The notes under the pieces were generated by a model. The model ran no database searches. It worked only from the letters and a program-made list of their open reading frames with translations, and was not told where the DNA came from. Shown here piece after piece: positions 1-64,000 of a stretch of DNA of 64,000 bases. The translations under genes were made by a program, and so were the position numbers. How positions within the stretch are numbered: position 1 is the stretch's first letter; every line of letters begins with the position of its first letter. The DNA is from Hormoscilla sp. GUM202 (lineage in GTDB: Bacteria > Cyanobacteriota > Cyanobacteriia > Cyanobacteriales > Desertifilaceae): NCBI GenBank assembly GCA_005518205.2, contig RFFC02000028.1:1-64000 (forward strand). Direction: 5' to 3'.

Positions 1-76
1 TGGTATCTCAGCCTAACATCATCTCGTCAGTTGCTCGACTAAGCAAAAATACTCATTACCAAACTGGGATGCACCC
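1..76 (-). mobile_element. End of an ISKra4-type element or derivative, running off the window
   Basis: Read on the minus strand this segment starts GGGTGCATCCCAGTTTGGTA and closely follows the left end of the complete element at 7848-9536 (GGGTGCATCCCAGTTTCGCA, then AATGAGTA and GAGATG-TGTTA blocks). The outer tip is at 76. The rest lies left of the window, so I cannot tell a full IS from a MITE. It cuts the 3' part of the methyltransferase gene. Confidence 0.7.
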
Positions 77-698
77 GCCCAACGCCCAACGCCCAACGTG
101 CAGGTATTCCATAATCATGCCAAAGAATAATAGCTCGATCGTTGGCAACAGATAGAGCTAACTTGGTATCGTTCTCAACGTAGGCATATGAGTGCGAGCC
201 GTCAATAAAAATTAAGTCAAACTTCCCTGAAAAATCCTCAGCACTGAGGTTAGCTGTATCTTCCTGAATTTGCTTAATTCGGTTAGCTGTCGAACGACCT
301 TCAAACAGGAGTGGCGTTTTATCTTCGGGAAAGAATTGTGCATTCCATCCACCAGAATTGAGGCGAGGAATCTGACCATCTGGTAAATTAATAGTTACTA
401 ATTCTGCATCACCTCTTAATTGGAGAGCTAAATTGTGGGATGTCCAACCATGATAAGTACCAATCTCTAGAACTCGCTGGGGTTGAAGCCAGAGTGTAAG
501 AGCTGCTAGCATTGCCATATCGGCGTATGAAACACCCCCATCTTCAATCACAGCACCTACTTCCAGGGATGGGAACTGGCGATCTAAACCAGGGAAAAGT
601 TTGAATAGGTGTTCGCGCCCTATTTCATAGGGTCCTGCAAACTCTGAGTTGCGTGAATCTATATCTAGAGGGTTTAAAATTGTTGAGGGATATGTCAT
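39..698 (-). CDS. Class I SAM-dependent methyltransferase, C-terminus truncated by an IS end
   Basis: Predicted cytoplasmic SAM-dependent methyltransferase of the Methyltransf_24 type, 219 aa. The motif I region VLEIGTYHGWTSHNLA lies near residues 76-91. The post-III acidic motif FDLIFIDGSHSY is near residues 160-171, followed by ILWHDYG. After WHDYGIPAR the reading continues through a short GTTGGGC repeat into the ISKra4-type end at 1-76, so the last roughly 15 residues are not native. The substrate is not evident. FkbM and other methyltransferases of surface-glycan type occur elsewhere in the window, but this gene stands alone. The ATG at 698 is the natural start. Confidence 0.75.
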   Translation of the reverse strand: MTYPSTILNPLDIDSRNSEFAGPYEIGREHLFKLFPGLDRQFPSLEVGAVIEDGGVSYADMAMLAALTLWLQPQRVLEIGTYHGWTSHNLALQLRGDAELVTINLPDGQIPRLNSGGWNAQFFPEDKTPLLFEGRSTANRIKQIQEDTANLSAEDFSGKFDLIFIDGSHSYAYVENDTKLALSVANDRAIILWHDYGIPARWALGVGRVHPSLVMSIFA

Positions 699-805
699 GA
701 CACTCCTGTAAACTATAGTTGACGTTCTTTTTTACTCAAAACACCCAATTATTGTCCGCTGCATTAAAGAATACAACACAATTAAGGCAAAGCTCCAAAT
801 ACATA

Positions 806-1495
806 CTATCTCTTGATGCTTTCACCTCCTGCTAATTTAGCCAACTTTTCAGTTAACGGATTAACGATTAGCTGGTAGATTTGATATATACTGGAAATAT
901 CCTTTAACGGAAAACGCTTTACTTGCCAAACACCATTTAGCTCACACCCAAACTCATGAGGATAAAAACGACCGAAAATCCATCCGTCAGCTTCTTTTTC
1001 TGTTGTTGTCTCAACGCGGATCCATTTCCAAACCATTTCCGCAACATCATAAATCCGAGTTTCAGGATTAGTAGGCTGTGGATCGACAATAGCAATCCAA
1101 CATTCGGGTTCGTCCGCATCAACTAAATTAGGATCGTCACATCCTACCCAAGTCCAGACAAAGGCTAGATGCTGTACTTGCTTTGCTGGATAATCGTCAA
1201 TAGGAGTATCCCCTACTAAACCATCGGCATTAACATAAAAGCGACCCAACCAAAATGGTAGTCCTGAATCGTAAGGAACTTGATGATTCAATAAACTATA
1301 ATTATCTAAAAACATATACTGGTAATCGCAAACTGCGAACAGCTTATTTGGAGATATAGGTAATATTTTTTTCGCGTTCTGCTCGGATGCGAACCGATTA
1401 TCTATAACCTTAAACAAACTTCCAACTTGCTGGTGATAAGCTAGCATGATTTTGTAGCTTTCGGTAATTTGCTCGATAATATCTTTTCTCATCAT
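806..1495 (-). CDS. Uncharacterised protein, about 229 aa
   Basis: I do not recognise the family. The protein is soluble and acidic, rich in Trp and Tyr, with no signal peptide or membrane segment. It has segments such as GLPFWLGRFYVNADGLVGD and FVWTWVGCDDPNL and a stretch resembling a binding-fold core. An upstream in-frame ATG exists at 1522. I prefer the ATG at 1495 because GGAGAG lies 9 bases before it. The gene faces the same way as the downstream methyltransferase at 39-698, but about 110 bases separate them and no operon is clear. Confidence 0.55.
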   Translation of the reverse strand: MMRKDIIEQITESYKIMLAYHQQVGSLFKVIDNRFASEQNAKKILPISPNKLFAVCDYQYMFLDNYSLLNHQVPYDSGLPFWLGRFYVNADGLVGDTPIDDYPAKQVQHLAFVWTWVGCDDPNLVDADEPECWIAIVDPQPTNPETRIYDVAEMVWKWIRVETTTEKEADGWIFGRFYPHEFGCELNGVWQVKRFPLKDISSIYQIYQLIVNPLTEKLAKLAGGESIKR

Positions 1496-1704
1496 AGCAT
1501 GTTTCTCTCCTTCTGGCCCCAAGTTTTTTCCCTGTACTCTACCACTATAACTGAAGATCTCGGATCTGTCAACCTCCCCCTGATTATTTTAACATTTTTT
1601 TCCAGTTTCTTCGGAGTGACTCCTCTAATCACCACCATCTTCACTCCTTACCCAGAAACCCTGTTTCCCAGGAGTTCCCGGGTTTACTCAATTTAGCCGG
1701 TGCC

Positions 1705-3054
1705 CTACCGTAAATCCCATGCCCGCATTTTACCAGGATTCAGCAACCCATAGGGGTCAACCTGTTTTTTAAACTCGAACTGGACTGGATCTATCTCTTT
1801 TCTACCTCCATCCTCTAAGATATAAGTATGGGGATTCGCTATAAACACCCCTTTTTCTTCGTGATAGCGAATTATCTCGTTCAGGCGGGACTCCGTGGTA
1901 AACCTCACTACTTGCAACCCGATCGGGACTGCTTCACCATTCACCCGCATAAATTCCAAGTGCATCATCACTTCATCTCCAAAGTAACGATACATGTGTT
2001 CTACCATCTGGAGATTTCGATCGGCGGTAAATCCACTCTGTAAATAAGTTAGGGCAGGATCTGCATTCCGAGCATGTAATGTAGTATGATTCCAGGTAAA
2101 TTCTCCCAGGTTGACTCCTTTACCCGCTGCTGCTGCTTTTTCATAAGTAATCTGACCGCCAAATTCCTGCACTAACTCTTGCAAGGGTTCTAAGCCAGAT
2201 TCTGCTACCATTAGTAAGGCGGCATGGCTGCCCTCAGGAATATATTCGCCCAAGGCTGTAAAATATTTGGGAATGGGCCAGGCATGAATGCTGATTAGTT
2301 TCTTGATTATCCCATCTGCGTCCCCCAAGGCTTGCCCAAATCGCGCTGCTGTCATAAAGTCACTAAAGGCGGCGATCGCCTCTACCCAAGGATAAGCGGG
2401 GGCCAGGGGAATTTCCAACTCGGTGATAATGCCATTTGTACCGTAAGCGTGATTCACTTTCTGGACGTCATCTCCCCGCAGTTCCATCACCCGGGGTTCC
2501 TCTTCCAGGGAGACGATGCGCACTGCTAACAGGTTACCCCGATCGCGCAGTCCTCCATAAGTAATCGAACCAATTCCACCGCTACCCCCACCAATAAATC
2601 CCCCGATCGTGGCGGTACGATAGGTTGAGGGGGCCATCCGAATTTCCCAACCAATTGACCGAGTTTGCTTATCCAGTTGGGCCAGTTTCACTCCCGGTTC
2701 CACCCGGGCCCATCCCGGTTTCATTTCTTTGATTTCCTGCATCCGCGTCATCTCCACGATCGCGCCGCCATGGAGGGGAACGCATTGTCCATAATTTCCC
2801 GTTCCCGCCCCCCGTACCGTTAGGGGGACTTGATGTTTGACACATGCAGCAGCAACGCGCAAGACTTCCGCTTCGTTAGCAGGACGAATGACAATATCCC
2901 CCGTTTTTCCCGACAGCAGGGGTTGGAGAACTGGGCTAAATGTATGGTAATCTTGGGATAACTTAGCCACCTGAGTGGGGTCTGTAATCATTTCCAGTCC
3001 TGACAGGGCAAGCTTCAGACTTCGAGCGTCTATTTTATTTGTTTGTTGGTTCAT
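1705..3054 (-). CDS. FAD-binding oxidase/dehydrogenase (GlcD/VAO-type)
   Basis: A 449-aa flavoprotein of the vanillyl-alcohol-oxidase/GlcD superfamily, which usually oxidises 2-hydroxy acids or similar substrates. The FAD-binding part shows the PP-loop-like VPLTVRGAGTGNYGQCVPL near residue 75. The second Gly-rich segment ATIGGFIGGGSGGIGSI lies near residue 148 and GTNGIITELEIPL near residue 206. The C-terminal FAD-oxidase part ends with the family-typical DPYGLLNPGKMRAW. The length fits a single-subunit enzyme. No His of the HG covalent-FAD motif is obvious, so the flavin is probably non-covalent. No partner genes are adjacent and the substrate is unknown. Confidence 0.85.
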   Translation of the reverse strand: MNQQTNKIDARSLKLALSGLEMITDPTQVAKLSQDYHTFSPVLQPLLSGKTGDIVIRPANEAEVLRVAAACVKHQVPLTVRGAGTGNYGQCVPLHGGAIVEMTRMQEIKEMKPGWARVEPGVKLAQLDKQTRSIGWEIRMAPSTYRTATIGGFIGGGSGGIGSITYGGLRDRGNLLAVRIVSLEEEPRVMELRGDDVQKVNHAYGTNGIITELEIPLAPAYPWVEAIAAFSDFMTAARFGQALGDADGIIKKLISIHAWPIPKYFTALGEYIPEGSHAALLMVAESGLEPLQELVQEFGGQITYEKAAAAGKGVNLGEFTWNHTTLHARNADPALTYLQSGFTADRNLQMVEHMYRYFGDEVMMHLEFMRVNGEAVPIGLQVVRFTTESRLNEIIRYHEEKGVFIANPHTYILEDGGRKEIDPVQFEFKKQVDPYGLLNPGKMRAWDLR

Positions 3055-3501
3055 CTTTTACGGTTCATTGTTCATGGTTCATGATTGTTGCATAATGATG
3101 GGACGATCGGAATACTCACTTCGCTGTCATCCCGTCGGGGCTTGCAAACCCCCGCGTTACCAGGCGGTACCCAGGTAACTCGGTAGAAGTCGGTTTTAAC
3201 CGACTAATACCATAATGCGGTAGCGACGCTAAATCTAAACTTACCAGATTTACGACCTCCATTGTACAAAAATGGAATCATCTCAAAAATGTGCAACGGT
3301 TGATTGCTGTTGCACAACTGACAATTAACAACTGACCACTTACAACTTACCACTTTTACTTGACTGCCACTAGGGTCATGTCCACCTCTCTGATTAGGTT
3401 ATTATACAGTGTACTCTGTTCCAGGAGATAATCTGTATCATCAGCCCGATAGCGCTGCGCTGGGGGCGCAGCCATTCGCCGCGCGGGAGTACCAGAGTTC
3501 G
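3055..3501. other. Intergenic stretch rich in palindromic repeats
   Basis: No gene is visible in these 447 bases. The region holds a GTCGGTTTTAACCGAC palindrome (3189-3204) next to a degenerate copy of the GGGGG-TTTTAACC-CCCCG repeat seen more fully at 14096, 14848 and 36117. A GC-rich hairpin-type repeat (about 3445-3505) directly abuts the broken methyltransferase gene. Confidence 0.6.
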
Positions 3502-3934
3502 CTAGGAATATATAGTCTCCACCAAATCGAAGTTAACATTCAGATATAGACCCAGTGGCGTAGTCGCATCTCCCCTCGCCTGCCACTCTTGGTTCAGTTT
3601 TTGGGAAAACATGCTCAAACCAAGTGATTGACCGCACGTGGGTCGGATCGTGAAGTAAATCGTCGTGGCGATGGCGGGGGAATTTCACATGCACCTTCGC
3701 CCCTGCTTTACAGATCCGATACATCTCCTGAATGATTTTCAGATAAACTTCCGTCTGCTGTCCGAGATGTTCCAGTACGCGAGATAGTTCCATCTCCACC
3801 ACCGTATTGTCCCCCCACGGCCAAGGGAATGTCCCCAAATCTAACCCGACGTCGGGATTTCCAAACTTGTCCACATTGATGTAGCCTTCGAGATGTTTAG
3901 CGCCACAGCCCAGATTTAAGCGTAAGTCCGACAT
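3502..3934 (-). pseudogene. Frameshifted, truncated SAM-dependent methyltransferase
   Basis: From the ATG at 3934 the frame reads MSDLRLNLGCGAKHLEGYIN, a classic motif I of small class I methyltransferases. It continues through ELSRVLEHL and KVHVKFPRHRHDDLLHDPTH. Near 3615-3635 the frame breaks. A second frame then carries the expected continuation SMFSQKLNQEWQARGDATTP and LGLYLNVNFDLVETIYS, closed by TAG at 3502-3504. A GC-rich repeat follows where the rest should be. The gene therefore looks both frameshifted and 3'-truncated. A sequencing error could explain the frameshift but not the truncation. Confidence 0.75.
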
Positions 3935-4127
3935 AATACTTTTGTAAATTATTTGTAATATAGCAACTCGCAATGACAAATAAAATGCCAAACCTTGAAT
4001 TATTCTATATCCGATCGATAGGAAGTTGTTGCGCGAATTGCACACAACAACTTCCTTCAGATCGAGACAATGACCCGCCTCAACCCTACAGTGATGCCAC
4101 CGTTCCGGAAAAATCGGATATCACTGC

Positions 4128-5231
4128 TTAATCGGCACGCTTGCCAGCAATAAAGTTCTCCGTCATCCGATAAGCTTCGTCATCCGTATACTGTTTGGGC
4201 GGATGCTTCATGAAATAGGCGGAAGGTGAATAGAGAATACCACCCTTTTTGGCATTGAGGGCTAGTTTGCAGCAGCGGATGGCATCGATCGAGACTCCCG
4301 CCGAATTGGGCGAATCTTCTACAGACAGACGCATTTCCAGATTCATGGGCACGTCCCCAAACAGTTTGCCCTCCATGCGAATGAACGCCACCTTGTTATC
4401 TTTTTGCCAGGGCACGTAATCGCTGGGACCGATATGGATGTTCTCCTTTTCCAGGCGATCGCTCATCACCGCTTGCACTGCCTCGGTTTTGGATTCTTTC
4501 TTCGAGTTCAGGCGACTGCGGTTGAGCATATTCAGGAAGTCAGTATTGCCCCCGGTATTAATCTGGTAGGTGCGTTCTACCTTCACCCCCCGCTTCTTGA
4601 ACAAGTCCGATAGGGTGCGGTGAGTAATTGTGGCACCCAGTTGCGCTTTGATGTCGTCCCCAATGATGGGTATGTTGTTCCGTTGGAATTTCTCTGTCCA
4701 GAGGGGATTGCTAGCGATAAACACTGGGATGCAATTGATAAATCCTACTCCCGCATCCACTGCACATTCAGCATAGAAGCCCGTTGCTTCCTCCGATCCT
4801 ACTGGCAGGTAATTGAGCAAGATTTCCGTGCCCGACTCTTTCAATATCTTGACAATATCTGCTTTCTCCGGTTCGGGTTCGTCGCTGAGAACGAAAGTAT
4901 ATTTATCCTCATAATTCTTCATGTGCTCCGATAACCCATCCAGCACCTTGCCCATACTTACTTTCACCCCAGTTTTGGGCAGGTCGGAGCAAAAGACAGT
5001 CGTGCAGTTAGGTTCGGCAAAGATAGCTTCATGCACTTCTTTGCCAACTTTGCGGCGATCGATGTCAAAGGCAGCGACAACTTCCATATCGTAGGGCTTA
5101 TAGCCGCCGATGTCCCAATGCATCAATCCGATCGCCTCTTCGGGCTCTTTTCCCTTGTAATATTCAATCCCTTGAATTAATGAACTCGCACAGTTTCCTA
5201 TTCCTGCGATCGCTATCTTAATTTTCTCCAT
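4128..5231 (-). CDS. Inositol-3-phosphate synthase family protein
   Basis: An NAD-dependent myo-inositol-1-phosphate synthase-type enzyme of about 367 aa, the short actinobacterial/archaeal-like form that cyclises glucose-6-phosphate. The Rossmann start is IKIAIAGIGNCASSLIQGIE. Family segments include EILLNYLPVGSEEAT, GFINCIPVFIAS, GDDIKAQLGATI, TYQINTGGNTDFLNM and the C-terminal EDSPNSAGVSIDAIRC. An ATG at 5246 is in frame. I chose 5231 because GGAG lies 9 bases upstream and the product then starts directly at the Rossmann strand. The product could feed inositol phospholipids, soluble inositol or glycans. The gene looks intact and monocistronic. Confidence 0.88.
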   Translation of the reverse strand: MEKIKIAIAGIGNCASSLIQGIEYYKGKEPEEAIGLMHWDIGGYKPYDMEVVAAFDIDRRKVGKEVHEAIFAEPNCTTVFCSDLPKTGVKVSMGKVLDGLSEHMKNYEDKYTFVLSDEPEPEKADIVKILKESGTEILLNYLPVGSEEATGFYAECAVDAGVGFINCIPVFIASNPLWTEKFQRNNIPIIGDDIKAQLGATITHRTLSDLFKKRGVKVERTYQINTGGNTDFLNMLNRSRLNSKKESKTEAVQAVMSDRLEKENIHIGPSDYVPWQKDNKVAFIRMEGKLFGDVPMNLEMRLSVEDSPNSAGVSIDAIRCCKLALNAKKGGILYSPSAYFMKHPPKQYTDDEAYRMTENFIAGKRAD

Positions 5232-5580
5232 CAATTTCATCTCCATACATCACAGTAATCTTTTCTCGGTTCATTTCTGTTGCCAACGCTTTGGCCCTAA
5301 CTACTACGCTGCTCGTGAGCGCGCGCTCGACAGAACAGACCAAGATTGACTTGTGGTATGAGCAACTACTCATGCAAGTCAGGTAGCTTCGCAGCTTCTT
5401 CTCGCTGCTTGAGGGCCATCCCACAGGAGCTACCGGTCCTCGTCCGGGCCTAATCTGACTAGTTAGCGTCTTGCCAACATGTCAACTGTACAAAATAACA
5501 AATTTTAGATTTACTGTCAAGTCTGCCCCAAAAATCTGCCAACGGGCGCAAGACCACACCCATTTCAAACCCCAAGGTCG
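5232..5580. other. Intergenic region with no gene recognised
   Basis: I see no convincing gene here. The minus-strand reading ALKQREEAAKLPDLHE followed by a stop (about 5355-5405) could be the tail of a decayed gene, perhaps a transposon protein, but I cannot identify it. The region leads into a tandem repeat and then the IS at 5713. Confidence 0.4.
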
Positions 5581-5660
5581 AGGTTTTAAACCCCAACCGA
5601 GAGGTTTTAAACCCCAACCGAGAGGTTTTAAACCCCAACCGAGAGGTTTTAAACCCCAAC
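5581..5660. repeat. 21-bp tandem repeat, 3.8 copies, each with a GGTTTTAAACC palindrome
   Basis: Units at 5581, 5602, 5623 and 5644 read AGGTTTTAAACCCCAACCGA plus G. The first three are identical and the fourth is partial. Each unit contains the dyad GGTTTTAAACC. Because the period is 21 the plus strand can be read as a heptapeptide repeat RGFKPQP, but there is no supporting gene context. Confidence 0.9.
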
Positions 5661-5831
5661 AGTGGGGCACCGGTTAGATTGGGTATCGAGCTCCCAGGAG
5701 AAACCTCACTGGGGGTGTAATTAAAAGTGACACTCAATCATGAACCGGCGATGTCATCAAAACTAATTGGTAGGATCAAGCGTTAATATCGCCAGTGAAT
5801 ATCTGGCAATATTGACCCCCGAGATTTATAT

Positions 5832-5939
5832 TATTGCGTTTCTCAAATTGATGTGATATAACATGGTGCGATGAAATTCAGACAGGATAAGGTTTTCAGC
5901 GATTTACCCAAATATCACACTTATTTGATAAATGCTATA
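5832..5939. mobile_element. MITE-like element with TATAGCATTT-type ends
   Basis: The left end TATTGCGTTTCTCAAATTGA and the right end, read inverted, TATAGCATTTATCAAATAAG match well and both continue to GTGATAT. The roughly 108-bp unit lies inside the ISKra4 element, 3' of its transposase. It is related in its ends to the units at 7412-7564 and 26429-26525. TA at the tips suggests an IS630/mariner-type parent. Confidence 0.65.
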
Positions 5940-6010
5940 TATATGTTCAGAGCGCTCTCATGGCAGAAAAATGATGGTCGTCTGGTGACTGGTGAGAGTC
6001 TCAATAACTG

Positions 6011-7387
6011 TTAGACGGCGCCGATGAGGGGAGTCTCTTGATAATAATTGAACCAATAGGATTGCCAATCATTATTAACTCTTAATATCCTTAAAGCTAA
6101 CATATCATCAGCTTTTTCAACTGTCCACCAAGAACCTGTTAATTTCAAACGGTTTTGAATTACATAACGATGTGCGCTCTCAATTTCTCCAGAGCCAATT
6201 GGTAAATCAGCATCAATAGCACTTTTGTAGTCTAAGTATTCAAGCCGGTTTTTGATGTATCGTGTACAAACTCGGACGGGAGCAAATTTATCAGCTAGAT
6301 GTTCTGGTTCCATACGAGTTGATAAATTCTTTAATACTTTGAGGAGCTGATTTTTTTTGAGATCTTGCTTTTGTTGTTTCAACCATTTTTTTTGTTGCTG
6401 TTCATTTCCAGGAGCAGCGGCGGCTAAATATTCACACAGATGATAAAAATCTATTAGATAGCTAGCACGTTCTCCAAACAAGCGCCTTACCTGATTAACA
6501 ATCCAACTGGCTCCATCTCCAATGGCATGAACTTTAGTATTGCTACCTATACCAGCCCGAATTGCACTATGCAGTAATTGGTTTCCTGCATCATTAACAG
6601 TACCTACTGTACCTCCAATAAGTGACTGTTTTTGGCCAGGAATTTCCACAAGTGATAGGCGAGCTTCTTTCCAACTAAGCTTTCGGTTTTTTCGGCGATC
6701 GACAATTTGAACATCATCGGTTGCTGGCGTCGTGTTCACAATTGGAATCATCGTGCCATCCATTTCTGTAATTATCTGATCTACTCCATCTCGATGGGGG
6801 ATTTCGGATGCTAAATTTTGAGATAGTTTAACCGCATGTGCATGTTTTTGAGTAATCGCTTGTGCCGAACTAATCGGTACAGTTATACCGTAATGTTCTT
6901 TGAGCTTTTCAGGGATTTTTCCAAAAGATACATCGGCTCCAAAATCTGTAATTGCTCGTTGTAATGGTAAAGAATAACCTCGACAATGTATTTGGGCCGA
7001 TGATGAAAACGGTCTAAATACTTTTTCCGTTTTTACGCAAATAAATGTTTGTTCTATAACTTGGATAGTTCCGAACAGGCTATACCAATATAGTTGCTTT
7101 TTTCTCTGACGGCGCATCTCAGGAGATTTCTCACAAGCTAAGGCTTTTTTTTTCTCTTGGGAATTGGCCCAATCTTGAAGAGCATCATTTCCCAGTTTTT
7201 GGAGTTCCGAGACAACTTCTAATTCCGCAAAGCTCGCTGTTTCACAATTATCATCCGGATTTTCAACAAGATCTAAAATAGATAAAACACGAGCTGATAT
7301 ATTGGGATGAGCCTGCAATCTTAGAGCTAATTCATAAGCGCTACTGGTTAGTTCAACCGTTTGATTATGATTCATGAATTCAGACAT
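6011..7387 (-). CDS. ISKra4-family transposase
   Basis: A 458-aa DDE transposase. Candidate catalytic positions are the Asp in ITEMDGTMIPI (about residue 208), the Asp in AIGDGASWI (about 292) and the Glu in the conserved LPIGSGEIESAHRYVI block (about 405). That block is followed by the family-typical LKLTGSWWTVEKADDML. Between them lies the DFYHLCEYLAAA helix. The frame is open from end to end and the flanking inverted repeats are intact, so the element may still be active. The gene lies centrally in the IS and reads toward its left end. Confidence 0.88.
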   Translation of the reverse strand: MSEFMNHNQTVELTSSAYELALRLQAHPNISARVLSILDLVENPDDNCETASFAELEVVSELQKLGNDALQDWANSQEKKKALACEKSPEMRRQRKKQLYWYSLFGTIQVIEQTFICVKTEKVFRPFSSSAQIHCRGYSLPLQRAITDFGADVSFGKIPEKLKEHYGITVPISSAQAITQKHAHAVKLSQNLASEIPHRDGVDQIITEMDGTMIPIVNTTPATDDVQIVDRRKNRKLSWKEARLSLVEIPGQKQSLIGGTVGTVNDAGNQLLHSAIRAGIGSNTKVHAIGDGASWIVNQVRRLFGERASYLIDFYHLCEYLAAAAPGNEQQQKKWLKQQKQDLKKNQLLKVLKNLSTRMEPEHLADKFAPVRVCTRYIKNRLEYLDYKSAIDADLPIGSGEIESAHRYVIQNRLKLTGSWWTVEKADDMLALRILRVNNDWQSYWFNYYQETPLIGAV

Positions 7388-7411
7388 AGGACTTTAGCTC
7401 CATAGTAAACT

Positions 7412-7564
7412 TATATTGCATTTCTCAAATTGATGTGGTATATTTTCGATCGCCTAGCAAGTCATTGCGAGGGGGATGACCGCGCTCAACTTATGCTTTC
7501 ATAGAGTTAACCCCCCGAAGCAATCTCACCAATCGCATATCACATTAATCTGAGAACTGCTATA
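7412..7564. mobile_element. MITE-like element with TATAGCAGTTCTCA-type ends
   Basis: The left end is TATATTGCATTTCTCAAATT and the inverted right end TATAGCAGTTCTCAGATTAA; both continue into GTG(G/A)TAT. The interior contains a TCATTGCGAGG...GAAGCAATCTCA segment common in cyanobacterial repeats. The unit is nested inside the ISKra4 element just upstream of its transposase. Confidence 0.65.
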
Positions 7565-7945
7565 ATAATTATATAACATAAGGGTAAAAAAATCTCAAGG
7601 GTCAAGGCAGAATTCACCTAAGAAGTGGTTCCATCCACTGGCCATCACTGGCGGAGATCTGATACCGCCGGTCATACAGAGGTAAAACCCCCGGACCGGT
7701 TAATAATGCCTAAGTGTCACTTTTAATTACACCCCCTCACTGGGGGACACAGAAGGCTCCGCATAGTACCAACGGGTTTTGACCACACCCCTCCGCGAGG
7801 TCACGACTTGGGTTTTTCGCGGCTGTGATGAATTGGCTCAAACTCTTGGGTGCATCCCAGTTTCGCAATGAGTAGAAATGCTTAGTCGAACGGGTTCCGA
7901 GATGGTGTTAAGCTGAGACAGTCGGTAAACGCTCCCTCTAAAACT

Positions 7946-8164
7946 ATGAATCCTGAAAATTTAGCTCAAATTAAAACCTATGCTTTGGGAATAGCCGCCT
8001 TGTTGTATGAGGAGGCCCAAGGGACTGTTCCAGAGCAATTGAAAACACTCTCAGGACTCGAAGCTACAGTCCGTGGGCAGTTGCTTCAATACGTCAGTCC
8101 AGAGATTGCCCTTTTTTTATCGAAAGCACCAGTGGCACCACCGCAGGGCGAACCCGAATCTTAA
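7946..8164 (+). CDS. ISKra4-type transposase, N-terminal frame
   Basis: This 72-aa frame starts MNPENLAQIKTYALGIAALL and carries the N-terminal helical segment of ISKra4 transposases, ending in YVSPEIALFLSKAPVAP. The downstream frame continues the protein. The run CTTTTTTTATC at 8111-8121 is a plausible slippery site for the frameshift many IS elements use to make the full protein, but a simple mutation is equally possible from sequence alone. Confidence 0.7.
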   Translation: MNPENLAQIKTYALGIAALLYEEAQGTVPEQLKTLSGLEATVRGQLLQYVSPEIALFLSKAPVAPPQGEPES

Positions 8165-8172
8165 ACAGCATT

Positions 8173-9207
8173 TTGGGCCAGCTCCTCATCACGGAGAAGC
8201 AAGCGACTTATTTTGATGTGAGAGCCTATAGCCAGTGGAGTCCCTATCTGGAAAAATGTTGCTTGTTACTGAGTGCGAACTCTTCTTATGAGCACGCCTC
8301 GGAAGATCTTAAGCAGCTCACGGGGATGAGCGTTTCCCGGGGAACTCAGCAACGACTGGTGCAACGTTATGAGTTTGAATTACTGACAGTTAAAGAAGCC
8401 GTTTCCTCAACGAGCGCTCAAGAACCGAAACTGCCCCTTCAGGAGTTTGAGTTGCCCACAGCTAAAGAAGCCGTTTCCTCAACGGGCCCTCAAGGACCGA
8501 AACTGCCCCCTCAGGAGTTTGAGTTGCCGACGGCTAAAAAAGCTGTTTCCGAAATCAGCCCTCAAGAACCGAAAGTGCTCGCCCATGAGTTGAAGTTGCC
8601 GACTGTCAAGGAAGTTGTTGAGGAAATGAGCATTGATGGGGGGAAAGTACGCTTACGGACCCCGCAAGGGAGACCCTGTGAGTGGCGCGATTACAAGGGC
8701 GTTAATCTACATGACCTCGGGGTAGCGGCCTTCTTTCGGGACAATGCAGGACTGGTCAAATGGGTCAACCAGCAGCCCTTGGCGAATCCACTTGTGAGTA
8801 TCGGAGACGGTCATGATGGCGTTTGGAATTTGTTTGCCGAGATTGGCCCAACCATCTTCCGTCTGGAAATCCTCGATTGGTATCACTTGATGGAAAACCT
8901 CGAGAAAGTCGGTGGGTCCAGCTCTAGACTGGCACGAGTGAAAGCTCTCCTATGGTCAGGCAAGGTAGATGCAGCCCTCAAAGAATTTGACGACTGGGAG
9001 CATCCACGGGTTGATAACTTCAGGGCCTATGTTACTAAGCATCGTCACCGCATTGTGAACTATGGCTATTACCAAGCCGAGGGAATTTCAATCGGTTCGG
9101 GAGAGGTGGAATCAACGATTAAGCAGGTTGCGGCACGGGTGAAGCTCTCAGGAGCGCAGTGGAAAGCTGCCAATGTTCCCCAAGTTCTGCGGCATCTCGC
9201 AGCGTAG
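8173..9207 (+). CDS. ISKra4-type transposase, catalytic frame with 24-aa internal repeats
   Basis: The second frame (344 codons from a TTG; the real product probably arises by frameshift from 7946-8164) begins LLITEKQATYFDVRAYSQW and LEKCCLLLSANSSYEHASED, typical of the family. Then comes an unusual insert: three near-identical 24-aa units beginning EFELLTVKEAVSSTSAQEPK and EFELPTAKEAVSS, plus a partial fourth. The catalytic part follows, with SIDGGKVRLRTP, SIGDGHDGVWNLF, EILDWYHLMENLEKVG and IGSGEVESTIKQVAARV. The C-terminus is complete. The repeats lie between the zinc/helical N-part and the DDE core. Confidence 0.75.
   Translation: MGQLLITEKQATYFDVRAYSQWSPYLEKCCLLLSANSSYEHASEDLKQLTGMSVSRGTQQRLVQRYEFELLTVKEAVSSTSAQEPKLPLQEFELPTAKEAVSSTGPQGPKLPPQEFELPTAKKAVSEISPQEPKVLAHELKLPTVKEVVEEMSIDGGKVRLRTPQGRPCEWRDYKGVNLHDLGVAAFFRDNAGLVKWVNQQPLANPLVSIGDGHDGVWNLFAEIGPTIFRLEILDWYHLMENLEKVGGSSSRLARVKALLWSGKVDAALKEFDDWEHPRVDNFRAYVTKHRHRIVNYGYYQAEGISIGSGEVESTIKQVAARVKLSGAQWKAANVPQVLRHLAA
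8369..8584 (+). repeat. 72-bp intragenic tandem repeat, three units
   Basis: Three consecutive 72-bp units in the transposase gene start with GAGTTTGAATTACTGACAG or GAGTTTGAGTTGCCGACGG and encode 24-residue Pro/Glu/Lys-rich blocks. Divergence is low between units 1 and 2 and higher in unit 3, suggesting stepwise expansion. Confidence 0.8.
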
Positions 9208-9323
9208 GGGGCCCGGAGCGTGCTTATCTCAATGGAGTATTCTCAAGGTGAGTCAATCTTGACATTCTCATCATCTCGTGGTCTGTCAAGATAAAATTGA
9301 CGAATTTTACGGAGATAACCGCT

Positions 9324-9527
9324 TCCGAGCCTTCCCTTCTCTTATCCGTCATCATTTCCTTGACAGACCAAGGGTCTATTAGTGACAGTTTAACAATGAA
9401 GTATTTTTGCTCATTGCCAAATTGGTCCGAGCCTTCCCTTCTCTTATCCGTCATCATTTCCTTGACAGACCAAGGGTCTATTAGTGACAGTTTAACAATG
9501 AAGTATTTTGGCTCATTGCCAAATTGG
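9324..9527. repeat. 102-bp perfect-type tandem duplication at the right end of the IS
   Basis: The block beginning TCCGAGCCTTCCCTTCTC occurs at 9324 and again at 9426, with almost no differences (TTTTTGC versus TTTTGGC near the end). Each copy ends with GCTCATTGCCAAATTGG, the inner part of the terminal repeat, but only the second copy carries the GGGATGCACCC tip. The IS therefore has one functional right tip and one internal pseudo-tip. Confidence 0.88.
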
Positions 9528-9669
9528 GATGCACCCAAACTCTTTCCCTGTCTGGGATTTGGTCCAAAAATTTTCAAGGGGCAAAAAACGCAATTCGTGC
9601 TTGCGCCGAGTATAGAATACTAGAGGGTGACGGTTTGAGATCGCCCACTTGGCAACCACTACCAGATGA

Positions 9670-10944
9670 ATGATGACAAAAAATCAAGAGACGATCGCAG
9701 GATTAGGCGTGCGTTCCATTCTACATATCAATGAGAAGGGGGGGAAGTTTGGCGGTACGGAGGAATATATTATCAGTCTTGCCCAACTCCTGATGCCGAT
9801 GGGGACAACTTCTCATCTGCTTTATGATGGGGTCCACGGCACCATGCCTACCGTTCCGGAAAAATCGGAGATATCCCATACATTTATTCCGGGTCTGGGT
9901 AACCGGGATGGCGATGCTGAAGTGCCCGATCGGGTACTGGATGCGGTCAGAGAAATCAATCCCGATCTTGTCTACGTTCACAATATCTTCGACGGGCGGG
10001 TAATTCAAGCGTTAAACCAACCGGACCGAAAGTATCTGATTTTATGGTACATTCACGACCACTTTCCCACCTGCTTAACGGAGTTAAGGGCCCGGAGAAA
10101 TCAAGCAGATATCGTTTGCTATCAACCGCTTTCACAAGCCTGTCTGGACAATATCGCAGCGGGAGATTGTGTGAAGCGACATGCCCAGAGAAATTTTGCC
10201 GATGGCGACCTGAAGGCTAGGATCTCACTGCTAAAATCCTTAGGCGGGGTTGACGCTATTGTTGTGGTCAGTGAGTTTATGAAGGAGATTCTGATCGCGA
10301 ATTTGCCGGATATTTCCGAGAAAACATATGTGTTACCTCGACAGGTGCGACCCAGCAATAAGAGAATACAGCGCTCGACTGCCGCAGTGCCAGCGATCGC
10401 CTGGGCTGGCAGAATTACTTGGGAAAAGGGTCTGCACCTGGCGATCGAAGCCCTCTGCTATCTCCAGGTAAAGGAGAAAATTGTCTTTAAGATTGCCGGG
10501 GTGGTGGAAAATGAGAGTTACTGGTCCGATTGTCTGAAGTTAGTTTATCAGGTAGAGTCAAAGAATCCATGGAGATCCATCCAATATCTCGGACATTTAA
10601 GTTATGAAGAGGTCGATCGCCTCTACGGGGAAGCTGATATTGTTGTCGTCCCTTCGATCTGGGGCGAACCTTTGGGGGCTGTGGCGGCGGAAGCGCTGCG
10701 GAACGGTGCGGCTGTGGTAGCATCGGCTGTGGGGGGAATTGATACCTGGGTTATTCCTGGAAAAACAGGGATTCTGGTGAAACCGAATGATGCGGCGGCC
10801 CTGTCAGAGGCGATCGCCCTTCTTTTGGACGATCGAGAACTGCGCAGCAACCTAGCTAATGCTGGTCGAGAATTGATTAACAGCAAATTTACTGGAGAGG
10901 AACATCTCAAAGCTTTGGCGGAGGTAATTCAAAACTGTAGATAA
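9670..10944 (+). CDS. GT4-family glycosyltransferase
   Basis: A 424-aa GT-B fold glycosyltransferase that would transfer a sugar from a nucleotide-sugar donor, probably in surface polysaccharide assembly. The N-terminal domain shows LHINEKGGKFGGTEEYIISL. The C-terminal domain has IAWAGRITWEKGLHLAIEAL (about residues 238-257) and VVPSIWGEPLGAVAAEALRN with the family E-x7-E arrangement, then VIPGKTGILVKPNDAAALSE. ATG at 9670 and 9673 are both possible. A 19-base string ACCGTTCCGGAAAAATCGG at 9850-9868 in this gene also occurs at two noncoding places in the window. No operon partner is adjacent. Confidence 0.85.
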   Translation: MMTKNQETIAGLGVRSILHINEKGGKFGGTEEYIISLAQLLMPMGTTSHLLYDGVHGTMPTVPEKSEISHTFIPGLGNRDGDAEVPDRVLDAVREINPDLVYVHNIFDGRVIQALNQPDRKYLILWYIHDHFPTCLTELRARRNQADIVCYQPLSQACLDNIAAGDCVKRHAQRNFADGDLKARISLLKSLGGVDAIVVVSEFMKEILIANLPDISEKTYVLPRQVRPSNKRIQRSTAAVPAIAWAGRITWEKGLHLAIEALCYLQVKEKIVFKIAGVVENESYWSDCLKLVYQVESKNPWRSIQYLGHLSYEEVDRLYGEADIVVVPSIWGEPLGAVAAEALRNGAAVVASAVGGIDTWVIPGKTGILVKPNDAAALSEAIALLLDDRELRSNLANAGRELINSKFTGEEHLKALAEVIQNCR

Positions 10945-11091
10945 TGAAGAATCAATTTTCAATCTTCTCAATTAGCTATCTGGAAAACTCTGCTCCCGAT
11001 TTTGTAGTGCTGCAAGCGATCGACTTGGCAAACTAAGTTTTCCGGGTGGAGAAAGTAGTCACTGTAGATAGCTTCTACCTCGCGATCGCAG

Positions 11092-11598
11092 TCATGGACG
11101 AAAACATCTGTCGGGCCGCGACTTGCGAGTTTTGCCCCCATATAGATGCTTTACCCGTTCCGGGGGGGATTGCTTCGTGCCTCGCAACGCTGCGCGACTC
11201 AATTGAGCATAGGTTAGCGGCTTAACTCGTGCGTGTGGTATATTGGGATTGTTGGGGTTGACAGTGACTTCCTGACCTCCAGGGTTAACGACTAAGTCCA
11301 TATCTTCCATCGGCACTGCACCTAGCAGTACCTCATCACCAAAGACTAACGCCCCAACATAGCAAAATCGTTGCCCAAAAGCGACTTTGATGGGGCCGAC
11401 ATAGGGAACTCTTATTTTTCTCCCGTCTGCTACCGAGACTTCCCGAAAAGATTCTGTTTCGAGGCTGAGTTGAAGGGCAATATGTTCGGGAATACACAAC
11501 ATCAGCGCACCTGTATCGGCCAAAGCCCTAAGGTTTAAGGGGGTTAAATCTTGCTGTCTGGGATTGCTTAACTCTATTTCTGCAAAAACGTAGCCCAT
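11092..11598 (-). CDS. Clan AA (retropepsin-like) aspartic protease
   Basis: A small predicted aspartic protease of the type common in cyanobacteria. The single catalytic motif sits in RALADTGALMLCIPEHIA (DTGA, about residues 25-28 from this start), so the enzyme would act as a homodimer. It is followed by the flap-like VSVADGRKIRVPYVGPIKVAF and ends the fold with LGAVPMEDMDLVVNP. I start at the ATG at 11598 because CAGGAG lies upstream and MGYVFAEIEL is the usual N-terminus; an open frame upstream belongs to a different gene remnant. The last 35 residues after PHARVK read through a repeat-like sequence and look non-native. Substrates are unknown. Confidence 0.7.
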   Translation of the reverse strand: MGYVFAEIELSNPRQQDLTPLNLRALADTGALMLCIPEHIALQLSLETESFREVSVADGRKIRVPYVGPIKVAFGQRFCYVGALVFGDEVLLGAVPMEDMDLVVNPGGQEVTVNPNNPNIPHARVKPLTYAQLSRAALRGTKQSPPERVKHLYGGKTRKSRPDRCFRP

Positions 11599-11666
11599 TT
11601 CCTCTGTCTCCTGATTTCTGTACTCTTCCATCGCAGGCTGATTATAACTCTTATAATCGGCGATCG

Positions 11667-11730
11667 TCAAAAGCCCTGTTTCGATCGTGTGATGATCGTC
11701 TTCTACAGACCATTTTACGAGAGTCTTCAT
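11667..11730 (-). pseudogene. N-terminal remnant of a Uma2-family nuclease gene
   Basis: The frame open upstream of the protease starts MKTLVKWSVEDDHHTIETGL, which matches the usual beginning of Uma2 (DUF820) proteins; compare WTIADYHSMVAAGIL in the intact Uma2 gene at 35255. Homology stops after about 21 codons and the sequence becomes intergenic before the protease start. This is probably a deletion relic. Confidence 0.55.
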
Positions 11731-11835
11731 GGCAGACACGTTCTCTTTTGGATTACCATCTACTTTGATTATACATCATACTCGTCAAACTGGCACAATC
11801 AATCTCTCCGACTACCATCTGCTGACCACCTATTG

Positions 11836-13161
11836 CTAATTGTTCGTGCATTCCGATCGGGCGGTGAGATCGTCTAATTGGGCATAATCGGGTAAAGTGC
11901 GATCGATTGCTTTCCCCCGGCGCCAGACCAGGCGATCGCCCTGGTGACGGGAGAGGAGTTCGCTATAGGTCCGCCCTTTGAACAGAATCAAATCTGCCGG
12001 TCCACCCTCTTCTATTTTCCCAACTTCATGCAATCTCATCAAGTCAGCGGGGGTGGAGGTAACTGCCCTCGGCCAGTCACCATAGGGCATGTCTAGGTGA
12101 CCGATGCGGACTGCCATTGTGAATACTTCCAACATATCGCGATCGCCAAAACCGTAGAAGGGGTCGCGACAATTATCACTTGCTAAAGCTACGGGAATAC
12201 CAGCAGCTTTGATTTCCTGTAATAAGGTCACCCCTCGCCAGCGGGGTGTCCTACCGAGTTGTCTGTCTTGCAGGTAAAGATTGCACGTGGGCAAGCTAAC
12301 AATTGCAATACCCGCCTCTCTTACCAACTCCAAAGTTTGTTTCACTTCCTCTGGGGACTGTACTGCCAAGCTACAGCAATGTCCGCAGATAATTTTACCA
12401 GAGAATTGGTGACGTAGGGCTGCTGCTGCCACCTGGCGGACGGTCATGGCCTCGGGGTTACCGCTTTCGTCCGTGTGAAAGTCTAGATCGAGATTCCGTT
12501 CCGTTGCCAGGGAAAAAACCCGGTCTAACTGCTTGTCTAAATCGGCATTCATCTGGGGCATTCCCCCCACGATACCGCCAATTTCCGCAAGTTTGTCGGC
12601 TAATTTTTCTCCCTCTGGCGTCAAAAACATATCTAGCGTTAGGAGAGAAACCCCTTGCAGGATTATTTTATCTTGCCATTCTTCCCGTAGGGTTGTGAAA
12701 ACTTCCCAGCTATCAGGCAGATGCTTGCCAAGGTAATCCAGATGGGTTCTAATGGCTTTAGTACCGTGGGCGTAACTGCATTTGAGCCCAAATTCCATCC
12801 GCCGATAGATATCTTCGGCGTCCCAATATTGTTCCGCATCGCGATGGCAAGTTTCTATGGCGCTATTAAAGGTGCCGTCGGGGTTGGGCGATCGATCCCA
12901 GACATGTCCTTTATCCAGGTGGGTATGCAGATCTACAAAACACGGCCACAACTGACCGCCCCGTAAATTTAACCCGGGCACATTTCCAGTTTCTGGGTTC
13001 TGACTGCTGGCAACTATTTGGGCGATCGCCCCATCTCTGACTTCCAGATCGACCATCACCAAGTCTTCCCAAGTACGCTCGGCATTTTCTGGCACTTCTG
13101 CCAGCAAAGATGCCGGTACGCGAACATTTTTCAACCAGTATTTCGTGTCATTAAATTGCAT
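11836..13161 (-). CDS. Cytosine deaminase-like amidohydrolase
   Basis: A 441-aa metal-dependent amidohydrolase resembling the CodA/cytosine deaminase branch. Metal and substrate motifs are visible: PCFVDLHTHLDKGHVW (HxH, about residue 79), GMPQMNADLD, DLDFHTDESGNPEAMTV, KIICGHCCSLAVQ and LASDNCRDPFYGFGDRDML with the metal Asp. The C-terminal beta sandwich ends GGPADLILFKGRTYSELLSR. It lies at the end of the minus-strand ABC importer unit, 77 bases after the permease. The likely role is hydrolytic deamination of an imported nucleobase-like compound. The exact substrate cannot be read from the sequence. ATG at 13161 gives a standard start. Confidence 0.85.
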   Translation of the reverse strand: MQFNDTKYWLKNVRVPASLLAEVPENAERTWEDLVMVDLEVRDGAIAQIVASSQNPETGNVPGLNLRGGQLWPCFVDLHTHLDKGHVWDRSPNPDGTFNSAIETCHRDAEQYWDAEDIYRRMEFGLKCSYAHGTKAIRTHLDYLGKHLPDSWEVFTTLREEWQDKIILQGVSLLTLDMFLTPEGEKLADKLAEIGGIVGGMPQMNADLDKQLDRVFSLATERNLDLDFHTDESGNPEAMTVRQVAAAALRHQFSGKIICGHCCSLAVQSPEEVKQTLELVREAGIAIVSLPTCNLYLQDRQLGRTPRWRGVTLLQEIKAAGIPVALASDNCRDPFYGFGDRDMLEVFTMAVRIGHLDMPYGDWPRAVTSTPADLMRLHEVGKIEEGGPADLILFKGRTYSELLSRHQGDRLVWRRGKAIDRTLPDYAQLDDLTARSECTNN

Positions 13162-13200
13162 ATATCGATCCCACTTAACTTTTGCTCAATTTGCTCAACG

Positions 13201-13220
13201 GTGGGCGATGCCCACCCTAC
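13201..13220. repeat. GTGGGCGATGCCCACCCTAC hairpin repeat
   Basis: A short dyad GTGGGC-GAT-GCCCAC followed by CCTAC, located between amidohydrolase and permease genes. Near-identical copies lie at 16471-16490 and 37821-37840, each between genes, and a degenerate one near 51548. Confidence 0.8.
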
Positions 13221-13238
13221 ATCTGGTGAACTCCGAAC

Positions 13239-14048
13239 TCATCGTTCCTTGGCGATCGCGCTTTCGTGCCAGTTTCGGAGTAACAAGTCAGAGACAAGCA
13301 TCAACACCACAAATATTATCACCCCCAACATGGTAATCAGCAACAGGGCGGCGAACATGCGGGGTATTTGCAGATTATAGCTAGCATTGAGAATTTGATA
13401 GGCCAGTCCCGATCGGGCCCCTCCGGTCCCGGCCACAAATTCTGCCACTACTGCCCCGATCAATGATAGCCCACCGCTAATTCTGAGTCCAGCCAGGAAA
13501 TAGGGCAAGGCACTGGGTAAGCGCAAGTATAGCAGAGTTTGCCAGCGAGATGCTTTATATAGCTTAAACAGGTCGCTCAGGCTAGAGTCAACCGTATTCA
13601 GTCCCAGGGTAGTATTGGAAACGATCGGGAAGAATGCTACTATCCAGGCACAGAGGACTAACGCCCCAAAGGTATTATCTCTCAACCAGATGATGATTAA
13701 AGGGGCGATCGCCACAATGGGCATGGTTTGTAAAATCACTGCGTAGGGAAAAAAGCTGCGTTCGATCCACTTACTCTGAGCAAATAATATCGCGATCGCC
13801 AAACCAGAAATAGCTGCCACAACAAAGGCAACTACAGTAATTTTCAGCGTAATCAGCAGGGAAGCAAACAATTCATTCCAGTCACTAATCAGGGTTTGCA
13901 GCACCAATGACGGACTGGGCAGTAAATAATAGGGGATCCCACTGACCCGCACCCCGATTTCCCAGATTAGCAAGGCAATAATACCCACCACAACGGGGGC
14001 GATAACATCTAGGGAAAATAACTTGTTTATTTTCAACCGGTCGTTCAT
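13239..14048 (-). CDS. ABC importer permease (SsuC/TauC/ThiX type)
   Basis: Inner-membrane permease of about 269 aa with six predicted membrane helices, for example VVVGIIALLIWEIGVRVSG at the start. The BPD_transp_1 EAA-like loop is recognisable around LFKLYKASRWQTLLYLRLPS followed by ALPYFLAGLRISGGLSLIGA. It should pair with the ATPase at 15673 and the NMT1/THI5-like binding protein at 16487. In their reading order the permease comes after the inserted nuclease-like gene. The ATG at 14048 is preferred because the product then begins with a short cytoplasmic tail; an in-frame start at 14072 cannot be excluded. Confidence 0.85.
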   Translation of the reverse strand: MNDRLKINKLFSLDVIAPVVVGIIALLIWEIGVRVSGIPYYLLPSPSLVLQTLISDWNELFASLLITLKITVVAFVVAAISGLAIAILFAQSKWIERSFFPYAVILQTMPIVAIAPLIIIWLRDNTFGALVLCAWIVAFFPIVSNTTLGLNTVDSSLSDLFKLYKASRWQTLLYLRLPSALPYFLAGLRISGGLSLIGAVVAEFVAGTGGARSGLAYQILNASYNLQIPRMFAALLLITMLGVIIFVVLMLVSDLLLRNWHESAIAKER

Positions 14049-14095
14049 GTTTGTAATATTATATCTCAACAATTATACAATTTTTTTAATTATCT

Positions 14096-14164
14096 AGTCG
14101 GTTTTAACCGACTTTAGCTATTAGACGGGGGTTTTAACCCCCGGCGGGCTGACAGCGAAGTGAG
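14096..14164. repeat. Double-palindrome repeat GTCGGTTTTAACCGAC plus GGGGGTTTTAACCCCC
   Basis: The repeat holds AGTCGGTTTTAACCGACTTT, then AGCTATTAG, then GGGGGTTTTAACCCCCGGCG, ending with CAGCGAAGTGA. The same order recurs at 14848-14915 and 36117-36176, and an interrupted copy is at 26207-26382. It looks like an interspersed intergenic repeat capable of forming two adjacent hairpins. Confidence 0.85.
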
Positions 14165-14180
14165 GTAATTATTGGTTTCT

Positions 14181-14795
14181 TCACGATCGCAGGACCGCAA
14201 CGATAATTCTCAGCAATGGTTCCAAGTCAGAGGGAACCCGATACAAATTCAAATCTTGGGTAATCTGTTTTTGGGCGCGATCGCACAGTCCAAATTGCCA
14301 GATATCGCCGGTCGAGACTGCGCCTGTTAACATAGGTTCATCAGAGTCTGTCCAGATATCTAAAGCGATTAGTTCCACAGCAAGTTGCGTAAACCCCCTG
14401 GATAAATCAGCATTCTTCGCTTCTACTACCAAGATTCTACTCCTAGTATACAGATAGTAATCTAGATCGCCTTTAAGTCGATCGTTAACCTTCAGGGGAT
14501 ATTCAATCCGTAACTGCGCCTGAGTGTAATGTAGCACATCCAGCAAGATGGGCGCAATCAGTAATTCACGTCTCGCCGCCTCGCTAGTCAGACTGACATA
14601 GGGCAAGCTTTCTGCTATTCTAGACTTGAGATTTTCCAGGAGATCGAGTGGCCCCTCAAACTGAGGTAAGTTAACAATCCTGCGGCCAAAGGAGTAACCT
14701 AACTCAGCTAAAATGTCCTCCGGTTCGTAGGCCATCTCGAAGTAGCTGCGAAAAGTATATGATTTTTCTGGGTCGAGGATAGGAACTTTACTCAT
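14181..14795 (-). CDS. Uncharacterised protein with PD-(D/E)XK-like motif, duplicated
   Basis: A 204-aa cyanobacterial-type hypothetical protein. The segment GDLDYYLYTRSRILVVEAKN (about residues 109-128) has the Asp and Glu-x-Lys spacing of PD-(D/E)XK nucleases, so a nuclease-like fold is an inference. The N-terminus is MSKVPILDPEKSYTFRSYFE. It sits between the ATPase and permease genes of an ABC importer and has a damaged near-copy at 15048-15671. This copy is the intact one. The two copies are nearly identical in long stretches, so the duplication is recent. Confidence 0.65.
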   Translation of the reverse strand: MSKVPILDPEKSYTFRSYFEMAYEPEDILAELGYSFGRRIVNLPQFEGPLDLLENLKSRIAESLPYVSLTSEAARRELLIAPILLDVLHYTQAQLRIEYPLKVNDRLKGDLDYYLYTRSRILVVEAKNADLSRGFTQLAVELIALDIWTDSDEPMLTGAVSTGDIWQFGLCDRAQKQITQDLNLYRVPSDLEPLLRIIVAVLRS

Positions 14796-14847
14796 ATTAT
14801 ACCATTTTGGAAAAAAAATGCTACAATTACTTCAAACATTATTTATT

Positions 14848-14915
14848 AGTCGGTTTTAACCGACTTCAGCTATTAGCCGGGGTAAGCATACCCCGGCGGG
14901 ATAACAGCGAAGTGA
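14848..14915. repeat. Second copy of the double-palindrome repeat
   Basis: AGTCGGTTTTAACCGACTTC, AGCTATTAG and GGGGTAAGCATACCCCGGCG, then AACAGCGAAGTGA. The second stem has changed on both sides (TAAGCATA in the loop), so stem pairing is kept while the loop varies. It lies at the junction between the two copies of the duplicated gene. Confidence 0.8.
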
Positions 14916-14944
14916 CTAACTGTATCATCATTAAATCAAAATGG

Positions 14945-15030
14945 TATTACTTTATCGCTTCCGCCAACCAACGCGCCACCTCACGGCAATATTTATTATA
15001 CAATGAGGAAGTTCTAAACTCTTCCGTGCG
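14945..15030 (-). pseudogene. Duplicated 3' fragment of the ABC ATPase gene
   Basis: About 85 bases here match the last codons and stop of the ATPase gene (15673-15757) with essentially one change. The fragment shows that the tandem duplication unit ran from inside the ATPase gene through the nuclease-like gene. Confidence 0.85.
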
Positions 15031-15047
15031 ATTTTTCATATTTATCT

Positions 15048-15671
15048 TCAGTCAGATAACGATCCCAGGACCGCAACGATAATTCTCAGCAATGGTTCCA
15101 AGTCAGAAGGAACGCGATACAAATTCAAATCTTGGGTAATCTGTTTTTGGGCGCGATCGCACAGTCCCAATTGCCAGATATCTCCCGTCGATACTGCCCC
15201 TGTCAACATAGGTTCATCAGACTCCGTCCAGATATCTAAAGCGATTAATTCCACAGCAAGTTGAGTAAACCCTCTAGATAGATCGGCATTCTTCGCTTCT
15301 ACTACCAAGATTATACTCCTAATATACAGATAGTAATCTAGATCGCCGAAGAAGTCGATCGTTGACCTTGAGGGGATATTCAATCCGCAACTGGGCCTGA
15401 GTGTAATGTAGCACATCCAGCAAGATAGGCGCAATCAGTAATTCACGTCTCGCCGCCTCGCTAGTCAGACTGACATAGGGCAAGCTTTCTGCTATTCTAG
15501 ACTTGAGATTTTCCAGGAGATCGAGTGGCCCTTCAAACTGGGGTAAATTAACAGTCCTGCGCCCAAAAGAGTAACCCAACTCAGCTAAAATGTCTCCGGT
15601 TCGTAGGCCATCTCGAAGTAGCTGCGAAAAGTATATGATTTTTCTGGATCGAGGATAGGAACTTTACTCAT
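15048..15671 (-). pseudogene. Frameshifted copy of the PD-(D/E)XK-like gene
   Basis: This copy starts at an ATG one base after the ATPase stop (TAATATG), suggesting translational coupling in the original operon. Compared with 14181-14795 it lacks one C near 15595 (ATGTCTCCGG versus ATGTCCTCCGG). It gains one base near 15345 (GCCGAAGAAGTCG versus GCCTTTAAGTCG). Two frameshifts therefore split the reading frame. The C-terminal frame is also extended by three residues. It is probably inactive. Confidence 0.85.
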
Positions 15672-15672
15672 A

Positions 15673-16425
15673 TTACTTTATCGCTTCCGCCAACCAACGC
15701 GCCACCTCACGGCAATATTTATTATACAATGAAGAAGTTCTAAACTCTTCCGTGCGCGGATACGGGGCATCAATAGGGATATCTGCCACCACCCGTCCCG
15801 GACGGGCCGCCATGACTATTACCCGATTTGATAGATATACCGCCTCATAAATATTATGGGTGACAAACACGATCGTCCATTGTTTCTGACTCCATAAAGA
15901 CAGCAGATCGTCGTTCAGTTTACTCCGAGTAATTTCATCCAGGGCCCCAAACGGCTCGTCCATTAATAATACCCTCGGTTCCGTAATCAGCGCCCGGGCG
16001 ATCGAGACTCGCATTTTCATCCCCCCCGACAACTGGCGGGGATAGCTGTGTTCCCATCCCTTTAATCCTACCAAATCTAATGCTTCCCGTACCGCCCTAC
16101 TTGACTCTTTTTGAGATTTTCCTGCTAGTTTCAAAGGCAAACGGACATTCTCCCTTACCGTTTCCCAGGGCATCAGGGCCGCTTCCTGAAACACGAATGC
16201 TAACTTTTGGTTCCAGGCGCGATCGCCCCACTCTATCTTACCATAACTCGCCTTTTCCAATCCAGCAATCAGCCGCAGCACCGTACTCTTGCCGCACCCT
16301 GAAGGCCCCAATAAACTCACGAATTGAGAGTCTTTTATCTCCATACTCATGTCTTGCAAAGCTACCGTTCCATTTCGGTAAACCTTGTTTATATGAGCTA
16401 TGGCAATTGCTGGTTTTTCCCTCAT
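15673..16425 (-). CDS. ABC importer ATPase (SsuB/TauB type)
   Basis: A 250-aa nucleotide-binding subunit. Walker A is LLGPSGCGKSTVLRLIAGL (about residues 38-56), the Q-loop FVFQEAALMPW, the ABC signature LSGGMKMRVSIARAL, Walker B VLLMDEPFGALDEITR and the H-loop FVTHNIYEAV. These belong to the nitrate/sulfonate/taurine/pyrimidine-precursor importer class. It lies 61 bases after the binding-protein gene. Its last 28 codons are duplicated at 14945-15030. Confidence 0.92.
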   Translation of the reverse strand: MREKPAIAIAHINKVYRNGTVALQDMSMEIKDSQFVSLLGPSGCGKSTVLRLIAGLEKASYGKIEWGDRAWNQKLAFVFQEAALMPWETVRENVRLPLKLAGKSQKESSRAVREALDLVGLKGWEHSYPRQLSGGMKMRVSIARALITEPRVLLMDEPFGALDEITRSKLNDDLLSLWSQKQWTIVFVTHNIYEAVYLSNRVIVMAARPGRVVADIPIDAPYPRTEEFRTSSLYNKYCREVARWLAEAIK

Positions 16426-16486
16426 TTTTGTTAATTTTAATTTTGATTGTTAATTATTTCCCGATATCTGGTGGGCGGTGCCCACC

Positions 16487-17515
16487 CTACAGGTAATATT
16501 TTACTCCTTTGTTGACGAATTCCAGCGTGTAGGCTTTTTTGTAGTTAGTATCTGGCTTTAACAGACCTGCTTCTACCATGATATCAAAAAACGACTGCCA
16601 ACGTTCCTCGGTCATCGCCCCTATTCCTAGGGTTTTCGCATCTCCAGAGTCCACCATCCCATATTCTTTCATCTTCGTGAAACCATAGGCTAGCAATTTA
16701 TCTGTCATCTGGGGATAATCTTTTTTAATCAGTTCATTTCCTGGGGCTGGATTTTCCAGATAGCTATACCAACCTTTAATTGACCCATCCACAAACCGCT
16801 GCACCAATTCCGGTTTTTTTTCTACCAATTCTATTTGAGTATCTATAGTAGTAGCATAAGGATTGTAACCGTAATCTGCTAACAAGAAAATTACTGGTTC
16901 AACTCCTGCTTGTTGCACGGTAAAAGGTTCAGAAGAGAAGTATCCTTGCTGCACCGCATTTTTATCCAACAAAAATGGACTAACATTAAAATTATAGGGA
17001 CGTCTTTGGTCTTCTGTGAACCCGTATTTCGCCTGCAAAAATGACCAATAGCCTACCGGACCTGCGGAAACAAATATTGGCTTGCCCTTCAGTAGTTCCA
17101 GGGATTCGTTCCCGACCCCTGGATGGGCGATTAAAACTCGGGGATGTTTTTGAAAGATTGCTGCTACTGTAATTTTAGGAATCCCCTCTGCCACAGCCAT
17201 AATGGCACCGTCACCACTTCCCATCATGAAATCTACCACACCGCCCATCAACAATTGAGTGCCATTGACTTGCGGTCCGCCCATTTTGATGGTAGCATCC
17301 AGACCATGTTCTCGATAAATTCCCGTGGCTACAGCTTGGTAGAAACCCCCATGTTCCGCTTGAGCGTACCAGTCTGTGGTATACTCAACCCGATCGAGAC
17401 CATCTTCCGTTTTCTCCTTGCCATTGCTGCAAGCCGTCAGCAGGCCACTCCCGAGGGCGATCGCCCCTATCCCAAGCAATGTTCTGCGATTAATTGATAA
17501 TTGGTAATTTGTCAT
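16487..17515 (-). CDS. NMT1/THI5-like ABC substrate-binding lipoprotein
   Basis: A 342-aa periplasmic binding protein and first gene of the minus-strand importer unit. The N-terminus has twin Arg (NRRTLLGIGAIALGSG) followed by the lipobox LLTAC, so export as a lipoprotein is expected. The mature part begins VEYTTDWYAQAEHGGFYQAV, characteristic of the NMT1/THI5 (thiamine-pyrimidine-precursor and riboflavin type) family. It contains GGVVDFMMGSGDG and KGKPIFVSAGPVGYWSFL. With a cytosine-deaminase-like enzyme at the operon end, a pyrimidine-like or other N-heterocyclic ligand is the best guess. Sulfonates remain possible. Confidence 0.87.
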   Translation of the reverse strand: MTNYQLSINRRTLLGIGAIALGSGLLTACSNGKEKTEDGLDRVEYTTDWYAQAEHGGFYQAVATGIYREHGLDATIKMGGPQVNGTQLLMGGVVDFMMGSGDGAIMAVAEGIPKITVAAIFQKHPRVLIAHPGVGNESLELLKGKPIFVSAGPVGYWSFLQAKYGFTEDQRRPYNFNVSPFLLDKNAVQQGYFSSEPFTVQQAGVEPVIFLLADYGYNPYATTIDTQIELVEKKPELVQRFVDGSIKGWYSYLENPAPGNELIKKDYPQMTDKLLAYGFTKMKEYGMVDSGDAKTLGIGAMTEERWQSFFDIMVEAGLLKPDTNYKKAYTLEFVNKGVKYYL

Positions 17516-17566
17516 CTTGTCAATCGTGAATGGTTAATTGTTAATTGTTCCGAAGTTGATTTGATA

Positions 17567-18745
17567 AGTAGTCAGACAAAATTAATTACATATTTTTCTC
17601 CAAAATTTTTTATGATTGTTTCAACGGAATCAACTAAGTTTTTCCAGCAAGAATAAGCATCGATTTCAATCCATTCGTATTTAATAAACCGCCACAAGAT
17701 TTCAATCAAATTCAAATGAGGTGAATAAGTGGGGAGATGGAATATAGTAATATTGCGTTCTTTCCATTCTTCAATCTTATCTTGAATAGCATCACTAGTA
17801 TGGACAGATGCTTGGTCTACTACAATTACTGTTTGCTTTTCCATTCTCGTGGGAAAAAATGCATCGATACAAGCTATGACTACATCTGAATTAATATTTT
17901 GAGTAGATACATACGCTTCTAAATGATTGTGGCGATTCATTATTCCTAATACATTTAATCTGCGGCTACTCCGACTAGGTACTTCTATATATTCCCCAAT
18001 ATTTTGCCATCCATAAGGGACACAAGGGATTAAATAAAACCCACTTTCATCTAAATAATACAAATTAATTTCCCCCAAATTGTCTAACAGTTTCAGTTGT
18101 TCAAGTTGTGCTTTTTTTTCCTCATACTCTTGAGCTGGGGGGCTGACAGCTACCCCTTTACGCATCCGATGCCAACTCATATTCATTGTTTTCAATATTC
18201 TCTGAACAGTTTTAACACTTGTTTCAATTCCCCATTCTTCTTTGATTTTAGCCACCACTTTTTTTAATTGCCTCGGTTCTTCTTCAGTCCAGGCTTTAAT
18301 TTTTTCTTTTTGTTCGAGACTAAAGGTTTGCTTACGACCTCTTCCAGACTTATTATATAGTCCGACCATTCCCTCGGAATCCCAATTTTTAATCCAATTG
18401 TAGATAGTTCTATAACTAACATCAAAGATTTCCATAAGTTCTTTAAATTTTTTATGTTCTCGATCTCGCAAAAGTAAACAATGTGCTCTTTGACGAACTC
18501 GATCATGGCGACTTTGATGATAAATTCGTAAGAGCAATTTTGCAGAAAGCTCATTTATTTCGCGCATTAAAATCCTTCTTAATTTCTCCTAATTTATCGT
18601 CATATTATGTCAAATATATCTGGCCGGGGATGAGCATGAAAACCGACTCCCCGTTAGTTTGACAAAAATCTGCTACATGTACGAGTAGCTATATCTAGTA
18701 TAACAAGTTTTCTCGATTTTGTGCAATTAATTTTGTCCAACTACT
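17567..18745 (-). mobile_element. IS630-family insertion sequence, 1179 bp, TA flanks
   Basis: The left end AGTAGTCAGACAAAATTAAT and the inverted right end AGTAGTTGGACAAAATTAAT agree at 18 of 20 bases. TA dinucleotides flank at 17565-17566 and 18746-18747, the target duplication used by IS630/Tc1 elements. The transposase fills the interior. Confidence 0.85.
17572..18567 (-). CDS. IS630-family transposase
   Basis: A 331-aa single-frame DDE transposase. The N-terminal helix-turn-helix FKELMEIFDVSYRTIYNWIK is followed by a Gly-Arg linker GLYNKSGRGRKQ and a second winged HTH. Catalytic motifs are INLYYLDESGFYLIP (first Asp), VIVVDQASVHTSDA (second Asp) and YSPHLNLIEILWRFIK (Glu). All appear intact. 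The frame is complete within matching inverted repeats, so activity is possible. It is inserted just upstream of the binding-protein gene, where it may separate the ABC operon from its promoter. Confidence 0.92.
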   Translation of the reverse strand: MREINELSAKLLLRIYHQSRHDRVRQRAHCLLLRDREHKKFKELMEIFDVSYRTIYNWIKNWDSEGMVGLYNKSGRGRKQTFSLEQKEKIKAWTEEEPRQLKKVVAKIKEEWGIETSVKTVQRILKTMNMSWHRMRKGVAVSPPAQEYEEKKAQLEQLKLLDNLGEINLYYLDESGFYLIPCVPYGWQNIGEYIEVPSRSSRRLNVLGIMNRHNHLEAYVSTQNINSDVVIACIDAFFPTRMEKQTVIVVDQASVHTSDAIQDKIEEWKERNITIFHLPTYSPHLNLIEILWRFIKYEWIEIDAYSCWKNLVDSVETIIKNFGEKYVINFV

Positions 18746-18768
18746 TAGGACTTGGCGAGATGCCCCTC

Positions 18769-19557
18769 CTACAGCGTCAGCTGATAACTATTCCAAGCTT
18801 CCCATAAAATATAGATTGCCATGATTGCCAGGAAACTGCGAAAAGCGATGGTAATAACTTCATCGGGTAGTCTGGGTAGAAAGCGAGTGCTAATCTGGGA
18901 ACCCACCAGTCCCCCCATGCCCAGAACCAGACCGGGCAACAGTAAGAGATTATCAGGATTTTGCAGGCCGTGGCCCACACAAGCAGAAGTGGCCGCCAGA
19001 GCGATCGCCCCCAGACTTGTCTGAATCGCCACTTTAATCGTTTCTCCCAACAGCACGATTTGCAGGGGCACCATAATCACCCCGCCACCAACTCCGAACA
19101 TCCCTGCCATCAGACCGGCTGTACTGCCAGTTAAGATGCGGGCCAGAATTGGGTCAAAGGGTTGGTGCATTGCCCCTTCTTCATCACTGGTGATGCGTTT
19201 GCGCACTTCCACTAAAAAGATATTCAGCACCAGAAACAGCCCAAACCCCAATAGAAGTATGTAAGGTTTAACATAATTGGCTACATAAGCACCCACCGGT
19301 GCGGTCAATAAAGCTGGCAATCCCAGGTAAATCACCCGCTGGAAACTGAGGGTGCCCATCAACCAGTTTTGCATGCTACCAGAAGTAGCGGTTACTAAGA
19401 TGGCCAGGCTACTGGTTGCCACCGCTTGCACGGGTTGGTAAGCCAGGGCTACTAGAAAGGGCACCAAAACCGTGCCGCCACCGATGCCCAGAAAACCGGC
19501 GAGAATTCCAGCCAATAGCCCCCCACCAGCGAGAAGCGACAATTCCAATGTAGTCAT
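18769..19557 (-). CDS. TauE/SafE-family sulfite/organosulfonate exporter-like protein
   Basis: A 262-aa polytopic membrane protein with about eight helices. It has the two Gly-rich repeats of the family: GGGLLAGILAGFLGIGGGTVLVPFL at the start (residues 11-35) and a second at about 150-175 containing GMFGVGGGVIMVPL. The family exports sulfite, sulfoacetate and related anions or moves them across the membrane. It stands downstream of the SsuB/SsuC-like importer but is separated from it by the IS630 element. A link to sulfonate or taurine metabolism is therefore possible and unproven. Confidence 0.88.
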   Translation of the reverse strand: MTTLELSLLAGGGLLAGILAGFLGIGGGTVLVPFLVALAYQPVQAVATSSLAILVTATSGSMQNWLMGTLSFQRVIYLGLPALLTAPVGAYVANYVKPYILLLGFGLFLVLNIFLVEVRKRITSDEEGAMHQPFDPILARILTGSTAGLMAGMFGVGGGVIMVPLQIVLLGETIKVAIQTSLGAIALAATSACVGHGLQNPDNLLLLPGLVLGMGGLVGSQISTRFLPRLPDEVITIAFRSFLAIMAIYILWEAWNSYQLTL

Positions 19558-19649
19558 AGCCAGATCTCCGGGGCTAAGTTATTGTGTGACAAGGTTGAGC
19601 GGCAACATCGGCGGATGTGCGCAAATTACATTGTAATAATATCGCCGTT

Positions 19650-19700
19650 TGTAGTAAACACTTTAGTGTTTCCAGTTTGTAGTAAACACTAAAGTGTTTC
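19650..19700. repeat. GTAGTAAACACT-AAAGTGTTT palindromic repeats, two in tandem
   Basis: Two adjacent copies of a dyad (TAAACACTTTAGTGTTT and TAAACACTAAAGTGTTT) each follow GTAG. The layout is like the GTAAGGACT-AGTCC repeats at 21203-21323 and 57283-57345: same GTAG-type flank, different but compensating stem sequence. Confidence 0.75.
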
Positions 19701-19986
19701 CCGGTGAGCTAAGTCCGTATCCCTTGCGGGAGCGCAGCCATAGCGCGCTGACTACGAACGAGCTCCAGATACTTCCCAGGCTGGACGACATCGAACTGGG
19801 GGAACCGTAGTGCGGCAGTCGGGAACCAGAGTGTAGTAAGGTATTCCTTGTCCCCTCTAGAGGGTAAGAGGCTGTAACCAAATCATTGGACCGCTCTGGA
19901 CATTATTCCCGGATTGGGTAATAATCGTGGTGCTCCAACAAAAACAAGAAGCTTATTGATCGCATGGCCAAAGCTGTGGAGGATGT

Positions 19987-20196
19987 ATGCTATACGGTTT
20001 GAAAACCCAGCTCAAACTAAACAATAAGCAACGCACGCTATTAGCCAAACACGCGGGTGTTGCCCGTCACGCTTGGAACTGGGGACTGAATTTAACCATT
20101 AATTTGGAGATAGCCGCCAGTTAGGTGGTGTTAGCCTGTGGACTGGATGAGTGCCGACACTGCCAGAGTGAAGCAGGAAGTAAGTCCCAAAGATGA
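19987..20196 (+). pseudogene. Internally deleted tnpB (IS200/IS605-type RNA-guided nuclease) remnant
   Basis: From the ATG at 19987 the frame reads MLYGLKTQLKLNNKQRTLLA and KHAGVARHAWNWGLN, the typical TnpB N-terminus. It passes directly into a TnpB-like C-terminal tail (TINLEIAAS, then an in-frame TAG at 20122, then VVLACGLDECRHCQSEAGSK) and stops at 20194-20196. The whole RuvC/zinc core is missing. Only the two ends are kept, which in IS605-type elements include the region that forms the guide-scaffold RNA. It lies just upstream of an isocitrate lyase-family gene. Confidence 0.7.
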
Positions 20197-20240
20197 CCAC
20201 TTGTGGGTAACTTTGGGTAAGTCTTATGTAACGGAAGTAT

Positions 20241-21122
20241 ATGTCTGGTCATCAACTCAGAAAAATCCTAGAACAACCGGGAATTCTCATTCTGCCTGGC
20301 GTCTACGACTGCATCGGCGCGAAACTGACTGAGCAATTAGGTTTTGAAGCGGTGTTCACTAGCGGCTTTGGCATTTCTGGCTCCACCCTCGGTCAGCCGG
20401 ACTACGGTTTCCTGACAGCTACGGAAATGCTCTACAGTGTGGGCAGGATCGCTCAGTCTGTAAATATCCCCCTAGTCGCCGATCTTGATACCGGTTATGG
20501 TAACCCGCTGAATGCGATCCGAACCGTTACAGATGTTGTGCAGTTAGGCGTTGCTGGCATTATCCTAGAAGACCAGTGCTGGCCGAAGAAATGCGGTCAT
20601 TTTGAGGGCAAGCGCGTAATTCCGATGAGCGAACATGTCGAGAAAATCAAAGCAGCAGTCCATGCTAGGGGCGAAAGTGGTCTGGTAATCATTGGTCGGA
20701 CGGATGCCCGGGCACCCCTGGGTTTAGAAGCAGCAATTCGCCGGGGTCAAGCTTATTTTGACGCCGGTGCTGATGTAGTCTTCATTGAAGCTCCCCAGTC
20801 CCTAGAAGACCTGAAGGCGATCGCCTCTGCCTTTGAGGATGCGCCCTTGTTTGCCAACATGATAGAAGGGGGCAAAACACCTTGTCTATCGGGCAAAGAA
20901 CTACAAGAATTAGGTTTCAAAATTGTAGTATATCCCCTTTCCGGTCTGTTCTCTGCTACTAAGGCCATGATGAATTGCTTGAGTCATTTGAAGCAACATG
21001 GAACTACCTCTGGGTTTGACGCGCTCGTTAACTTCCAAGAGTTTGAACAGATCATTAATGTGCCCTATTATAAACAGCTGGAGCAGCAGTTTGCAGTGCC
21101 CAGCACTCAGGATGAAGCGTGA
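20241..21122 (+). CDS. Isocitrate lyase/phosphoenolpyruvate mutase-family enzyme
   Basis: A 293-aa TIM-barrel enzyme cleaving or forming C-C or C-P bonds next to a carboxylate. Family features are PGVYDCIGAKLTEQLGFEAV at the N-terminus, ADLDTGYGNPLNAIRTV with the Mg-binding Asp, and the signature EDQCWPKKCGHFEGKRVI with the catalytic-loop KxCGH (about residues 114-131). VIIGRTDARAPLG follows. The KKCGH loop resembles methylisocitrate, 2,3-dimethylmalate and oxaloacetate-type lyases rather than phosphonate mutase. The ATG follows GGAAG weakly. It may be part of a small-acid catabolic route, with the FAD oxidase at 1705 a speculative partner. Confidence 0.85.
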   Translation: MSGHQLRKILEQPGILILPGVYDCIGAKLTEQLGFEAVFTSGFGISGSTLGQPDYGFLTATEMLYSVGRIAQSVNIPLVADLDTGYGNPLNAIRTVTDVVQLGVAGIILEDQCWPKKCGHFEGKRVIPMSEHVEKIKAAVHARGESGLVIIGRTDARAPLGLEAAIRRGQAYFDAGADVVFIEAPQSLEDLKAIASAFEDAPLFANMIEGGKTPCLSGKELQELGFKIVVYPLSGLFSATKAMMNCLSHLKQHGTTSGFDALVNFQEFEQIINVPYYKQLEQQFAVPSTQDEA

Positions 21123-21202
21123 AGCCTAAAGGGATCATCTGAATGCTTGCATTAAGAAACCATGTTTTGACAAAAAACTTGGTTTCTGGGCTACTTACCT
21201 GA

Positions 21203-21323
21203 AGGACTAAAGTCCTTACTACGAACGGCAAAGGACTAGAGTCCTTACTACGAACGGAACGGCAAAGGACTAAAGTCCTTACTACGAACGGAACGGCAAA
21301 GGACTAAAGTCCTTACTACGAAC
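21203..21323. repeat. Tandem AAGGACTAAAGTCCTTACTA repeats, four copies
   Basis: Units begin at about 21203, 21230, 21264 and 21298. Each has the dyad AAGGACT(A)AAGTCCTT followed by ACTACGAACG and a GGAACGGC spacer. The second copy reads GACTAGAGTCC, keeping self-complementarity. They lie directly upstream of the sugar-binding-protein gene and could form hairpins in its leader. Confidence 0.9.
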
Positions 21324-21340
21324 TTAAATTGCTACAGATC

Positions 21341-22612
21341 ATGTCTCGGATCTTAAAATTGTTCATCGCTACCATACTGGTTGTAACTTTGCTGCGCGGC
21401 ATTTCAGTAGGAATTGCCCAGCAACAGCGAACCGTCACACTCAGCATCTTGATTAATGCCCTAGAAGTACCAGTTTGGCAGGAGGTACTGGTCAAAAAAT
21501 TTGAAACAGAGTACCCAGATATCAAAATTAACTTAATTGAGGCACCCAATGACACAAATTTACAGGAAGACCTCTACACGTCGGCCTTTTTGTTGGGTGA
21601 TTCTCCCTACGATCTGATTATGATGGATGTAGTTTGGGTTCCCAAATTTGCCGCTGCGGGGTGGCTGCTGGATCTGACCGATCGCATTAATGCCTCAAAC
21701 TTGAGCGCCTTCCTAGAGAAAGATGTCGAAGCTAGCATATACGAGGGCAAACTGTATCGCATACCTTTTCAATCAGATGTCGGGATGCTATACTATCGAC
21801 AAGACCTGCTGGCAGCAGCGAAATTAAACCCGCCAGAAACTTTTTCCGATTTAATTGATATTTCTCAAGCATTACAAGGAAATGGGGCAGCTACCTGGGG
21901 ATACGTCTGGCAAGGGAAGCAATACGAAGGTTTAGCTGCCATGTTTACTGAGGTACTGGCTGGTTTTGGTGGCTTTTGGGTTGACCCGGAAACTCTCGCA
22001 GTGGGACTGGACAAACCAGAAGCGATCGCAGCTATCAAGTTTCTAATTTCGACAATCGATCGGGGAGTTTCTCCTCCAGGAGTCACTACCTACGCCGAAG
22101 AAGAAACGCGACGCCTCTTCCAAAATGGGGAAACATTGTTCTTAAGAAACTGGCCCTATGTTTGGTCCTTGGCGAATCAAAATACCTCGCCCATAGCAGG
22201 TAAAATTGCTATTAAACCAATGGTGTCTGCCCCGGAAAAGCAGGGCGGCGCTTGTCTAGGCGGGTGGGGACTCGGGATATCCAAAACCTCCAAATATCCT
22301 GAAGCAGCTTGGCGGGCGATCGAGTATTTTACCAGTACCGCAGCCCAGCGTCAGTTCATTCTGAAAACTGGCGACGTCCCTTCCCGCCGTCCATTATTTA
22401 CCGATCCCGAAATTGTTGCTAAATATCCCCACTACCCACAGTTATTAGAAGTAGTAGAAAATGCTGTCTTACGTCCGCAAATTCCCCAATATGCCCAGGC
22501 ATCCGATATTTTGCAGCGTTATCTGAGTGGGGCACTGACAGGACGCTTCGATCCTGTCAAAGCAATGAAATCAGCTGCTGATGAAACTCGCAGGTTATTA
22601 GGAACTAGCTAA
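21341..22612 (+). CDS. Carbohydrate ABC importer, extracellular solute-binding protein
   Basis: A 423-aa cluster B/family 1 sugar-binding protein and first gene of a four-gene importer. It begins MSRILKLFIATILVVTLLRG, a secretory signal. The mature part has TLSILINALEVPVWQEVLVK, PYDLIMMDVVWVPKFAAAGW and PFQSDVGMLYYRQDLL, then the C-terminal GGWGLGISKTSKYPEAAWRA typical of MalE/GgtB-like proteins. No lipobox Cys is visible. ATG at 21341 is used; a TTG slightly upstream is also in frame. Likely ligands are disaccharides or compatible-solute glycosides. Confidence 0.88.
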   Translation: MSRILKLFIATILVVTLLRGISVGIAQQQRTVTLSILINALEVPVWQEVLVKKFETEYPDIKINLIEAPNDTNLQEDLYTSAFLLGDSPYDLIMMDVVWVPKFAAAGWLLDLTDRINASNLSAFLEKDVEASIYEGKLYRIPFQSDVGMLYYRQDLLAAAKLNPPETFSDLIDISQALQGNGAATWGYVWQGKQYEGLAAMFTEVLAGFGGFWVDPETLAVGLDKPEAIAAIKFLISTIDRGVSPPGVTTYAEEETRRLFQNGETLFLRNWPYVWSLANQNTSPIAGKIAIKPMVSAPEKQGGACLGGWGLGISKTSKYPEAAWRAIEYFTSTAAQRQFILKTGDVPSRRPLFTDPEIVAKYPHYPQLLEVVENAVLRPQIPQYAQASDILQRYLSGALTGRFDPVKAMKSAADETRRLLGTS

Positions 22613-22633
22613 GTCCCAGGGAGGAAATAATCG

Positions 22634-23623
22634 ATGCAGGCAGATAAAACCCACAGTCGGGAACAGCGGCGCATCCCGAAGCACGAGCGCCTAAGCGAGT
22701 GCTCAGAGGAGAGCACGGGCTGGATTTTGGTAATACCCGCATTACTGCTACTATTGCTGGTGTATGCCTACCCAATTTTAAGCTCCTTTTGGTCGAGTTT
22801 GTTTGCGGAGAATCTGGGAACCCAATTGCAACCGGTCTTCTCCGGTTTGGCCAATTACCAACGGATGATGGGAGACGGGCGCTTCTGGCAGGCGATGTGG
22901 AATACGACTATCTTTACAGTCGTGTCAGTGCTTTTGGAACTGGTACTGGGGATGATTATTGCCCTGATTTTGCATCGATGTCCGACGGGCAGTGCGAGTA
23001 GCGCGCCCGGAGGGCATCGAAGGCCCTTCCCAGGACGCAATCTTGTCCGCACTATTGCTATCCTGCCTTGGGCATTGCCCACGGCCTTGATTGGACTTGC
23101 CTGGGCCTGGATTTTTAACGACCAGTTTGGAGTTGTTAACGATATTCTACTGCGTTTAGGGATAATTGAGCAAGGAATTAACTGGCTGGGAATGCCAAAT
23201 ACGGCAATGATGGCCGCGATCGCCGCTGATGTTTGGAAAGCCACGCCTTTTATTAGTATACTGTTGCTAGCAGGTCTACAATCAATTCCCACAGACCTTT
23301 ACGAAGCTCATTCCCTTGATGGGGCGACGCCCTGGCAAAACTTTACCCTCATTACTTTACCCCTATTAATGCCGCAAATTTTGATTGCCCTGCTATTCCG
23401 CTTTGCTCAAGCTTTTGGCATTTTTGACCTGATTAAGGTGATGACTGGAGGCGGCCCGGGCGGGGCCACGGAAATGGTGTCACTCTATATCTATGCTACA
23501 GTCATGCGCTATCTGGATTTTGGTTATGGCGCTGCCTTAATTGTGGTGACATTCCTCTTGCTGGTCTTCGCAGTAGCGATCGCTTTTTGGGGTCTGAGTA
23601 AATCCCGTGCCCAGATTAATTAG
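22634..23623 (+). CDS. Carbohydrate ABC importer permease 1 (MalF/UgpA type) with a hairpin-derived insert
   Basis: A 329-aa inner-membrane permease 21 bases after the binding-protein gene, with the strong RBS GGGAGGAAATAATCG. Six helices start at WILVIPALLLLLLVYAY. The EAA loop is LYEAHSLDGATPWQNFTLIT and LPLLMPQILIALL. Residues 115-130 (RCPTGSASSAPGGHRR) are encoded by a palindromic repeat inserted in frame between IIALILH and PFPGRNLVRTIAIL, in a predicted loop. Homologs as I know them run straight across this point. The N-terminal 28 residues are unusually long and charged and may also contain repeat-derived sequence. Confidence 0.88.
   Translation: MQADKTHSREQRRIPKHERLSECSEESTGWILVIPALLLLLLVYAYPILSSFWSSLFAENLGTQLQPVFSGLANYQRMMGDGRFWQAMWNTTIFTVVSVLLELVLGMIIALILHRCPTGSASSAPGGHRRPFPGRNLVRTIAILPWALPTALIGLAWAWIFNDQFGVVNDILLRLGIIEQGINWLGMPNTAMMAAIAADVWKATPFISILLLAGLQSIPTDLYEAHSLDGATPWQNFTLITLPLLMPQILIALLFRFAQAFGIFDLIKVMTGGGPGGATEMVSLYIYATVMRYLDFGYGAALIVVTFLLLVFAVAIAFWGLSKSRAQIN
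22976..23019 (-). repeat. Hairpin repeat (CGATG...AGCGC-TCGCACT...CATCG family) in frame inside the permease gene
   Basis: Arms CGATGTCCGACGGGC (22976-22990) and GCCCGGAGGGCATCG (23005-23019) pair at 12-13 of 15 positions counting wobble. The loop read on the minus strand is GCGCTACTCGCACT, matching the loop of copies at 49099, 50268, 50500 and 57092. Length keeps the permease frame open. Confidence 0.78.
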
Positions 23624-23750
23624 TTACAGCCCTCACCGGGTAGGGCTAGGAAAAAAAAGCCCACGCGAGCTTAATTACTTGCATTGGGATGCACCCGAGA
23701 TGTGACAACTAACAAATAACAATTGACAAATAACAAGATAACAGTTAATT

Positions 23751-24590
23751 ATGAACTTGATCATCAAGAAAATTATCTTTCCCCTCGGAGTGGTAGTACT
23801 GATAGCATTTAGCTTAGGACCCGTGTTATGGCAGGTGCTGACATCTGTTAAAGTGAATGAGGCGATCGCGGCAGTTCCCAATGTCTATTTCCCGAGTTGG
23901 CAGCAGTTAACTCTAGAACACTATGTTGAATTATTCACCCGTCGCCCCTTACTCCGATATCTTTTCAATAGTGCTTTAGTGTCCGTCAGTTCGACCTTAT
24001 CATGCTTGGCGATCGGGACGCCCGCTGCTTATGCTTTAGCAAGGTTACGCATCCAAGGGGAGCAAATAATTATGGCAGGCATATTAACGCTCACCCTATT
24101 CCCCTTTGTGTTAATATTTTTAGAACTGTTAGAAATCATCCAGGGACTCAAATTGGGGAATAGCTATCTGGCCTTGATTATTCCCTACACGGGGATAAAT
24201 TTGCCCCTGACAATTTTAGTGATGCGGAGTTTTTTCCAGCAATTGCCCAAGGAATTGGAAGATGCGGCCAAAGTCGATGGTTACAATACCTGGCAGATCT
24301 TGACGACAATCATGCTGCCCATGACCATACCAGCCCTGGTAACAACAGGAATTCTGACCTTTATATTTGCCTGGAATGAATTTATCTTTGCCCTGACATT
24401 TATGACCCAGGAAACCATGAAAACCATTCCCGTTGCTGCCGCCCAAATAGGAGGGAGTTCCGTGTTTGAAATCCCTTATGGTCCGATCGCGGCTGCGACA
24501 GTGGTAGGGACATTACCTCTGGCATTGTTAGTGTTCTTATGCGGGCGCCAGATCGTCCAGGGGTTGACAGCAGGGGCGGTCAAAGGCTAA
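23751..24590 (+). CDS. Carbohydrate ABC importer permease 2 (MalG/UgpE type)
   Basis: A 279-aa permease with six helices beginning IIFPLGVVVLIAFSLGPVLW. The EAA motif is LPKELEDAAKVDGYNTWQIL followed by TTIMLPMTIPALVTTGILTF, and AWNEFIFALTFM is typical for MalG-like proteins. It follows permease 1 by 127 bases. That gap contains a partial ISKra4-type tip (TTGGGATGCACCC at 23684-23696). ATG at 23751 is preceded by AT-rich leader without a strong RBS. Confidence 0.9.
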   Translation: MNLIIKKIIFPLGVVVLIAFSLGPVLWQVLTSVKVNEAIAAVPNVYFPSWQQLTLEHYVELFTRRPLLRYLFNSALVSVSSTLSCLAIGTPAAYALARLRIQGEQIIMAGILTLTLFPFVLIFLELLEIIQGLKLGNSYLALIIPYTGINLPLTILVMRSFFQQLPKELEDAAKVDGYNTWQILTTIMLPMTIPALVTTGILTFIFAWNEFIFALTFMTQETMKTIPVAAAQIGGSSVFEIPYGPIAAATVVGTLPLALLVFLCGRQIVQGLTAGAVKG

Positions 24591-24681
24591 AAAAGATCGG
24601 TTATATCCTGTACCCTCATTCCCAGGAAGACCCCGGTCACTAGGAATTAGCGATTAGCAATTAGCGATTAGCACAGAAAAC

Positions 24682-25746
24682 ATGGCCAAAGTAGAAATAA
24701 TTAATCTGAACAAAACCTACAGTCAGAAAGTAGTTCCAGTAAATAACATCAGTTTGCAAGTAGCAGATGGAGAATTTCTTACCTTATTGGGACCGTCGGG
24801 TTGTGGCAAATCAACGACCCTGCGGATGATAGCAGGGTTAGAACAACCTACTCGGGGAAAGATATTAATCGGTGGGCGGGATGTGACAAACCTCCAACCG
24901 GGCGATCGCAACATGGCGATGGTGTTTCAAAGCTACGCCCTGTATCCCCACATGAAAGTATATGACAACTTGGCATCGGGACTGAAGTTGAAAAAAGTAC
25001 CCTCTTCTGAAATCAAACAGCGGATCGCTGAATGTGCTGAACTGCTAGGACTGGAAGCGTTAATGGACCGCAAACCGGGTCAACTATCTGGGGGACAAAG
25101 GCAACGGGTTGCCCTGGGTCGCGCCCTCGTGCGTCGTCCTGATGTATTCTTACTGGATGAACCCCTGAGTAACCTGGATGCCCTACTACGAGAACGGGTA
25201 AGAGCTGAGATGAAAAAGATATTTGCATCCCAGCAAGTGCCAGTAATTTACGTCACCCACGACCAGACCGAGGCAATGACTCTCTCTAATAAAGTGGCAG
25301 TTCTCAACAATGGGATAGTCCAGCAACTAGACACCCCCACGCAAATTTATACCCATCCAGCTAATAAATTTGTCGCTTCTTTTGTGGGTAGTCCCCAGAT
25401 GAATTTACTCCAACTGCAATGCCACCGACAAGCTGCGGTTTTGGGGGACTTTCTCATGCACGGGCGGGAGTTGCCCCAAATGCCCCCGTCCATTATACTG
25501 GGTATTCGTCCTGAACATCTCCGCCTCGCCCGCCCAGAAGACCCTCAGAAGATTGAAGGAACAGTAGATTTGGTGGAAAATTTGGGAATGCACAATCTCA
25601 TCAGGCTTAGAGTTGAGGGTGCAGATGGGTTAACTCTGCGAGTATTGTTGCCTAGTGACCAAGCTTGGGAGGGAGAACGACTTACCTTAGCTGTGCCACC
25701 CGATCGCATTCATTGGTTTGATGTCCACACTGGCGATCGGCTATAA
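24682..25746 (+). CDS. Carbohydrate ABC importer ATPase (UgpC/MsmK/MalK type)
   Basis: A 354-aa ATPase with Walker A LLGPSGCGKSTTLRMIAGL, Q-loop MVFQSYALYPHMKVYDNL, signature LSGGQRQRVALGRALVRRP, Walker B VFLLDEPLSNLDALLRE and H-loop YVTHDQTEAMTLSNKVAVL. A C-terminal TOBE/OB regulatory domain (from about residue 240, SFVGSPQMNLLQL, GIRPEHLRLARPED) marks it as a CUT1-type sugar importer ATPase. It closes the four-gene unit binding protein, permease, permease, ATPase. Confidence 0.93.
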   Translation: MAKVEIINLNKTYSQKVVPVNNISLQVADGEFLTLLGPSGCGKSTTLRMIAGLEQPTRGKILIGGRDVTNLQPGDRNMAMVFQSYALYPHMKVYDNLASGLKLKKVPSSEIKQRIAECAELLGLEALMDRKPGQLSGGQRQRVALGRALVRRPDVFLLDEPLSNLDALLRERVRAEMKKIFASQQVPVIYVTHDQTEAMTLSNKVAVLNNGIVQQLDTPTQIYTHPANKFVASFVGSPQMNLLQLQCHRQAAVLGDFLMHGRELPQMPPSIILGIRPEHLRLARPEDPQKIEGTVDLVENLGMHNLIRLRVEGADGLTLRVLLPSDQAWEGERLTLAVPPDRIHWFDVHTGDRL

Positions 25747-26206
25747 TCAGTTGATCCTAGGTAGATCGTTGGCGTCGGGGCCAGGGAAAGAGCAATAGAC
25801 ACCGTTCGGGGAAAATTAATTGACAAGAGCATACAGATATGATATAATAAGAGACAATGGTAGAGGGTAAGAAGATAAAAAAAAGATTGCTACAGTATAG
25901 CGATCGGGGAGTTGATGTATTTATAGGAATAATTCATGAATGATCCCTGCAAATACATAAATCCAGAGGTAGCTACATTTAACAAGCGCGATCTTCCCCA
26001 GTCGGTTAAAACAGACGGTAGTGATAAACATGTAGTGATGTGATGGCTAGTCTGTCCCAATAGGTGTGGGGATGTGGCATTTTCAATTTTTCGGCTGGGA
26101 GCTGAAATGCCTGAAATATCGTTATTTGACTTGCCGTTGGATGCCACTATTGCGATATCCGTCTGAGCTTTCTTGTGCTAACATCACTACTTGTGACCCA
26201 CTACCA

Positions 26207-26382
26207 AACAGACTTAAGCTATTAGCAGGGGGTTTGAACCGGGTGCATCTCAATTCATGTAATCTAGCCCGCGCAGGCGGGCTTAGTTCGAGTAGCCGGG
26301 CCCTTTAGGGTTCGGGCTGCTAAGCAAATATGAGATGCACCCGTTTGAACCCCCTGGGGGCCGACAACGAAGCCAGAAAATT
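26207..26382. repeat. Double-palindrome repeat copy interrupted by a MITE
   Basis: ACTTAAGCTATTAGCAGGG and GGTTTGAACC lie left of the MITE. The right continuation GTTTGAACCCCCTGGGGG with GACAACGAAG corresponds to the right half of copies at 14096 and 36117. Removing the MITE and one 9-bp duplicate restores the repeat. Confidence 0.8.
26241..26342. mobile_element. 102-bp MITE with GGGTGCATCTCA ends and 9-bp target duplication
   Basis: Perfect 12-bp terminal inverted repeats GGGTGCATCTCA (26241-26252) and TGAGATGCACCC (26331-26342). The 9-bp direct repeat GTTTGAACC sits immediately outside at 26232-26240 and 26343-26351. The tips match those of the ISKra4-type element at 7848-9536 (GGGTGCATCCCA), which is a likely source of transposase. 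The interior contains GC-rich dyads and no reading frame. Confidence 0.9.
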
Positions 26383-26428
26383 ACACTCAGTAAAAGTGTA
26401 GCAATCTTTTTTCATGTATGGTATTATT

Positions 26429-26525
26429 TATAGCATTTTTCAATAAGGTGAGGTACAGTGAAAGCATTGCTATCAGTGGTTTTCATGGCTGGCGGCTGTA
26501 CCTCAGAATTTCGAGAAATGCTATA
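26429..26525. mobile_element. 97-bp MITE with TATAGCATTT ends
   Basis: The 30-bp ends starting TATAGCATTTTTCAATAAGG and (inverted) TATAGCATTTCTCGAAATTC agree at 24 of 30 positions and both finish GAGGTACAG. TA dinucleotides at the tips suit an IS630/mariner-type origin. It lies 46 bases upstream of the histidine kinase start. Confidence 0.75.
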
Positions 26526-26571
26526 ATTGTAATTCAATCGCTATAAGGGTTGACACCGGTCATAACCGCAT

Positions 26572-29500
26572 ATGGACTACGCTGACGCTACAGAAAATCC
26601 CGAGTTATTGGAGCTGTTTATAGAACAGACGCCCACCGCAGTTGCCGTGTTAGACCGCGACATGCGCTACATTATCACCAGTCACATCTGGCTGAAAGAT
26701 TATGGGTTGGGTACAGTTGATTTACGCGGTCGCTCTCATTACGAGGTGTTTCCAGATCTAAGCTTACGCTGGAAGCAAATATACGCCGAATGCTTAGCTG
26801 GGTACTCACAGCAGTCGGGAGAAGATACTGTCGAGAAAGCAAACGGCGAACCCTTTTGGGTGAAGTGGAAGATCGAACCATGGCGGACTAAAACTGGTGA
26901 AATAGGTGGTCTGATCCTGTGGACAGAACCGATCGCTTCACCGTCGGCCCTGGAACAGAGCGAAGAAAACCGTTTCCAGACGCTAACGGCCAATGTTCCG
27001 GGAATGATTTATCAATTTCTGCTCCAGGCTGATGCTGGGGTATGCTTTCCCTATGTCAGTCCTCGGTGTCTGAGCTTGTGCGAACTAGAGCCAGAGGCCC
27101 TCCAGCAGGACGCTCATCTTTTCTTTGAACTGCTGCATCCCGACGATCGGCAGGGGTTTGAAGCATCTATTACGGCCTCAGTGAATACTTTACAACCTTG
27201 GCGTTGGGAAGGGCGGATCATTACCCCTTCTGGTCAGATAAAATGGCTCTCGGTGACGACGGCCCCTCCAGAAAGACAAGCATCTCCAGGGAATGGCAAG
27301 GGTGACATTCTGTGGGATGGGTTGATAGTGGATATTACCCATCGCAAGCAGACGGAAATTGCTCTGCGGGAACAAGAAGCAGAACTGCGGGCCCTGTTTG
27401 AGTCCATGACCGATATCATCCTGGTGCTCGATGGGGGGGGACGCTATCTGAAAGTTGCGCCGACTAATTCCCAGTTGTTGGTGCAGCCAACTGTAGAAAT
27501 GCTGGGCATGACATTGCATGACATGTTGCCAAAAGATGCAGCGGACCGGATGCTGCTCTCTATTCAACGTGCTTTAGATACTCGCCAGACCATTGATGTA
27601 GAATATAGCATGTCCATTGGTGAGAGTCGGGTTTGGTTTGCGGCCAAGATTTCGCCTCTGCACAGGGTAAAGGTGGAAATCACTTCGGACGATGGCTTGA
27701 ATTCATCATTGCTGAATAATTACGAAGATACGGTGATCTGTGTGGCGCGGGACATTACGGCTCGCAAGCGTTCAGAATCCCAATTAGAGCATTATAAGGA
27801 AGAGTTGGAATTGCGGGTGGAACAGCGGACGGCCCAACTGGCTGCCGAAAGATCCGAGTTACAGCAGGTGGAGAAAAGTTTGCGGCAGCATGTACAGATG
27901 CTGGAGCTGGCGAATGATACCATTATGATTAGAGATCTAGAGGGCAAGATATCTTATTGGAATTCCGGTGCCCAAAAGCTCTATGGCTGGACAAAGCAAG
28001 GGGTGAAAGACCGCGTGGCCCATAGATTATTGCAAACTGAGTTTCCTGAACCCCTTGAGGCGATCGAGGCAGAGTTATTGGAGGAAGGATATTGGGAAGG
28101 GGAACTGGTCCAAACTAAACGAAACGGTGAACAAGTGACTGTCGGGACGCGCTGGACCCTACAGCGAGATGAGTCAGGTCAAGTGGCCGCTATTTTAGAA
28201 ATCAGTAACGATATTACCCAGCGTAAGCAAGCGGAAGCAGCACTGCGCAAAAGTGAAGAACTCTATCGCACTCTGGCTCATAATTTCCCCAATGGCGCGG
28301 TGCTATTGTTTGACCATCGACTGCGCTTTACTTTAGCAGAAGGGAGAGAAATCAGCTTCCTAGTAGGGGGGCAAAAGCGCTTGGAAGGCAAGACTTTAGA
28401 TGCAATTTTTCCCCCGAAAGTTGGCGAGATCCTCGAACCAAATTATCGGGTCGCCCTCCAGGGAATTGCTCGCGCAGCGGAAGTGGCGATCGCGGACCGT
28501 TTCTACCTGGTGCAAACTTTACCGGTCCAGAACGATCGGGCCGAAATCATTGCCGGGATGTGTTTAATCCAAAATATCACGGAGCGCAAGCAGCAAGAGG
28601 ATGCTTTGCGAGAAAGTGAGACGCGACATCGAAAACTCGCTCAACGGAAAGAATTGCTCAATCGTTTGGCCAGTCAGGTGCGCAATTCTCTGGATCTGGA
28701 TCAAATTATGCAAACCGCTGTCACGGAAATCCGCGACCTGCTACAAATAGATAGATGTATGTTTGTTTGGTATCGATCGGATGAAGCAGAACCCGCCTGG
28801 GAGGTGGTGAAGGAGGCCAAGCGATCGGATATTCCCAGTCTGTTGGGTCGCTTCCCCCTGGATCGGGGTCCTCTAGTAGTAAAACTCTTAAGTCTGGAAA
28901 CAATTCGAGCGGATAACTTAGCAGATACTTCCGATCCGGTATTACAGGAGCTTCACGCTCAGGTAGGCTACACTTCTACCTTAACATTGCCCATTAGAAG
29001 TTCTCAAGGTTGTATTGGTGCAGTTAGCTGCGGACATTTTAGCGGACCTAGCCCTTGGAGTGACGGGGAAGTGGAACTGCTCGAAAGTGTGATTGACCAG
29101 TTGACCCTTGCTATTAGTCAAGCGGAACTCTACGCCCAAGCTACAGAAGCTGCCGCGATCGTGAATGAGAAAAGAGAGCAACTGGAACAAACTTTGCATA
29201 AACTCCGGCGGACCCAATCTCAGCTAATTCAGAGTGAGAAAATGTCCAGTTTGGGGCAACTGGTAGCTGGTATTGCTCACGAAATTAACAACCCGGTTAA
29301 CTTTATTTATGCCAATATAGAGCCCGCGAGAAATTCCATTACCGATATCTTGAGTTTGCTGCAATTATATTCAGAACATGACCCAGAACCTTCGGCAGAA
29401 ATTCAGGATAAAATAGATGAAATCGACTTTGATTTCCTGAGTAAAGACTTGCAAAGAATGCTCTCATCGATGCAGAATGGAGCCGATCGCATTGGCAAGA

Positions 29501-30093
29501 TTGTTCTATCTTTGCGCAATTTCTCGCGGTTGGACGAGTCAGACATGAAAGCTGCTGACATTCACTCTGGCATCGACAGTACCTTAATGCTCCTGCAAAA
29601 TCGGCTGAAAAACCAGAGCGGCGAGCCGATAATTCAGGTACACAAAGAATATGGGAATCTGCCGAAAATTGAGTGCTATCCCGGGCAACTAAATCAGGTG
29701 TTTATCGGTATACTCAATAATGCGATCGATGCTTTGGAAGAATTTTATGGTTTAGGCGATAGTTCATCGCCACAGACTCCCGAGTCGGGAGAATCAAATA
29801 ATCCTATTCCTACTATTCGGATTATCACGGAAAAAATTGATGCAGACCACGTTGCCATTCGCATTATTGATAATGGACCGGGGATAACGGAGTCAGCGAA
29901 AAATCATTTATTTGACCCCTTCTTCACTACTAAAGCTGTGGGCAAGGGCACGGGTTTGGGGTTGGCCATCAGCTACCAAATTGTGGTAGAAAAACATGGT
30001 GGCACTCTGGAATGTATTTCCGCACCGGGTGAGGGGGCCGAGTTCGCGATCGCGATTCCCATTCGCCAGTTTCACGGCCCGGCTAACAGCTGA
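26572..30093 (+). CDS. Multi-PAS/GAF hybrid-less sensor histidine kinase
   Basis: A 1173-aa soluble sensor kinase. The order is five PAS-type modules (about residues 13-125, 131-260, 266-395, 440-555 and 560-680). Linkers carry PAC-like D-x-TxRK(Q/R) signatures such as DITHRKQTE, DITARKRSE, DITQRKQAE and NITERKQQE. A GAF domain follows (about 700-855), then a coiled coil, HisKA with the phospho-acceptor His about 903 in LVAGIAHEINNPVNFIYANI, and HATPase_c with N-box LNNAIDAL, G1 DNGPGI and G2 GKGTGLGLAIS. No membrane segment and no receiver domain occur, so a separate response regulator is needed; none is adjacent. The signal is unknown. Confidence 0.93.
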   Translation: MDYADATENPELLELFIEQTPTAVAVLDRDMRYIITSHIWLKDYGLGTVDLRGRSHYEVFPDLSLRWKQIYAECLAGYSQQSGEDTVEKANGEPFWVKWKIEPWRTKTGEIGGLILWTEPIASPSALEQSEENRFQTLTANVPGMIYQFLLQADAGVCFPYVSPRCLSLCELEPEALQQDAHLFFELLHPDDRQGFEASITASVNTLQPWRWEGRIITPSGQIKWLSVTTAPPERQASPGNGKGDILWDGLIVDITHRKQTEIALREQEAELRALFESMTDIILVLDGGGRYLKVAPTNSQLLVQPTVEMLGMTLHDMLPKDAADRMLLSIQRALDTRQTIDVEYSMSIGESRVWFAAKISPLHRVKVEITSDDGLNSSLLNNYEDTVICVARDITARKRSESQLEHYKEELELRVEQRTAQLAAERSELQQVEKSLRQHVQMLELANDTIMIRDLEGKISYWNSGAQKLYGWTKQGVKDRVAHRLLQTEFPEPLEAIEAELLEEGYWEGELVQTKRNGEQVTVGTRWTLQRDESGQVAAILEISNDITQRKQAEAALRKSEELYRTLAHNFPNGAVLLFDHRLRFTLAEGREISFLVGGQKRLEGKTLDAIFPPKVGEILEPNYRVALQGIARAAEVAIADRFYLVQTLPVQNDRAEIIAGMCLIQNITERKQQEDALRESETRHRKLAQRKELLNRLASQVRNSLDLDQIMQTAVTEIRDLLQIDRCMFVWYRSDEAEPAWEVVKEAKRSDIPSLLGRFPLDRGPLVVKLLSLETIRADNLADTSDPVLQELHAQVGYTSTLTLPIRSSQGCIGAVSCGHFSGPSPWSDGEVELLESVIDQLTLAISQAELYAQATEAAAIVNEKREQLEQTLHKLRRTQSQLIQSEKMSSLGQLVAGIAHEINNPVNFIYANIEPARNSITDILSLLQLYSEHDPEPSAEIQDKIDEIDFDFLSKDLQRMLSSMQNGADRIGKIVLSLRNFSRLDESDMKAADIHSGIDSTLMLLQNRLKNQSGEPIIQVHKEYGNLPKIECYPGQLNQVFIGILNNAIDALEEFYGLGDSSSPQTPESGESNNPIPTIRIITEKIDADHVAIRIIDNGPGITESAKNHLFDPFFTTKAVGKGTGLGLAISYQIVVEKHGGTLECISAPGEGAEFAIAIPIRQFHGPANS

Positions 30094-30193
30094 AGTCGGT
30101 TAAAAACAGACAAAAAATGCGGGTCAAACCCTTGCAGGGTATGGGTTTGATCGCAAAATATATTATTGACAACTCATGAACGGCTTACTATAT

Positions 30194-31225
30194 TTAGCGC
30201 TTATATTCTTTAGCCTTCTCCATCTGGCGTAACATAAATTGGAGCTGCAAATGAATTACTTTTCGATAAGTATCCACCGATTTTCTATCCCAAAGATTGT
30301 GCCCCGCATCAAGTAGGTGCAAGTGATGTTTTTCGTCATTGTCTGCAAATGCCTTTAGTGCATGGGCATACTGGGGAAACAAGTTGAAGGGATCGCCCAA
30401 GCTAACCAAGATCAGAGTTGAAGACAGCGATCGCCTAGATGGATAGTCAAATAAAGGTGTGAAGGTCTTGTAAGCTTCCCAGCTGGGACGATGTAGGGTA
30501 ACACCTGGGGCATGGAGAAGGTCAGCCAGAACTTCTGCTTTATCCTCCAAGTATTGAACAGTAAACTGAAACAATTCTGGAGCCGGATGTGGCGGATTGA
30601 CTGCAATTGCCCCTGCTAGATCCTCATAATGCTGTGCGTACAGTATGGCGGCCACACCTCCTTGGCTCCGTCCAGCAATAAAAACTGGGCGGTGGGGATA
30701 GAGTCGTGATAATACGAGATGAACGTGGCGAATCACTGCCATAAGACCTTGCTCGCTAGCAAACTCAAATGGAGCATTCGAACCCATGCCGTTGAGGGGG
30801 AGGTCAGTTGGAAAAGATGCCACGCGGAACGTCTCGCCATCGGGTAGTAATTCGGTCAGTAAACTTTGGTTGCTCTTTCGCCCACGTCCGCGATTCTTGC
30901 TTTTTCTACCATGAAAAGTTCCCGCAATATCACACAAGGTCTCGGCGACAGAAAAGGTAGTTCCCGTCCCAGGTAATAGGATCAAAATCGCACGATGCTC
31001 GTCATTGACTAACTTTTGTGGCTCTAAGATGCCCGTGCATGCTATTGGTAGATATAACTTTGTAAATGGAAGGATTTGTTTGGGTTCGCTTGTTGCACCG
31101 ACTCTATGAACCAATTCTTGGCTCTCCTGAATCACGTTCATCTCCAGCAATTCATTGCGACTTATGTCACCAGACATCGCCAGTTTTTGGTTTGCTTGTT
31201 CGAGCTTTTTCAATTCTGAACTCAT
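30194..31225 (-). CDS. Alpha/beta-hydrolase (esterase/lipase-like), third gene of an operon
   Basis: A 343-aa predicted hydrolase. The strand ILILLPGTGTTFSVAETLCD supplies an oxyanion-type loop. The nucleophile elbow is VFIAGRSQGGVAAILYAQHY (Ser in GRSQG, about residue 190). An acid residue is likely in LVSLGDPFNLFP and the His in LHLLDAGHNLWDRKS near the end. The N-terminal 50 residues are helical and hydrophilic. The start is 30 bases from the methyltransferase stop, indicating one transcript with 31256 and 31902. The substrate could be an ester made or activated by the upstream enzymes; I do not recognise a named family. Confidence 0.75.
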   Translation of the reverse strand: MSSELKKLEQANQKLAMSGDISRNELLEMNVIQESQELVHRVGATSEPKQILPFTKLYLPIACTGILEPQKLVNDEHRAILILLPGTGTTFSVAETLCDIAGTFHGRKSKNRGRGRKSNQSLLTELLPDGETFRVASFPTDLPLNGMGSNAPFEFASEQGLMAVIRHVHLVLSRLYPHRPVFIAGRSQGGVAAILYAQHYEDLAGAIAVNPPHPAPELFQFTVQYLEDKAEVLADLLHAPGVTLHRPSWEAYKTFTPLFDYPSRRSLSSTLILVSLGDPFNLFPQYAHALKAFADNDEKHHLHLLDAGHNLWDRKSVDTYRKVIHLQLQFMLRQMEKAKEYKR

Positions 31226-31255
31226 TTTTTTACTTTTACCAATCTTGCTTTTGCT

Positions 31256-31870
31256 TTATGATTCCGTTGTCTTTTTAATTCTGTATGCCAGAAGATGCAT
31301 GGGGTCATCATAAATCGGCATCGCCTTGGAATTTATCGGACTCCATTCTGGCCGATTGACAACTTCCTGAAGTTGAGGCAAAAAACTCTGACGTGCTGTG
31401 AACACTAAGACCCCTTCATCAATTATTTTTTCTGAAAGAGCGAGTAATTCTGCCGCTCCTGCATGAGCCTCCGCAAATACTCCGGCGGCAATGATGCCAC
31501 TCACCCTCTTGAGGTTTCTAAATAGTCGATCGCCTATCGAGCAGCAAAGCGAAGAGCTATATACCCCTTTGGCAACGGCTTTAGCCAACATGCTTGAAGA
31601 TATATCAATGGCTATTATTTGTTTAAATCCCAATTCAGCCAAGGCCACACCAACAAGACCTGTTCCAGCCCCGGCATCGAGGATCGCGCACTGCTTGTCA
31701 TCAATATACTCTGCAAGCATTAGCGCCGCAGCTAAAGGGACTGGTTCCCACACTCCACCAACATCTGTTTCATAGGTAATTGCCCATCTATCGTAGTTTT
31801 CACATAGCTCGTCCAAATTTTTACTTGAGCAGATCCACTTCAGCCACTTGCTTGGTTGTATCTCCGACAT
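31256..31870 (-). CDS. Class I SAM-dependent methyltransferase, second gene of an operon
   Basis: A 205-aa methyltransferase. The sequence reads LCENYDRWAITYETDVGG then the motif I region AILDAGAGTGLVGVALAELG and the acidic loop IIAIDISSSMLAKA. The C-terminal half (ISGIIAAGVFAEAHAGAAEL, GVLVFTARQSFLPQLQEV) fits a small-molecule methyltransferase related to Williams-Beuren-type or UbiE-like proteins. I start at the ATG at 31870 with GAGGAGAGAAAA directly upstream; a longer open frame exists but lacks sense. It lies 31 bases after the dehydrogenase-like gene and 30 before the hydrolase gene. Confidence 0.83.
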   Translation of the reverse strand: MSEIQPSKWLKWICSSKNLDELCENYDRWAITYETDVGGVWEPVPLAAALMLAEYIDDKQCAILDAGAGTGLVGVALAELGFKQIIAIDISSSMLAKAVAKGVYSSSLCCSIGDRLFRNLKRVSGIIAAGVFAEAHAGAAELLALSEKIIDEGVLVFTARQSFLPQLQEVVNRPEWSPINSKAMPIYDDPMHLLAYRIKKTTES

Positions 31871-31901
31871 TTTTCTCTCCTCAATAGTCTTGCCATTAGT
31901 T

Positions 31902-32999
31902 TTATAAACTCGCGTTTTTCTCGTAGTAACGACCAAAACGATTAGCGAGGAATGCGCCGAGATTGATTTCCTCTTGTTTGAGGAAACCACTGTGGTCGAT
32001 TTCTCCGTTGAGATACATATCCAAGACGGCACAGAGGGAGGCAGAAGTTGCAAGCTGGATAGAACTCCAGGTTTCTCCATAGAAATTCAGGGGATAAATC
32101 TTGCGGGAATCGCTGATTTGTTCTCGATGACCGTTTCTCCAGCCAGAAACAGTGCAGAAGATAATTATCACATCTTGCTTGGTGATGGGGATGGCGCTTT
32201 CTAAGATGTCTTTAAGGAGTTCGCGGCGATCGCTCATGCGTAATTCCTTGGTTAAAAATTTCATCAGATAGCTATGACCTGGATAGCGCACCGTCTTGTA
32301 ATTGAGGGTACGCACCAGCCCTTCGAGAGTTTCGCATAAACTGCCCAAGCCACCCGAAGTGTTAAATGCTTCATATTTTACCCCATCTAAGCTAAAATAC
32401 TCCACCTCTTCCAAGGGAATTGCCTGGATCGTGCGACCGTTTTGAATGGCATCACAAGGATTGCAGTATTCGTTAATTAGACCTTCTGTGGACCAAGTGA
32501 GGTTGTACATCATCATATTAGAGGGATATTGCGGCAGGGCTCCAACGCGCATTTTTACCTCGTCGAGCTTCTCAAAACCACTACAAAGGTGATGAGCCAA
32601 TATGCCAATAAAGCCGGGAGCCAGTCCGCACTGGGGTGCGAAGATCGAGCCATCAGGAGCAGTTTTAGCTATGGAGCGAATGACCTCGGTGGTTGCCACA
32701 TCCTCCGTAAGGTCAAAATAGCTAACTCCTGCTTTAGCTGCTGCTCTGGCGATCGCGGGATTGACGTAATAGGGACAGGCAGACACAACGCAGTCCTGGC
32801 CTTCTAGTTTTTTCGCCATCGCCGCTTCGTCAGTGACATCTATGACGAAAGTCCCAACTGGTACCGATTCAGTTAAGCTCTCTAATGCTCCGGAGTCTAT
32901 ATCCCCAACAAGTACGGTGTAATCGCCGCTGCGATCTAGGAGTTTGGCGATCGCAGCTCCGATCTTTCCACCGCCTAAGATAATAACGGAATACATCAT
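31902..32999 (-). CDS. Saccharopine dehydrogenase-like NAD(P)-dependent enzyme, first gene of an operon
   Basis: A protein of about 365 aa with a Rossmann start MMYSVIILGGGKIGAAIAKL and the saccharopine/lysine-6-dehydrogenase pattern CVVSACPYYVNPAIARAAAK, YFDLTEDVATTE and FAPQCGLAPGFIGILAHHL. Length and order resemble lysine 6-dehydrogenase and related imine-forming or reductive enzymes more than the bifunctional AASS protein. Start ATG at 32999 follows AGGACATTTTAAA. It leads a tight three-gene unit with a methyltransferase and a hydrolase, suggesting a small pathway acting on an amino acid such as lysine. Confidence 0.83.
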   Translation of the reverse strand: MMYSVIILGGGKIGAAIAKLLDRSGDYTVLVGDIDSGALESLTESVPVGTFVIDVTDEAAMAKKLEGQDCVVSACPYYVNPAIARAAAKAGVSYFDLTEDVATTEVIRSIAKTAPDGSIFAPQCGLAPGFIGILAHHLCSGFEKLDEVKMRVGALPQYPSNMMMYNLTWSTEGLINEYCNPCDAIQNGRTIQAIPLEEVEYFSLDGVKYEAFNTSGGLGSLCETLEGLVRTLNYKTVRYPGHSYLMKFLTKELRMSDRRELLKDILESAIPITKQDVIIIFCTVSGWRNGHREQISDSRKIYPLNFYGETWSSIQLATSASLCAVLDMYLNGEIDHSGFLKQEEINLGAFLANRFGRYYEKNASL

Positions 33000-33447
33000 T
33001 TTAAAATGTCCTATTATTTTTCTAAAGTTCAAACTTGGGTGAATCTCAATTTCGTCATTATCTATGTAAGAGCAGTAGTCAATGTCATACAATCTAGTAT
33101 ACACCCTACAATAGTGAACCAATCCAATTCCTCAAACATTGTTCAAAAACTTCGTAGTCTTAGTTTGTAGGTTGGGGATGCTGAGATTACCCCACTTTAC
33201 CTATATTAAAAGCCAAAAACTCATTTGTCAACCCTTTTTTTGCTTGGGAGCAATTTTTGTTTCGCCATTTGCTTCAAACGCTTATCTAGTAAGGGCTTGA
33301 GTACATACGATCCTCATTCGCTCGTCTTCGGAGGCCAACCGCGATCGCCCCTATTCTGCCGGTGATAACAATAGTATAGCCCAGATATCTCATATTAACG
33401 AATCCCGATCGCCCCCGATCGCCTGGCCGAATGGCCAAAACTAACGA
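33000..33447. other. Intergenic region, no gene recognised
   Basis: This stretch probably carries the promoter of the three-gene minus-strand operon; no clear sigma-type boxes are certain. It holds a few GATCGCC sites and the 8-bp target sequence ACTAACGA at 33440-33447 that flanks the IS1-type element. Confidence 0.5.
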
Positions 33448-34319
33448 GGCGTTGCACAATTACGGGATGATTTAAATAGGTACCGGTACAGAATTATAAC
33501 GTAGATAGTGCAATAATAACTTAATTGAAAGCCTCAACATTTCTTCGGACTTTGAGTAACATAATGTTTTTCTTTTTAATCCAGCTCGATAATGTCTTAA
33601 TCGACCTATTTCACATTCAACACGGGTCATGTAGGTTTTGCTGACTATATGGTCAATATATTCAATAAACATTGGATAAACAGGCCATCCATCAGTAACG
33701 TATAAAAAGCATTGCCAACATTTTATAATATCCCACATAGGCTTAAAAGTTTCTGCAGAACGATCGCCTAATACCCATGTTATAATCCCTGGCTTGAAAT
33801 GATTTACGACTGTCCATAGCCACTTTTTATTCTTTTTTTTATTGACATAAGTATGCAACTCGTCAATTTCTGCAACCTCCGGAATATCGTAGTTTTCAGG
33901 GATTGACGGTAATTCTTTAGCTGCCTGTTTTACCCAATCAATTTGAGTATTATGGCTGACACCAGTTATCCTTTCAATACCTCGAAATCCATTGCCATTA
34001 ACGTACATTGTCAAACAATTTTTCTTGACATCTTCTGAATAACCGCGCGGATAATAATGTTCGAGAAACTGGCGACGACAATCTTTACAAATTCAATTCT
34101 GTTTGCCGCGTCGGTGACCATTTTTATTGATGTTTTCAGAACCACATCTGGGACATTTCATGTTCGACTCCTTTAGCTAATTCTTTCGCCTTACTATCCA
34201 TGATAACACATATTATGACTAGGTCGAAAACAAACATCATACTATACATAAATTCTGACTGTAAAATTGCAGATTATCATAATCTGCAATAACCCATCAT
34301 CCCGAAAATGTGCAACGCC
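33448..34319 (-). mobile_element. IS1-type insertion sequence, 872 bp, 8-bp target duplication
   Basis: Terminal repeats GGCGTTGCACAATTACGGGA and, inverted, GGCGTTGCACATTTTCGGGA agree at 18 of 20 bases. Direct repeats ACTAACGA flank at 33440-33447 and 34320-34327. Size and TSD fit the IS1 family. The transposase carries an early stop, so the element looks non-autonomous. Confidence 0.87.
33472..34161 (-). pseudogene. IS1-family transposase with a nonsense codon at position 23
   Basis: The ATG at 34161 opens MKCPRCGSENINKNGHRRGK, the zinc-finger start of IS1-type transposases. It is followed by QN and then TGA at 34093-34095. The same frame continues without break through ICKDCRRQFLEHYYPRGYSE and the catalytic part (EIDELHTYVNKKKNKKWLWT, ITWVLGDRSAETF, YVTDGWPVYPMF, RVECEIGRLRHYRAGLKRKT). 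A single-base change in a TAT or TGG-like codon would explain it. A start at 34014 would give only the C-terminal 180 residues, without the zinc finger. Confidence 0.83.
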
Positions 34320-34450
34320 ACTAACGATATCCCGAGATATGAGGCTCATCATAAGGGCAATTTTGGGCAGAACTTTAGTTTAACCCGTCCCTGTATTTGA
34401 CAAATCAGGGATTCCTAGTTTACAATGAGAAAGTTGACATCCCGGACAAC

Positions 34451-34939
34451 ATGAGTGAAACCATCTATATCGAAACCAGTATTTTGGGTTACTTGACAGC
34501 ACGGGCGACAAACAACTTAATTCTTGCCGCCAACATGAAAGTTACGCAAGATTGGTGGGACAGTCGTCGTAGCTCATTTGCTCTTTACACTTCTGAAATA
34601 GTATGGGATGAAGCAGCGAAAGGAGATCGGGAGATCGCGGCTCAAAGACTAAGTTTGTTACAGCCCTTGATGATTCTCGATATGACAGAATCAGCTATAA
34701 CTCTTGCCCAAAAATTTTTGCAGCAAAGTAACCTACCATTAAAAGCATCTAACGATGCTTTGCATATGGCAATTGCCACAGTTTATGGCTTAAATTACTT
34801 GTTAACATGGAATTGTAAGCATATGGCTAACGCTCAAATCCAGATTAAGTTATCAAAAATTAGCTCTGAATTTGGATACAATCTACCAATTATCTGCACT
34901 CCATATCAGTCGATCGAATATGAAGTTATGGGAGAATAA
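34451..34939 (+). CDS. PIN-domain protein, candidate toxin-type RNase
   Basis: A 162-aa PIN-fold protein. The first acidic residue is in ETIYIETSILGYLTAR (Glu/Asp position after strand 1), the second region is VWDEAAKGD, the third SNDALHMAIATVYGLNYLLT and the fourth NCKHMANAQ. These are the four conserved acidic/polar positions of VapC-like Mg-dependent RNases. The first is Glu rather than the usual Asp. The ATG at 34451 follows a short leader; an upstream TTG at 34397 is unlikely. A small gene follows 3 bases later. Confidence 0.75.
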   Translation: MSETIYIETSILGYLTARATNNLILAANMKVTQDWWDSRRSSFALYTSEIVWDEAAKGDREIAAQRLSLLQPLMILDMTESAITLAQKFLQQSNLPLKASNDALHMAIATVYGLNYLLTWNCKHMANAQIQIKLSKISSEFGYNLPIICTPYQSIEYEVMGE

Positions 34940-34942
34940 ACC

Positions 34943-35134
34943 ATGTGGAAAGATGAAATCCTCGAAGAAATTCACAAATACAGAGAGGAATATGCCCGAT
35001 CTTTTAACTACGACCTGAATGCAATATTTGAAGATTTGCGTAAAAAACAAAACGCTCATCCGGAAAAGATTGTGAAACTTCCCATCAAGCGGAGACCTAA
35101 CAATCAGTCTGGGGAACAAACCGGTCAGCAATAG
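34943..35134 (+). CDS. Small charged protein, candidate antitoxin partner
   Basis: A 63-aa hydrophilic protein beginning MWKDEILEEIHKYREEYARS, then FNYDLNAIFEDLRKKQ. The pattern is typical of small cyanobacterial proteins encoded next to PIN-domain genes. It starts 3 bases after the PIN gene stop (TAAACCATG), so translation is likely coupled. The order toxin-then-antitoxin is the reverse of most VapBC pairs. The DNA-binding fold is not evident. Confidence 0.6.
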   Translation: MWKDEILEEIHKYREEYARSFNYDLNAIFEDLRKKQNAHPEKIVKLPIKRRPNNQSGEQTGQQ

Positions 35135-35254
35135 TCAAATTACTCTCTAGCTAGACTAGCCAAAAGATTCTCGATCTGGTAACGCGGGGGTTTTAACCCA
35201 CGGCGGGCCAGGAAGCCGATCGAGGGGGCTGGGGGGGCTGGGGGGGCTTCATAT

Positions 35255-35806
35255 TTACATCCCCAACAATCGCCTAATTTCCACTTGCAGATCCCGAAAG
35301 GCCAAGGGATTAACATAACCTTGAGTGAAAGTTTCTCTTGACTGATAGCCCTGCTGAGTCGGTTCTCGAAATACAATCAATTGATTAGCGCGCACGTTAA
35401 TCAGCCAATATTCTCTAATCCCTGCTAATGCGTAAACTTTGCTTTTCACCTCCCGATCCTTACTCAGACTAGAATCAGAGTATTCTATTACCCAGAAAAT
35501 ATTTTCTGCGTAGGGATGATGTTCTCGATATTCCCGTCCCAGACGCTGCACCACCGCAATATCTGGTTCCGGTTCCGAGTTACTATTCAGTAGTGTAATG
35601 GGCTTTGCTTGCCGGACCTTCGCCCGATCGGCCAATAAATATATCAGATACTCTGCCGCCTCATCGCTAGCATAAGCATGGGGTTCTCCCTCTGGGGGCA
35701 TTTCGACAATGTCTCCCTGCAACAACTCTACCTGCCGCCCTGCTAAAATACCCGCTGCCACCATGCTATGGTAGTCGGCTATTGTCCATTTCGCGGTTGC
35801 GAGCAT
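35255..35806 (-). CDS. Uma2-family (DUF820) PD-(D/E)XK nuclease-like protein
   Basis: A 183-aa member of the large cyanobacterial Uma2 family. Characteristic segments are KWTIADYHSMVAAGIL, VELLQGDIVEMPPEGEPHAY, NSNSEPEPDIAVVQRLGREY, IFWVIEYSDSSLSKDREVKS and KVYALAGIREYWLINVRANQ. The E-PDI and E-x-S/K positions of the PD-(D/E)XK-like core are present. ATG at 35806 is the likely start. The cell role of the family is not settled; many copies per genome are usual. Confidence 0.88.
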   Translation of the reverse strand: MLATAKWTIADYHSMVAAGILAGRQVELLQGDIVEMPPEGEPHAYASDEAAEYLIYLLADRAKVRQAKPITLLNSNSEPEPDIAVVQRLGREYREHHPYAENIFWVIEYSDSSLSKDREVKSKVYALAGIREYWLINVRANQLIVFREPTQQGYQSRETFTQGYVNPLAFRDLQVEIRRLLGM

Positions 35807-35908
35807 CACCTGTCATATCCTCTAATCCTATCTTCGATCGTAACTAATAGCAAGCACCATTGTCAAGGGAATTAACAAAAATTTATGCTGATTATAGAGG
35901 CGATCGCA

Positions 35909-35979
35909 TCTGTAGGGGCACGGCGTCTTAAATACTTTAGCCTTTAACCATTATCTTTCTCATGCCGTGCCCCTACAGA
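35909..35979. repeat. Inverted-repeat element TCTGTAGGGGCACGGC
   Basis: Arms TCTGTAGGGGCACGGC (35909-35924) and GCCGTGCCCCTACAGA (35964-35979) are perfectly complementary and separated by 39 bases. Such GTAGGGGCACGGC repeats are common between cyanobacterial genes. Confidence 0.85.
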
Positions 35980-36116
35980 TTATTGGCGATATTCTCACTT
36001 ATTCAATTATTGTATCTTCAAAATAGCGAATAAAAATTTATTTTTTTATTCTGTGAACAATAACTTAAAATTATCTGCAAACTAACCTAATCATTGCTAC
36101 CTTAAGCCATTTTTTT

Positions 36117-36176
36117 AGTCGGTTGAAACCGACTTTAGCTATTAGCCGGGGGTGGGATACCCCCGGCGGGCTAACG
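36117..36176. repeat. Double-palindrome repeat copy at the 3' end of ndhD
   Basis: AGTCGGTTGAAACCGACTTT, AGCTATTAG and GGGGGTGGGATACCCCCGGC follow the same order as the copies at 14096 and 14848. Loop bases differ (TTGAAA, TGGGATA) while stems are preserved. Confidence 0.82.
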
Positions 36177-36183
36177 GAACAGA

Positions 36184-37767
36184 CTAATCACCGATCGCAG
36201 GCGATCGGGCGAACAAAGTCGAGGTATCCTGCAAAGCCACAGAAGTATTTGGCATCAAAGTCGGGACCGAGTCTCGCAACCGGGCCGTCAACTGCACCGT
36301 TGTCGCATCGTACATCTGGGTAACCATTTTCGGATACAAACCAATCCCAATAATTGGCACCAACAAACAAGCAATAATGAACACTTCACGCGGTTCAGCA
36401 TCTATCAGCGCTTCATGTTCGACTAATTCCTTGTTTTCCGGTCCGTAGCAGATCTCCCGGAGCATAGATAGCAAGTAGATCGGAGTCAAGATCACGCCCA
36501 CAGCGGCCAGGAAGACCACCACCACCTTAAAGGTTGAACTGTAGGCATCGCTAGTAGAAAAGCCGAGAAACACCATGACCTCGGCCACAAACCCACTCAT
36601 TCCCGGCAAGGCCAAGGATGCCATAGAACAAGCAGTCCACATAGCGAAAACCTTGCGCATCTTCTGGCCGACGCCCCCCATTTCATCTAACATCAGAGTG
36701 TGCGTGCGATCGTAAGTAGAACCCACTAGGAAGAACAAACTCGCCCCAATCAAACCGTGGGAAATCATTTGCATCACCGCACCGCTTAACCCTAGGTCAG
36801 TAAAAGAGGCAATACCAATCAAAACAAAACCCATGTGGGAAATCGAAGAATAGGCAATTTTCCGCTTCAGGTTGCGCTGGGCAAAGGAAGTCAGGGCAGC
36901 ATAAACAATATTAACCACCCCCAGAATTACCAAGGCCGGGGCGAAGAAAGCATGGGCATCGGGCAGCATACCAGCGTTCATCCGAATTAGGGCATATCCC
37001 CCCATTTTCAGCAGAATCCCAGCAAGTAACATATGCACTGGGGCAGTAGCTTCCCCGTGGGCATCGGGAAGCCAAGTATGGAAAGGAATAATCGGCAGCT
37101 TCACGGCGTAGGCAATGAAGAACCCAGCATATAACAATAGTTGGAAATTCAGCGCGTATTCCTTAGCCGCGATCGCCCTCATATCAAAGGTAACAGTATC
37201 GCCATAGAAAGCCATTGCCAAAGCAGCCAGCAAAATAAACAGAGACGCCCCAGCAGTGTAGAGAATAAACTTAGTAGCCGCATACAGACGCTTTTTGCCT
37301 CCCCAAATTGCCAGCAGCATATATACCGGAAGCAACTCCAGTTCCCAGGCCAGGAAGAACAACAGCATATCCTGGACAGCAAACACAGCGATTTGACCGC
37401 CGTACATAGCCAGCATCAAAAAGTAAAAAAGCTTGGGCTTCATCGTGACTGGCCAGGATGCCAACATTGCCAGAGTAGTAATAAAGCCAGTCAGGATCAC
37501 GAGGGGCATAGATAAGCCATCAACCCCCACCGACCAATTCAAATCTATCTGAGGCACCCAAGCATATTGTTCTACCAATTGCAAATCTGGATTATTCAAA
37601 TCATACCCAGTGCAGAAGGCGTAAATAATGAAAGCAAAATCAATTAGCCCCACAGTTAGACCGTACCAGCGCACAGTCTTGCCGTCCTTATCTGGTATCA
37701 ATGGGATCGGCAGCGAAGCGGCAATAGGAAACAGAATTATTGTTGTGAGCCAGGGAAAATTTGCCAT
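36184..37767 (-). CDS. ndhD: NAD(P)H-quinone oxidoreductase subunit 4 (NdhD)
   Basis: A 527-aa membrane subunit of the cyanobacterial NDH-1 complex, proton-pumping antiporter-like, in thylakoid membranes. It is recognised by [20 protein letters not shown] at the N-terminus, [55 protein letters not shown] and [14 protein letters not shown]. Conserved Lys and Glu of the proton channel lie in [20 protein letters not shown] and the following helices. The paralog group fits NdhD1-type (respiratory/cyclic NDH-1L), by association with the NdhF beside it. It lies 89 bases after ndhF on the same strand. Confidence 0.96.
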
Positions 37768-37820
37768 TGTTAATTGTTAATTGCTGATTGCTGATTGCTA
37801 ATTGCTAATTGTTCATGGTG

Positions 37821-37840
37821 GTGGGCGATGCCCACCCTAC
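37821..37840. repeat. GTGGGCGATGCCCACCCTAC hairpin repeat between ndhF and ndhD
   Basis: The same 20-base sequence as at 13201-13220, located in the ndhF-ndhD spacer next to TAATTGCTGATTGC microrepeats (37770-37812). Confidence 0.85.
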
Positions 37841-37856
37841 CGCTACCGCTTTTCAA

Positions 37857-39986
37857 TTAGCTAATTCCTGAGACAATTACTAAGCCTAGCACCGCCCCAA
37901 ACACAATCAGGGCATAGAATTGGGCCCGACCATTCTCAAAATATTTCAGACCTTCGCCAGTGATAACCGCAATAAAACCAGTCAGGTTGACTGCCCCATC
38001 CACGATCCGGAAGTCCACTTCCATCACCTGTCTTGCTAGGCGTCTAGACCCCTGAACGAAGAGGGCATCGTAGATATCGTCAAAGTACCACTTGTTCAGA
38101 GATAGCTGATACAAAGACTGGATTGAATGGGCGATCGCCCCAGCATCAAGCTTCCGAGTCAGATACATCAGGGAAGCGACAGTAATGCCAATCAAGGCAA
38201 TACCCACAGAAGATACGCCCATAAGCAGAAACTCAGACCATTCAAATTCAGCAGCAACTTCATGCAGTTCTGTCGCCACCTCACCTGGGGGATAAATAAA
38301 TTCCTCAAAGAAGTTAGCAAAAGGCGTTCCCACCAAGCCAATCAACACCGAAGGAATTGCCAGAGTCATCAGTGGCAGAGTCATGGTCAGAGGCGACTCG
38401 TGAGGATGTTCCGCATGATGATGACGATCGTCATCATGTCCGTCGGGACTTTCCTGATGGACTTTCGGCATCCCCCGGGTAGTGCTCCTCCGGGATGCCG
38501 CAACTTCCAGTTCTTTAACATCCATCGCCCCCGGACCAAAAACCGGTTCTACCATCTCCACCCCAGCAGCGGACAGCTGAAATAGCTCTCTAATGGACAA
38601 ATCATTGCCCCGGAATTCCCCTAAAAAGGTAGAGAAATACATCCGGAACATATAGAATGCAGTAATGCCAGCAGTCAGCCAGCCAACTGCCCAGAGGGCG
38701 GGATTAGCTGTAAAAGCGCTACCGAGAATTTCATCTTTTGACCAAAAGCCAGCAAAGGGCGGAATCCCGCAAATTGCCAGAGTGCCTACCAAAAAGGTCA
38801 AGCCCGTAACTGGCATATACTTCTGTAGTCCTCCCATCAGCCGCATGTCCTGTGCTAGCACCGGGTCGTGACCGACCACCTCTTCCATGCCGTGAATCAC
38901 CGAACCAGAACAGAGGAACAGCATCGCTTTGAAGTAAGCGTGAGTCATCAGGTGAAATAGACCAGCACCATAGGCACCGATGCCCATTGCCATCACCATG
39001 TAACCCAGCTGGGAGATCGTCGAGTAAGCCAGACCTTTTTTAATGTCGTTTTGGGTAATGGCGATCGAGGCCCCCAAAAACGCCGTAAAAGCACCCGTCC
39101 AAGCAATCACAGTCATTGCCGTCGGGATCTGATCGAACACCGGGTACATCCGGGCAATCAGGAAGACACCAGCGGCCACCATTGTGGCCGCGTGGATCAG
39201 GGCCGAGATGGGGGTTGGACCTTCCATCGCGTCCGGCAGCCAGACATGCAGAGGGAATTGAGCCGACTTCGCTACTGGCCCTAAAAAGACTAAAACTGCG
39301 AATAACGCGGCCAGTCCACCACTGATATAACCATCGGAGACCAACTCAGACAGTTTTGTCCCCATCACCTCGAACTCAAAGCTGCCAGTAGCCCAGTAAA
39401 GTCCTAGCATACCCAGCAGCAAACCGAAGTCACCGACCCGGTTAACCACAAAAGCTTTCTGGCAAGCATCAGCAGATGCCTGGCGATCGTACCAGAACCC
39501 GATCAGCAGGTAAGAACACATACCTACCAGTTCCCAGAATATATATACCTGCAGCAGGTTAGGACTGACCACCAGACCCAACATCGAAGAGCTAAACAGG
39601 CTCAGATATGCATAGAAGCGGACATAACCGGGGTCGTGAGCCATGTAGCCATCGGTGTAGATCGTCACCAGAAAGGCCACCGTGGTCACAATCACCAGCA
39701 TCAGGGAAGTTAGCTGGTCGATCGTATAGCCCATCTGCAGGTGAAAATCACCCGCCCTTGCCCATTCTAGAGAGAAGGTATAGGCTGAATGTCCCTGAAT
39801 TTGACTCCAAAGCAGAGCAAATGATAAAGCCATCGATGCGCCCAAGAGGGAAACCACAAAGATGGCGTTCAGCTGCCGCAGCTTGTTAGTCTCATGGTTT
39901 AAGGATATTAGGCCCAAGCCGACCAGCATCGCACCTGCCAAGGGCAGGACTGGTATCAACCAGGCATATTGATAGAGCAGTTCCAT
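37857..39986 (-). CDS. ndhF: NAD(P)H-quinone oxidoreductase subunit 5 (NdhF)
   Basis: A 709-aa NdhF-type subunit of NDH-1, with about 16 helices. Diagnostic parts are MELLYQYAWLIPVLPLAGAM, QVYIFWELVGMCSYLLIGFW, LHVWLPDAMEGPTPISALIH, AATMVAAGVFLIARMYPVF and GIPPFAGFWSKDEILGSAF. The hydrophilic loop after helix 12 (residues about 470-535) is longer than usual. At residues 496-507 it contains a block (SRRSTTRG) encoded by an in-frame hairpin repeat at 38466-38500, followed by a His/Asp-rich stretch GHDDDRHHHAEHPHE. The gene is otherwise full length and leads into ndhD. Confidence 0.96.
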   Translation of the reverse strand: MELLYQYAWLIPVLPLAGAMLVGLGLISLNHETNKLRQLNAIFVVSLLGASMALSFALLWSQIQGHSAYTFSLEWARAGDFHLQMGYTIDQLTSLMLVIVTTVAFLVTIYTDGYMAHDPGYVRFYAYLSLFSSSMLGLVVSPNLLQVYIFWELVGMCSYLLIGFWYDRQASADACQKAFVVNRVGDFGLLLGMLGLYWATGSFEFEVMGTKLSELVSDGYISGGLAALFAVLVFLGPVAKSAQFPLHVWLPDAMEGPTPISALIHAATMVAAGVFLIARMYPVFDQIPTAMTVIAWTGAFTAFLGASIAITQNDIKKGLAYSTISQLGYMVMAMGIGAYGAGLFHLMTHAYFKAMLFLCSGSVIHGMEEVVGHDPVLAQDMRLMGGLQKYMPVTGLTFLVGTLAICGIPPFAGFWSKDEILGSAFTANPALWAVGWLTAGITAFYMFRMYFSTFLGEFRGNDLSIRELFQLSAAGVEMVEPVFGPGAMDVKELEVAASRRSTTRGMPKVHQESPDGHDDDRHHHAEHPHESPLTMTLPLMTLAIPSVLIGLVGTPFANFFEEFIYPPGEVATELHEVAAEFEWSEFLLMGVSSVGIALIGITVASLMYLTRKLDAGAIAHSIQSLYQLSLNKWYFDDIYDALFVQGSRRLARQVMEVDFRIVDGAVNLTGFIAVITGEGLKYFENGRAQFYALIVFGAVLGLVIVSGIS
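38466..38500 (+). repeat. Hairpin repeat in frame inside ndhF
   Basis: Arms CGGCATCCC (38466-38474) and GGGATGCCG (38492-38500) are perfectly complementary around CCGGGTAGTGCTCCTCC. The loop GTAGTGC-GCTC corresponds to the minus-strand loop of the GAGCGCTAATCGCACTAC family with its middle bases deleted. The insert leaves the ndhF frame open. Confidence 0.65.
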
Positions 39987-40269
39987 CGCTAACGCCTACT
40001 TTATATTTCTTCACTATTTTGGCCAAACCGTTAACAATTGTGACACATGGATCCGGGTGTAAGTCTAAAGCTCATGTTAAAATCCGCCATCTGCATCCGG
40101 TCAGATGGCCGATTTTATAACCGGCGGTTATCGATCTGGATTAAATCACCAGCAGCCCAGAAACCAGGTTTTTTGGAAAAACCTGGTTTCTTAATTCTTT
40201 ATTGAGATGCTCCCGATTTTTCCGGAACGGTTCGTTCTGAGATGTCTGCGGCTGGGCAGGCTTGGGGTG

Positions 40270-41051
40270 GTGCGATTCGTTCCGGCGTAAATCAGCAATG
40301 GTAAAAGTCGGGTCCGGTTCCATTAGCCGGATAACTTTGGTACTCATGGGGGTTTAATTCCCCTCCCCCAGGTACGGGGGTGACACCGGTCCTTAGTGCT
40401 GAGGAGTAACATCACCTCGGTGCTCCGCAAGGACTTAAATGTAGGATAGCTGGTAGCCTGAACCGGTGACGCCACTAGGACAGATGCTCATGGTTAGAAC
40501 AAGCAAACTTATGTAAGCCTCGTCATCCAGAACCAGCGGAATAAGGCTATTACGCTGGCCCAAAAGGGAAATGGTAGTTAGTGTTAACCGTCACTCCTGG
40601 TTAGCATCGTACTCGAATAACTCCCGGGGTATAGTAGGGACCTAAAAGCATCGAGAAATGAGACCAAGGAACGAAATAACTTCTCGTGTGCTGTCCTACT
40701 CAGTAGGAAGTAGGACAAGTTAGATGTTTTGCGCAAGCCACGAGGAGAGGGATGTCCTAAAAAGCCAATGCCCGGGGTAATGCCTGCGGATATGCTGACA
40801 TAGGACGGTGATAGTTGGAAGCCACGGCAATGAGTACCCCTAACAAAGCACGGAACCCTTAGAGGTATGTTTGACCGTCAATCGGCGGGTAAGGGGCGAA
40901 AAGAGGAGTGGTAAGGGTCAAGGGGAGAAATCCCTAGTAAAAAAACCTACCTATGACAAAGGGCCAACTACCCAGTAGCCGTGTGCGATGAAAGTCGCAA
41001 GCACGGTTCCGAAAGGGAGGGTTGACAAGCGATTGTCAGCTCGACCCCGAC
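40270..41051 (+). ncRNA. ORF-less group II intron, copy 1
   Basis: The 5' end is GTGCGATTCGTTCCGGCGTA (GUGYG-type start) and domain V is AGCCGTGTGCGATGAAAGTC... (40977-41010). Domain VI-like sequence ends in CTCGACCCCGAC at 41051 (AY end). The interior shares long blocks with copies at 42688 and 56003: TTAGCCGGATAACT, GGTAGCCTGAACCGG, TAAGCCTCGTCA, GACAAGTTAGATGTTTTGCG and GGGATGTCCTAA. No reverse transcriptase/maturase frame is present, so splicing would need a protein supplied elsewhere. The last bases overlap the thioredoxin gene on the opposite strand. Confidence 0.85.
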
Positions 41052-41395
41052 CAGTTGGATGCAGTGGGTGTTTGGCCTATAGCTAGGGCCTCCAGTTGCC
41101 GGCACAGATCGTCGGTACTGTGAAACCCTTCGATCCGATACCGGACTTGGCCACCTTCAAATAGGAGCAAAGTTGGTAATGTCCTGAGTCGATAGGCATT
41201 GGCGAGTTTCAAACTCCGATCGGCATTGAGTCCAACCATTTTCATACGTGTACCCCATTGAGCCTGAAACTTCTTCAGGGCTGGGGGGATTAGCCGACAA
41301 ATACCACACCAAGGGGCCCAAAAATACACTAAAACCGGGGTGGAAGCTTCTAAAACTTCTGGAGAAAAAGTCTCTTCACTGACCGACAATATCAT
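41036..41395 (-). CDS. Thioredoxin-family protein, C-terminal tail remodelled by a group II intron
   Basis: A 119-aa thioredoxin-fold protein with the active site FWAPWCGICRLIPPALKK; WCGIC replaces the usual WCGPC. The LRTLPTLLLFEGGQVRYRIE segment supplies the cis-Pro loop. The final codons (SNWSGSS and stop) lie in the 3' end of group II intron copy 1 inserted antisense, so the native tail after about residue 112 is lost or altered. The fold itself should be complete. Thioredoxins of this type act as disulfide reductases in the cytoplasm or at the thylakoid. It points away from the island toward ndhF. Confidence 0.85.
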   Translation of the reverse strand: MILSVSEETFSPEVLEASTPVLVYFWAPWCGICRLIPPALKKFQAQWGTRMKMVGLNADRSLKLANAYRLRTLPTLLLFEGGQVRYRIEGFHSTDDLCRQLEALAIGQTPTASNWSGSS

Positions 41396-41515
41396 GATCG
41401 TACAAGTATGTTATCTTTTTTTCGTATCCTATTGGGATCATGCTACATCGATTTGGGGATCCTCTGACTCACTGAATTTACAAATTAAGAACTTGACTGC
41501 TTCGGCATGGGCAAC

Positions 41516-41580
41516 GGGTGCATCCCAGTTTCGCAATGAGTATAAATGCTTAGAATATAAGGTTCCGAGATGGTGTTAAG
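41516..41580 (+). mobile_element. Solo left end of the ISKra4-type element
   Basis: GGGTGCATCCCAGTTTCGCA followed by ATGAGTA and GGTTCCGAGATGGTGTTAAG matches the left end of the element at 7848 almost base for base over about 65 bp. No matching right end follows. It lies just ahead of the FkbM gene and may mark a past insertion or recombination boundary. Confidence 0.75.
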
Positions 41581-41623
41581 TCGTACTGTTATTTTGAATA
41601 AGTTAACTATAGGAGATAAAATA

Positions 41624-42334
41624 ATGTCAACTAGCAACTCTGGTATTTATTTGCACCCTAGCATTATAGCACACATTTCTAAAGCCAAAGTTAACACCAT
41701 CTTAGAGCTGGGAGCCGGTGACGCATTGGACTCAATCGCACTAAATCGTGCTTATGATGCTCCAGTCTATGTGTTTGAATGTCACCCGGATTCATTAGTC
41801 CTATGTTCTGAAAACATCAAAAATCACCCGGATATTCACTTAATCCCCAAAGCCGTTTGGAATCAAACGACCAGTTTAGAGTTTAATTTGGTCGTGAATG
41901 GCAATCCTTTTGCGTCATCCTGTTTTTCCCCAAATCCGATGTATCCTTTTGAGAAATACGAATGTAAGCAAATCCAGGTTAATGCAACTCGTCTTGATGA
42001 TTGGTTAAGCACAAACAATCTTAATACTGTCGATCTTCTTTGCATCGATCTTCAAGGAGCCTGTCTAGAGGCCCTCGAAGGAATGGGTAACTATCTGAAT
42101 TCTACAAGATATATTATTGCAGAGATCGAAATTCACCCCATATATCATCAAGAGGCATTACATAGTGACGTTTGTAATTTCCTTAAGGAGCAAGGTTTTG
42201 AGCAAGTTATTTGTATTCGCAAATGGCTTACCAGTGAGGGACGATGGCTGGAACAGATAAACGAAGACACTGCGGAAGGTACCCCAGCATGGTTCGCAGA
42301 TTATCTCTTTGTTAACCAAAAGATAGACAAATAG
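41624..42334 (+). CDS. FkbM-family methyltransferase
   Basis: A 236-aa SAM-dependent O-methyltransferase of the FkbM family, which methylates sugars or other small molecules. The motif I block NTILELGAGDALDSIALNRA is followed by PVYVFECHPDSLVLCSENI, IHLIPKAVWNQTTSLEFNL and the family-typical VDLLCIDLQGACLEALEGMG. ATG at 41624 has AGGAGATAAAAT upstream, whereas the longer frame from 41570 reads through the IS end. Base composition is more AT-rich than the genes around it, suggesting transfer with the island. Confidence 0.85.
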   Translation: MSTSNSGIYLHPSIIAHISKAKVNTILELGAGDALDSIALNRAYDAPVYVFECHPDSLVLCSENIKNHPDIHLIPKAVWNQTTSLEFNLVVNGNPFASSCFSPNPMYPFEKYECKQIQVNATRLDDWLSTNNLNTVDLLCIDLQGACLEALEGMGNYLNSTRYIIAEIEIHPIYHQEALHSDVCNFLKEQGFEQVICIRKWLTSEGRWLEQINEDTAEGTPAWFADYLFVNQKIDK

Positions 42335-42440
42335 GCTTTCCTCTGTAGTTTAGACTAAAAAAATCATCTTTTGCAGCAACTTAATCCCCAAAACCCGCGC
42401 AGGGAAAGACTTTCACCATTATGTTGCTAGTGACGCGCAC

Positions 42441-42687
42441 TCACAACATAGCAGCAAGGTCGTCAGGCTTAAACTCCAGCCGGTAAGCCCGGAGACTGGG
42501 GTGCTTGGGGATGAGTCGCCAGTACATATTCACCGGCCCCTACACGACGTTTTCCCCACAGCGATAGAGAAATGTTGGCTGTCCGCGCAGGAAACCAGTG
42601 AGTACCTGCCAGTGAATGAAGCCCTGCCCGTCGGAGAAAATTAGGTGGGCGGGGCGGTGCTGTTGTAGTCGTAGTAGATAGATAACT
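42441..42687 (-). pseudogene. C-terminal fragment of an unrecognised protein with an in-frame stop
   Basis: The minus strand reads AHLIFSDGQGFIHWQVLTGF, then RGQPTFLYRCGENVV, a TAG (42540-42542), then GPVNMYWRLIPKHPSLRAYR and LEFKPDDLAAML with a natural TGA at 42441. The continuous amino-acid sense on both sides of the TAG suggests a decayed gene. I cannot name the family. Its upstream part is cut off by the 5' end of group II intron copy 2. A palindrome GTTGCTAGTGACGCGCACTC lies beside its stop. Confidence 0.45.
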
Positions 42688-43599
42688 GTGCGAGATGTTC
42701 AGGTATAAGCCGAGAACCGGTGAAAGCCTGGTTGGTTTCATTTAGCCAACAACTGTGATAATCATGGGGGTCCAAATCCCCCCCTCCTAGTACGGGAGAG
42801 ACTCCAGTCCTTAGTGCTGTGAAATGACATCATCATGGTGCGAAGCAAGGACAAAGTAGGTAACCTAGTAGCCTAAACTGGGGACACCGCAAGGGAAGAC
42901 ACCTATGGCTAGAACAGGCAAACTTGTGTAAGCCTCGTCAACCTAAACCAGCGGAATAAGGCTATACACGCTGGCCCAAAAGGGAAATGGCAGTTAGTGC
43001 TAGTTGTTGTTATTGGCTAGCAACGTACTCGAAGAACTCCCGGGGTATAACAAGGGCCTAAAGGTGTCACAATGATACTACGGAACGTTATAACCTCAAA
43101 TGAGCTGTCTTGCTGGTATGTCCATCGGTAAGACAAGTTAGATGTTAAGCGCAAGCCATTAGAGGAGGGATGTCCTAAGAAGCCAATGCCTAGGGTAATG
43201 TCTGGGATATGCTGACGTAGGACGGATATGGTAAGAAGTCTCGGAAGAAAGTAGCCTTAATATCACGGAGCTGGGAGAAATCCCGAAAAGTATGAATGAT
43301 GGACTAAAAGACCTAACCGGGTAAGAATCCGGGGGCCGAAAAAGAGAATGGCCAGATGTTAGCAAAGAGTGGAATATGGTTTACGGGTTTAACCACCACG
43401 AACCTTCCGGAGTTAGGCACTCAACTTAGTCGATTGACAACCATAAGGGGCAAAATTGTACGTGACAAGGCCAGTTAGAGGAAACTCTGATAGTGCTATC
43501 CATAACAAGGACTTACCAACCAGTAGCCGTATGCGGTGAAAGTCGCAAGTACGGTTCCGAATGGGAGGGTTGTCCCGTGAGGGGCAGCTCGACCCCGAC
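42688..43599 (+). ncRNA. ORF-less group II intron, copy 2
   Basis: The 5' end is GTGCGAGATGTTCAGGTATA and domain V AGCCGTATGCGGTGAAAGTC... is at 43525-43558. The 3' end CTCGACCCCGAC lies at 43599. Shared blocks with copy 1 include TCATTTAGCC-AACT, GGCAGTTAGTGCTAG, AACTCCCGGGGTATAA, GACAAGTTAGATGTTAAGCG and AAGCCAATGCCTAGGGTAAT. No maturase frame exists in domain IV. It inserts immediately before codon 1-10 equivalents of an IS5-type transposase fragment. Confidence 0.85.
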
Positions 43600-43601
43600 C
43601 A

Positions 43602-43910
43602 CAATGGGAGTTGTTAGAATCTCTCTTACCACCGGCTCAAAAAACGGGACGGCCTCGTACCGTAGACATGTTGAGTGCGCTCCAAGCAATTCTCTACGTT
43701 CTGGTGACTCCGATGCGCACCGGCGTTACTGCCCAAGAACTATCCTTTCAGCAATGGCGGGATGATGGAACGTGGAAACGCATTCATGACCATCTTGTCA
43801 AATGGGTGCGTGTAGCTGAAGAGCGTCAGCCTACACCTAGTGCCGGTAGTCTCGATTCACAGACAACTGCCAAGGCGGTAATGGTTCATACCGATGTTGG
43901 TTATGACGGA
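43602..43910 (+). pseudogene. IS5-type transposase N-terminal fragment
   Basis: Directly after the intron the frame reads QWELLESLLPPAQKTGRPRT, then VDMLSALQAILYVL, FQQWRDDGTWKRIHDHLVKW and PTPSAGSLDSQTTAK, a typical start of IS5/IS1031-like (DUF4096-type) transposases. The catalytic core is absent. The frame continues open into the glycosyltransferase gene, which would give a chimera, but the glycosyltransferase has its own start. Some internal sequence between VTPMRTG and SFQQWRDD is also shortened. Confidence 0.75.
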
Positions 43911-43919
43911 GGCTACTAT

Positions 43920-46298
43920 ATGACAAATAAGCCGATTAGAGGAAAATATAATGAACAAGAATATCGGCTTATGGTTTTGAATGAATTTACCTCAAGTAAT
44001 TATTTTAAAAGTACCCTCCAAAATCCAGAGGCGCTAGATATTCTCCATCATTATGAAATTGGTAAAATTGACCAAGAATACAAAGATTTCTATGGAGAGC
44101 AGGATAAGGATATAATTTACGAGCTATGGACGGATAAAATAGCCAGGCTCAAGGAAAAATGCCGAAACACTGAAGCACATGATGCGGAGGTAGTTAGACA
44201 GAGAATAGCCAGACAATTAGGCATCAAAACAAAAGCAGATTTAAATGGAGAAAGATCCACGAAAGTATACGATGGCGACAAAGATATAGTCTGCTATATT
44301 GTACTACAATCATTAGCAGACAATTTATTAGAAACACTTGTTTCAATAAGACTCCAAGAAGTAAAAAAATCAATCGTAGCTGTTGTCATAACATCATCTG
44401 AAAGCGAGTGTCAAGCAATTAAACTTGCATACAAGGATCGTATACGTTCAGTCATAGACTATGACAACGAAGCGAACAACATCACTCTCAAACCAAATAG
44501 GTTATTTGAAATCGTAATTGCCTTAGTATCAGATCGAGCTTACAATAAGGCAATCCTAATCAATAAAGGTCTAAGATTTGCATATAATTATCATGCGAAG
44601 TACGCAGTGATAATTGAGTCAGGGGACATTTTAGAAAGCAACCATGCATCAACATTAATAACGACAATAGAACAAAATAATTCCTGCTCTGCATATGCAC
44701 GCAATACTGCTGGCAACTATCCACTTGACTTAGCTCATATAAATACATCTAATTTAATGCTTAATATGAATGACTTGGCATTGCTAGATCGAGAAAATTA
44801 TTTGTGTGACACTCGCTTTGATAAGTATTATGCACTACCCGAATTACTTATCAGGTTGGAAAAACATCTAAGCCGCAACAATAGCCTACCAGCCATTTCT
44901 TGTATAAATCGAAATATAATAACATTAAGAAAGAATAGATACAGTTGCAAAGAACTTGATGAGCTAAAACTTGACCCAGGCAAGCTCAATATATTACTAA
45001 TGAGCTATAGTGATGAATTGTCTAAAGGAGGAGCAATTACAGTTATATGTAACTTAATGAAAAGACTAAGCAATAAGAACACAAAGGTCTATATTTTAGT
45101 CAATTACTTTGATAGCAACAAGATTGAATTCTATCTAGCCAATGAAGATACAAAAAGGTTTGATTTTGCAGATAGAAAAGATTTCCTTAAACACTTATCT
45201 TCTGTCAGTCCAGCTAACTTAGCGTTGTTTGATATAATTAATATTCATTGCTGGCATTTTGGCAATGACTTCATTCCCTTTCATTTTCCAAGTGATTCAA
45301 TGAAAATTGAGGAGTTTTTTAACTATTTTCCAATGGCTCGTATTGTGTATACGGATCGCTCAGATTATAGCAAAGATAAAAGAATAATAAATAAGGGGTT
45401 GACAGACGAATTACTAAAGCTTGGTACAAAAGATTTTGAACAATTGTCAACTGAACAAAAGGAAACATTTTTACAGACATATAAGTTAAATGCTGATAAC
45501 AAATACACACTAATTGATGGGGGATATTATTGGTCAGATGAAATGGAAGATCGCTTTTGGGCTAAATGGGTGTTAACCAACTTTAGCTGCAAAAGAGAAC
45601 TAATGGCACTAGCAGATGAAACTGTATATGTATCAAAAAGCCAACGAAAATCAATCCCTTTACTTTGCCCTAATATTAGATATGGGAGGCGTCAGAATGC
45701 ACCATTCGAGAGATCTCCAAAAGTCATCTATGACGGTGTGGATACTGACAAGTTTGAGTTTGATAAGGGACTTGATACTCTTGTCTATAATTTACATAAT
45801 AGTAGAGGTGAACCAATTGATATCCCCAAAAAGGGTCAAATAATTCTATACCTTGGAAGAATTGACATATATAAAGGGGTCATATACCTTGCTAAGGCGA
45901 TCCCCACAATTTCAAAGAGATTTCCAAACATTACATATTTATTTGTAGGCGGATATTCAGCAGGTTTTGAAGAAGAGATACGCAAAGCTTGCGAATATAA
46001 TAAGAACGTTATAATTACGGGAATTCTTCCTGGAGAAAGAAATGCTGCTGCGCTTTTCAAGAGAGCGGATCTAACAGTCCAGCCCACGCTGGGTGAAAGC
46101 TTCAATCAAGTAGCACTGGAATCATTATTTATGGGGACTCCCGTAGCTATATCCAATATTGATGGTCCGCAAGAAATATACGTGCAACAAGGATTTGCCT
46201 TTGGCCTAAAACCAGGTGACAGCTGTGCAATTGCTGAGACAATAATATCGATTCTTGAAAATTTAGATGAAGCGAAAAAAAAAGGTACAAAAAAATAA
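43920..46298 (+). CDS. Large glycosyltransferase with GT4 C-terminal domain, 3' frameshift
   Basis: About 792 aa to the present stop. ATG at 43920 has GGAGG 7 bases upstream. Residues 120-300 look like a GT-A/GT2-type region (DNLLETLVSIRLQEVKKSIV). Residues 340-780 are a GT4 GT-B module: ILLMSYSDELSKGGAITVIC, VIYDGVDTDKFEF, ILYLGRIDIYKGVIYLAKAI and VQPTLGESFNQVALESLFMG. The gene is AT-rich with no GCGATCGC and differs clearly from its neighbours, so recent transfer is likely. The stop lies in an A-rich run (about 46275-46307). One extra base would extend the protein with KKRLKETYHAEKMCSDYNNL to a TAA at 46378-46380. Confidence 0.8.
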   Translation: MTNKPIRGKYNEQEYRLMVLNEFTSSNYFKSTLQNPEALDILHHYEIGKIDQEYKDFYGEQDKDIIYELWTDKIARLKEKCRNTEAHDAEVVRQRIARQLGIKTKADLNGERSTKVYDGDKDIVCYIVLQSLADNLLETLVSIRLQEVKKSIVAVVITSSESECQAIKLAYKDRIRSVIDYDNEANNITLKPNRLFEIVIALVSDRAYNKAILINKGLRFAYNYHAKYAVIIESGDILESNHASTLITTIEQNNSCSAYARNTAGNYPLDLAHINTSNLMLNMNDLALLDRENYLCDTRFDKYYALPELLIRLEKHLSRNNSLPAISCINRNIITLRKNRYSCKELDELKLDPGKLNILLMSYSDELSKGGAITVICNLMKRLSNKNTKVYILVNYFDSNKIEFYLANEDTKRFDFADRKDFLKHLSSVSPANLALFDIINIHCWHFGNDFIPFHFPSDSMKIEEFFNYFPMARIVYTDRSDYSKDKRIINKGLTDELLKLGTKDFEQLSTEQKETFLQTYKLNADNKYTLIDGGYYWSDEMEDRFWAKWVLTNFSCKRELMALADETVYVSKSQRKSIPLLCPNIRYGRRQNAPFERSPKVIYDGVDTDKFEFDKGLDTLVYNLHNSRGEPIDIPKKGQIILYLGRIDIYKGVIYLAKAIPTISKRFPNITYLFVGGYSAGFEEEIRKACEYNKNVIITGILPGERNAAALFKRADLTVQPTLGESFNQVALESLFMGTPVAISNIDGPQEIYVQQGFAFGLKPGDSCAIAETIISILENLDEAKKKGTKK

Positions 46299-46380
46299 AA
46301 AAAGACTAAAAGAAACTTATCATGCAGAAAAAATGTGTTCTGATTACAATAATCTTTTCAAATCTCTTATTGTCCAATAA

Positions 46381-46724
46381 ATAGACATCCTTACCACCCC
46401 TCAAAATTCTGCTATAATTCCGAAGGGTACAAAAAAAGCCGTTGCACAATTAGGGGACGATATGGATTGTTAATAAGAGATGGGCTTTAGGGACAAATAT
46501 CTATGTATGACATATTTTTTTGAGTTAGCACTCGCGAGAGCATCTGATGCCGAATCCTACGTAAAAATACTCCATTTTGAGGTGCCTTAATATATGAGGT
46601 GGACCAACCAGTTTTGGATCTTCTCAATAAGGGATGCTAAATTGATGCTAAAAGCACCAGCAAAGGGGCAACTGTCAAAATTTATGTCGATCCCCCTTGA
46701 CAAATAATCAATATATGCTATTGT
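46381..46724. other. Intergenic region with an IS1-like end
   Basis: No gene recognised. GCCGTTGCACAATTAGGGGA at 46438 resembles the tip of the IS1-type element at 33448 (GGCGTTGCACAATTACGGGA). It may be a solo end left at the right border of the AT-rich island. The rest is unassigned. Confidence 0.5.
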
Positions 46725-47438
46725 CTAAAACCTAACGCGCGAGGTAGCGACCATCAACCAGGGGTGCGCCCACCACAGCAGTCCGATAAAAGCAATGACT
46801 CCGAGATAGGCGGGGCGGATAAACTCTTGCCATTCCAGGGTTTGACGTCCCTGGGCGATCGCCAGAAAAGGGATGATAGAGGTGCTAGCTTTGACAGTTT
46901 CAAAGACTTGACCATAGCGGTCTGCGAGACGGCGATCGCCATGCCAAACCCCAAATATATGATGTAGCACCAAACCGATTGACGTTACCATCGTAAAGGT
47001 AGTACCAATCCAAAGGGTATGGGCGATACACCAAATCACCTGTCCTACCATTTGGGGATGACGGGTGACGCGAATGATGCCAGTAGAGTACAGATGAACT
47101 TGAGGCTTTTGCAGGGCAGCAATTTCCAGCAGATTAAAAGTAGCTGGGTAAAGAAAAAAGAAGGATAAGGCAGATAGCACCCATACCAGGGGTCTCACGC
47201 CTGCTACATCCTGCACCTGCCAGAGTTGCCAGCCATCATAGCGATGGTTAAAGAAGTAAACGATCGACACCATCGCCAGAGGCAGGCTGACTAGGGCAAA
47301 CAGGACGCGATAGAGTCGGACGCCCATCAGTTTTTCTCCCCTTGGGCGACCCGCAGCTAGTCCGCTGTGGGCAACAGCAAAACCCAGCAGCAGTCCGATC
47401 ATAATCAAATGGCTGTTCATTAACCAATCGTAAGACAT
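46725..47438 (-). CDS. NnrU-family membrane protein (Z-ISO-like)
   Basis: A polytopic membrane protein of about 237 aa. The family includes proteobacterial NnrU and the plant/algal 15-cis-zeta-carotene isomerase Z-ISO. Seen features are LIMIGLLLGFAVAHSGLAAG at the N-terminus, LYRVLFALVSLPLAMVSIVY, YPATFNLLEIAALQKPQVHL, the conserved TGIIRVTRHPQMVGQVIWCI (His candidate for haem/metal) and HHIFGVWHGDRRL. ATG at 47438 is chosen because homologs start just before the first helix. In cyanobacteria this gene is often near rbcR and ndhF, as here. A role in carotenoid isomerisation is inference. Confidence 0.85.
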   Translation of the reverse strand: MSYDWLMNSHLIMIGLLLGFAVAHSGLAAGRPRGEKLMGVRLYRVLFALVSLPLAMVSIVYFFNHRYDGWQLWQVQDVAGVRPLVWVLSALSFFFLYPATFNLLEIAALQKPQVHLYSTGIIRVTRHPQMVGQVIWCIAHTLWIGTTFTMVTSIGLVLHHIFGVWHGDRRLADRYGQVFETVKASTSIIPFLAIAQGRQTLEWQEFIRPAYLGVIAFIGLLWWAHPWLMVATSRVRF

Positions 47439-47574
47439 AAACAGTAAGATTGTGAGAAACCGGATTATGAAGGCATTTTCCCACGATACTTGGAAGTTAT
47501 AGCGACTATTCCCCGGTTTCTTGACCGATGTAAAACATAAACCCCGATCGCGCAGCGTGGCGCCAGCCATAAAA

Positions 47575-48920
47575 CTAAAATAGTAAGTCTAGATCTAATT
47601 GTCTGAGATCCAGAGTCCAGAGACATCCCTGTGTACCCTCAAATGTAGCAATCATCAGACCCGAAGTATGTGCATAGGCGATCGCACTTATCTGTTTTGG
47701 TCCGTCAATCTTCCCCACCACCGTTCCCTGCATATCCAACAAGATCATTTTTCCCAGTACAGAAGCAACCACATAACCCCAGGATGTGGCCGCCAGGAAT
47801 TTTGGATCGGGTAAGTCCACTTTCACCTGTCGGATACGAAAAGGCTTGAGGTCGATTAATAGTAGAGATGTCTGGTTATTTGCTTGGGTAGCTAGCAGTC
47901 GATAGGGCACCCCACCAGCAGCGATCGCCCGTTCCAGCAGCACTGGCAGCATCCAGGAACCCACCTCAGTGCCGCGTCGGGTAAAAACCGACAGATGCGT
48001 CCCAGTCTTACCAGGTGCGATCGCCGCCACATGACGTCCATCCAGCACCAGTAGCTGAGATCTTGCCGATTTCAGTTCAACAGCGATCGATTTAGGATTA
48101 ACAGTCAAAGTTTGACCGCCAGTTATGTGAGAACCGATCTCCCAATCACGCAAATCTAAAAGCTGCAATTGCTTGTCAGAAGTAGCAGCTGCTATCCAAC
48201 GTCCGGAGGTTTCGACATCTGCCACAAAGTCACTGTCTTCTTTGGCTATCAATCCGATGGAAACAACTGAGTACTCAGAGGTCGAAAAGCTGAGGAAATA
48301 AATCGAGCGATCGGAGATAATAAAACATCCTTGTTGAGAGCCGATCAATTTTTGCACCGACTCACCCAGATGCACCCGAGACAGCTGAAATATCACCCCT
48401 ATTTATTCCATCTGGATAAATCTGACATTCTACAACCGCTCCTGCGGCCCAATATACCTTATCTAGAGATTTAATATTTAAGGGATCTTTACCAGAGGCT
48501 GTTTCCTGTGAAGATACCACTGCTAGCGCAGCTAAAGGTTGGCCCGGACTTGGTTCCGTTGTCGGCAGCAGGCTTCCAGTACTCTTGACCCGACAAAGAG
48601 ATATTACCAGCTAGCAGGCGAAAGGTGGCTACACCCGTGGAGAGGTCGGCGATCAATGCTGCTTTGAGTCTTTGCAGAGCTGGTAAATAATCGGAGTAGA
48701 CTAGATCGCTGCTAGTCAGCACCAGCAGGATCATGCCTCCGGCTAGTTTGTAAATATATACTTGGTGTGCTGCGAATTGAAATTCAAAAGACTCAAAGCT
48801 CTCGGTCGTCGTATCAACTACCTGGCGGATGCCCTGTGCTCGCGCTTCTTTCTGCTGGAAGTTCAGTGTGCTATCCACGCCACAAAAGTAGGGGCGCGAT
48901 CGCCTATCCATGATGGCCAC
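47575..48920 (-). pseudogene. Frameshifted conserved cyanobacterial gene with beta-propeller-like C-terminal part
   Basis: Three frames join into one plausible protein of about 440 aa. Frame 1 (from a GTG at 48920) reads VAIMDRRSRPYFCGVDSTLN and YIYKLAGGMILLVLTSSDLV. Near 48575 the sense shifts to SLLPTTEPSPGQPLAALAVV and LDKVYWAAGAVVECQIYPDG. Near 48400 it shifts again to VIFQLSRVHLGESVQKLIGS and a WD-like repeat region (RWIAAATSDKQLQLLDLRDW, GYVVASVLGKMILLDMQGTV). Two single-base changes would restore it. The family function is unknown to me. If the shifts are sequencing errors the gene is intact. It lies between nnrU-like and rbcR. Confidence 0.6.
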
Positions 48921-49098
48921 ACCCGCAATTCCTGGTAAATTCAGAAAGTCCTAGACGAGCGCCGGTGACATAGATATCAGAGTATGTCTATTTATTTTAT
49001 TGCCGTTTCATGCCACAAAGTTATTGTGGGGAGGTTCAACAGGGTAACAATTGTGGTACATCTGTACAACAGCCAGCGACCGCTTGAGAACCCTGCCG

Positions 49099-49139
49099 TA
49101 TCTCCACCGGAGCGCCGATTCGCACTACCTGTGGAGATA
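49099..49139 (+). repeat. Hairpin repeat with conserved loop
   Basis: Arms TATCTCCAC (49099-49107) and GTGGAGATA (49131-49139) enclose CGGAGCGCCGATTCGCACTA, the plus-orientation loop of the GAGCGCTAATCGCACTAC family. Confidence 0.78.
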
Positions 49140-49330
49140 GACCGAATCATTCTCTCATTTTTTCACCCTCTTACCAGTCGGTGATGTCCCGTAAAACAGG
49201 CCCCGACCTCTAAGCATACTGCTGACTGCTGACAGCTGACTGCCGATCGTCGGAGTCTATTGATCCCTCAGCGTCTCCAGGAGACACCGCACTTAGGGAG
49301 TAGATAGTGACAATTTTAGGTATAGCAAAA

Positions 49331-50284
49331 ATGTCTGATGACCTTCGTTTCACATTGGAGCAGTTACGCATTCTGAAAGCGATCGCCGCTGAGGGCAGCT
49401 TCAAGCGAGCTGCTGACAGTCTCTATGTATCGCAACCAGCAATTAGCCTACAAGTGCAAAACTTAGAGCGGCAGTTAGAGGTGCCTTTGTTCGACCGGGG
49501 GGGCCGACGCGCTCAACTGACGGCAGCTGGCCATCTGCTGCTCAACTACGGAGAAAAAATCCTCTCGCTTTGCCGGGAAACCTCTCGGGCGATCGAGGAT
49601 CTACAAAATCTTCAAGGTGGCACCTTGATTGTTGGCGCTTCTCAGACGACAGGGACTTATCTACTGCCCCGGATGATTGGTTTGTTCCGGTCTCGGTATC
49701 CGGATGTGGCCGTGCAATTACACGTTCATTCTACTCGCCGCACCTGTTGGAGCGTCGCGAATGGACAAGTTGATTTGGCGATCATTGGTGGGGAGGTTCC
49801 CCCCGAACTGCAAGAGTCTTTAGAAATTACTCCCTATGCTCAAGATGAACTGGCTTTAATCTTACCCGTATTTCATCCTCTAGCGGCCTCCCATACCATC
49901 GAAAAGGACGATCTATACCAACTCCAGTTTATTGCCTTAGATTCCCAATCGACCATTCGCAAGGTGATTGACCAGGTACTCACCCGTTGTGGCATCGACA
50001 CTAACAATCTCAAAGTTGAGATGGAGTTGAATTCGATCGAAGCGATTAAAAATGCGGTACAGGCGGGATTGGGGGCCGCTTTTGTCTCAGTTGCGGCAAT
50101 TGAGAAGGAGTTGGAGATGGAACTCTTCCATCGATCCAGAATTGAGGGGGTGGTGGTGCAGCGGATGCTGTCTGTGATTGTTAACCCTAATCGCTACCGC
50201 TCTAAGGCCGCAGAGGCTTTTAGCCGGGAGATTCTGCCCGGGTTTACTGCTGTGTCTCCTGGGATCTCGATGTCCCCTCTTTAG
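49331..50284 (+). CDS. rbcR: LysR-type regulator RbcR
   Basis: A 317-aa LysR regulator very close to the cyanobacterial/plastid RbcR (Ycf30) group, which controls rubisco and carbon-metabolism genes. The HTH is [40 protein letters not shown]. The effector domain has [40 protein letters not shown] and [23 protein letters not shown] at 49331 gives the family-standard start; 49307 is an alternative. The last residues ([11 protein letters not shown]) and the TAG are contributed by a nested hairpin repeat. The neighbourhood nnrU-rbcR-ndhF-ndhD is a known cyanobacterial grouping, here spread by insertions. Confidence 0.93.
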
Positions 50285-50336
50285 CGCTAATCGCACTAAA
50301 GAGGGGACATCGTAATCGCACTACCCAGGAGACACA
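50251..50336. repeat. Hairpin repeat nested inside the loop of another copy, at the end of rbcR
   Basis: The inner hairpin is CGATGTCCCCTCTTT (50268-50282), loop AGCGCTAATCGCACT, AAAGAGGGGACATCG (50298-50312), perfectly paired over 15 bp. It lies between TGTGTCTCCTGGG (50251) and TAATCGCACTACCCAGGAGA (from 50313). These are the two halves of a second copy, whose arms TGTCTCCTGGG and CCCAGGAGACA also pair. The inner copy carries the rbcR stop codon. Confidence 0.85.
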
Positions 50337-50499
50337 GATCGGTGTTAGCAGCAGAACAAGCAGCAGAACAATCGGAAAATTTACCGGCGGCGGCGAATCA
50401 CGATCAAAACTCTACCACCCAGCAGAAAGTATAGCAAAGGCCTAGAGTCCTATCCCCCGCCTACAGTAGGACCGGCACCTCCATTCCCAGCCGGACCTA

Positions 50500-50543
50500 C
50501 GATGTCTGGAGGGAGCGCTATTCGCACTACCCGAGAGGCATCG
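50500..50543 (+). repeat. Hairpin repeat with conserved loop
   Basis: CGATGTCTGGAGG, loop GAGCGCTATTCGCACTAC, CCGAGAGGCATCG. The arms pair at the outer and most inner positions. It precedes a small membrane-protein remnant and joins in frame with it. Confidence 0.75.
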
Positions 50544-50723
50544 CAGCAGCGCAGCGTATTTACTGGTTTTGAAGCGGCTTTACTTTTTATTGCTCTGGGT
50601 AGTCTGCTGGACTCCCCAGGGATTAGCATGGGAATATGGGGAATCATTTTGGGCGGATCGATCGGGTGCATCTCAGTTGTGCAAGGGCGAAGCAAACGGA
50701 AGAAACCGCACAATTTACGATAA
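50544..50723 (+). pseudogene. Small membrane-protein remnant bounded by two repeats
   Basis: The frame reads QQRSVFTGFEAALLFIALGS, LLDSPGISMGIWGIILGGSI, two hydrophobic helices of a small membrane protein. The sequence before it is a hairpin repeat. A Pro-rich frame further upstream (about 50435-50499) and a Gln-rich frame (from about 50342) suggest the original N-terminus in other frames. The end runs into GGGTGCATCTCAGTTG (50664), an ISKra4/MITE-type tip, so the C-terminus is not native. Family unknown. Confidence 0.4.
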
Positions 50724-50731
50724 CGTGCCGC

Positions 50732-50792
50732 CAGTATCACTTGACATCCGCGATCTAATATATTATCATATCACGGATGTCAAGTGATACTG
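50732..50792. repeat. Perfect 19-bp inverted repeat
   Basis: CAGTATCACTTGACATCCG (50732-50750) and CGGATGTCAAGTGATACTG (50774-50792) are exact complements around a 23-base AT-rich loop. No poly-T follows on either strand close enough for a simple terminator. It may be a small mobile palindrome. Confidence 0.88.
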
Positions 50793-51033
50793 CCGGATGA
50801 ATTCGGAGAAAAACCTCACCCTCGCCTGGCTGGATTACTATGATGGGATCCTCAGTTTGAGCGGCTAAAAACTGCGCTTTTTAGGACCTACATTCAATAC
50901 CTTAAGCGCAAGTCGATCCCTTTGGGAGTATAACAGTAGGGTGCAGTTCAACTATGGGGCACCTCGAAAAATTGATTGAGCGCTACCATAGTAGTACGAT
51001 CCTAAAGAACAGATGTTACCCAGGTGAAGCGCA

Positions 51034-51270
51034 ATGGCCCCATCAGTACTGCCGGACCTAACCAAACGATACCAAAAACTAAACCAGAAAAACGACTTTT
51101 TAATCAAACTTAACGAAATCGTTCTCTGGGAAGAGTTTAGACCCATCTTAGAGCAGATTCGTCAAAAGCATAAAAAGAGCAACGCTGGTCGTAAACCCAT
51201 TGATGTGGTGCTGATGTTCTTGCTGTTGATCTTGCAAAAGCTTTACAACAAAGAGTTGGCGTTTGAGGAT
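51034..51270 (+). pseudogene. IS5-like transposase N-terminal fragment
   Basis: MAPSVLPDLTKRYQKLNQKN, NEIVLWEEFRPILEQIRQKH and GRKPIDVVLMFLLLILQKLY are typical of the DUF772-type N-terminus of an IS5-family transposase. The catalytic part is missing; after about 75 codons the frame meets the STAS remnant. Confidence 0.65.
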
Positions 51271-51275
51271 GAATT

Positions 51276-51514
51276 ATGACTGAGATATTCGGTGACTTCA
51301 TTGAAGGTATGCCCCCGAAGATTACGCTCAACCTGCGTCAGCTAGAATTTCTCAATAGTTCTGGCATCAGTATGCTCTCCAAATTTGTCATCAAGGTACG
51401 TCAGAAAAAAATGTTACCATTTTGGTAATTGGCTCTAAAGGCATCCCCTGGCAGGGCAAGTCCTTGACAAATTTGCAGCGCCTAATGCCTAATTTGACCC
51501 TGGAGTGGGAATAA
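51276..51514 (+). pseudogene. STAS-domain (anti-sigma-factor-antagonist-like) gene remnant
   Basis: MTEIFGDFIEGMPPKITLNL, RQLEFLNSSGISMLSKFVIK gives the SSGI phosphorylation-site region of STAS proteins. A one-base shift near 51408 (in an A-run) then leads to VTILVIGSKGIPWQGKSLTN and LQRLMPNLTLEWE with TAA at 51512. The N-terminal strand is missing, so the gene is both truncated and frameshifted. Confidence 0.65.
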
Positions 51515-51904
51515 GTGCCGATGCTGCTACCAGTAACGTAAGCGTAAGGTGGGCAGTGCCACCTTACCACATTTGACAACTAACCATTAATATCACTTTC
51601 GAGGTAATTGCTCAAGATATTGGTGGTGAAGGAATATGGGTACTGCCGGTACTGCATAGTTACTCGGGCCATCGGACTGGAGTGAACAGCCCTTGTACTG
51701 CCTCGGAATGCCTAACAGGACAAGAGCAATTTTTGAGGAGCGAAAACTTCTCAAATGCTTACGGGGTGGGGGGTTTTGACCTCGAAGTGGTGAGTCGGCA
51801 GCCGAGCGCCCGAATATGCAGTTGAGATGCGCGACAGCTGATTTTTTTCAAAATCCCGCGCCCAGGGTTGACAAATTCGATAAATAAGTAGTAAGTTGGA
51901 AGAC
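51515..51904. other. Region between STAS remnant and IS66 transposase, no gene recognised
   Basis: It contains a degenerate GGTGGGCAGTGCCACC hairpin (about 51548-51566). The left end of the IS66-type element should lie here, but I could not fix matching terminal repeats with the region after 53452. Confidence 0.45.
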
Positions 51905-53452
51905 ATGACTAAGAATTGGCTTGCTGACCTCGACCAAGACACAGAGAATCTCGACCCAAAAAGTCGGGAAGTTTTGCAGCGGTTACTCAATTACCTAGAA
52001 GACCTATACAGCCAAAACCTTGAATTGAAAGCTGACAATCAACGATTGAGAGATGAAATAGCCGCGCTCAAAGGGCACAAGGGAAAACCTGACATCAAAC
52101 CTCAAGCCAAAGCTGATACTTCTAAAGCTGATACTTCTGCGGAGGCCAAACCAGAGCAGCCCAATAGTCGAGAGCGAAAAAAGAAAAAACCGAAAACCCC
52201 CCCCCAGGAACGTCGCCAACTTATTCATATTGACAGAGAAGAGGTTATCAAACTGGCTCGGAGTAACTTGCCGTCAGATATCACCCATAGAGGCTACCGA
52301 GAAGTAACAATTCAAAATATTATATTTAAAACAGACACGGTTATTTATCGACTAGAAAGACTCTATTCACCTAGTACGGAGAAATTTTACGAAGCCCAGT
52401 TGCCGCAAGGATTAAAAGGCAAATCTTACGGGAGTGAACTCGAAGCATTTGTTCTCACTTTGTATTATCAGTTACGAGTGCCAGAAGAAAAGATTCTTAA
52501 ATTGTTGCAGTCTCAGGGAATAGTAATCTCGGCGGGAAAAATATCTAACTTAATAACTCGGCAATATTTAAGAGAATTTACTGAAGAACGAAATGCTATT
52601 TTAGAAGCGGGACTGGGCAGTACCAGTTATCACCAAATTGATGATACGGGGATGCGGGTTAATGGGAAAAATTGCTATGTATTCACACTCTGCAATCCTT
52701 ACTATAGCAGTTTTTTTACCAGAGAGCGCAAAAACTCTGAAACAGTTCTCCAAATGTTAAACGAATTGCAGTTGGATCCAACTGAATTAGCAGTTGTTCA
52801 ATCAGATGATTTAGTTGACAGTATTTTGCCTGACAAGAAGAAAAAGCAGCTCGGGGACTACATAGATATTTTGGTGGCTGATGACGCGGGACAATTTCAC
52901 AACCAGACGAACCATCGTAGTTTATGCTGGATTCATGAAGGACGACACTACGAAAAGCTGACTCCTCTGGTTCCCTCTCATCAAAAAAGCCTGGCACAAT
53001 TTCTCTCTTATTTTTGGATTTACTATTATCAACTCAAAGCCTATCAACAGCAAAGCACAGAAGAGCAGCGACAACAAAAACTGTTGCTTGAAACCGAATT
53101 TGACAAATTGTTTTCCCGTCAAACCGGATACAGTGCTTTAGATCATAGAATTGATTTAACAAAACAGAAGAAGCCTTATTTACTATTAGTTCTAGATTTT
53201 CCTGAAGTTCCTCTTGACAATAATGAGGCAGAGCGGACAGTCCGGGAGTATGTGATTAAGCGCAAAATCTCCAATGGAACCCGCACTCTACAGGGGACTC
53301 AGGCGTGGGAAGTGTTTTTGGCTCTGGTTGACACCTGCCGCAAAAACGGAGTGAATTTTTATTCGTACATTAAGGATCGAATTTCCAAATCTTTCAAGAT
53401 GCCAGCGTTGTCCACGCTAATTCAACAGATGCAGCCGCCAAAACCAACATAA
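51905..53452 (+). CDS. IS66-family transposase
   Basis: A 515-aa transposase of the IS66 (TnpC) type. A leucine-zipper-like N-terminal region (SREVLQRLLNYLEDLYSQNL) is followed by a Lys/Pro linker (RERKKKKPKTPPQERRQL). The DDE core has YHQIDDTGMRVNGKNCYVFT (first Asp), DILVADDAGQFHNQTNHRSL then CWIHEGRHYEKL (second Asp) and LDFPEVPLDNNEAERTVREY (Glu), closing with KISNGTRTLQGTQAWEVFL. The frame is intact. No TnpA/TnpB accessory genes accompany it, as in ISBst12-like members. ATG at 51905. Confidence 0.88.
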   Translation: MTKNWLADLDQDTENLDPKSREVLQRLLNYLEDLYSQNLELKADNQRLRDEIAALKGHKGKPDIKPQAKADTSKADTSAEAKPEQPNSRERKKKKPKTPPQERRQLIHIDREEVIKLARSNLPSDITHRGYREVTIQNIIFKTDTVIYRLERLYSPSTEKFYEAQLPQGLKGKSYGSELEAFVLTLYYQLRVPEEKILKLLQSQGIVISAGKISNLITRQYLREFTEERNAILEAGLGSTSYHQIDDTGMRVNGKNCYVFTLCNPYYSSFFTRERKNSETVLQMLNELQLDPTELAVVQSDDLVDSILPDKKKKQLGDYIDILVADDAGQFHNQTNHRSLCWIHEGRHYEKLTPLVPSHQKSLAQFLSYFWIYYYQLKAYQQQSTEEQRQQKLLLETEFDKLFSRQTGYSALDHRIDLTKQKKPYLLLVLDFPEVPLDNNEAERTVREYVIKRKISNGTRTLQGTQAWEVFLALVDTCRKNGVNFYSYIKDRISKSFKMPALSTLIQQMQPPKPT

Positions 53453-53647
53453 ACATAAACCATTGACTCCAAGTCTCGCTTGTGTAGTTTCCACCTAAGC
53501 ACCAAGGGTGTTACAGCTCCTTGTTATAAAGGACAGACTCATTAAGTGCGACATCAGCTCCTGTTTAAAAAGCTGCAGGAGCTACTCTCGTGTGGAAATC
53601 ACTCCCCACCAACATATTGAGCAACTTCCTTTCGAGAGTCAGCGTTA

Positions 53648-54343
53648 TCAGGGGATGGGTAAACAAATCTGATTATCTCCCTCAGTGCGGATCAACCCCT
53701 TCGATCGCAACTTGCCTATCAAGCGGGTAACCGTCACGCGGGTAGAACCAATGGCGCTACCAATTTGGGCATGAGTTAATGACCAAGGCAGACAGTAACC
53801 GTTTTCGCAGGATTCGCCGTATTCCTCAACCAACAGGGTGAGAAATCCTAACAGCCGGTCAATAGTACGCCGCTGTCCCAGGGTACTCAACCACAATAGC
53901 TTCCGCTGGTGCTGATAACGAAAAGCATCCATCACCTCTCGCCGGAAGTGGGGCCAGTTATCCAAATCTTGCCAGTACATCCACACCACAGAGGTTTTGT
54001 CTATATGGGCATAACTTTCGATAGTAAAGGGCGAATGTGCTACAATCTCAAAAGGCTGTCCAGCTCCGACAAAACCTAAAAAAGATTCTTCTGGCGTCCA
54101 GTCGCTCAGATCTAGATGGCGAGTGAATCGCGACGAAGTGCTAGTAGCGGTGGCACTGACTTGGGAAATGCTCACCAGTCGGACAGCACCCAGTTGTACT
54201 AAATAGAGTAACCCCGGACGCACCGGAACCTTATCGTCTTTGTTAAAATTCCGACACCTGTAATGTTCTTGGGCCCAGTCGATAATCCGTTGCCAAGTTA
54301 AAAAGGGCCGAGATGCCTCTGATTCTTGAGAAAGTGAAAACAT
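53648..54343 (-). CDS. Crp/Fnr-family transcriptional regulator
   Basis: A 231-aa protein with an N-terminal cyclic-nucleotide-binding-like barrel (VRPGLLYLVQLGAVRLVSIS; EESFLGFVGAGQPFEIV) and a C-terminal HTH_Crp (LPWSLTHAQIGSAIGSTRVT, VTRLIGKLRSKGLI). The usual cAMP phosphate-binding RxS cassette is not obvious, so the effector may differ, as in NtcA-like cyanobacterial proteins. The start at 54343 gives MFSLSQESEASRPFLTWQRI; a longer frame reads through a repeat. No target gene is adjacent. Confidence 0.82.
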   Translation of the reverse strand: MFSLSQESEASRPFLTWQRIIDWAQEHYRCRNFNKDDKVPVRPGLLYLVQLGAVRLVSISQVSATATSTSSRFTRHLDLSDWTPEESFLGFVGAGQPFEIVAHSPFTIESYAHIDKTSVVWMYWQDLDNWPHFRREVMDAFRYQHQRKLLWLSTLGQRRTIDRLLGFLTLLVEEYGESCENGYCLPWSLTHAQIGSAIGSTRVTVTRLIGKLRSKGLIRTEGDNQICLPIP

Positions 54344-54472
54344 AGGTGACCAATTGTAGAGGTAGGATGGTATAATTTTGGTTGTTAACCCACAACCAGC
54401 AGCGCTGCAAATCGTAAATCCAAGAGTTCCAACGAGTACATTAGCTACAATCAAACAAGCCAAATTAACGCC

Positions 54473-54515
54473 CGGTGTCTCCTATGCATGTGCGAGTAAG
54501 GGTCGGGAGACACCG
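54473..54515 (-). repeat. Hairpin repeat with conserved loop
   Basis: Arms CGGTGTCTCC and GGAGACACCG enclose TATGCATGTGCGAGTAAGGG; read on the minus strand the loop contains CCTTACTCGCACAT, related to GCGCTAATCGCACT. It lies upstream of the Crp-family gene. Confidence 0.7.
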
Positions 54516-54703
54516 CACCGGATAGAACTTACCCAGATATAAATCTCCCTGGTAAGTGTTTTCTTCATCATTTGTCCCATATATAGAGTAGCAAAAAATA
54601 CTTTTTCTAGACCAAAGAAAAATTGTTTTGTGTAAATCAGTGGTTTCTACGTCAGAGTTGAGTTTCCCAGAGCAGCCATCAACTCAGAGGATTTTCCCCA
54701 CTG

Positions 54704-54771
54704 CGGTGTCTTCTGGTCGCATCTGGAATACATGCGACGGAGCCTGGGAACGCACTACTCCCGAGACATCG
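54704..54771 (+). repeat. Hairpin repeat with a second hairpin in its arm
   Basis: The outer ends CGGTGTC and GAGACATCG pair. Inside, GTCGCATCTGGAATACATGC-GAC forms its own 7-bp stem, followed by GGAGCCTGGGAACGCACTAC, a diverged loop of the family. Confidence 0.6.
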
Positions 54772-55256
54772 CTGTCCAATTAGTCCAGTCTTTAAGTCAG
54801 AGTTTTCTGACTTTTGAGAGTGCTTGTCGGATTTGGGGGGAGGTAAAAACCCAGACACCGCAGTTAGCGACTGCGAGATTGGGATTAATTTTATTCTTTC
54901 AGCAAATCCTGAAATTGTTGCTATCAGAGGTTTTGGGCGTTTTTGCTCCCAGCGAAATTTAAAGTTTGAAAAAAAAATTTGCTTTAGGGGGTGACAAATA
55001 GATATTAGTGGGTTATAGTAAGAACCGTGTGAGGAGCGAACCAGTGAGGGCACCGAGACGAAACACGGCCAGTCGTCGGTGCCCTTTCTGATCTCCACCA
55101 CCGCATCCATTGAGCAGTTATCAGTGGGCAGTGACCACGTACCATGCCTCCTGACCACTCCCCCGCATAGTTTCTGGCGAGCAATATTTATATATTGCTA
55201 CAAATATCATGTTATAAATTGACGATTTGCGATTCGCAATTGACAATTTGGCATTT

Positions 55257-55834
55257 ATGACATATTGCCTTGGCATCACAACCAAATCGCTGTCGTGTGG
55301 CTTGTTCTGGTGGCTCTACGAACTTCCGGTCTGGCTGTGTCCCCTCTGGGGGATATCGAAGCAGCTGGGGTGGTCAAAACCCGTCGATCGTTTATGGGCC
55401 CTCCCAGCTGTCGGTTACCCCTGTAGGGGCGAAGCATTCTTCCGCGAATTATGACATAAATTGACATATGTAATCTCCTCAGGCTTCGCCCTGCACCCCG
55501 CGAGGATATCCCCGTACCAACTGTTTTTGACCACACCCAAGCCGCTGACTCTCGTACCAATGCCGGAGTAGATTATATTTCCACCTACCGGAAACTGTTT
55601 GATTTTTCCCTGCCTGGTGAAAGAGTAATTATACTCTGTACATCGGGAAACCTGTCAATCACGCAAGCGGTGATTGCGGGATTGCGCAAAGACATTAAAG
55701 TGCAACAAGAGGTGAATCTCCATAATATCCCCACCATGTATGAAATTGCCCGTTATATTGAGGGGAAAATTAGGCAAATTTTGGAACCGGACCGAACTTG
55801 GTTACAGCAAGATGGAATTTATGGCTCTTCGTAA
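55257..55834 (+). pseudogene. Anbu-type proteasome-like peptidase gene, disrupted by a 251-bp insert and truncated
   Basis: Codons 1-11 at 55257-55289 read MTYCLGITTKS. After an insert (55290-55540) the frame resumes AADSRTNAGVDYISTYRKLF, DFSLPGERVIILCTSGNLSI and TQAVIAGLRKDIKVQQEV, then MYEIARYIEGKIRQIL, ending at TAA 55832-55834. This is the beginning of Anbu (ancestral beta subunit), an NTN-hydrolase relative of the 20S proteasome normally about 240 aa. Only about 108 residues remain and the insert breaks the N-terminus. The insert carries inverted GTGGTCAAAA and GGGGATATC motifs. Confidence 0.78.
55290..55540. mobile_element. Palindrome-rich insert in the Anbu gene
   Basis: The insert contains GGGGGATATCGAAGCAGC and GGGGTGGTCAAAACCCGT on the left and the inverted GAGGATATCCCCGTACCAAC with GTTTTTGACCACACCCAAGC on the right. 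A related TACCAACGGGTTTTGACCAC sequence occurs at 7766-7790. It carries no gene. Confidence 0.55.
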
Positions 55835-56002
55835 AATGGTATGCGTTCATTGCCCTCAAAAGAACCTCAAAGCCTGGGTTTGAGGTTGTCGTAGAACGCG
55901 ATAGACTTTCATAGCAAGGCACAACAGCGTTGGAACCAGCAAAGGTAGAAGGGTTTCAGCCGCATTAGCTATAAGTTTGGCATACTAGGTTGAGAAGAGC
56001 GG

Positions 56003-56942
56003 ATGGGGTCGAGCCCGGAGTCGCCTCCGAACCCTCCCTTTCAAAACCGGACTTGTGATTTTCACCACATCCGGCTCCTGGTTGGTGGTCCCTTTTCCTG
56101 GGCAGCTCTTGGTTGAGTTACCTCTCCCTAGCCTTGTCTTGTGATGTTTCACCTTTCTTGTAAGACGAGATTAGCGCCCGGCTCCGGAGGGTTCGTGCGG
56201 GGAAAGACGTAAAACCCATTAACGCACTCTTTACTAACATCCCGGCCTCCTTGGGCCCTCATACTTTATTACCTGGCCTAGGTCCACGTCCACCATGTAT
56301 ACTTAGACTCAAGGTCTAGTTCCGTACCGTTTTGGGGCTACTCCATCCTTCAACTTCCCACCATATCCGTCCTATGTCGGCATATCCTGAGCGTTACCCC
56401 AGGCATTGGCTTTTTAGGACATCCCTCCCCTGTTGGCTTTCGCTTATCATCTAACTTATCTCCTGGTCGGTTAATCGTCTAATGAGAACGGTTTTGCCGG
56501 TCCATAGATTGCACAACAGAGGTTATAACGTTCCATAGAATCCATACGATGCTTTTAGGCCCCTGCATTACCCCGGGAGGATTTTAGTGATACGGGATCG
56601 CTACAATCGACGGCTATCCACTCCTACCATTGCCTTTTGGCTCCAGCGCATAAAGCCTTATTTCGCTGGTTACAAGTGACGAGGCTTATACAGATTCACT
56701 TATCGTTGACCGTGAGCATCTTTCCTAGCGGAGTCGCCGGTTTAGGCTACCAGCGATCCTACATTTGAGTCCCTGCTCTCCACCGCCGGTGATGTCACTC
56801 CGCAGCAGTTGGGACCGGTGTACCTCCCGTATCCGGAGGGTGGGGTTTGGACCCACAAGGATTCCACAGTTCTCCGGCTAATGAGACCGATTTGAGCTGT
56901 CACAAGTTTATTGATACTTATTTACGCCCGAACGTTTCGCAC
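56003..56942 (-). ncRNA. ORF-less group II intron, copy 3 (minus strand)
   Basis: Read on the minus strand: 5' end GTGCGAAACGTTCGGGCGTA, nearly matching copy 1 (GTGCGATTCGTTCCGGCGTA). Then TCATTAGCCGGAGAACTGTG, GGTAGCCTAAACCGGCGACT and TAAGCCTCGTCACTTGTAAC follow. Domain V is AGCCGGATGTGGTGAAAATC... (56045-56076), with the 3' end CTCGACCCCAT at 56003. No maturase frame is present. It inserts into sequence for which I recognise no gene. Confidence 0.85.
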
Positions 56943-57362
56943 CGAATTGATTTTGTCTGTAACTTTATGTTGAGGAGTCAAATCAAAGGGTAACATCAAG
57001 AACTTTATCTAATTTCCTCTCAGGGAAACTGTCTGCAAGCTACCCCAGAGTTCCCCCTCTGATAGACTGTCGATCTCGTAGCGTGCGCGCAGCGATGTAC
57101 TCGGCGAGGGGAGCGCTAATCGCACTACCCCTCGCACATCGCGCACTCGTTTCTATCAAAGCCGCAGATTCTGGGCGTGGCATGCTGGCAGTGGCAAAAA
57201 GTTCGTCGTAGAAGTCCCCTGGATCCTATGATGTAAACTGCACGGGATATTTTCTGCGATTGAGATCGATATTTATCATGCAGGTTCGTAGTGAGGACTA
57301 AAGTCCTCAAGCGGGTAAGCCATAAAGTGTGTCTTACTGCGAACCTAAAGTACTAACTAGGA
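56943..57362. other. Region upstream of the polysaccharide exporter genes
   Basis: No gene recognised. It contains a family hairpin (57092-57142) and a GTAGTGAGGACTAAAGTCCT palindrome (about 57285-57305) like the tandem repeats at 21203. The promoter of the exporter operon probably lies near 57310-57360. Confidence 0.55.
57092..57142 (+). repeat. Hairpin repeat with conserved loop
   Basis: GCGATGT and GCGAGGGG on the left pair with CCCCTCGC and ACATCGC on the right, around AGCGCTAATCGCACTA, the clearest single example of the family loop outside genes. Confidence 0.8.
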
Positions 57363-58163
57363 ATGACTTATAACCGGTGGTCGCCGAAAGCTAATCTGTT
57401 GCTGACTCTGGTGCAGCGGGATTTGGAAGCCCGATACAAGGGCTCCGTTCTGGGTAATTTGTGGCCTTTGTTGAACCATCTGTCACAGTTGCTGATCTAT
57501 ACCTATGTCTTCTCGATCGTCCTCAAGGTGAAGCTCAGTTTGTCTGGTGTACCGGCTAACAATTTGACCTTTGGCCTGTGGCTGTTCGCTGGCTTGCTGC
57601 CTTGGACGACCTTTATTACTGGCCTCTTGCAAGCCTCTACTTCTGCGATCGCCCAGCCAAATTTGGTCAAGAAGGTAGTCTTTCCTTTGGCCTTGTTGCC
57701 TCTGGTGCCGATTTTTGCGGCTTTTATTGAAAGTGGATTGGGAATGCTGGCCTTAATTATCTTCACTAGCTTGTTCTCCCAGACCCTTTATGGTACTATC
57801 TGGCTTTTGCCCCTGGTCTGGTTGCCCCAGCTGTTGCTGACCATGGGCCTGGGTTACTTGGCCGCTGGATTGACCGTGTTTCTCCGGGATGTGCCCCAAA
57901 CCCTTGCAGTCCTGATTAATCTCTGGTTCTATGTCACCCCGATCGTCTATCCTGCTAATGTGATTCCCGAACCTTGGCGGGCCTGGGTGCTTTGGCTTAA
58001 CCCCTTGGCGGCGATCGTCCAGGTCTATCGCGACCTAATTCTCACGGGACAGGTAGAGCATGTGGCCGAATGGGCGATCGCCACATTTGTTTCTATCTTA
58101 GTCTTCTCAGGTGGCTTCTGGGTTTATCAACGCCTGCGCCCAGCTTTTGCTGATGTCCTCTAG
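57363..58163 (+). CDS. Polysaccharide ABC exporter permease (Wzm type)
   Basis: A 266-aa ABC-2-type permease for O-antigen, capsule or teichoic-acid-like glycans. The N-terminus LLTLVQRDLEARYKGSVLGN followed by LWPLLNHLSQLLIYTYVFSI is a hallmark of Wzm/TagG proteins. Six helices follow, with GLWLFAGLLPWTTFITGLLQ and the C-terminal LNPLAAIVQVYRDLILTGQ. It pairs with the Wzt-type ATPase at 58444, after a 280-bp gap full of palindromes. Confidence 0.9.
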   Translation: MTYNRWSPKANLLLTLVQRDLEARYKGSVLGNLWPLLNHLSQLLIYTYVFSIVLKVKLSLSGVPANNLTFGLWLFAGLLPWTTFITGLLQASTSAIAQPNLVKKVVFPLALLPLVPIFAAFIESGLGMLALIIFTSLFSQTLYGTIWLLPLVWLPQLLLTMGLGYLAAGLTVFLRDVPQTLAVLINLWFYVTPIVYPANVIPEPWRAWVLWLNPLAAIVQVYRDLILTGQVEHVAEWAIATFVSILVFSGGFWVYQRLRPAFADVL

Positions 58164-58205
58164 ACTAGACTATCGTTCTGGCCCGCCCCGCCCTAAAGGG
58201 ACGGG

Positions 58206-58238
58206 CGGTGTCTTCCGAAGAGCATGCGGAAGACACCG
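58206..58238. repeat. Perfect 11-bp hairpin CGGTGTCTTCC
   Basis: CGGTGTCTTCC (58206-58216) and GGAAGACACCG (58228-58238) flank an 11-base loop GAAGAGCATGC. The outer CGGTGTC matches arms of the conserved-loop family, but the loop differs. It lies between the exporter permease and ATPase genes. Confidence 0.8.
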
Positions 58239-58443
58239 ATAATTGGTACAAAACCCGTCTGGGTTCGCTCGTTCCCTGACGAAGGCAGGGAACGTCTTCG
58301 GGAGGCAGAGCCTCCAGTCGGAATCATTGCTTCTAGACTAGCCTGGAGGCGGAGCCTCTAAAGCCGCGTTACCAGGCTTCCCCTGGTAACGAGATGAAAC
58401 GAGAACCCACCCTACACTCAACTTGAGATTACAGCCAGAAAGA

Positions 58444-59793
58444 ATGAGTGAAATTGCCATTTCACTAAAGAAAATATCCAAGTGCTTTCAGCGCTATGCC
58501 CGTCCGGCGGACCGCCTGAAACAGCTCCTGTTTCCTGGTAAAAGTCTGGCACAGAAGTTTTGGGCTTTGCACGATATTAACTTGGAAGTCCCTAAAGGAC
58601 AGACTCTGGGTATTGTCGGACGCAATGGTTCTGGGAAAAGTACCCTGCTGCAAATTATTGCTGCTACTCTCACGCCGACTACGGGTACAGTTGAGGTCGG
58701 GGGAAGAATTTCGGCTCTCTTAGAACTTGGCAGCGGCTTTAACCCGGAGTTTACCGGTCGGCAAAATGTCTTTTTTAATGGACAACTGTTGGGACTCAGT
58801 CGCCGGGAAATCGAGGATAAATTTGATGATATCGCTAGTTTTGCTGAGATTGGGGATTTTCTCGAACAGCCTGTTAAAACTTACTCTAGTGGCATGTTCG
58901 TGCGCTTGGCTTTTGCTGTCGCTACTAGCGCTGAACCTGATATCTTAATTGTGGATGAGGCCCTTTCCGTGGGTGATGAAGCTTTCCAACGTAAGTGTTT
59001 TGCTCGCATTCAAGATATTCGCGATCGGGGGGGGACGATTTTGTTTGTTTCCCATGCTGCTGCCACTATCGTGGAATTGTGCGATCGGGCGATCTTATTA
59101 GACGGCGGCGAACTTATTTTGCAAGGGAGTCCCAAGCTGGTTGTTTCTAAATATCAGGAGTTGATTTATGCCCCGAGCGATCGGGTAGCATCTTTACGGC
59201 AAGAACTCCGCCAAACAAATCAAAAATTGCTGGATGAGACTAATATAATAATCGGCTCAAAGAATATCGACTTAAATGGTAATCTTGAAGAAGAGATGCC
59301 AGAATTTTACGACCCTTCCCTAAATCCGGAAAACACGATATCCTACATTAGCAGGGGGGCGAAAATTATCAATCCCGGGATAACTACGATCGCCACCGGT
59401 CAACTGGTAAATCATTTGATCGGGCGTCGGGAATACCTTTACAGCTATGGAGTTCGATTTTTGCGGCCCGCCCAGAATGTCCGGTTTGGCATGCTGATTA
59501 AAACTGTCAGTGGATTGGAGTTGGGAGGGGCTTCCTTTTCTCCTTCTTTTCATGATATCATGGATTTCGAGGCCGAGCAAGTAGTAACGGTGAAATTTAG
59601 ATTTCACTGCCTGCTGCATCCGGGAGTTTATTTCTTGAATGCCGGAGTATCTGGTATGGTGGATGGAGAATTCGTTTACTTAGCCCGCTGTATAGATGCA
59701 GCTATATTTAGAGTAAAATCAGAGCAGAAATTATGTGGGAATGGTACGATAGATTTTAATATTCAACCCAGTTTGAGTTTGTCGGAGGAGTGA
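58444..59793 (+). CDS. Polysaccharide ABC exporter ATPase (Wzt type) with C-terminal glycan-binding domain
   Basis: A 449-aa ATPase. Walker A is TLGIVGRNGSGKSTLLQIIA, then the Wzt-typical ISALLELGSGFNPEFTGRQN. The signature is TYSSGMFVRLAFAVATSAEP, Walker B DILIVDEALSVGDEAFQRKC and the H-loop LFVSHAAATIVELCDRAILL. After about residue 245 a linker leads to a Wzt C-terminal beta-sandwich (about 320-445; FLRPAQNVRFGMLIKTVSGL, HPGVYFLNAGVSGMVDGEFV) that selects the glycan to be exported. ATG at 58444. The stop is 9 bases before the next start. Confidence 0.92.
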   Translation: MSEIAISLKKISKCFQRYARPADRLKQLLFPGKSLAQKFWALHDINLEVPKGQTLGIVGRNGSGKSTLLQIIAATLTPTTGTVEVGGRISALLELGSGFNPEFTGRQNVFFNGQLLGLSRREIEDKFDDIASFAEIGDFLEQPVKTYSSGMFVRLAFAVATSAEPDILIVDEALSVGDEAFQRKCFARIQDIRDRGGTILFVSHAAATIVELCDRAILLDGGELILQGSPKLVVSKYQELIYAPSDRVASLRQELRQTNQKLLDETNIIIGSKNIDLNGNLEEEMPEFYDPSLNPENTISYISRGAKIINPGITTIATGQLVNHLIGRREYLYSYGVRFLRPAQNVRFGMLIKTVSGLELGGASFSPSFHDIMDFEAEQVVTVKFRFHCLLHPGVYFLNAGVSGMVDGEFVYLARCIDAAIFRVKSEQKLCGNGTIDFNIQPSLSLSEE

Positions 59794-59802
59794 GAACGGT
59801 AG

Positions 59803-61773
59803 ATGATGCAGTCAGAAGAGATATTATATCCAGATGAGACTTACCCAGCTATTCAAGAGTTGATTCGCGATCGGGTTAAGTACCCAGAGTCATTTAAGTC
59901 CGGAATTAGCAGTCGGGACGAAATGTATTTATATGCTTTAAATAATGCTAAAGGCGATCGGGTAGAAGCTGCCAGGCGCTACTATAGAAATGGTAGTCGC
60001 ATTATGGATGCAGTTCGGGAGATAATCGTGAGGTACAGGGGGGGATTCGATCGCCTGAACTCTTTCCTAGATTTTGCCTGCGGTTACGGACGCTTGACTC
60101 GCTTTACGATCCAGGAAATGCCCCCTGCCAGAATTTGGGTATCGGACATTGACGCCGCTGCGGTAAAATTTCAAATAGCCCAATTTGGAGTCAATGGCAT
60201 AGTTTCCACGACTAATCCTCAAGATTATCATCCTACGGACCGGTTCGATCTGATTCTGGCGAGTTCCTTTTTTAGCCACGTGCCCGAGAAAACCTTTGCT
60301 CGTTGGCTACAAAAACTCTATAGTTTACTGTCTGCTGAGGGATTATTGATTTTCAGCGTCCACGACGGCGCCCTATTTCCTGGTAAGATGGCAGGAGAAA
60401 TTCATTTTATCCCCCAGAGTGAGAGTCGGTCCCTGGACGGGCAAGAATATGGTACAACTTATGTCAGGGAAACTTTTGTCAGTAACGCGATCGGGCAATG
60501 CGGCGATGTCAAATATCAGCGACGACCCCAGGGATTGTGCGGACACCAAGATTTATATATAATGGGTAAAGGGAGTAAGGGTTTAGGACCGGCAATGGAA
60601 TCAAAAGTGCTGGCGATCGCGGGGATGCATCGTTCGGGAACATCTTTAACTGCTTCTGTACTCCAGAGTGCGGGAGTATATTTGGGTGATAGGTTAGTCG
60701 GGGTAGATGTGGGAAATGATAAAGGTCATTTTGAAGATGTAGATTTTGTCGAGTTTCACAAGCAGGTCCTGCGATCGCAGTCTCTGGACGCCGATGGCCT
60801 GACTTTCCAGGACTCTCAGCATGTGGCCGATCGCTATGTTAAAATAGCCCAAGACCTGACGCAGGAAAAATCACAACATTCCCTCTGGGGTTGGAAGGAT
60901 CCGAGGACGACTTTGTTTTTGGACTTCTGGTTGCAGTTACTCCCGGATGCGAATTTTATCCTCGTCTATCGATCGCCTTGGGAGGTAGTTGACTCCCTTT
61001 ACCGCCGGGGGACGGACGAACCGATCGCAGCTTACCCGGAAAAGGCAGTGGAACTCTGGATGCATTATAATCAAAAAATTCTGGAATTTTACGACCGCGT
61101 CCCCGATCGCTGTCTGCTAGCTAACCTCAGCAAAATTGTCAGTAATCCTCAGCTATTGATCCAGACAATTAATGAAAAATTTCAGCTCAATTTAACGGAA
61201 CCAAGACATGATATAATAGCACCAGAACTATTGGGGCAGTCAGTTGGTCGGACCCATAGACCGGTATTGATCAAAAAATACTGGACTGCCGCATTAGATC
61301 TATATCTAGCGTTGGATGCCAAGGCGGCACCAATGGATGGAGAACCGAGTTGGTCTTGGTCTCAATATGTGAAGTCATACTCGCCCCAAGACTGGGGTTT
61401 TCGAGATTGGTTGGAAATAGGTAGTCTGAAAAATCAAATTAAACAGCTGCAAAAAACGGCGGGCGATCGCGCGGAACTTCAGCAAACTCAAGGGGAACTG
61501 CAAGAGACGCGATCGCAACTGCAAGCAACCCAGTCGGAACTGCAAGCAACTCAGTCCCAGTACCAGCAGCTACAGACAGAAGCGCAAGAGTTGCAGTTGC
61601 AGTTGGAGGAGACGCAAATGCATCTGTCGGAAACGCGATCGCAGTTGGACAAAACTCAGGTAAAACTGCTTGCATGTGAAAGTCAAATAGCTGCCATGGA
61701 AACCAGCAAGTTTTGGCGATTACGGAAAAGATGGTTTAAGGTGAAAAGGTGGATGGGTTTAACAACGGAGTGA
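59803..61773 (+). CDS. Methyltransferase-sulfotransferase fusion with coiled-coil tail
   Basis: A 656-aa multidomain protein. Residues 1-250: class I methyltransferase with LDFACGYGRLTRFTIQEMP, WVSDIDAAAVKFQ and FDLILASSFFSHVPEKTFAR. Residues about 268-500: sulfotransferase-type P-loop domain (VLAIAGMHRSGTSLTASVLQ; GWKDPRTTLFLDFWLQLL; FILVYRSPWEVVDSLYR). Residues about 545-640: Gln/Leu-rich coiled coil (QLQATQSELQATQSQYQQLQ), then a basic end WRLRKRWFKVKRWMGL. It follows the Wzt gene by 9 bases and probably methylates and sulfates, or caps, the exported glycan. A PAPS-dependent sulfotransfer is an inference from the fold. Confidence 0.83.
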   Translation: MMQSEEILYPDETYPAIQELIRDRVKYPESFKSGISSRDEMYLYALNNAKGDRVEAARRYYRNGSRIMDAVREIIVRYRGGFDRLNSFLDFACGYGRLTRFTIQEMPPARIWVSDIDAAAVKFQIAQFGVNGIVSTTNPQDYHPTDRFDLILASSFFSHVPEKTFARWLQKLYSLLSAEGLLIFSVHDGALFPGKMAGEIHFIPQSESRSLDGQEYGTTYVRETFVSNAIGQCGDVKYQRRPQGLCGHQDLYIMGKGSKGLGPAMESKVLAIAGMHRSGTSLTASVLQSAGVYLGDRLVGVDVGNDKGHFEDVDFVEFHKQVLRSQSLDADGLTFQDSQHVADRYVKIAQDLTQEKSQHSLWGWKDPRTTLFLDFWLQLLPDANFILVYRSPWEVVDSLYRRGTDEPIAAYPEKAVELWMHYNQKILEFYDRVPDRCLLANLSKIVSNPQLLIQTINEKFQLNLTEPRHDIIAPELLGQSVGRTHRPVLIKKYWTAALDLYLALDAKAAPMDGEPSWSWSQYVKSYSPQDWGFRDWLEIGSLKNQIKQLQKTAGDRAELQQTQGELQETRSQLQATQSELQATQSQYQQLQTEAQELQLQLEETQMHLSETRSQLDKTQVKLLACESQIAAMETSKFWRLRKRWFKVKRWMGLTTE

Positions 61774-61795
61774 GAATAATTACCGGAGATCGGAA

Positions 61796-63166
61796 ATGAC
61801 GAAAAATATTAAAGAAATAATCAAAGCAGTAAAGAAAAGGCTGAAACCCCTGAAATCATTGATGATTAAACCAAGACAGCAAGAGGTGAACCCGACAGGA
61901 GAATTACTGGGATATTTAGAATCTCCCCAGGCGATGGAGAAAAATCTAAACGGCACCCTGCGGGTATCGGGATGGATATTGCACAAACAGGCGAAAATTA
62001 CTGCCTTGATGTTGGCGCAGTCGGGTTTCCCAGAAGAACAGATCGCCTACGGGATAGAGAGACCGGATGTCGCTGGAGTTTTTCCAGAAATTGCCAGTGC
62101 CCAGACAAGCGGGTTTGAGAGGAAAATTATCCTAGACCGGAATTATACGAGTAAAATAAATATTGAGATTTGGGCAATTCTGGAAAATGGCGATCGCCTT
62201 TGTTGCTTTACGCGAGTCCTGACAAAGGATGGCCAGGTCCAAGATGATAGTCCCAGTTTCCAGCGATACCTATTTTTCTATGGGGTTGCACGCAAAGCAT
62301 GGGTGGCCTATAAACAAGGACGCATCCCCTTTTTATCTAGAGTGGGGCGTCAAGCATGGGTTGTCTATAAACAAGGACGCCTCCTCTGGGGACAAGATGT
62401 ATTATATCCAGATAAGATTCACCCAGCTATACAAGAGTTGATTCGCGATCGGGTTAAGTACCCAGAGTCATTTAATTCCGGAATCAGCAGTTGGGACGAA
62501 ATCTATCAGCATGAGTTAAAGAGTGTTAAAGGCGATCGGGTCGAGGCGGGCATGCGCTACTATCGAAATGGTAGTATGATTATGGATGCAGTCCGGGAAC
62601 TCATCATGAAGTACAGGGGGGGGTTCGATCGCCTGGACTCTTTCCTAGATTTTGCCTGCGGTTACGGACGATCGACCCGCTTTCCGATCCAGGAAATGCC
62701 CGCTAGCCACATTTGGGTATCGGATATTGACGCCACTGCGGTAAAATTTCAAATGGCGCAATTTGGAGTCAATGGCATAGTTTCCACGACTAATCCAGAA
62801 GAATATAATAGCGATCGCCGGTTTGACGTGATTGTGGCGAGTTCCTTTTTTAGTCACATTCCCGAAAAAACATTTACTAAGTGGATGCAAAAACTCTATA
62901 GCTTAGTTTCTCCTAATGGTATGCTGATTTTCAGCGTTCACGATCGTTCCCTATTTCCCGATAGTCTGAATGCAGAAATTTATTTTATCCCCCAGAGTGA
63001 GAGTCAGTACCTCGATCGGCAAGAATATGGTACAACTTATGTGACAGAAGAGTTTGTCAGCAAAGTGATTCAGGAAGTGACGGGAGGTGAGGCAAAATAT
63101 CAGCGCTTGCCGAAAGGACTGTGCAAGCATCAAGATATATATATAGTCAACAAGCTTGATGTTTAA
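61796..63166 (+). CDS. Paralogous methyltransferase with an N-terminal glycan-module domain
   Basis: A 456-aa protein. Residues 35-145 form a domain (LLGYLESPQAMEKNLNGTLR, VSGWILHKQAKITALMLAQS, NGDRLCCFTRVL) repeated at the start of the next gene. Residues 205-455 are a close paralog of the methyltransferase half of the preceding gene (ELIRDRVKYPESFNSGISSW, FLDFACGYGRSTRFPIQEMP, VIVASSFFSHIPEKTFTKWM). Residues 155-200 include two similar VARKAWVAYKQGR-like units. Gap to the upstream gene is 22 bases. Domain reshuffling within this operon is evident. Confidence 0.85.
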   Translation: MTKNIKEIIKAVKKRLKPLKSLMIKPRQQEVNPTGELLGYLESPQAMEKNLNGTLRVSGWILHKQAKITALMLAQSGFPEEQIAYGIERPDVAGVFPEIASAQTSGFERKIILDRNYTSKINIEIWAILENGDRLCCFTRVLTKDGQVQDDSPSFQRYLFFYGVARKAWVAYKQGRIPFLSRVGRQAWVVYKQGRLLWGQDVLYPDKIHPAIQELIRDRVKYPESFNSGISSWDEIYQHELKSVKGDRVEAGMRYYRNGSMIMDAVRELIMKYRGGFDRLDSFLDFACGYGRSTRFPIQEMPASHIWVSDIDATAVKFQMAQFGVNGIVSTTNPEEYNSDRRFDVIVASSFFSHIPEKTFTKWMQKLYSLVSPNGMLIFSVHDRSLFPDSLNAEIYFIPQSESQYLDRQEYGTTYVTEEFVSKVIQEVTGGEAKYQRLPKGLCKHQDIYIVNKLDV

Positions 63167-63193
63167 CGTGAGAATAATTACAGGATAATTAAC

Positions 63194-64000
63194 ATGGTAA
63201 TCTGGATAAAAGAATCGATCGAAGCAGTAAAAACTAAGTTAAAAATACTGAAAAAAATAATTATCAAATCAGGGCAGCAAAAGGCGATGGCGACAGGAGA
63301 ATTGCTGGGATATTTAGAATCTCCCCAGGGGATAGAGAAAAATATAAACGGCACCCTGGAAATATCGGGATGGGTATTGCATAAAACCGAAAAAATTACA
63401 GCCTTGATGTTGGCGCGATCGGGTTTACCAGAAGAACAGATCGCCTATGGGATCGCCAGACCTGATGTCGCCCAAGTTTTCCCGGAAATTGCTGGGGCCG
63501 AAGCCAGCGGGTTCGGGTGGAACATTCTTCTAGACCGGAATTATACGGGGAAAGTAAAGATTGAGATTTGGGCAATGCTGGAAAATGGCGATCGCATTTG
63601 TTGCTTTGCAGCGAAAACGAAAGTCATGGCATCGGTCCCAGACGATCGTCGCAGCAATTTAAACCTATACCTATTTTTATCTACTGTCGCACGCAAAGCC
63701 TGGGTTGTTTATCAGCAAGGACGCCTGCCCCTGTCTCCCATTGTCTGGATCCGCTATCTCCGTCGCTATTACCGACAACTTAACGTCAGCGTAGAATATG
63801 CTAACGTCATTCATCCCTGGCAAAAGCAAGACCCCTATCAGCGATGGATAGAAATAAATCGCCTGACACCCAAGTTGTTGTCCCGGATGCAAGCAGATGC
63901 CGAAAAGCTGCAACCCGAAGCGGTCAAAATTAGTGTTGTTGTCCCAGTCTACAATACCCCCGCCCAATTTCTGCGGGAGGCGATCGCCTCTGTCACCGCC
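63194..64000 (+). CDS. Glycosyltransferase (GT2-type) with the shared N-terminal module, 3' end off the window
   Basis: An open frame of 269 codons to the window end. It has 27 bases of spacer after the previous stop and starts MVIWIKESIEAVKTKLKILK. Residues 36-145 repeat the module of the preceding gene (LLGYLESPQGIEKNINGTLE, ISGWVLHKTEKITALMLARS, RPDVAQVFPEIAGAEASGF). From about residue 243 a GT2 nucleotide-sugar-binding start appears: VKISVVVPVYNTPAQFLREA. It is probably a large glycosyltransferase of the same surface-glycan locus. The function of the N-terminal module is unknown; a beta-rich carbohydrate-binding role is a guess. Confidence 0.82.
   Translation, partial: MVIWIKESIEAVKTKLKILKKIIIKSGQQKAMATGELLGYLESPQGIEKNINGTLEISGWVLHKTEKITALMLARSGLPEEQIAYGIARPDVAQVFPEIAGAEASGFGWNILLDRNYTGKVKIEIWAMLENGDRICCFAAKTKVMASVPDDRRSNLNLYLFLSTVARKAWVVYQQGRLPLSPIVWIRYLRRYYRQLNVSVEYANVIHPWQKQDPYQRWIEINRLTPKLLSRMQADAEKLQPEAVKISVVVPVYNTPAQFLREAIASVTA

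Follow-up and report, generated by a model that had tools for sequence, protein, structure and literature searches.

Organization of the locus

The window analyzed here is the stretch from base 1 to base 64,000 of a 95,308-base contig (C28) in a cyanobacterial genome of 6.87 Mb. By its listing of open reading frames (ORFs), wzm, wzt, MT-ST-CC, SGW-MT, and SGW-GT2-GT2-GT4 follow one another in this order, all on the plus strand, and the ORFs located 3′ of the last gene are on the opposite strand. The names of the last three genes reflect their modules (MT, methyltransferase; ST, sulfotransferase; CC, coiled coil). The features, with window coordinates unless otherwise stated, are as follows.

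57363..58163, plus strand: wzm, membrane subunit of an ABC glycan exporter, 266 aa (Pfam ABC2_membrane, E 1.2e-18; a conserved partner at related loci)
58423..59793, plus strand: wzt, exporter ATPase subunit (Pfam ABC_tran, E 3.7e-23; Wzt_C, E 1.1e-23)
59803-61773, plus strand: MT-ST-CC, 656 aa (ORF)
59803..60570, plus strand: methyltransferase module 1, residues 1-256 of MT-ST-CC (Pfam Methyltransf_12, E 2.2e-11; SAM motif LDFACGYG)
60598..61302, plus strand: sulfotransferase module, about residues 266-500 of MT-ST-CC (Pfam Sulfotransfer_3, E 3.5e-9)
61411..61770, plus strand: coiled-coil segment and basic SKFWRLRKRWFKVKRW tail, about residues 537-656 of MT-ST-CC (predicted helix with heptad periodicity)
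61472..61553, plus strand: 21-nt tandem repeat, 3.9 copies, encoding coiled-coil heptads of MT-ST-CC (Tandem Repeats Finder score, 78)
61796-63166, plus strand: SGW-MT, 456 aa (ORF)
61796..62230, plus strand: SGW module copy 1, residues 1-145 of SGW-MT (by alignment, and from the Ig-like model of copy 2)
62405..63154, plus strand: methyltransferase module 2, about residues 204-453 of SGW-MT (Pfam Methyltransf_12, E 5.7e-11; 70.7% identity to module 1)
63194-66739 of the contig (first 807 nt inside the window), plus strand: SGW-GT2-GT2-GT4, 1,181 aa (ORF)
63194..63628, plus strand: SGW module copy 2, residues 1-145 of SGW-GT2-GT2-GT4 (AlphaFold pLDDT 86.8; seven-stranded beta-sandwich)
63902..64000, plus strand: start of the first GT2 (Pfam); the gene runs on as L008:7194-10739

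Palindromic GGAGGC(A/G)GAGCCTC elements lie at 58300-58400, in the interval between wzm and wzt, and the approximately 2.2 kb located 5′ of wzm (55159-57362) contain no ORF of at least 100 aa. Beyond the window, a low-complexity array of CCCTGTTCCC-type units at about 68539-69371 of the contig (L008:12539-13371) continues into an ORF for a truncated CobW-like GTPase. At about 80251-85412 (L009:4251-9412), a small cassette is repeated in tandem; of its three copies, two are nearly identical. Each encodes a 152-aa protein and an HTH protein (about 174 aa), to which two of the copies add a protein of 172 aa, a layout that resembles those of toxin-antitoxin systems.

Recurring modules

The two methyltransferase modules share 70.7% of their amino acids and 80% of their nucleotides (BLASTP E 2e-133; dS 0.44), and the two SGW copies are 70% identical within the domain and 65% over a longer segment; at the sequence level, the likeness of both pairs is far above chance. 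The original prediction, made from the letters of the window, described a "nearly identical" methyltransferase module in two adjacent genes, fused once to a sulfotransferase and once to a new N-terminal domain that recurs in the next gene together with a GT2. The duplication stands, although "nearly identical" overstates it, and Pfam domains in both genes confirm the two fusions. The recurrence of the N-terminal (SGW) domain also holds, as does its fusion to a GT2, but the prediction had seen only one GT2 start: when read beyond the right edge of the window, the completed gene encodes two GT2 domains and one GT4 by Pfam, an arrangement of the polymerase type. The SGW domain does lack a Pfam family, yet it is an Ig-like module that is common in this operon family.

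The fold of SGW comes from an AlphaFold model of copy 2 (pLDDT 86.8, from a shallow alignment), an Ig-like beta-sandwich of seven strands whose best match is the Ig-like domain of sulfite dehydrogenase (Z 9.4 over 96 residues at 2.8 Å), with FnIII-like CbhA modules at Z 8.5. Sequence searches assigned the module to no Pfam or PDB family, and the top profile match was 8c4d (E 0.11); the concern that SGW might be a known, unrelated domain was thus not borne out by Pfam, PDB sequence, or profile searches. A relationship of SGW to the Wzt C-domain was rejected by profile comparison. In the modeled stretch, G37, W38, R67, and D69 are invariant among 39 copies. Within its own genome, SGW occurs only in SGW-MT and SGW-GT2-GT2-GT4. 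The modeled fold by itself gives no function, and SGW probably docks the glycan or partner proteins. As a mobile Ig-like module that Pfam does not cover, it merits an entry of its own there.

Catalytic modules and cofactor supply

The methyltransferase combines the sequence motif of class I SAM methyltransferases with their fold, the latter in an AlphaFold model. Its SAM-binding motif, LDFACGYG, appears in 8 of 11 aligned rows, with C or G/S variation at one site, and the model is closest to amino-sugar methyltransferases (CalS10, Z 17.9; TylM1, Z 17.7), with CgnL also among its structural matches. A PDB search returned no sequence match between this methyltransferase and WbdD, and WbdD is absent among the listed fold matches of the model, which excludes no relation between them.

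By sequence and model, the sulfotransferase has the features of the PAPS-dependent enzymes, namely, a 5′ PSB loop (GMHRSGTSL), a 3′ PB motif with its arginine and serine (YRSPWEVVDS), and the fold. Its model superimposes on human TPST-1 with bound PAP (Z 17.1, 219 residues, 3.9 Å) and on the olefin-synthase sulfotransferase 4gox (Z 15.5). Absence of PAPS-binding residues had been named as one of two results that would undermine the prediction. Both motifs are present, and R277, S278, G279, T280, R390, and S398, all alignable to TPST-1, are invariant in 35 of 35 sulfotransferases among the matches listed, so the possibility that this is a degenerate sulfotransferase was rejected. APS kinase makes PAPS, and at seven related loci among the matches listed, the gene for this kinase adjoins the sulfotransferase gene, in two cases (L126 and L057) lying between it and wzt. 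The genome that contains the window also encodes an APS kinase.

A coiled coil whose length varies by heptads

The AlphaFold model of MT-ST-CC, built as a monomer from a shallow alignment of 42 rows (mean pLDDT, 85; pTM, 0.64), consists of two well-predicted globular domains followed by one continuous helix of 94 residues (residues 557-650). Leucines gather at one heptad position (8 of 13), and only 128 of 20,000 shuffles reached the hydrophobic a/d score of the segment. The modeled helix and the heptad bias of its leucines support the coiled coil that had been predicted for the fusion. The methyltransferase and sulfotransferase precede the coiled coil, and relatives keep the order of sulfotransferase, coiled coil, and polymerase. 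What follows the coiled coil is a basic, aromatic SKFWRLRKRWFKVKRW tail here and fused GT modules in relatives. Coiled coils with tails of the SKFWRLRKRWFKVKRW type are also found on many other cyanobacterial glycan proteins, so the combination may be a general tether.

We measured the spacer between sulfotransferase and polymerase side from the end of the sulfotransferase (a conserved DW) to the first SGW domain (a conserved GW) in 23 proteins, in which it ranges from 201 to 515 residues. In 19 of the 23, the spacer is 201, 229, 250, 257, 313, 425, or 495 residues long, and each of these lengths is 5 modulo 7. Two proteins from Planktothrix and kin (258 and 272 residues) differ from one another by whole heptads, as do two from Okeania (438 and 515 residues). 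The chance that seven distinct lengths share one remainder is (1/7)^6, or about 1e-5, a figure to be read with the relatedness of the proteins and some residual dependence in mind. These steps have a counterpart in the DNA: 62 of 101 sulfotransferase genes contain tandem arrays whose period is 21 nt or a multiple of it, as opposed to 37 of 741 other ORFs of at least 250 aa from the same loci, among the matches listed; these counts are approximate, one or two loci having been counted through two collections. For three very large proteins (L112, L125, and L137), the best array is located outside the coiled coil. Maintenance of register while length varies 2.5-fold is what would be expected of a length ruler, which these sequences support without proving, since any coiled coil selected for register might show heptad steps without being a ruler.

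The exporter and its C-terminal domain

As predicted, an exporter of the Wzt type with a candidate glycan-selecting domain stands in front of MT-ST-CC: wzm and wzt are located 5′ of it, and Wzt_C lies behind the ABC ATPase of a protein paired with Wzm. The likelier start of wzt is the ATG at 58444, seven codons in, and residues from about 306 to 444 form the C-terminal domain of the cap-binding type. This wzt is the sole Wzt_C gene in its genome. A profile of the cyanobacterial C-domains matched one solved structure, 2r5o (E 2.8e-8), which the database labels simply a putative ATP-binding component of an ABC transporter; we take this structure for the C-domain with which Wzt of E. coli O9a reads the cap made by WbdD.

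Recurrence of the operon

We scanned about 85,000 species genomes and obtained at least 80 loci; those of related genera cannot be counted as independent. Filamentous cyanobacteria share the operon widely, most often in the form Wzm, Wzt, MT-SGW-CC, and ST-CC-SGW-SGW-GT2-GT2-GT4. In Microcoleus, Tychonema, Kamptonema, Trichodesmium, and Okeania, the exporter precedes an MT-SGW protein, in most cases one with a coiled coil, and this protein precedes the giant one, which places the putative ruler between sulfotransferase and polymerase on the plan of Klebsiella O7 ORF6. The module shuffling noted in the original prediction is real, and the arrangement in the window amounts to a local reshuffle of this conserved operon. 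Methyltransferase and sulfotransferase form one protein in Hormoscilla, Roseofilum, and a genome of the same family (G051) and two proteins elsewhere, and the polymerase is fused to the sulfotransferase in one lineage and free in another; these fusions and splits of MT, ST, SGW, and GT modules mark parts that work together. Roseofilum and G051 may also have, between methyltransferase and sulfotransferase, a divergent SGW-like insert; it was noticed by eye and missed by the SGW profile, and we make no claim for it. Apart from its exporter operon, G051 encodes a second methyltransferase protein of 554 aa with two SGW modules (L042:8455-10119).

Among the matches listed, 34 of 79 sulfotransferase loci have, within a few kilobases, a Wzt with the cap-binding-type domain; 24 of these 34 also have this methyltransferase, and ten are without it. 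Neither gene is nearby at 33 of the 79, some of which are at contig ends, and such ends may explain why Wzt is missing from the surroundings of some sulfotransferases. A few ST-CC genes, however, truly lack a neighboring exporter and sit with an APS kinase gene among housekeeping genes; they are the main evidence for uses of ST-CC beyond capping. At one locus (L085:3965-4951), a gene for a PhyH-type dioxygenase lies between the methyltransferase and sulfotransferase genes behind wzt, a hint that certain strains modify the end in yet another way.

A putative chain terminator and its alternatives

From the domains, folds, and cofactor-binding residues, the conservation of the operon, the spacer quantized in heptads, and the Wzt domain of the cap-binder type, we infer a machine for polymerization, end capping, length control, and cap recognition. 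We consider it rather probable that the locus encodes a glycan chain terminator of the coiled-coil type that depends on an ABC exporter and in which a sulfotransferase replaces the kinase as the second enzyme. SGW-GT2-GT2-GT4 would lengthen a lipid-linked glycan in the cytoplasm, and the coiled coil of MT-ST-CC would carry both catalytic modules at its far end, such that only chains reaching them receive O-methyl and O-sulfate groups at the nonreducing end. These modifications would halt growth, after which the C-domain of Wzt would take the modified end and Wzm/Wzt export the chain. A stable methyl sulfate cap is chemically unlikely, and we therefore expect methyl and sulfate on two separate hydroxyls. 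A methyl/sulfate cap that is read by the exporter was the core of the original prediction, and as far as sequences and models can speak to it, it is partly supported and the best-supported reading.

A single modification, most likely sulfate, could instead serve as both terminator and export signal, leaving methylation as a decoration that varies among lineages. The ten Wzt loci at which ST-CC occurs without this methyltransferase are consistent with such an arrangement, as is the giant protein, which has a sulfotransferase but no methyltransferase at the ruler end, the methyltransferase being on a separate protein with a coiled coil of its own. The pair nevertheless tends to be kept, in that the two are fused in Hormoscilla, Roseofilum, and G051, and at L155 an unlike, unrelated-looking methyltransferase occupies the interval between wzt and the sulfotransferase. 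We regard the single-modification alternative as possible but somewhat improbable.

Within the two-enzyme terminator that we favor, SGW-MT is a duplicate methyltransferase that might serve a second methyl position. In the methyltransferase tree, the SGW-MT copy groups with the methyltransferases of two MT-ST-CC genes of the Hormoscilla type (100/99), and the latter are nearest each other (93/77). By this topology, the duplication probably predates the divergence from Hormoscilla sp. GM7CHS1pb. The operon of that relative (L079) is the nearest among the matches listed, so that the window probably comes from a Hormoscilla or a near relative, and it lacks SGW-MT, probably through loss; a duplication confined to the genome analyzed here was rejected. 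A further fragment of the methyltransferase family, 50% identical over 76 residues, lies near an N stretch on contig C3 (L010:8871-9101; G000:C3:154894-155127), with the rest of the gene missing, and is probably a pseudogene.

It is unlikely, in our judgment, that SGW-MT is instead a by-product of recombination between repeated modules that has little or no function and is being lost. Besides its absence from the closest relative among the matches listed, its branch in the tree is long (0.32, versus 0.05 and 0.10 for the other copies), and the SGW-GT gene of GM7CHS1pb is a mosaic of both window copies, resembling SGW-MT at 38 of 41 informative sites and then SGW-GT at 23 of 25 (38:3, then 2:23; Fisher p about 2e-12; the first 40 columns, which cover the end of the upstream gene, are omitted). 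This mosaic is a sign of recombination between the two SGW modules and, at the sequence level, points to that recombination as the deletion event. Against a gene without function, the SGW-MT frame is open over 456 codons, its SAM motif is intact, and the dN/dS of the module pair, 0.42 to 0.48, indicates that selection has acted on it.

We consider it quite doubtful that the methyltransferase and sulfotransferase decorate the whole chain, yielding a polysaccharide sulfated and methylated throughout. In that case, the coiled coil would do no more than anchor both enzymes at the polymerase, and some other feature of the end would be read by the C-domain of Wzt. Cyanobacteria do make polysaccharides that are sulfated along the chain, such as synechan (PMC8205485), and ST-CC genes exist away from Wzt, but decoration inside the chain would require neither a long ruler that separates sulfotransferase from polymerase and varies in steps of entire heptads nor a Wzt C-domain akin to the known cap-reader type.

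The broader form of the terminator proposal, that sulfotransferase terminators are widespread and make sulfated, methylated ends recognized by Wzt and that glycan length evolves stepwise as the ruler acquires or sheds 21-nt heptad repeats, has in our estimation a nearly even chance of being correct, inclining slightly toward doubt. So far, Wzt is known to recognize methyl, (methyl)phosphate, and Kdo caps (PMC9445017), and a sulfate cap, if real, would be a new export signal beyond these. It would also explain the sulfotransferases beside ABC-type glycan exporters in cyanobacteria, and spacers of 201 to 515 residues in whole heptads would then form a natural series of rulers across species with which to test the model of glycan length.

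Comparison with known systems

Sulfotransferases have been noted in cyanobacterial clusters of the ABC type (PMC8205485) and beside wzt in Aeromonas (PMC4483657), in neither case with a terminator role assigned, and we found no proposal of a sulfotransferase terminator in the open-access literature searched. In the Aeromonas salmonicida wbsalmo cluster, ORF19 is a sulfotransferase-domain gene that, like the one here, comes right after wzt and before a polymerase (of the WbbB type); unlike MT-ST-CC, it stands alone at 216 aa, no sulfate was seen in the O antigen, and its role was left open by the authors (PMC4483657). The xss cluster for synechan in Synechocystis PCC 6803 similarly places cyanobacterial sulfotransferases, two in number, in a surface-glycan cluster, but it uses Wzx/Wzy export, puts sulfate inside the repeat unit (two sulfates per eight sugars), and has neither cap nor ruler (PMC8205485).

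The Wzm/Wzt exporter of Aquifex aeolicus is, like the present one, an ABC transporter with a C-domain, which in Aquifex binds the modified nonreducing end and here would do so; the Aquifex cap is 3-O-methyl-mannose, carrying a methyl group only (PMC9445017). The ATPase halves match at E 8e-74, and the Aquifex C-domain was not recovered by the cyanobacterial C-domain profile.

In the terminators WbdD, WbbB, O4, and O7, a coiled coil holds the terminating enzyme at its distal end, the distribution of polymerase modules varies, and Wzt reads the cap (PMC11231755, PMC3482155, PMC9445017). WbdD of E. coli O9a is, like MT-ST-CC, a single protein in which a methyltransferase, a second transferase, and a coiled coil follow one another and end in a tail, membrane-proximal in WbdD and putatively so in MT-ST-CC; a separate protein supplies the polymerase (WbdA), and the C-domain of Wzt reads the cap (PMC3482155). 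In WbdD, the second transferase is a eukaryote-like kinase and the phosphate itself is methylated. A strict definition by WbdD demands a kinase after the methyltransferase; here, a sulfotransferase occupies that position. Klebsiella pneumoniae O7 ORF6 resembles the present system in its N-terminal methyltransferase and second transferase, its Ig-like domain, coiled coil, and two GT2 modules, and the adjacent wzm/wzt (PMC11231755). Kelly et al. found CgnL to be the structure closest to their model of the O7 terminator methyltransferase (PMC11231755), and the methyltransferase model here matches CgnL as well. Set against the published description of O7, the cyanobacterial system has a sulfotransferase instead of a kinase, distributes methyltransferase and sulfotransferase over one or two proteins, adds a GT4, and, in the giant protein, places the Ig-like module after the coiled coil.
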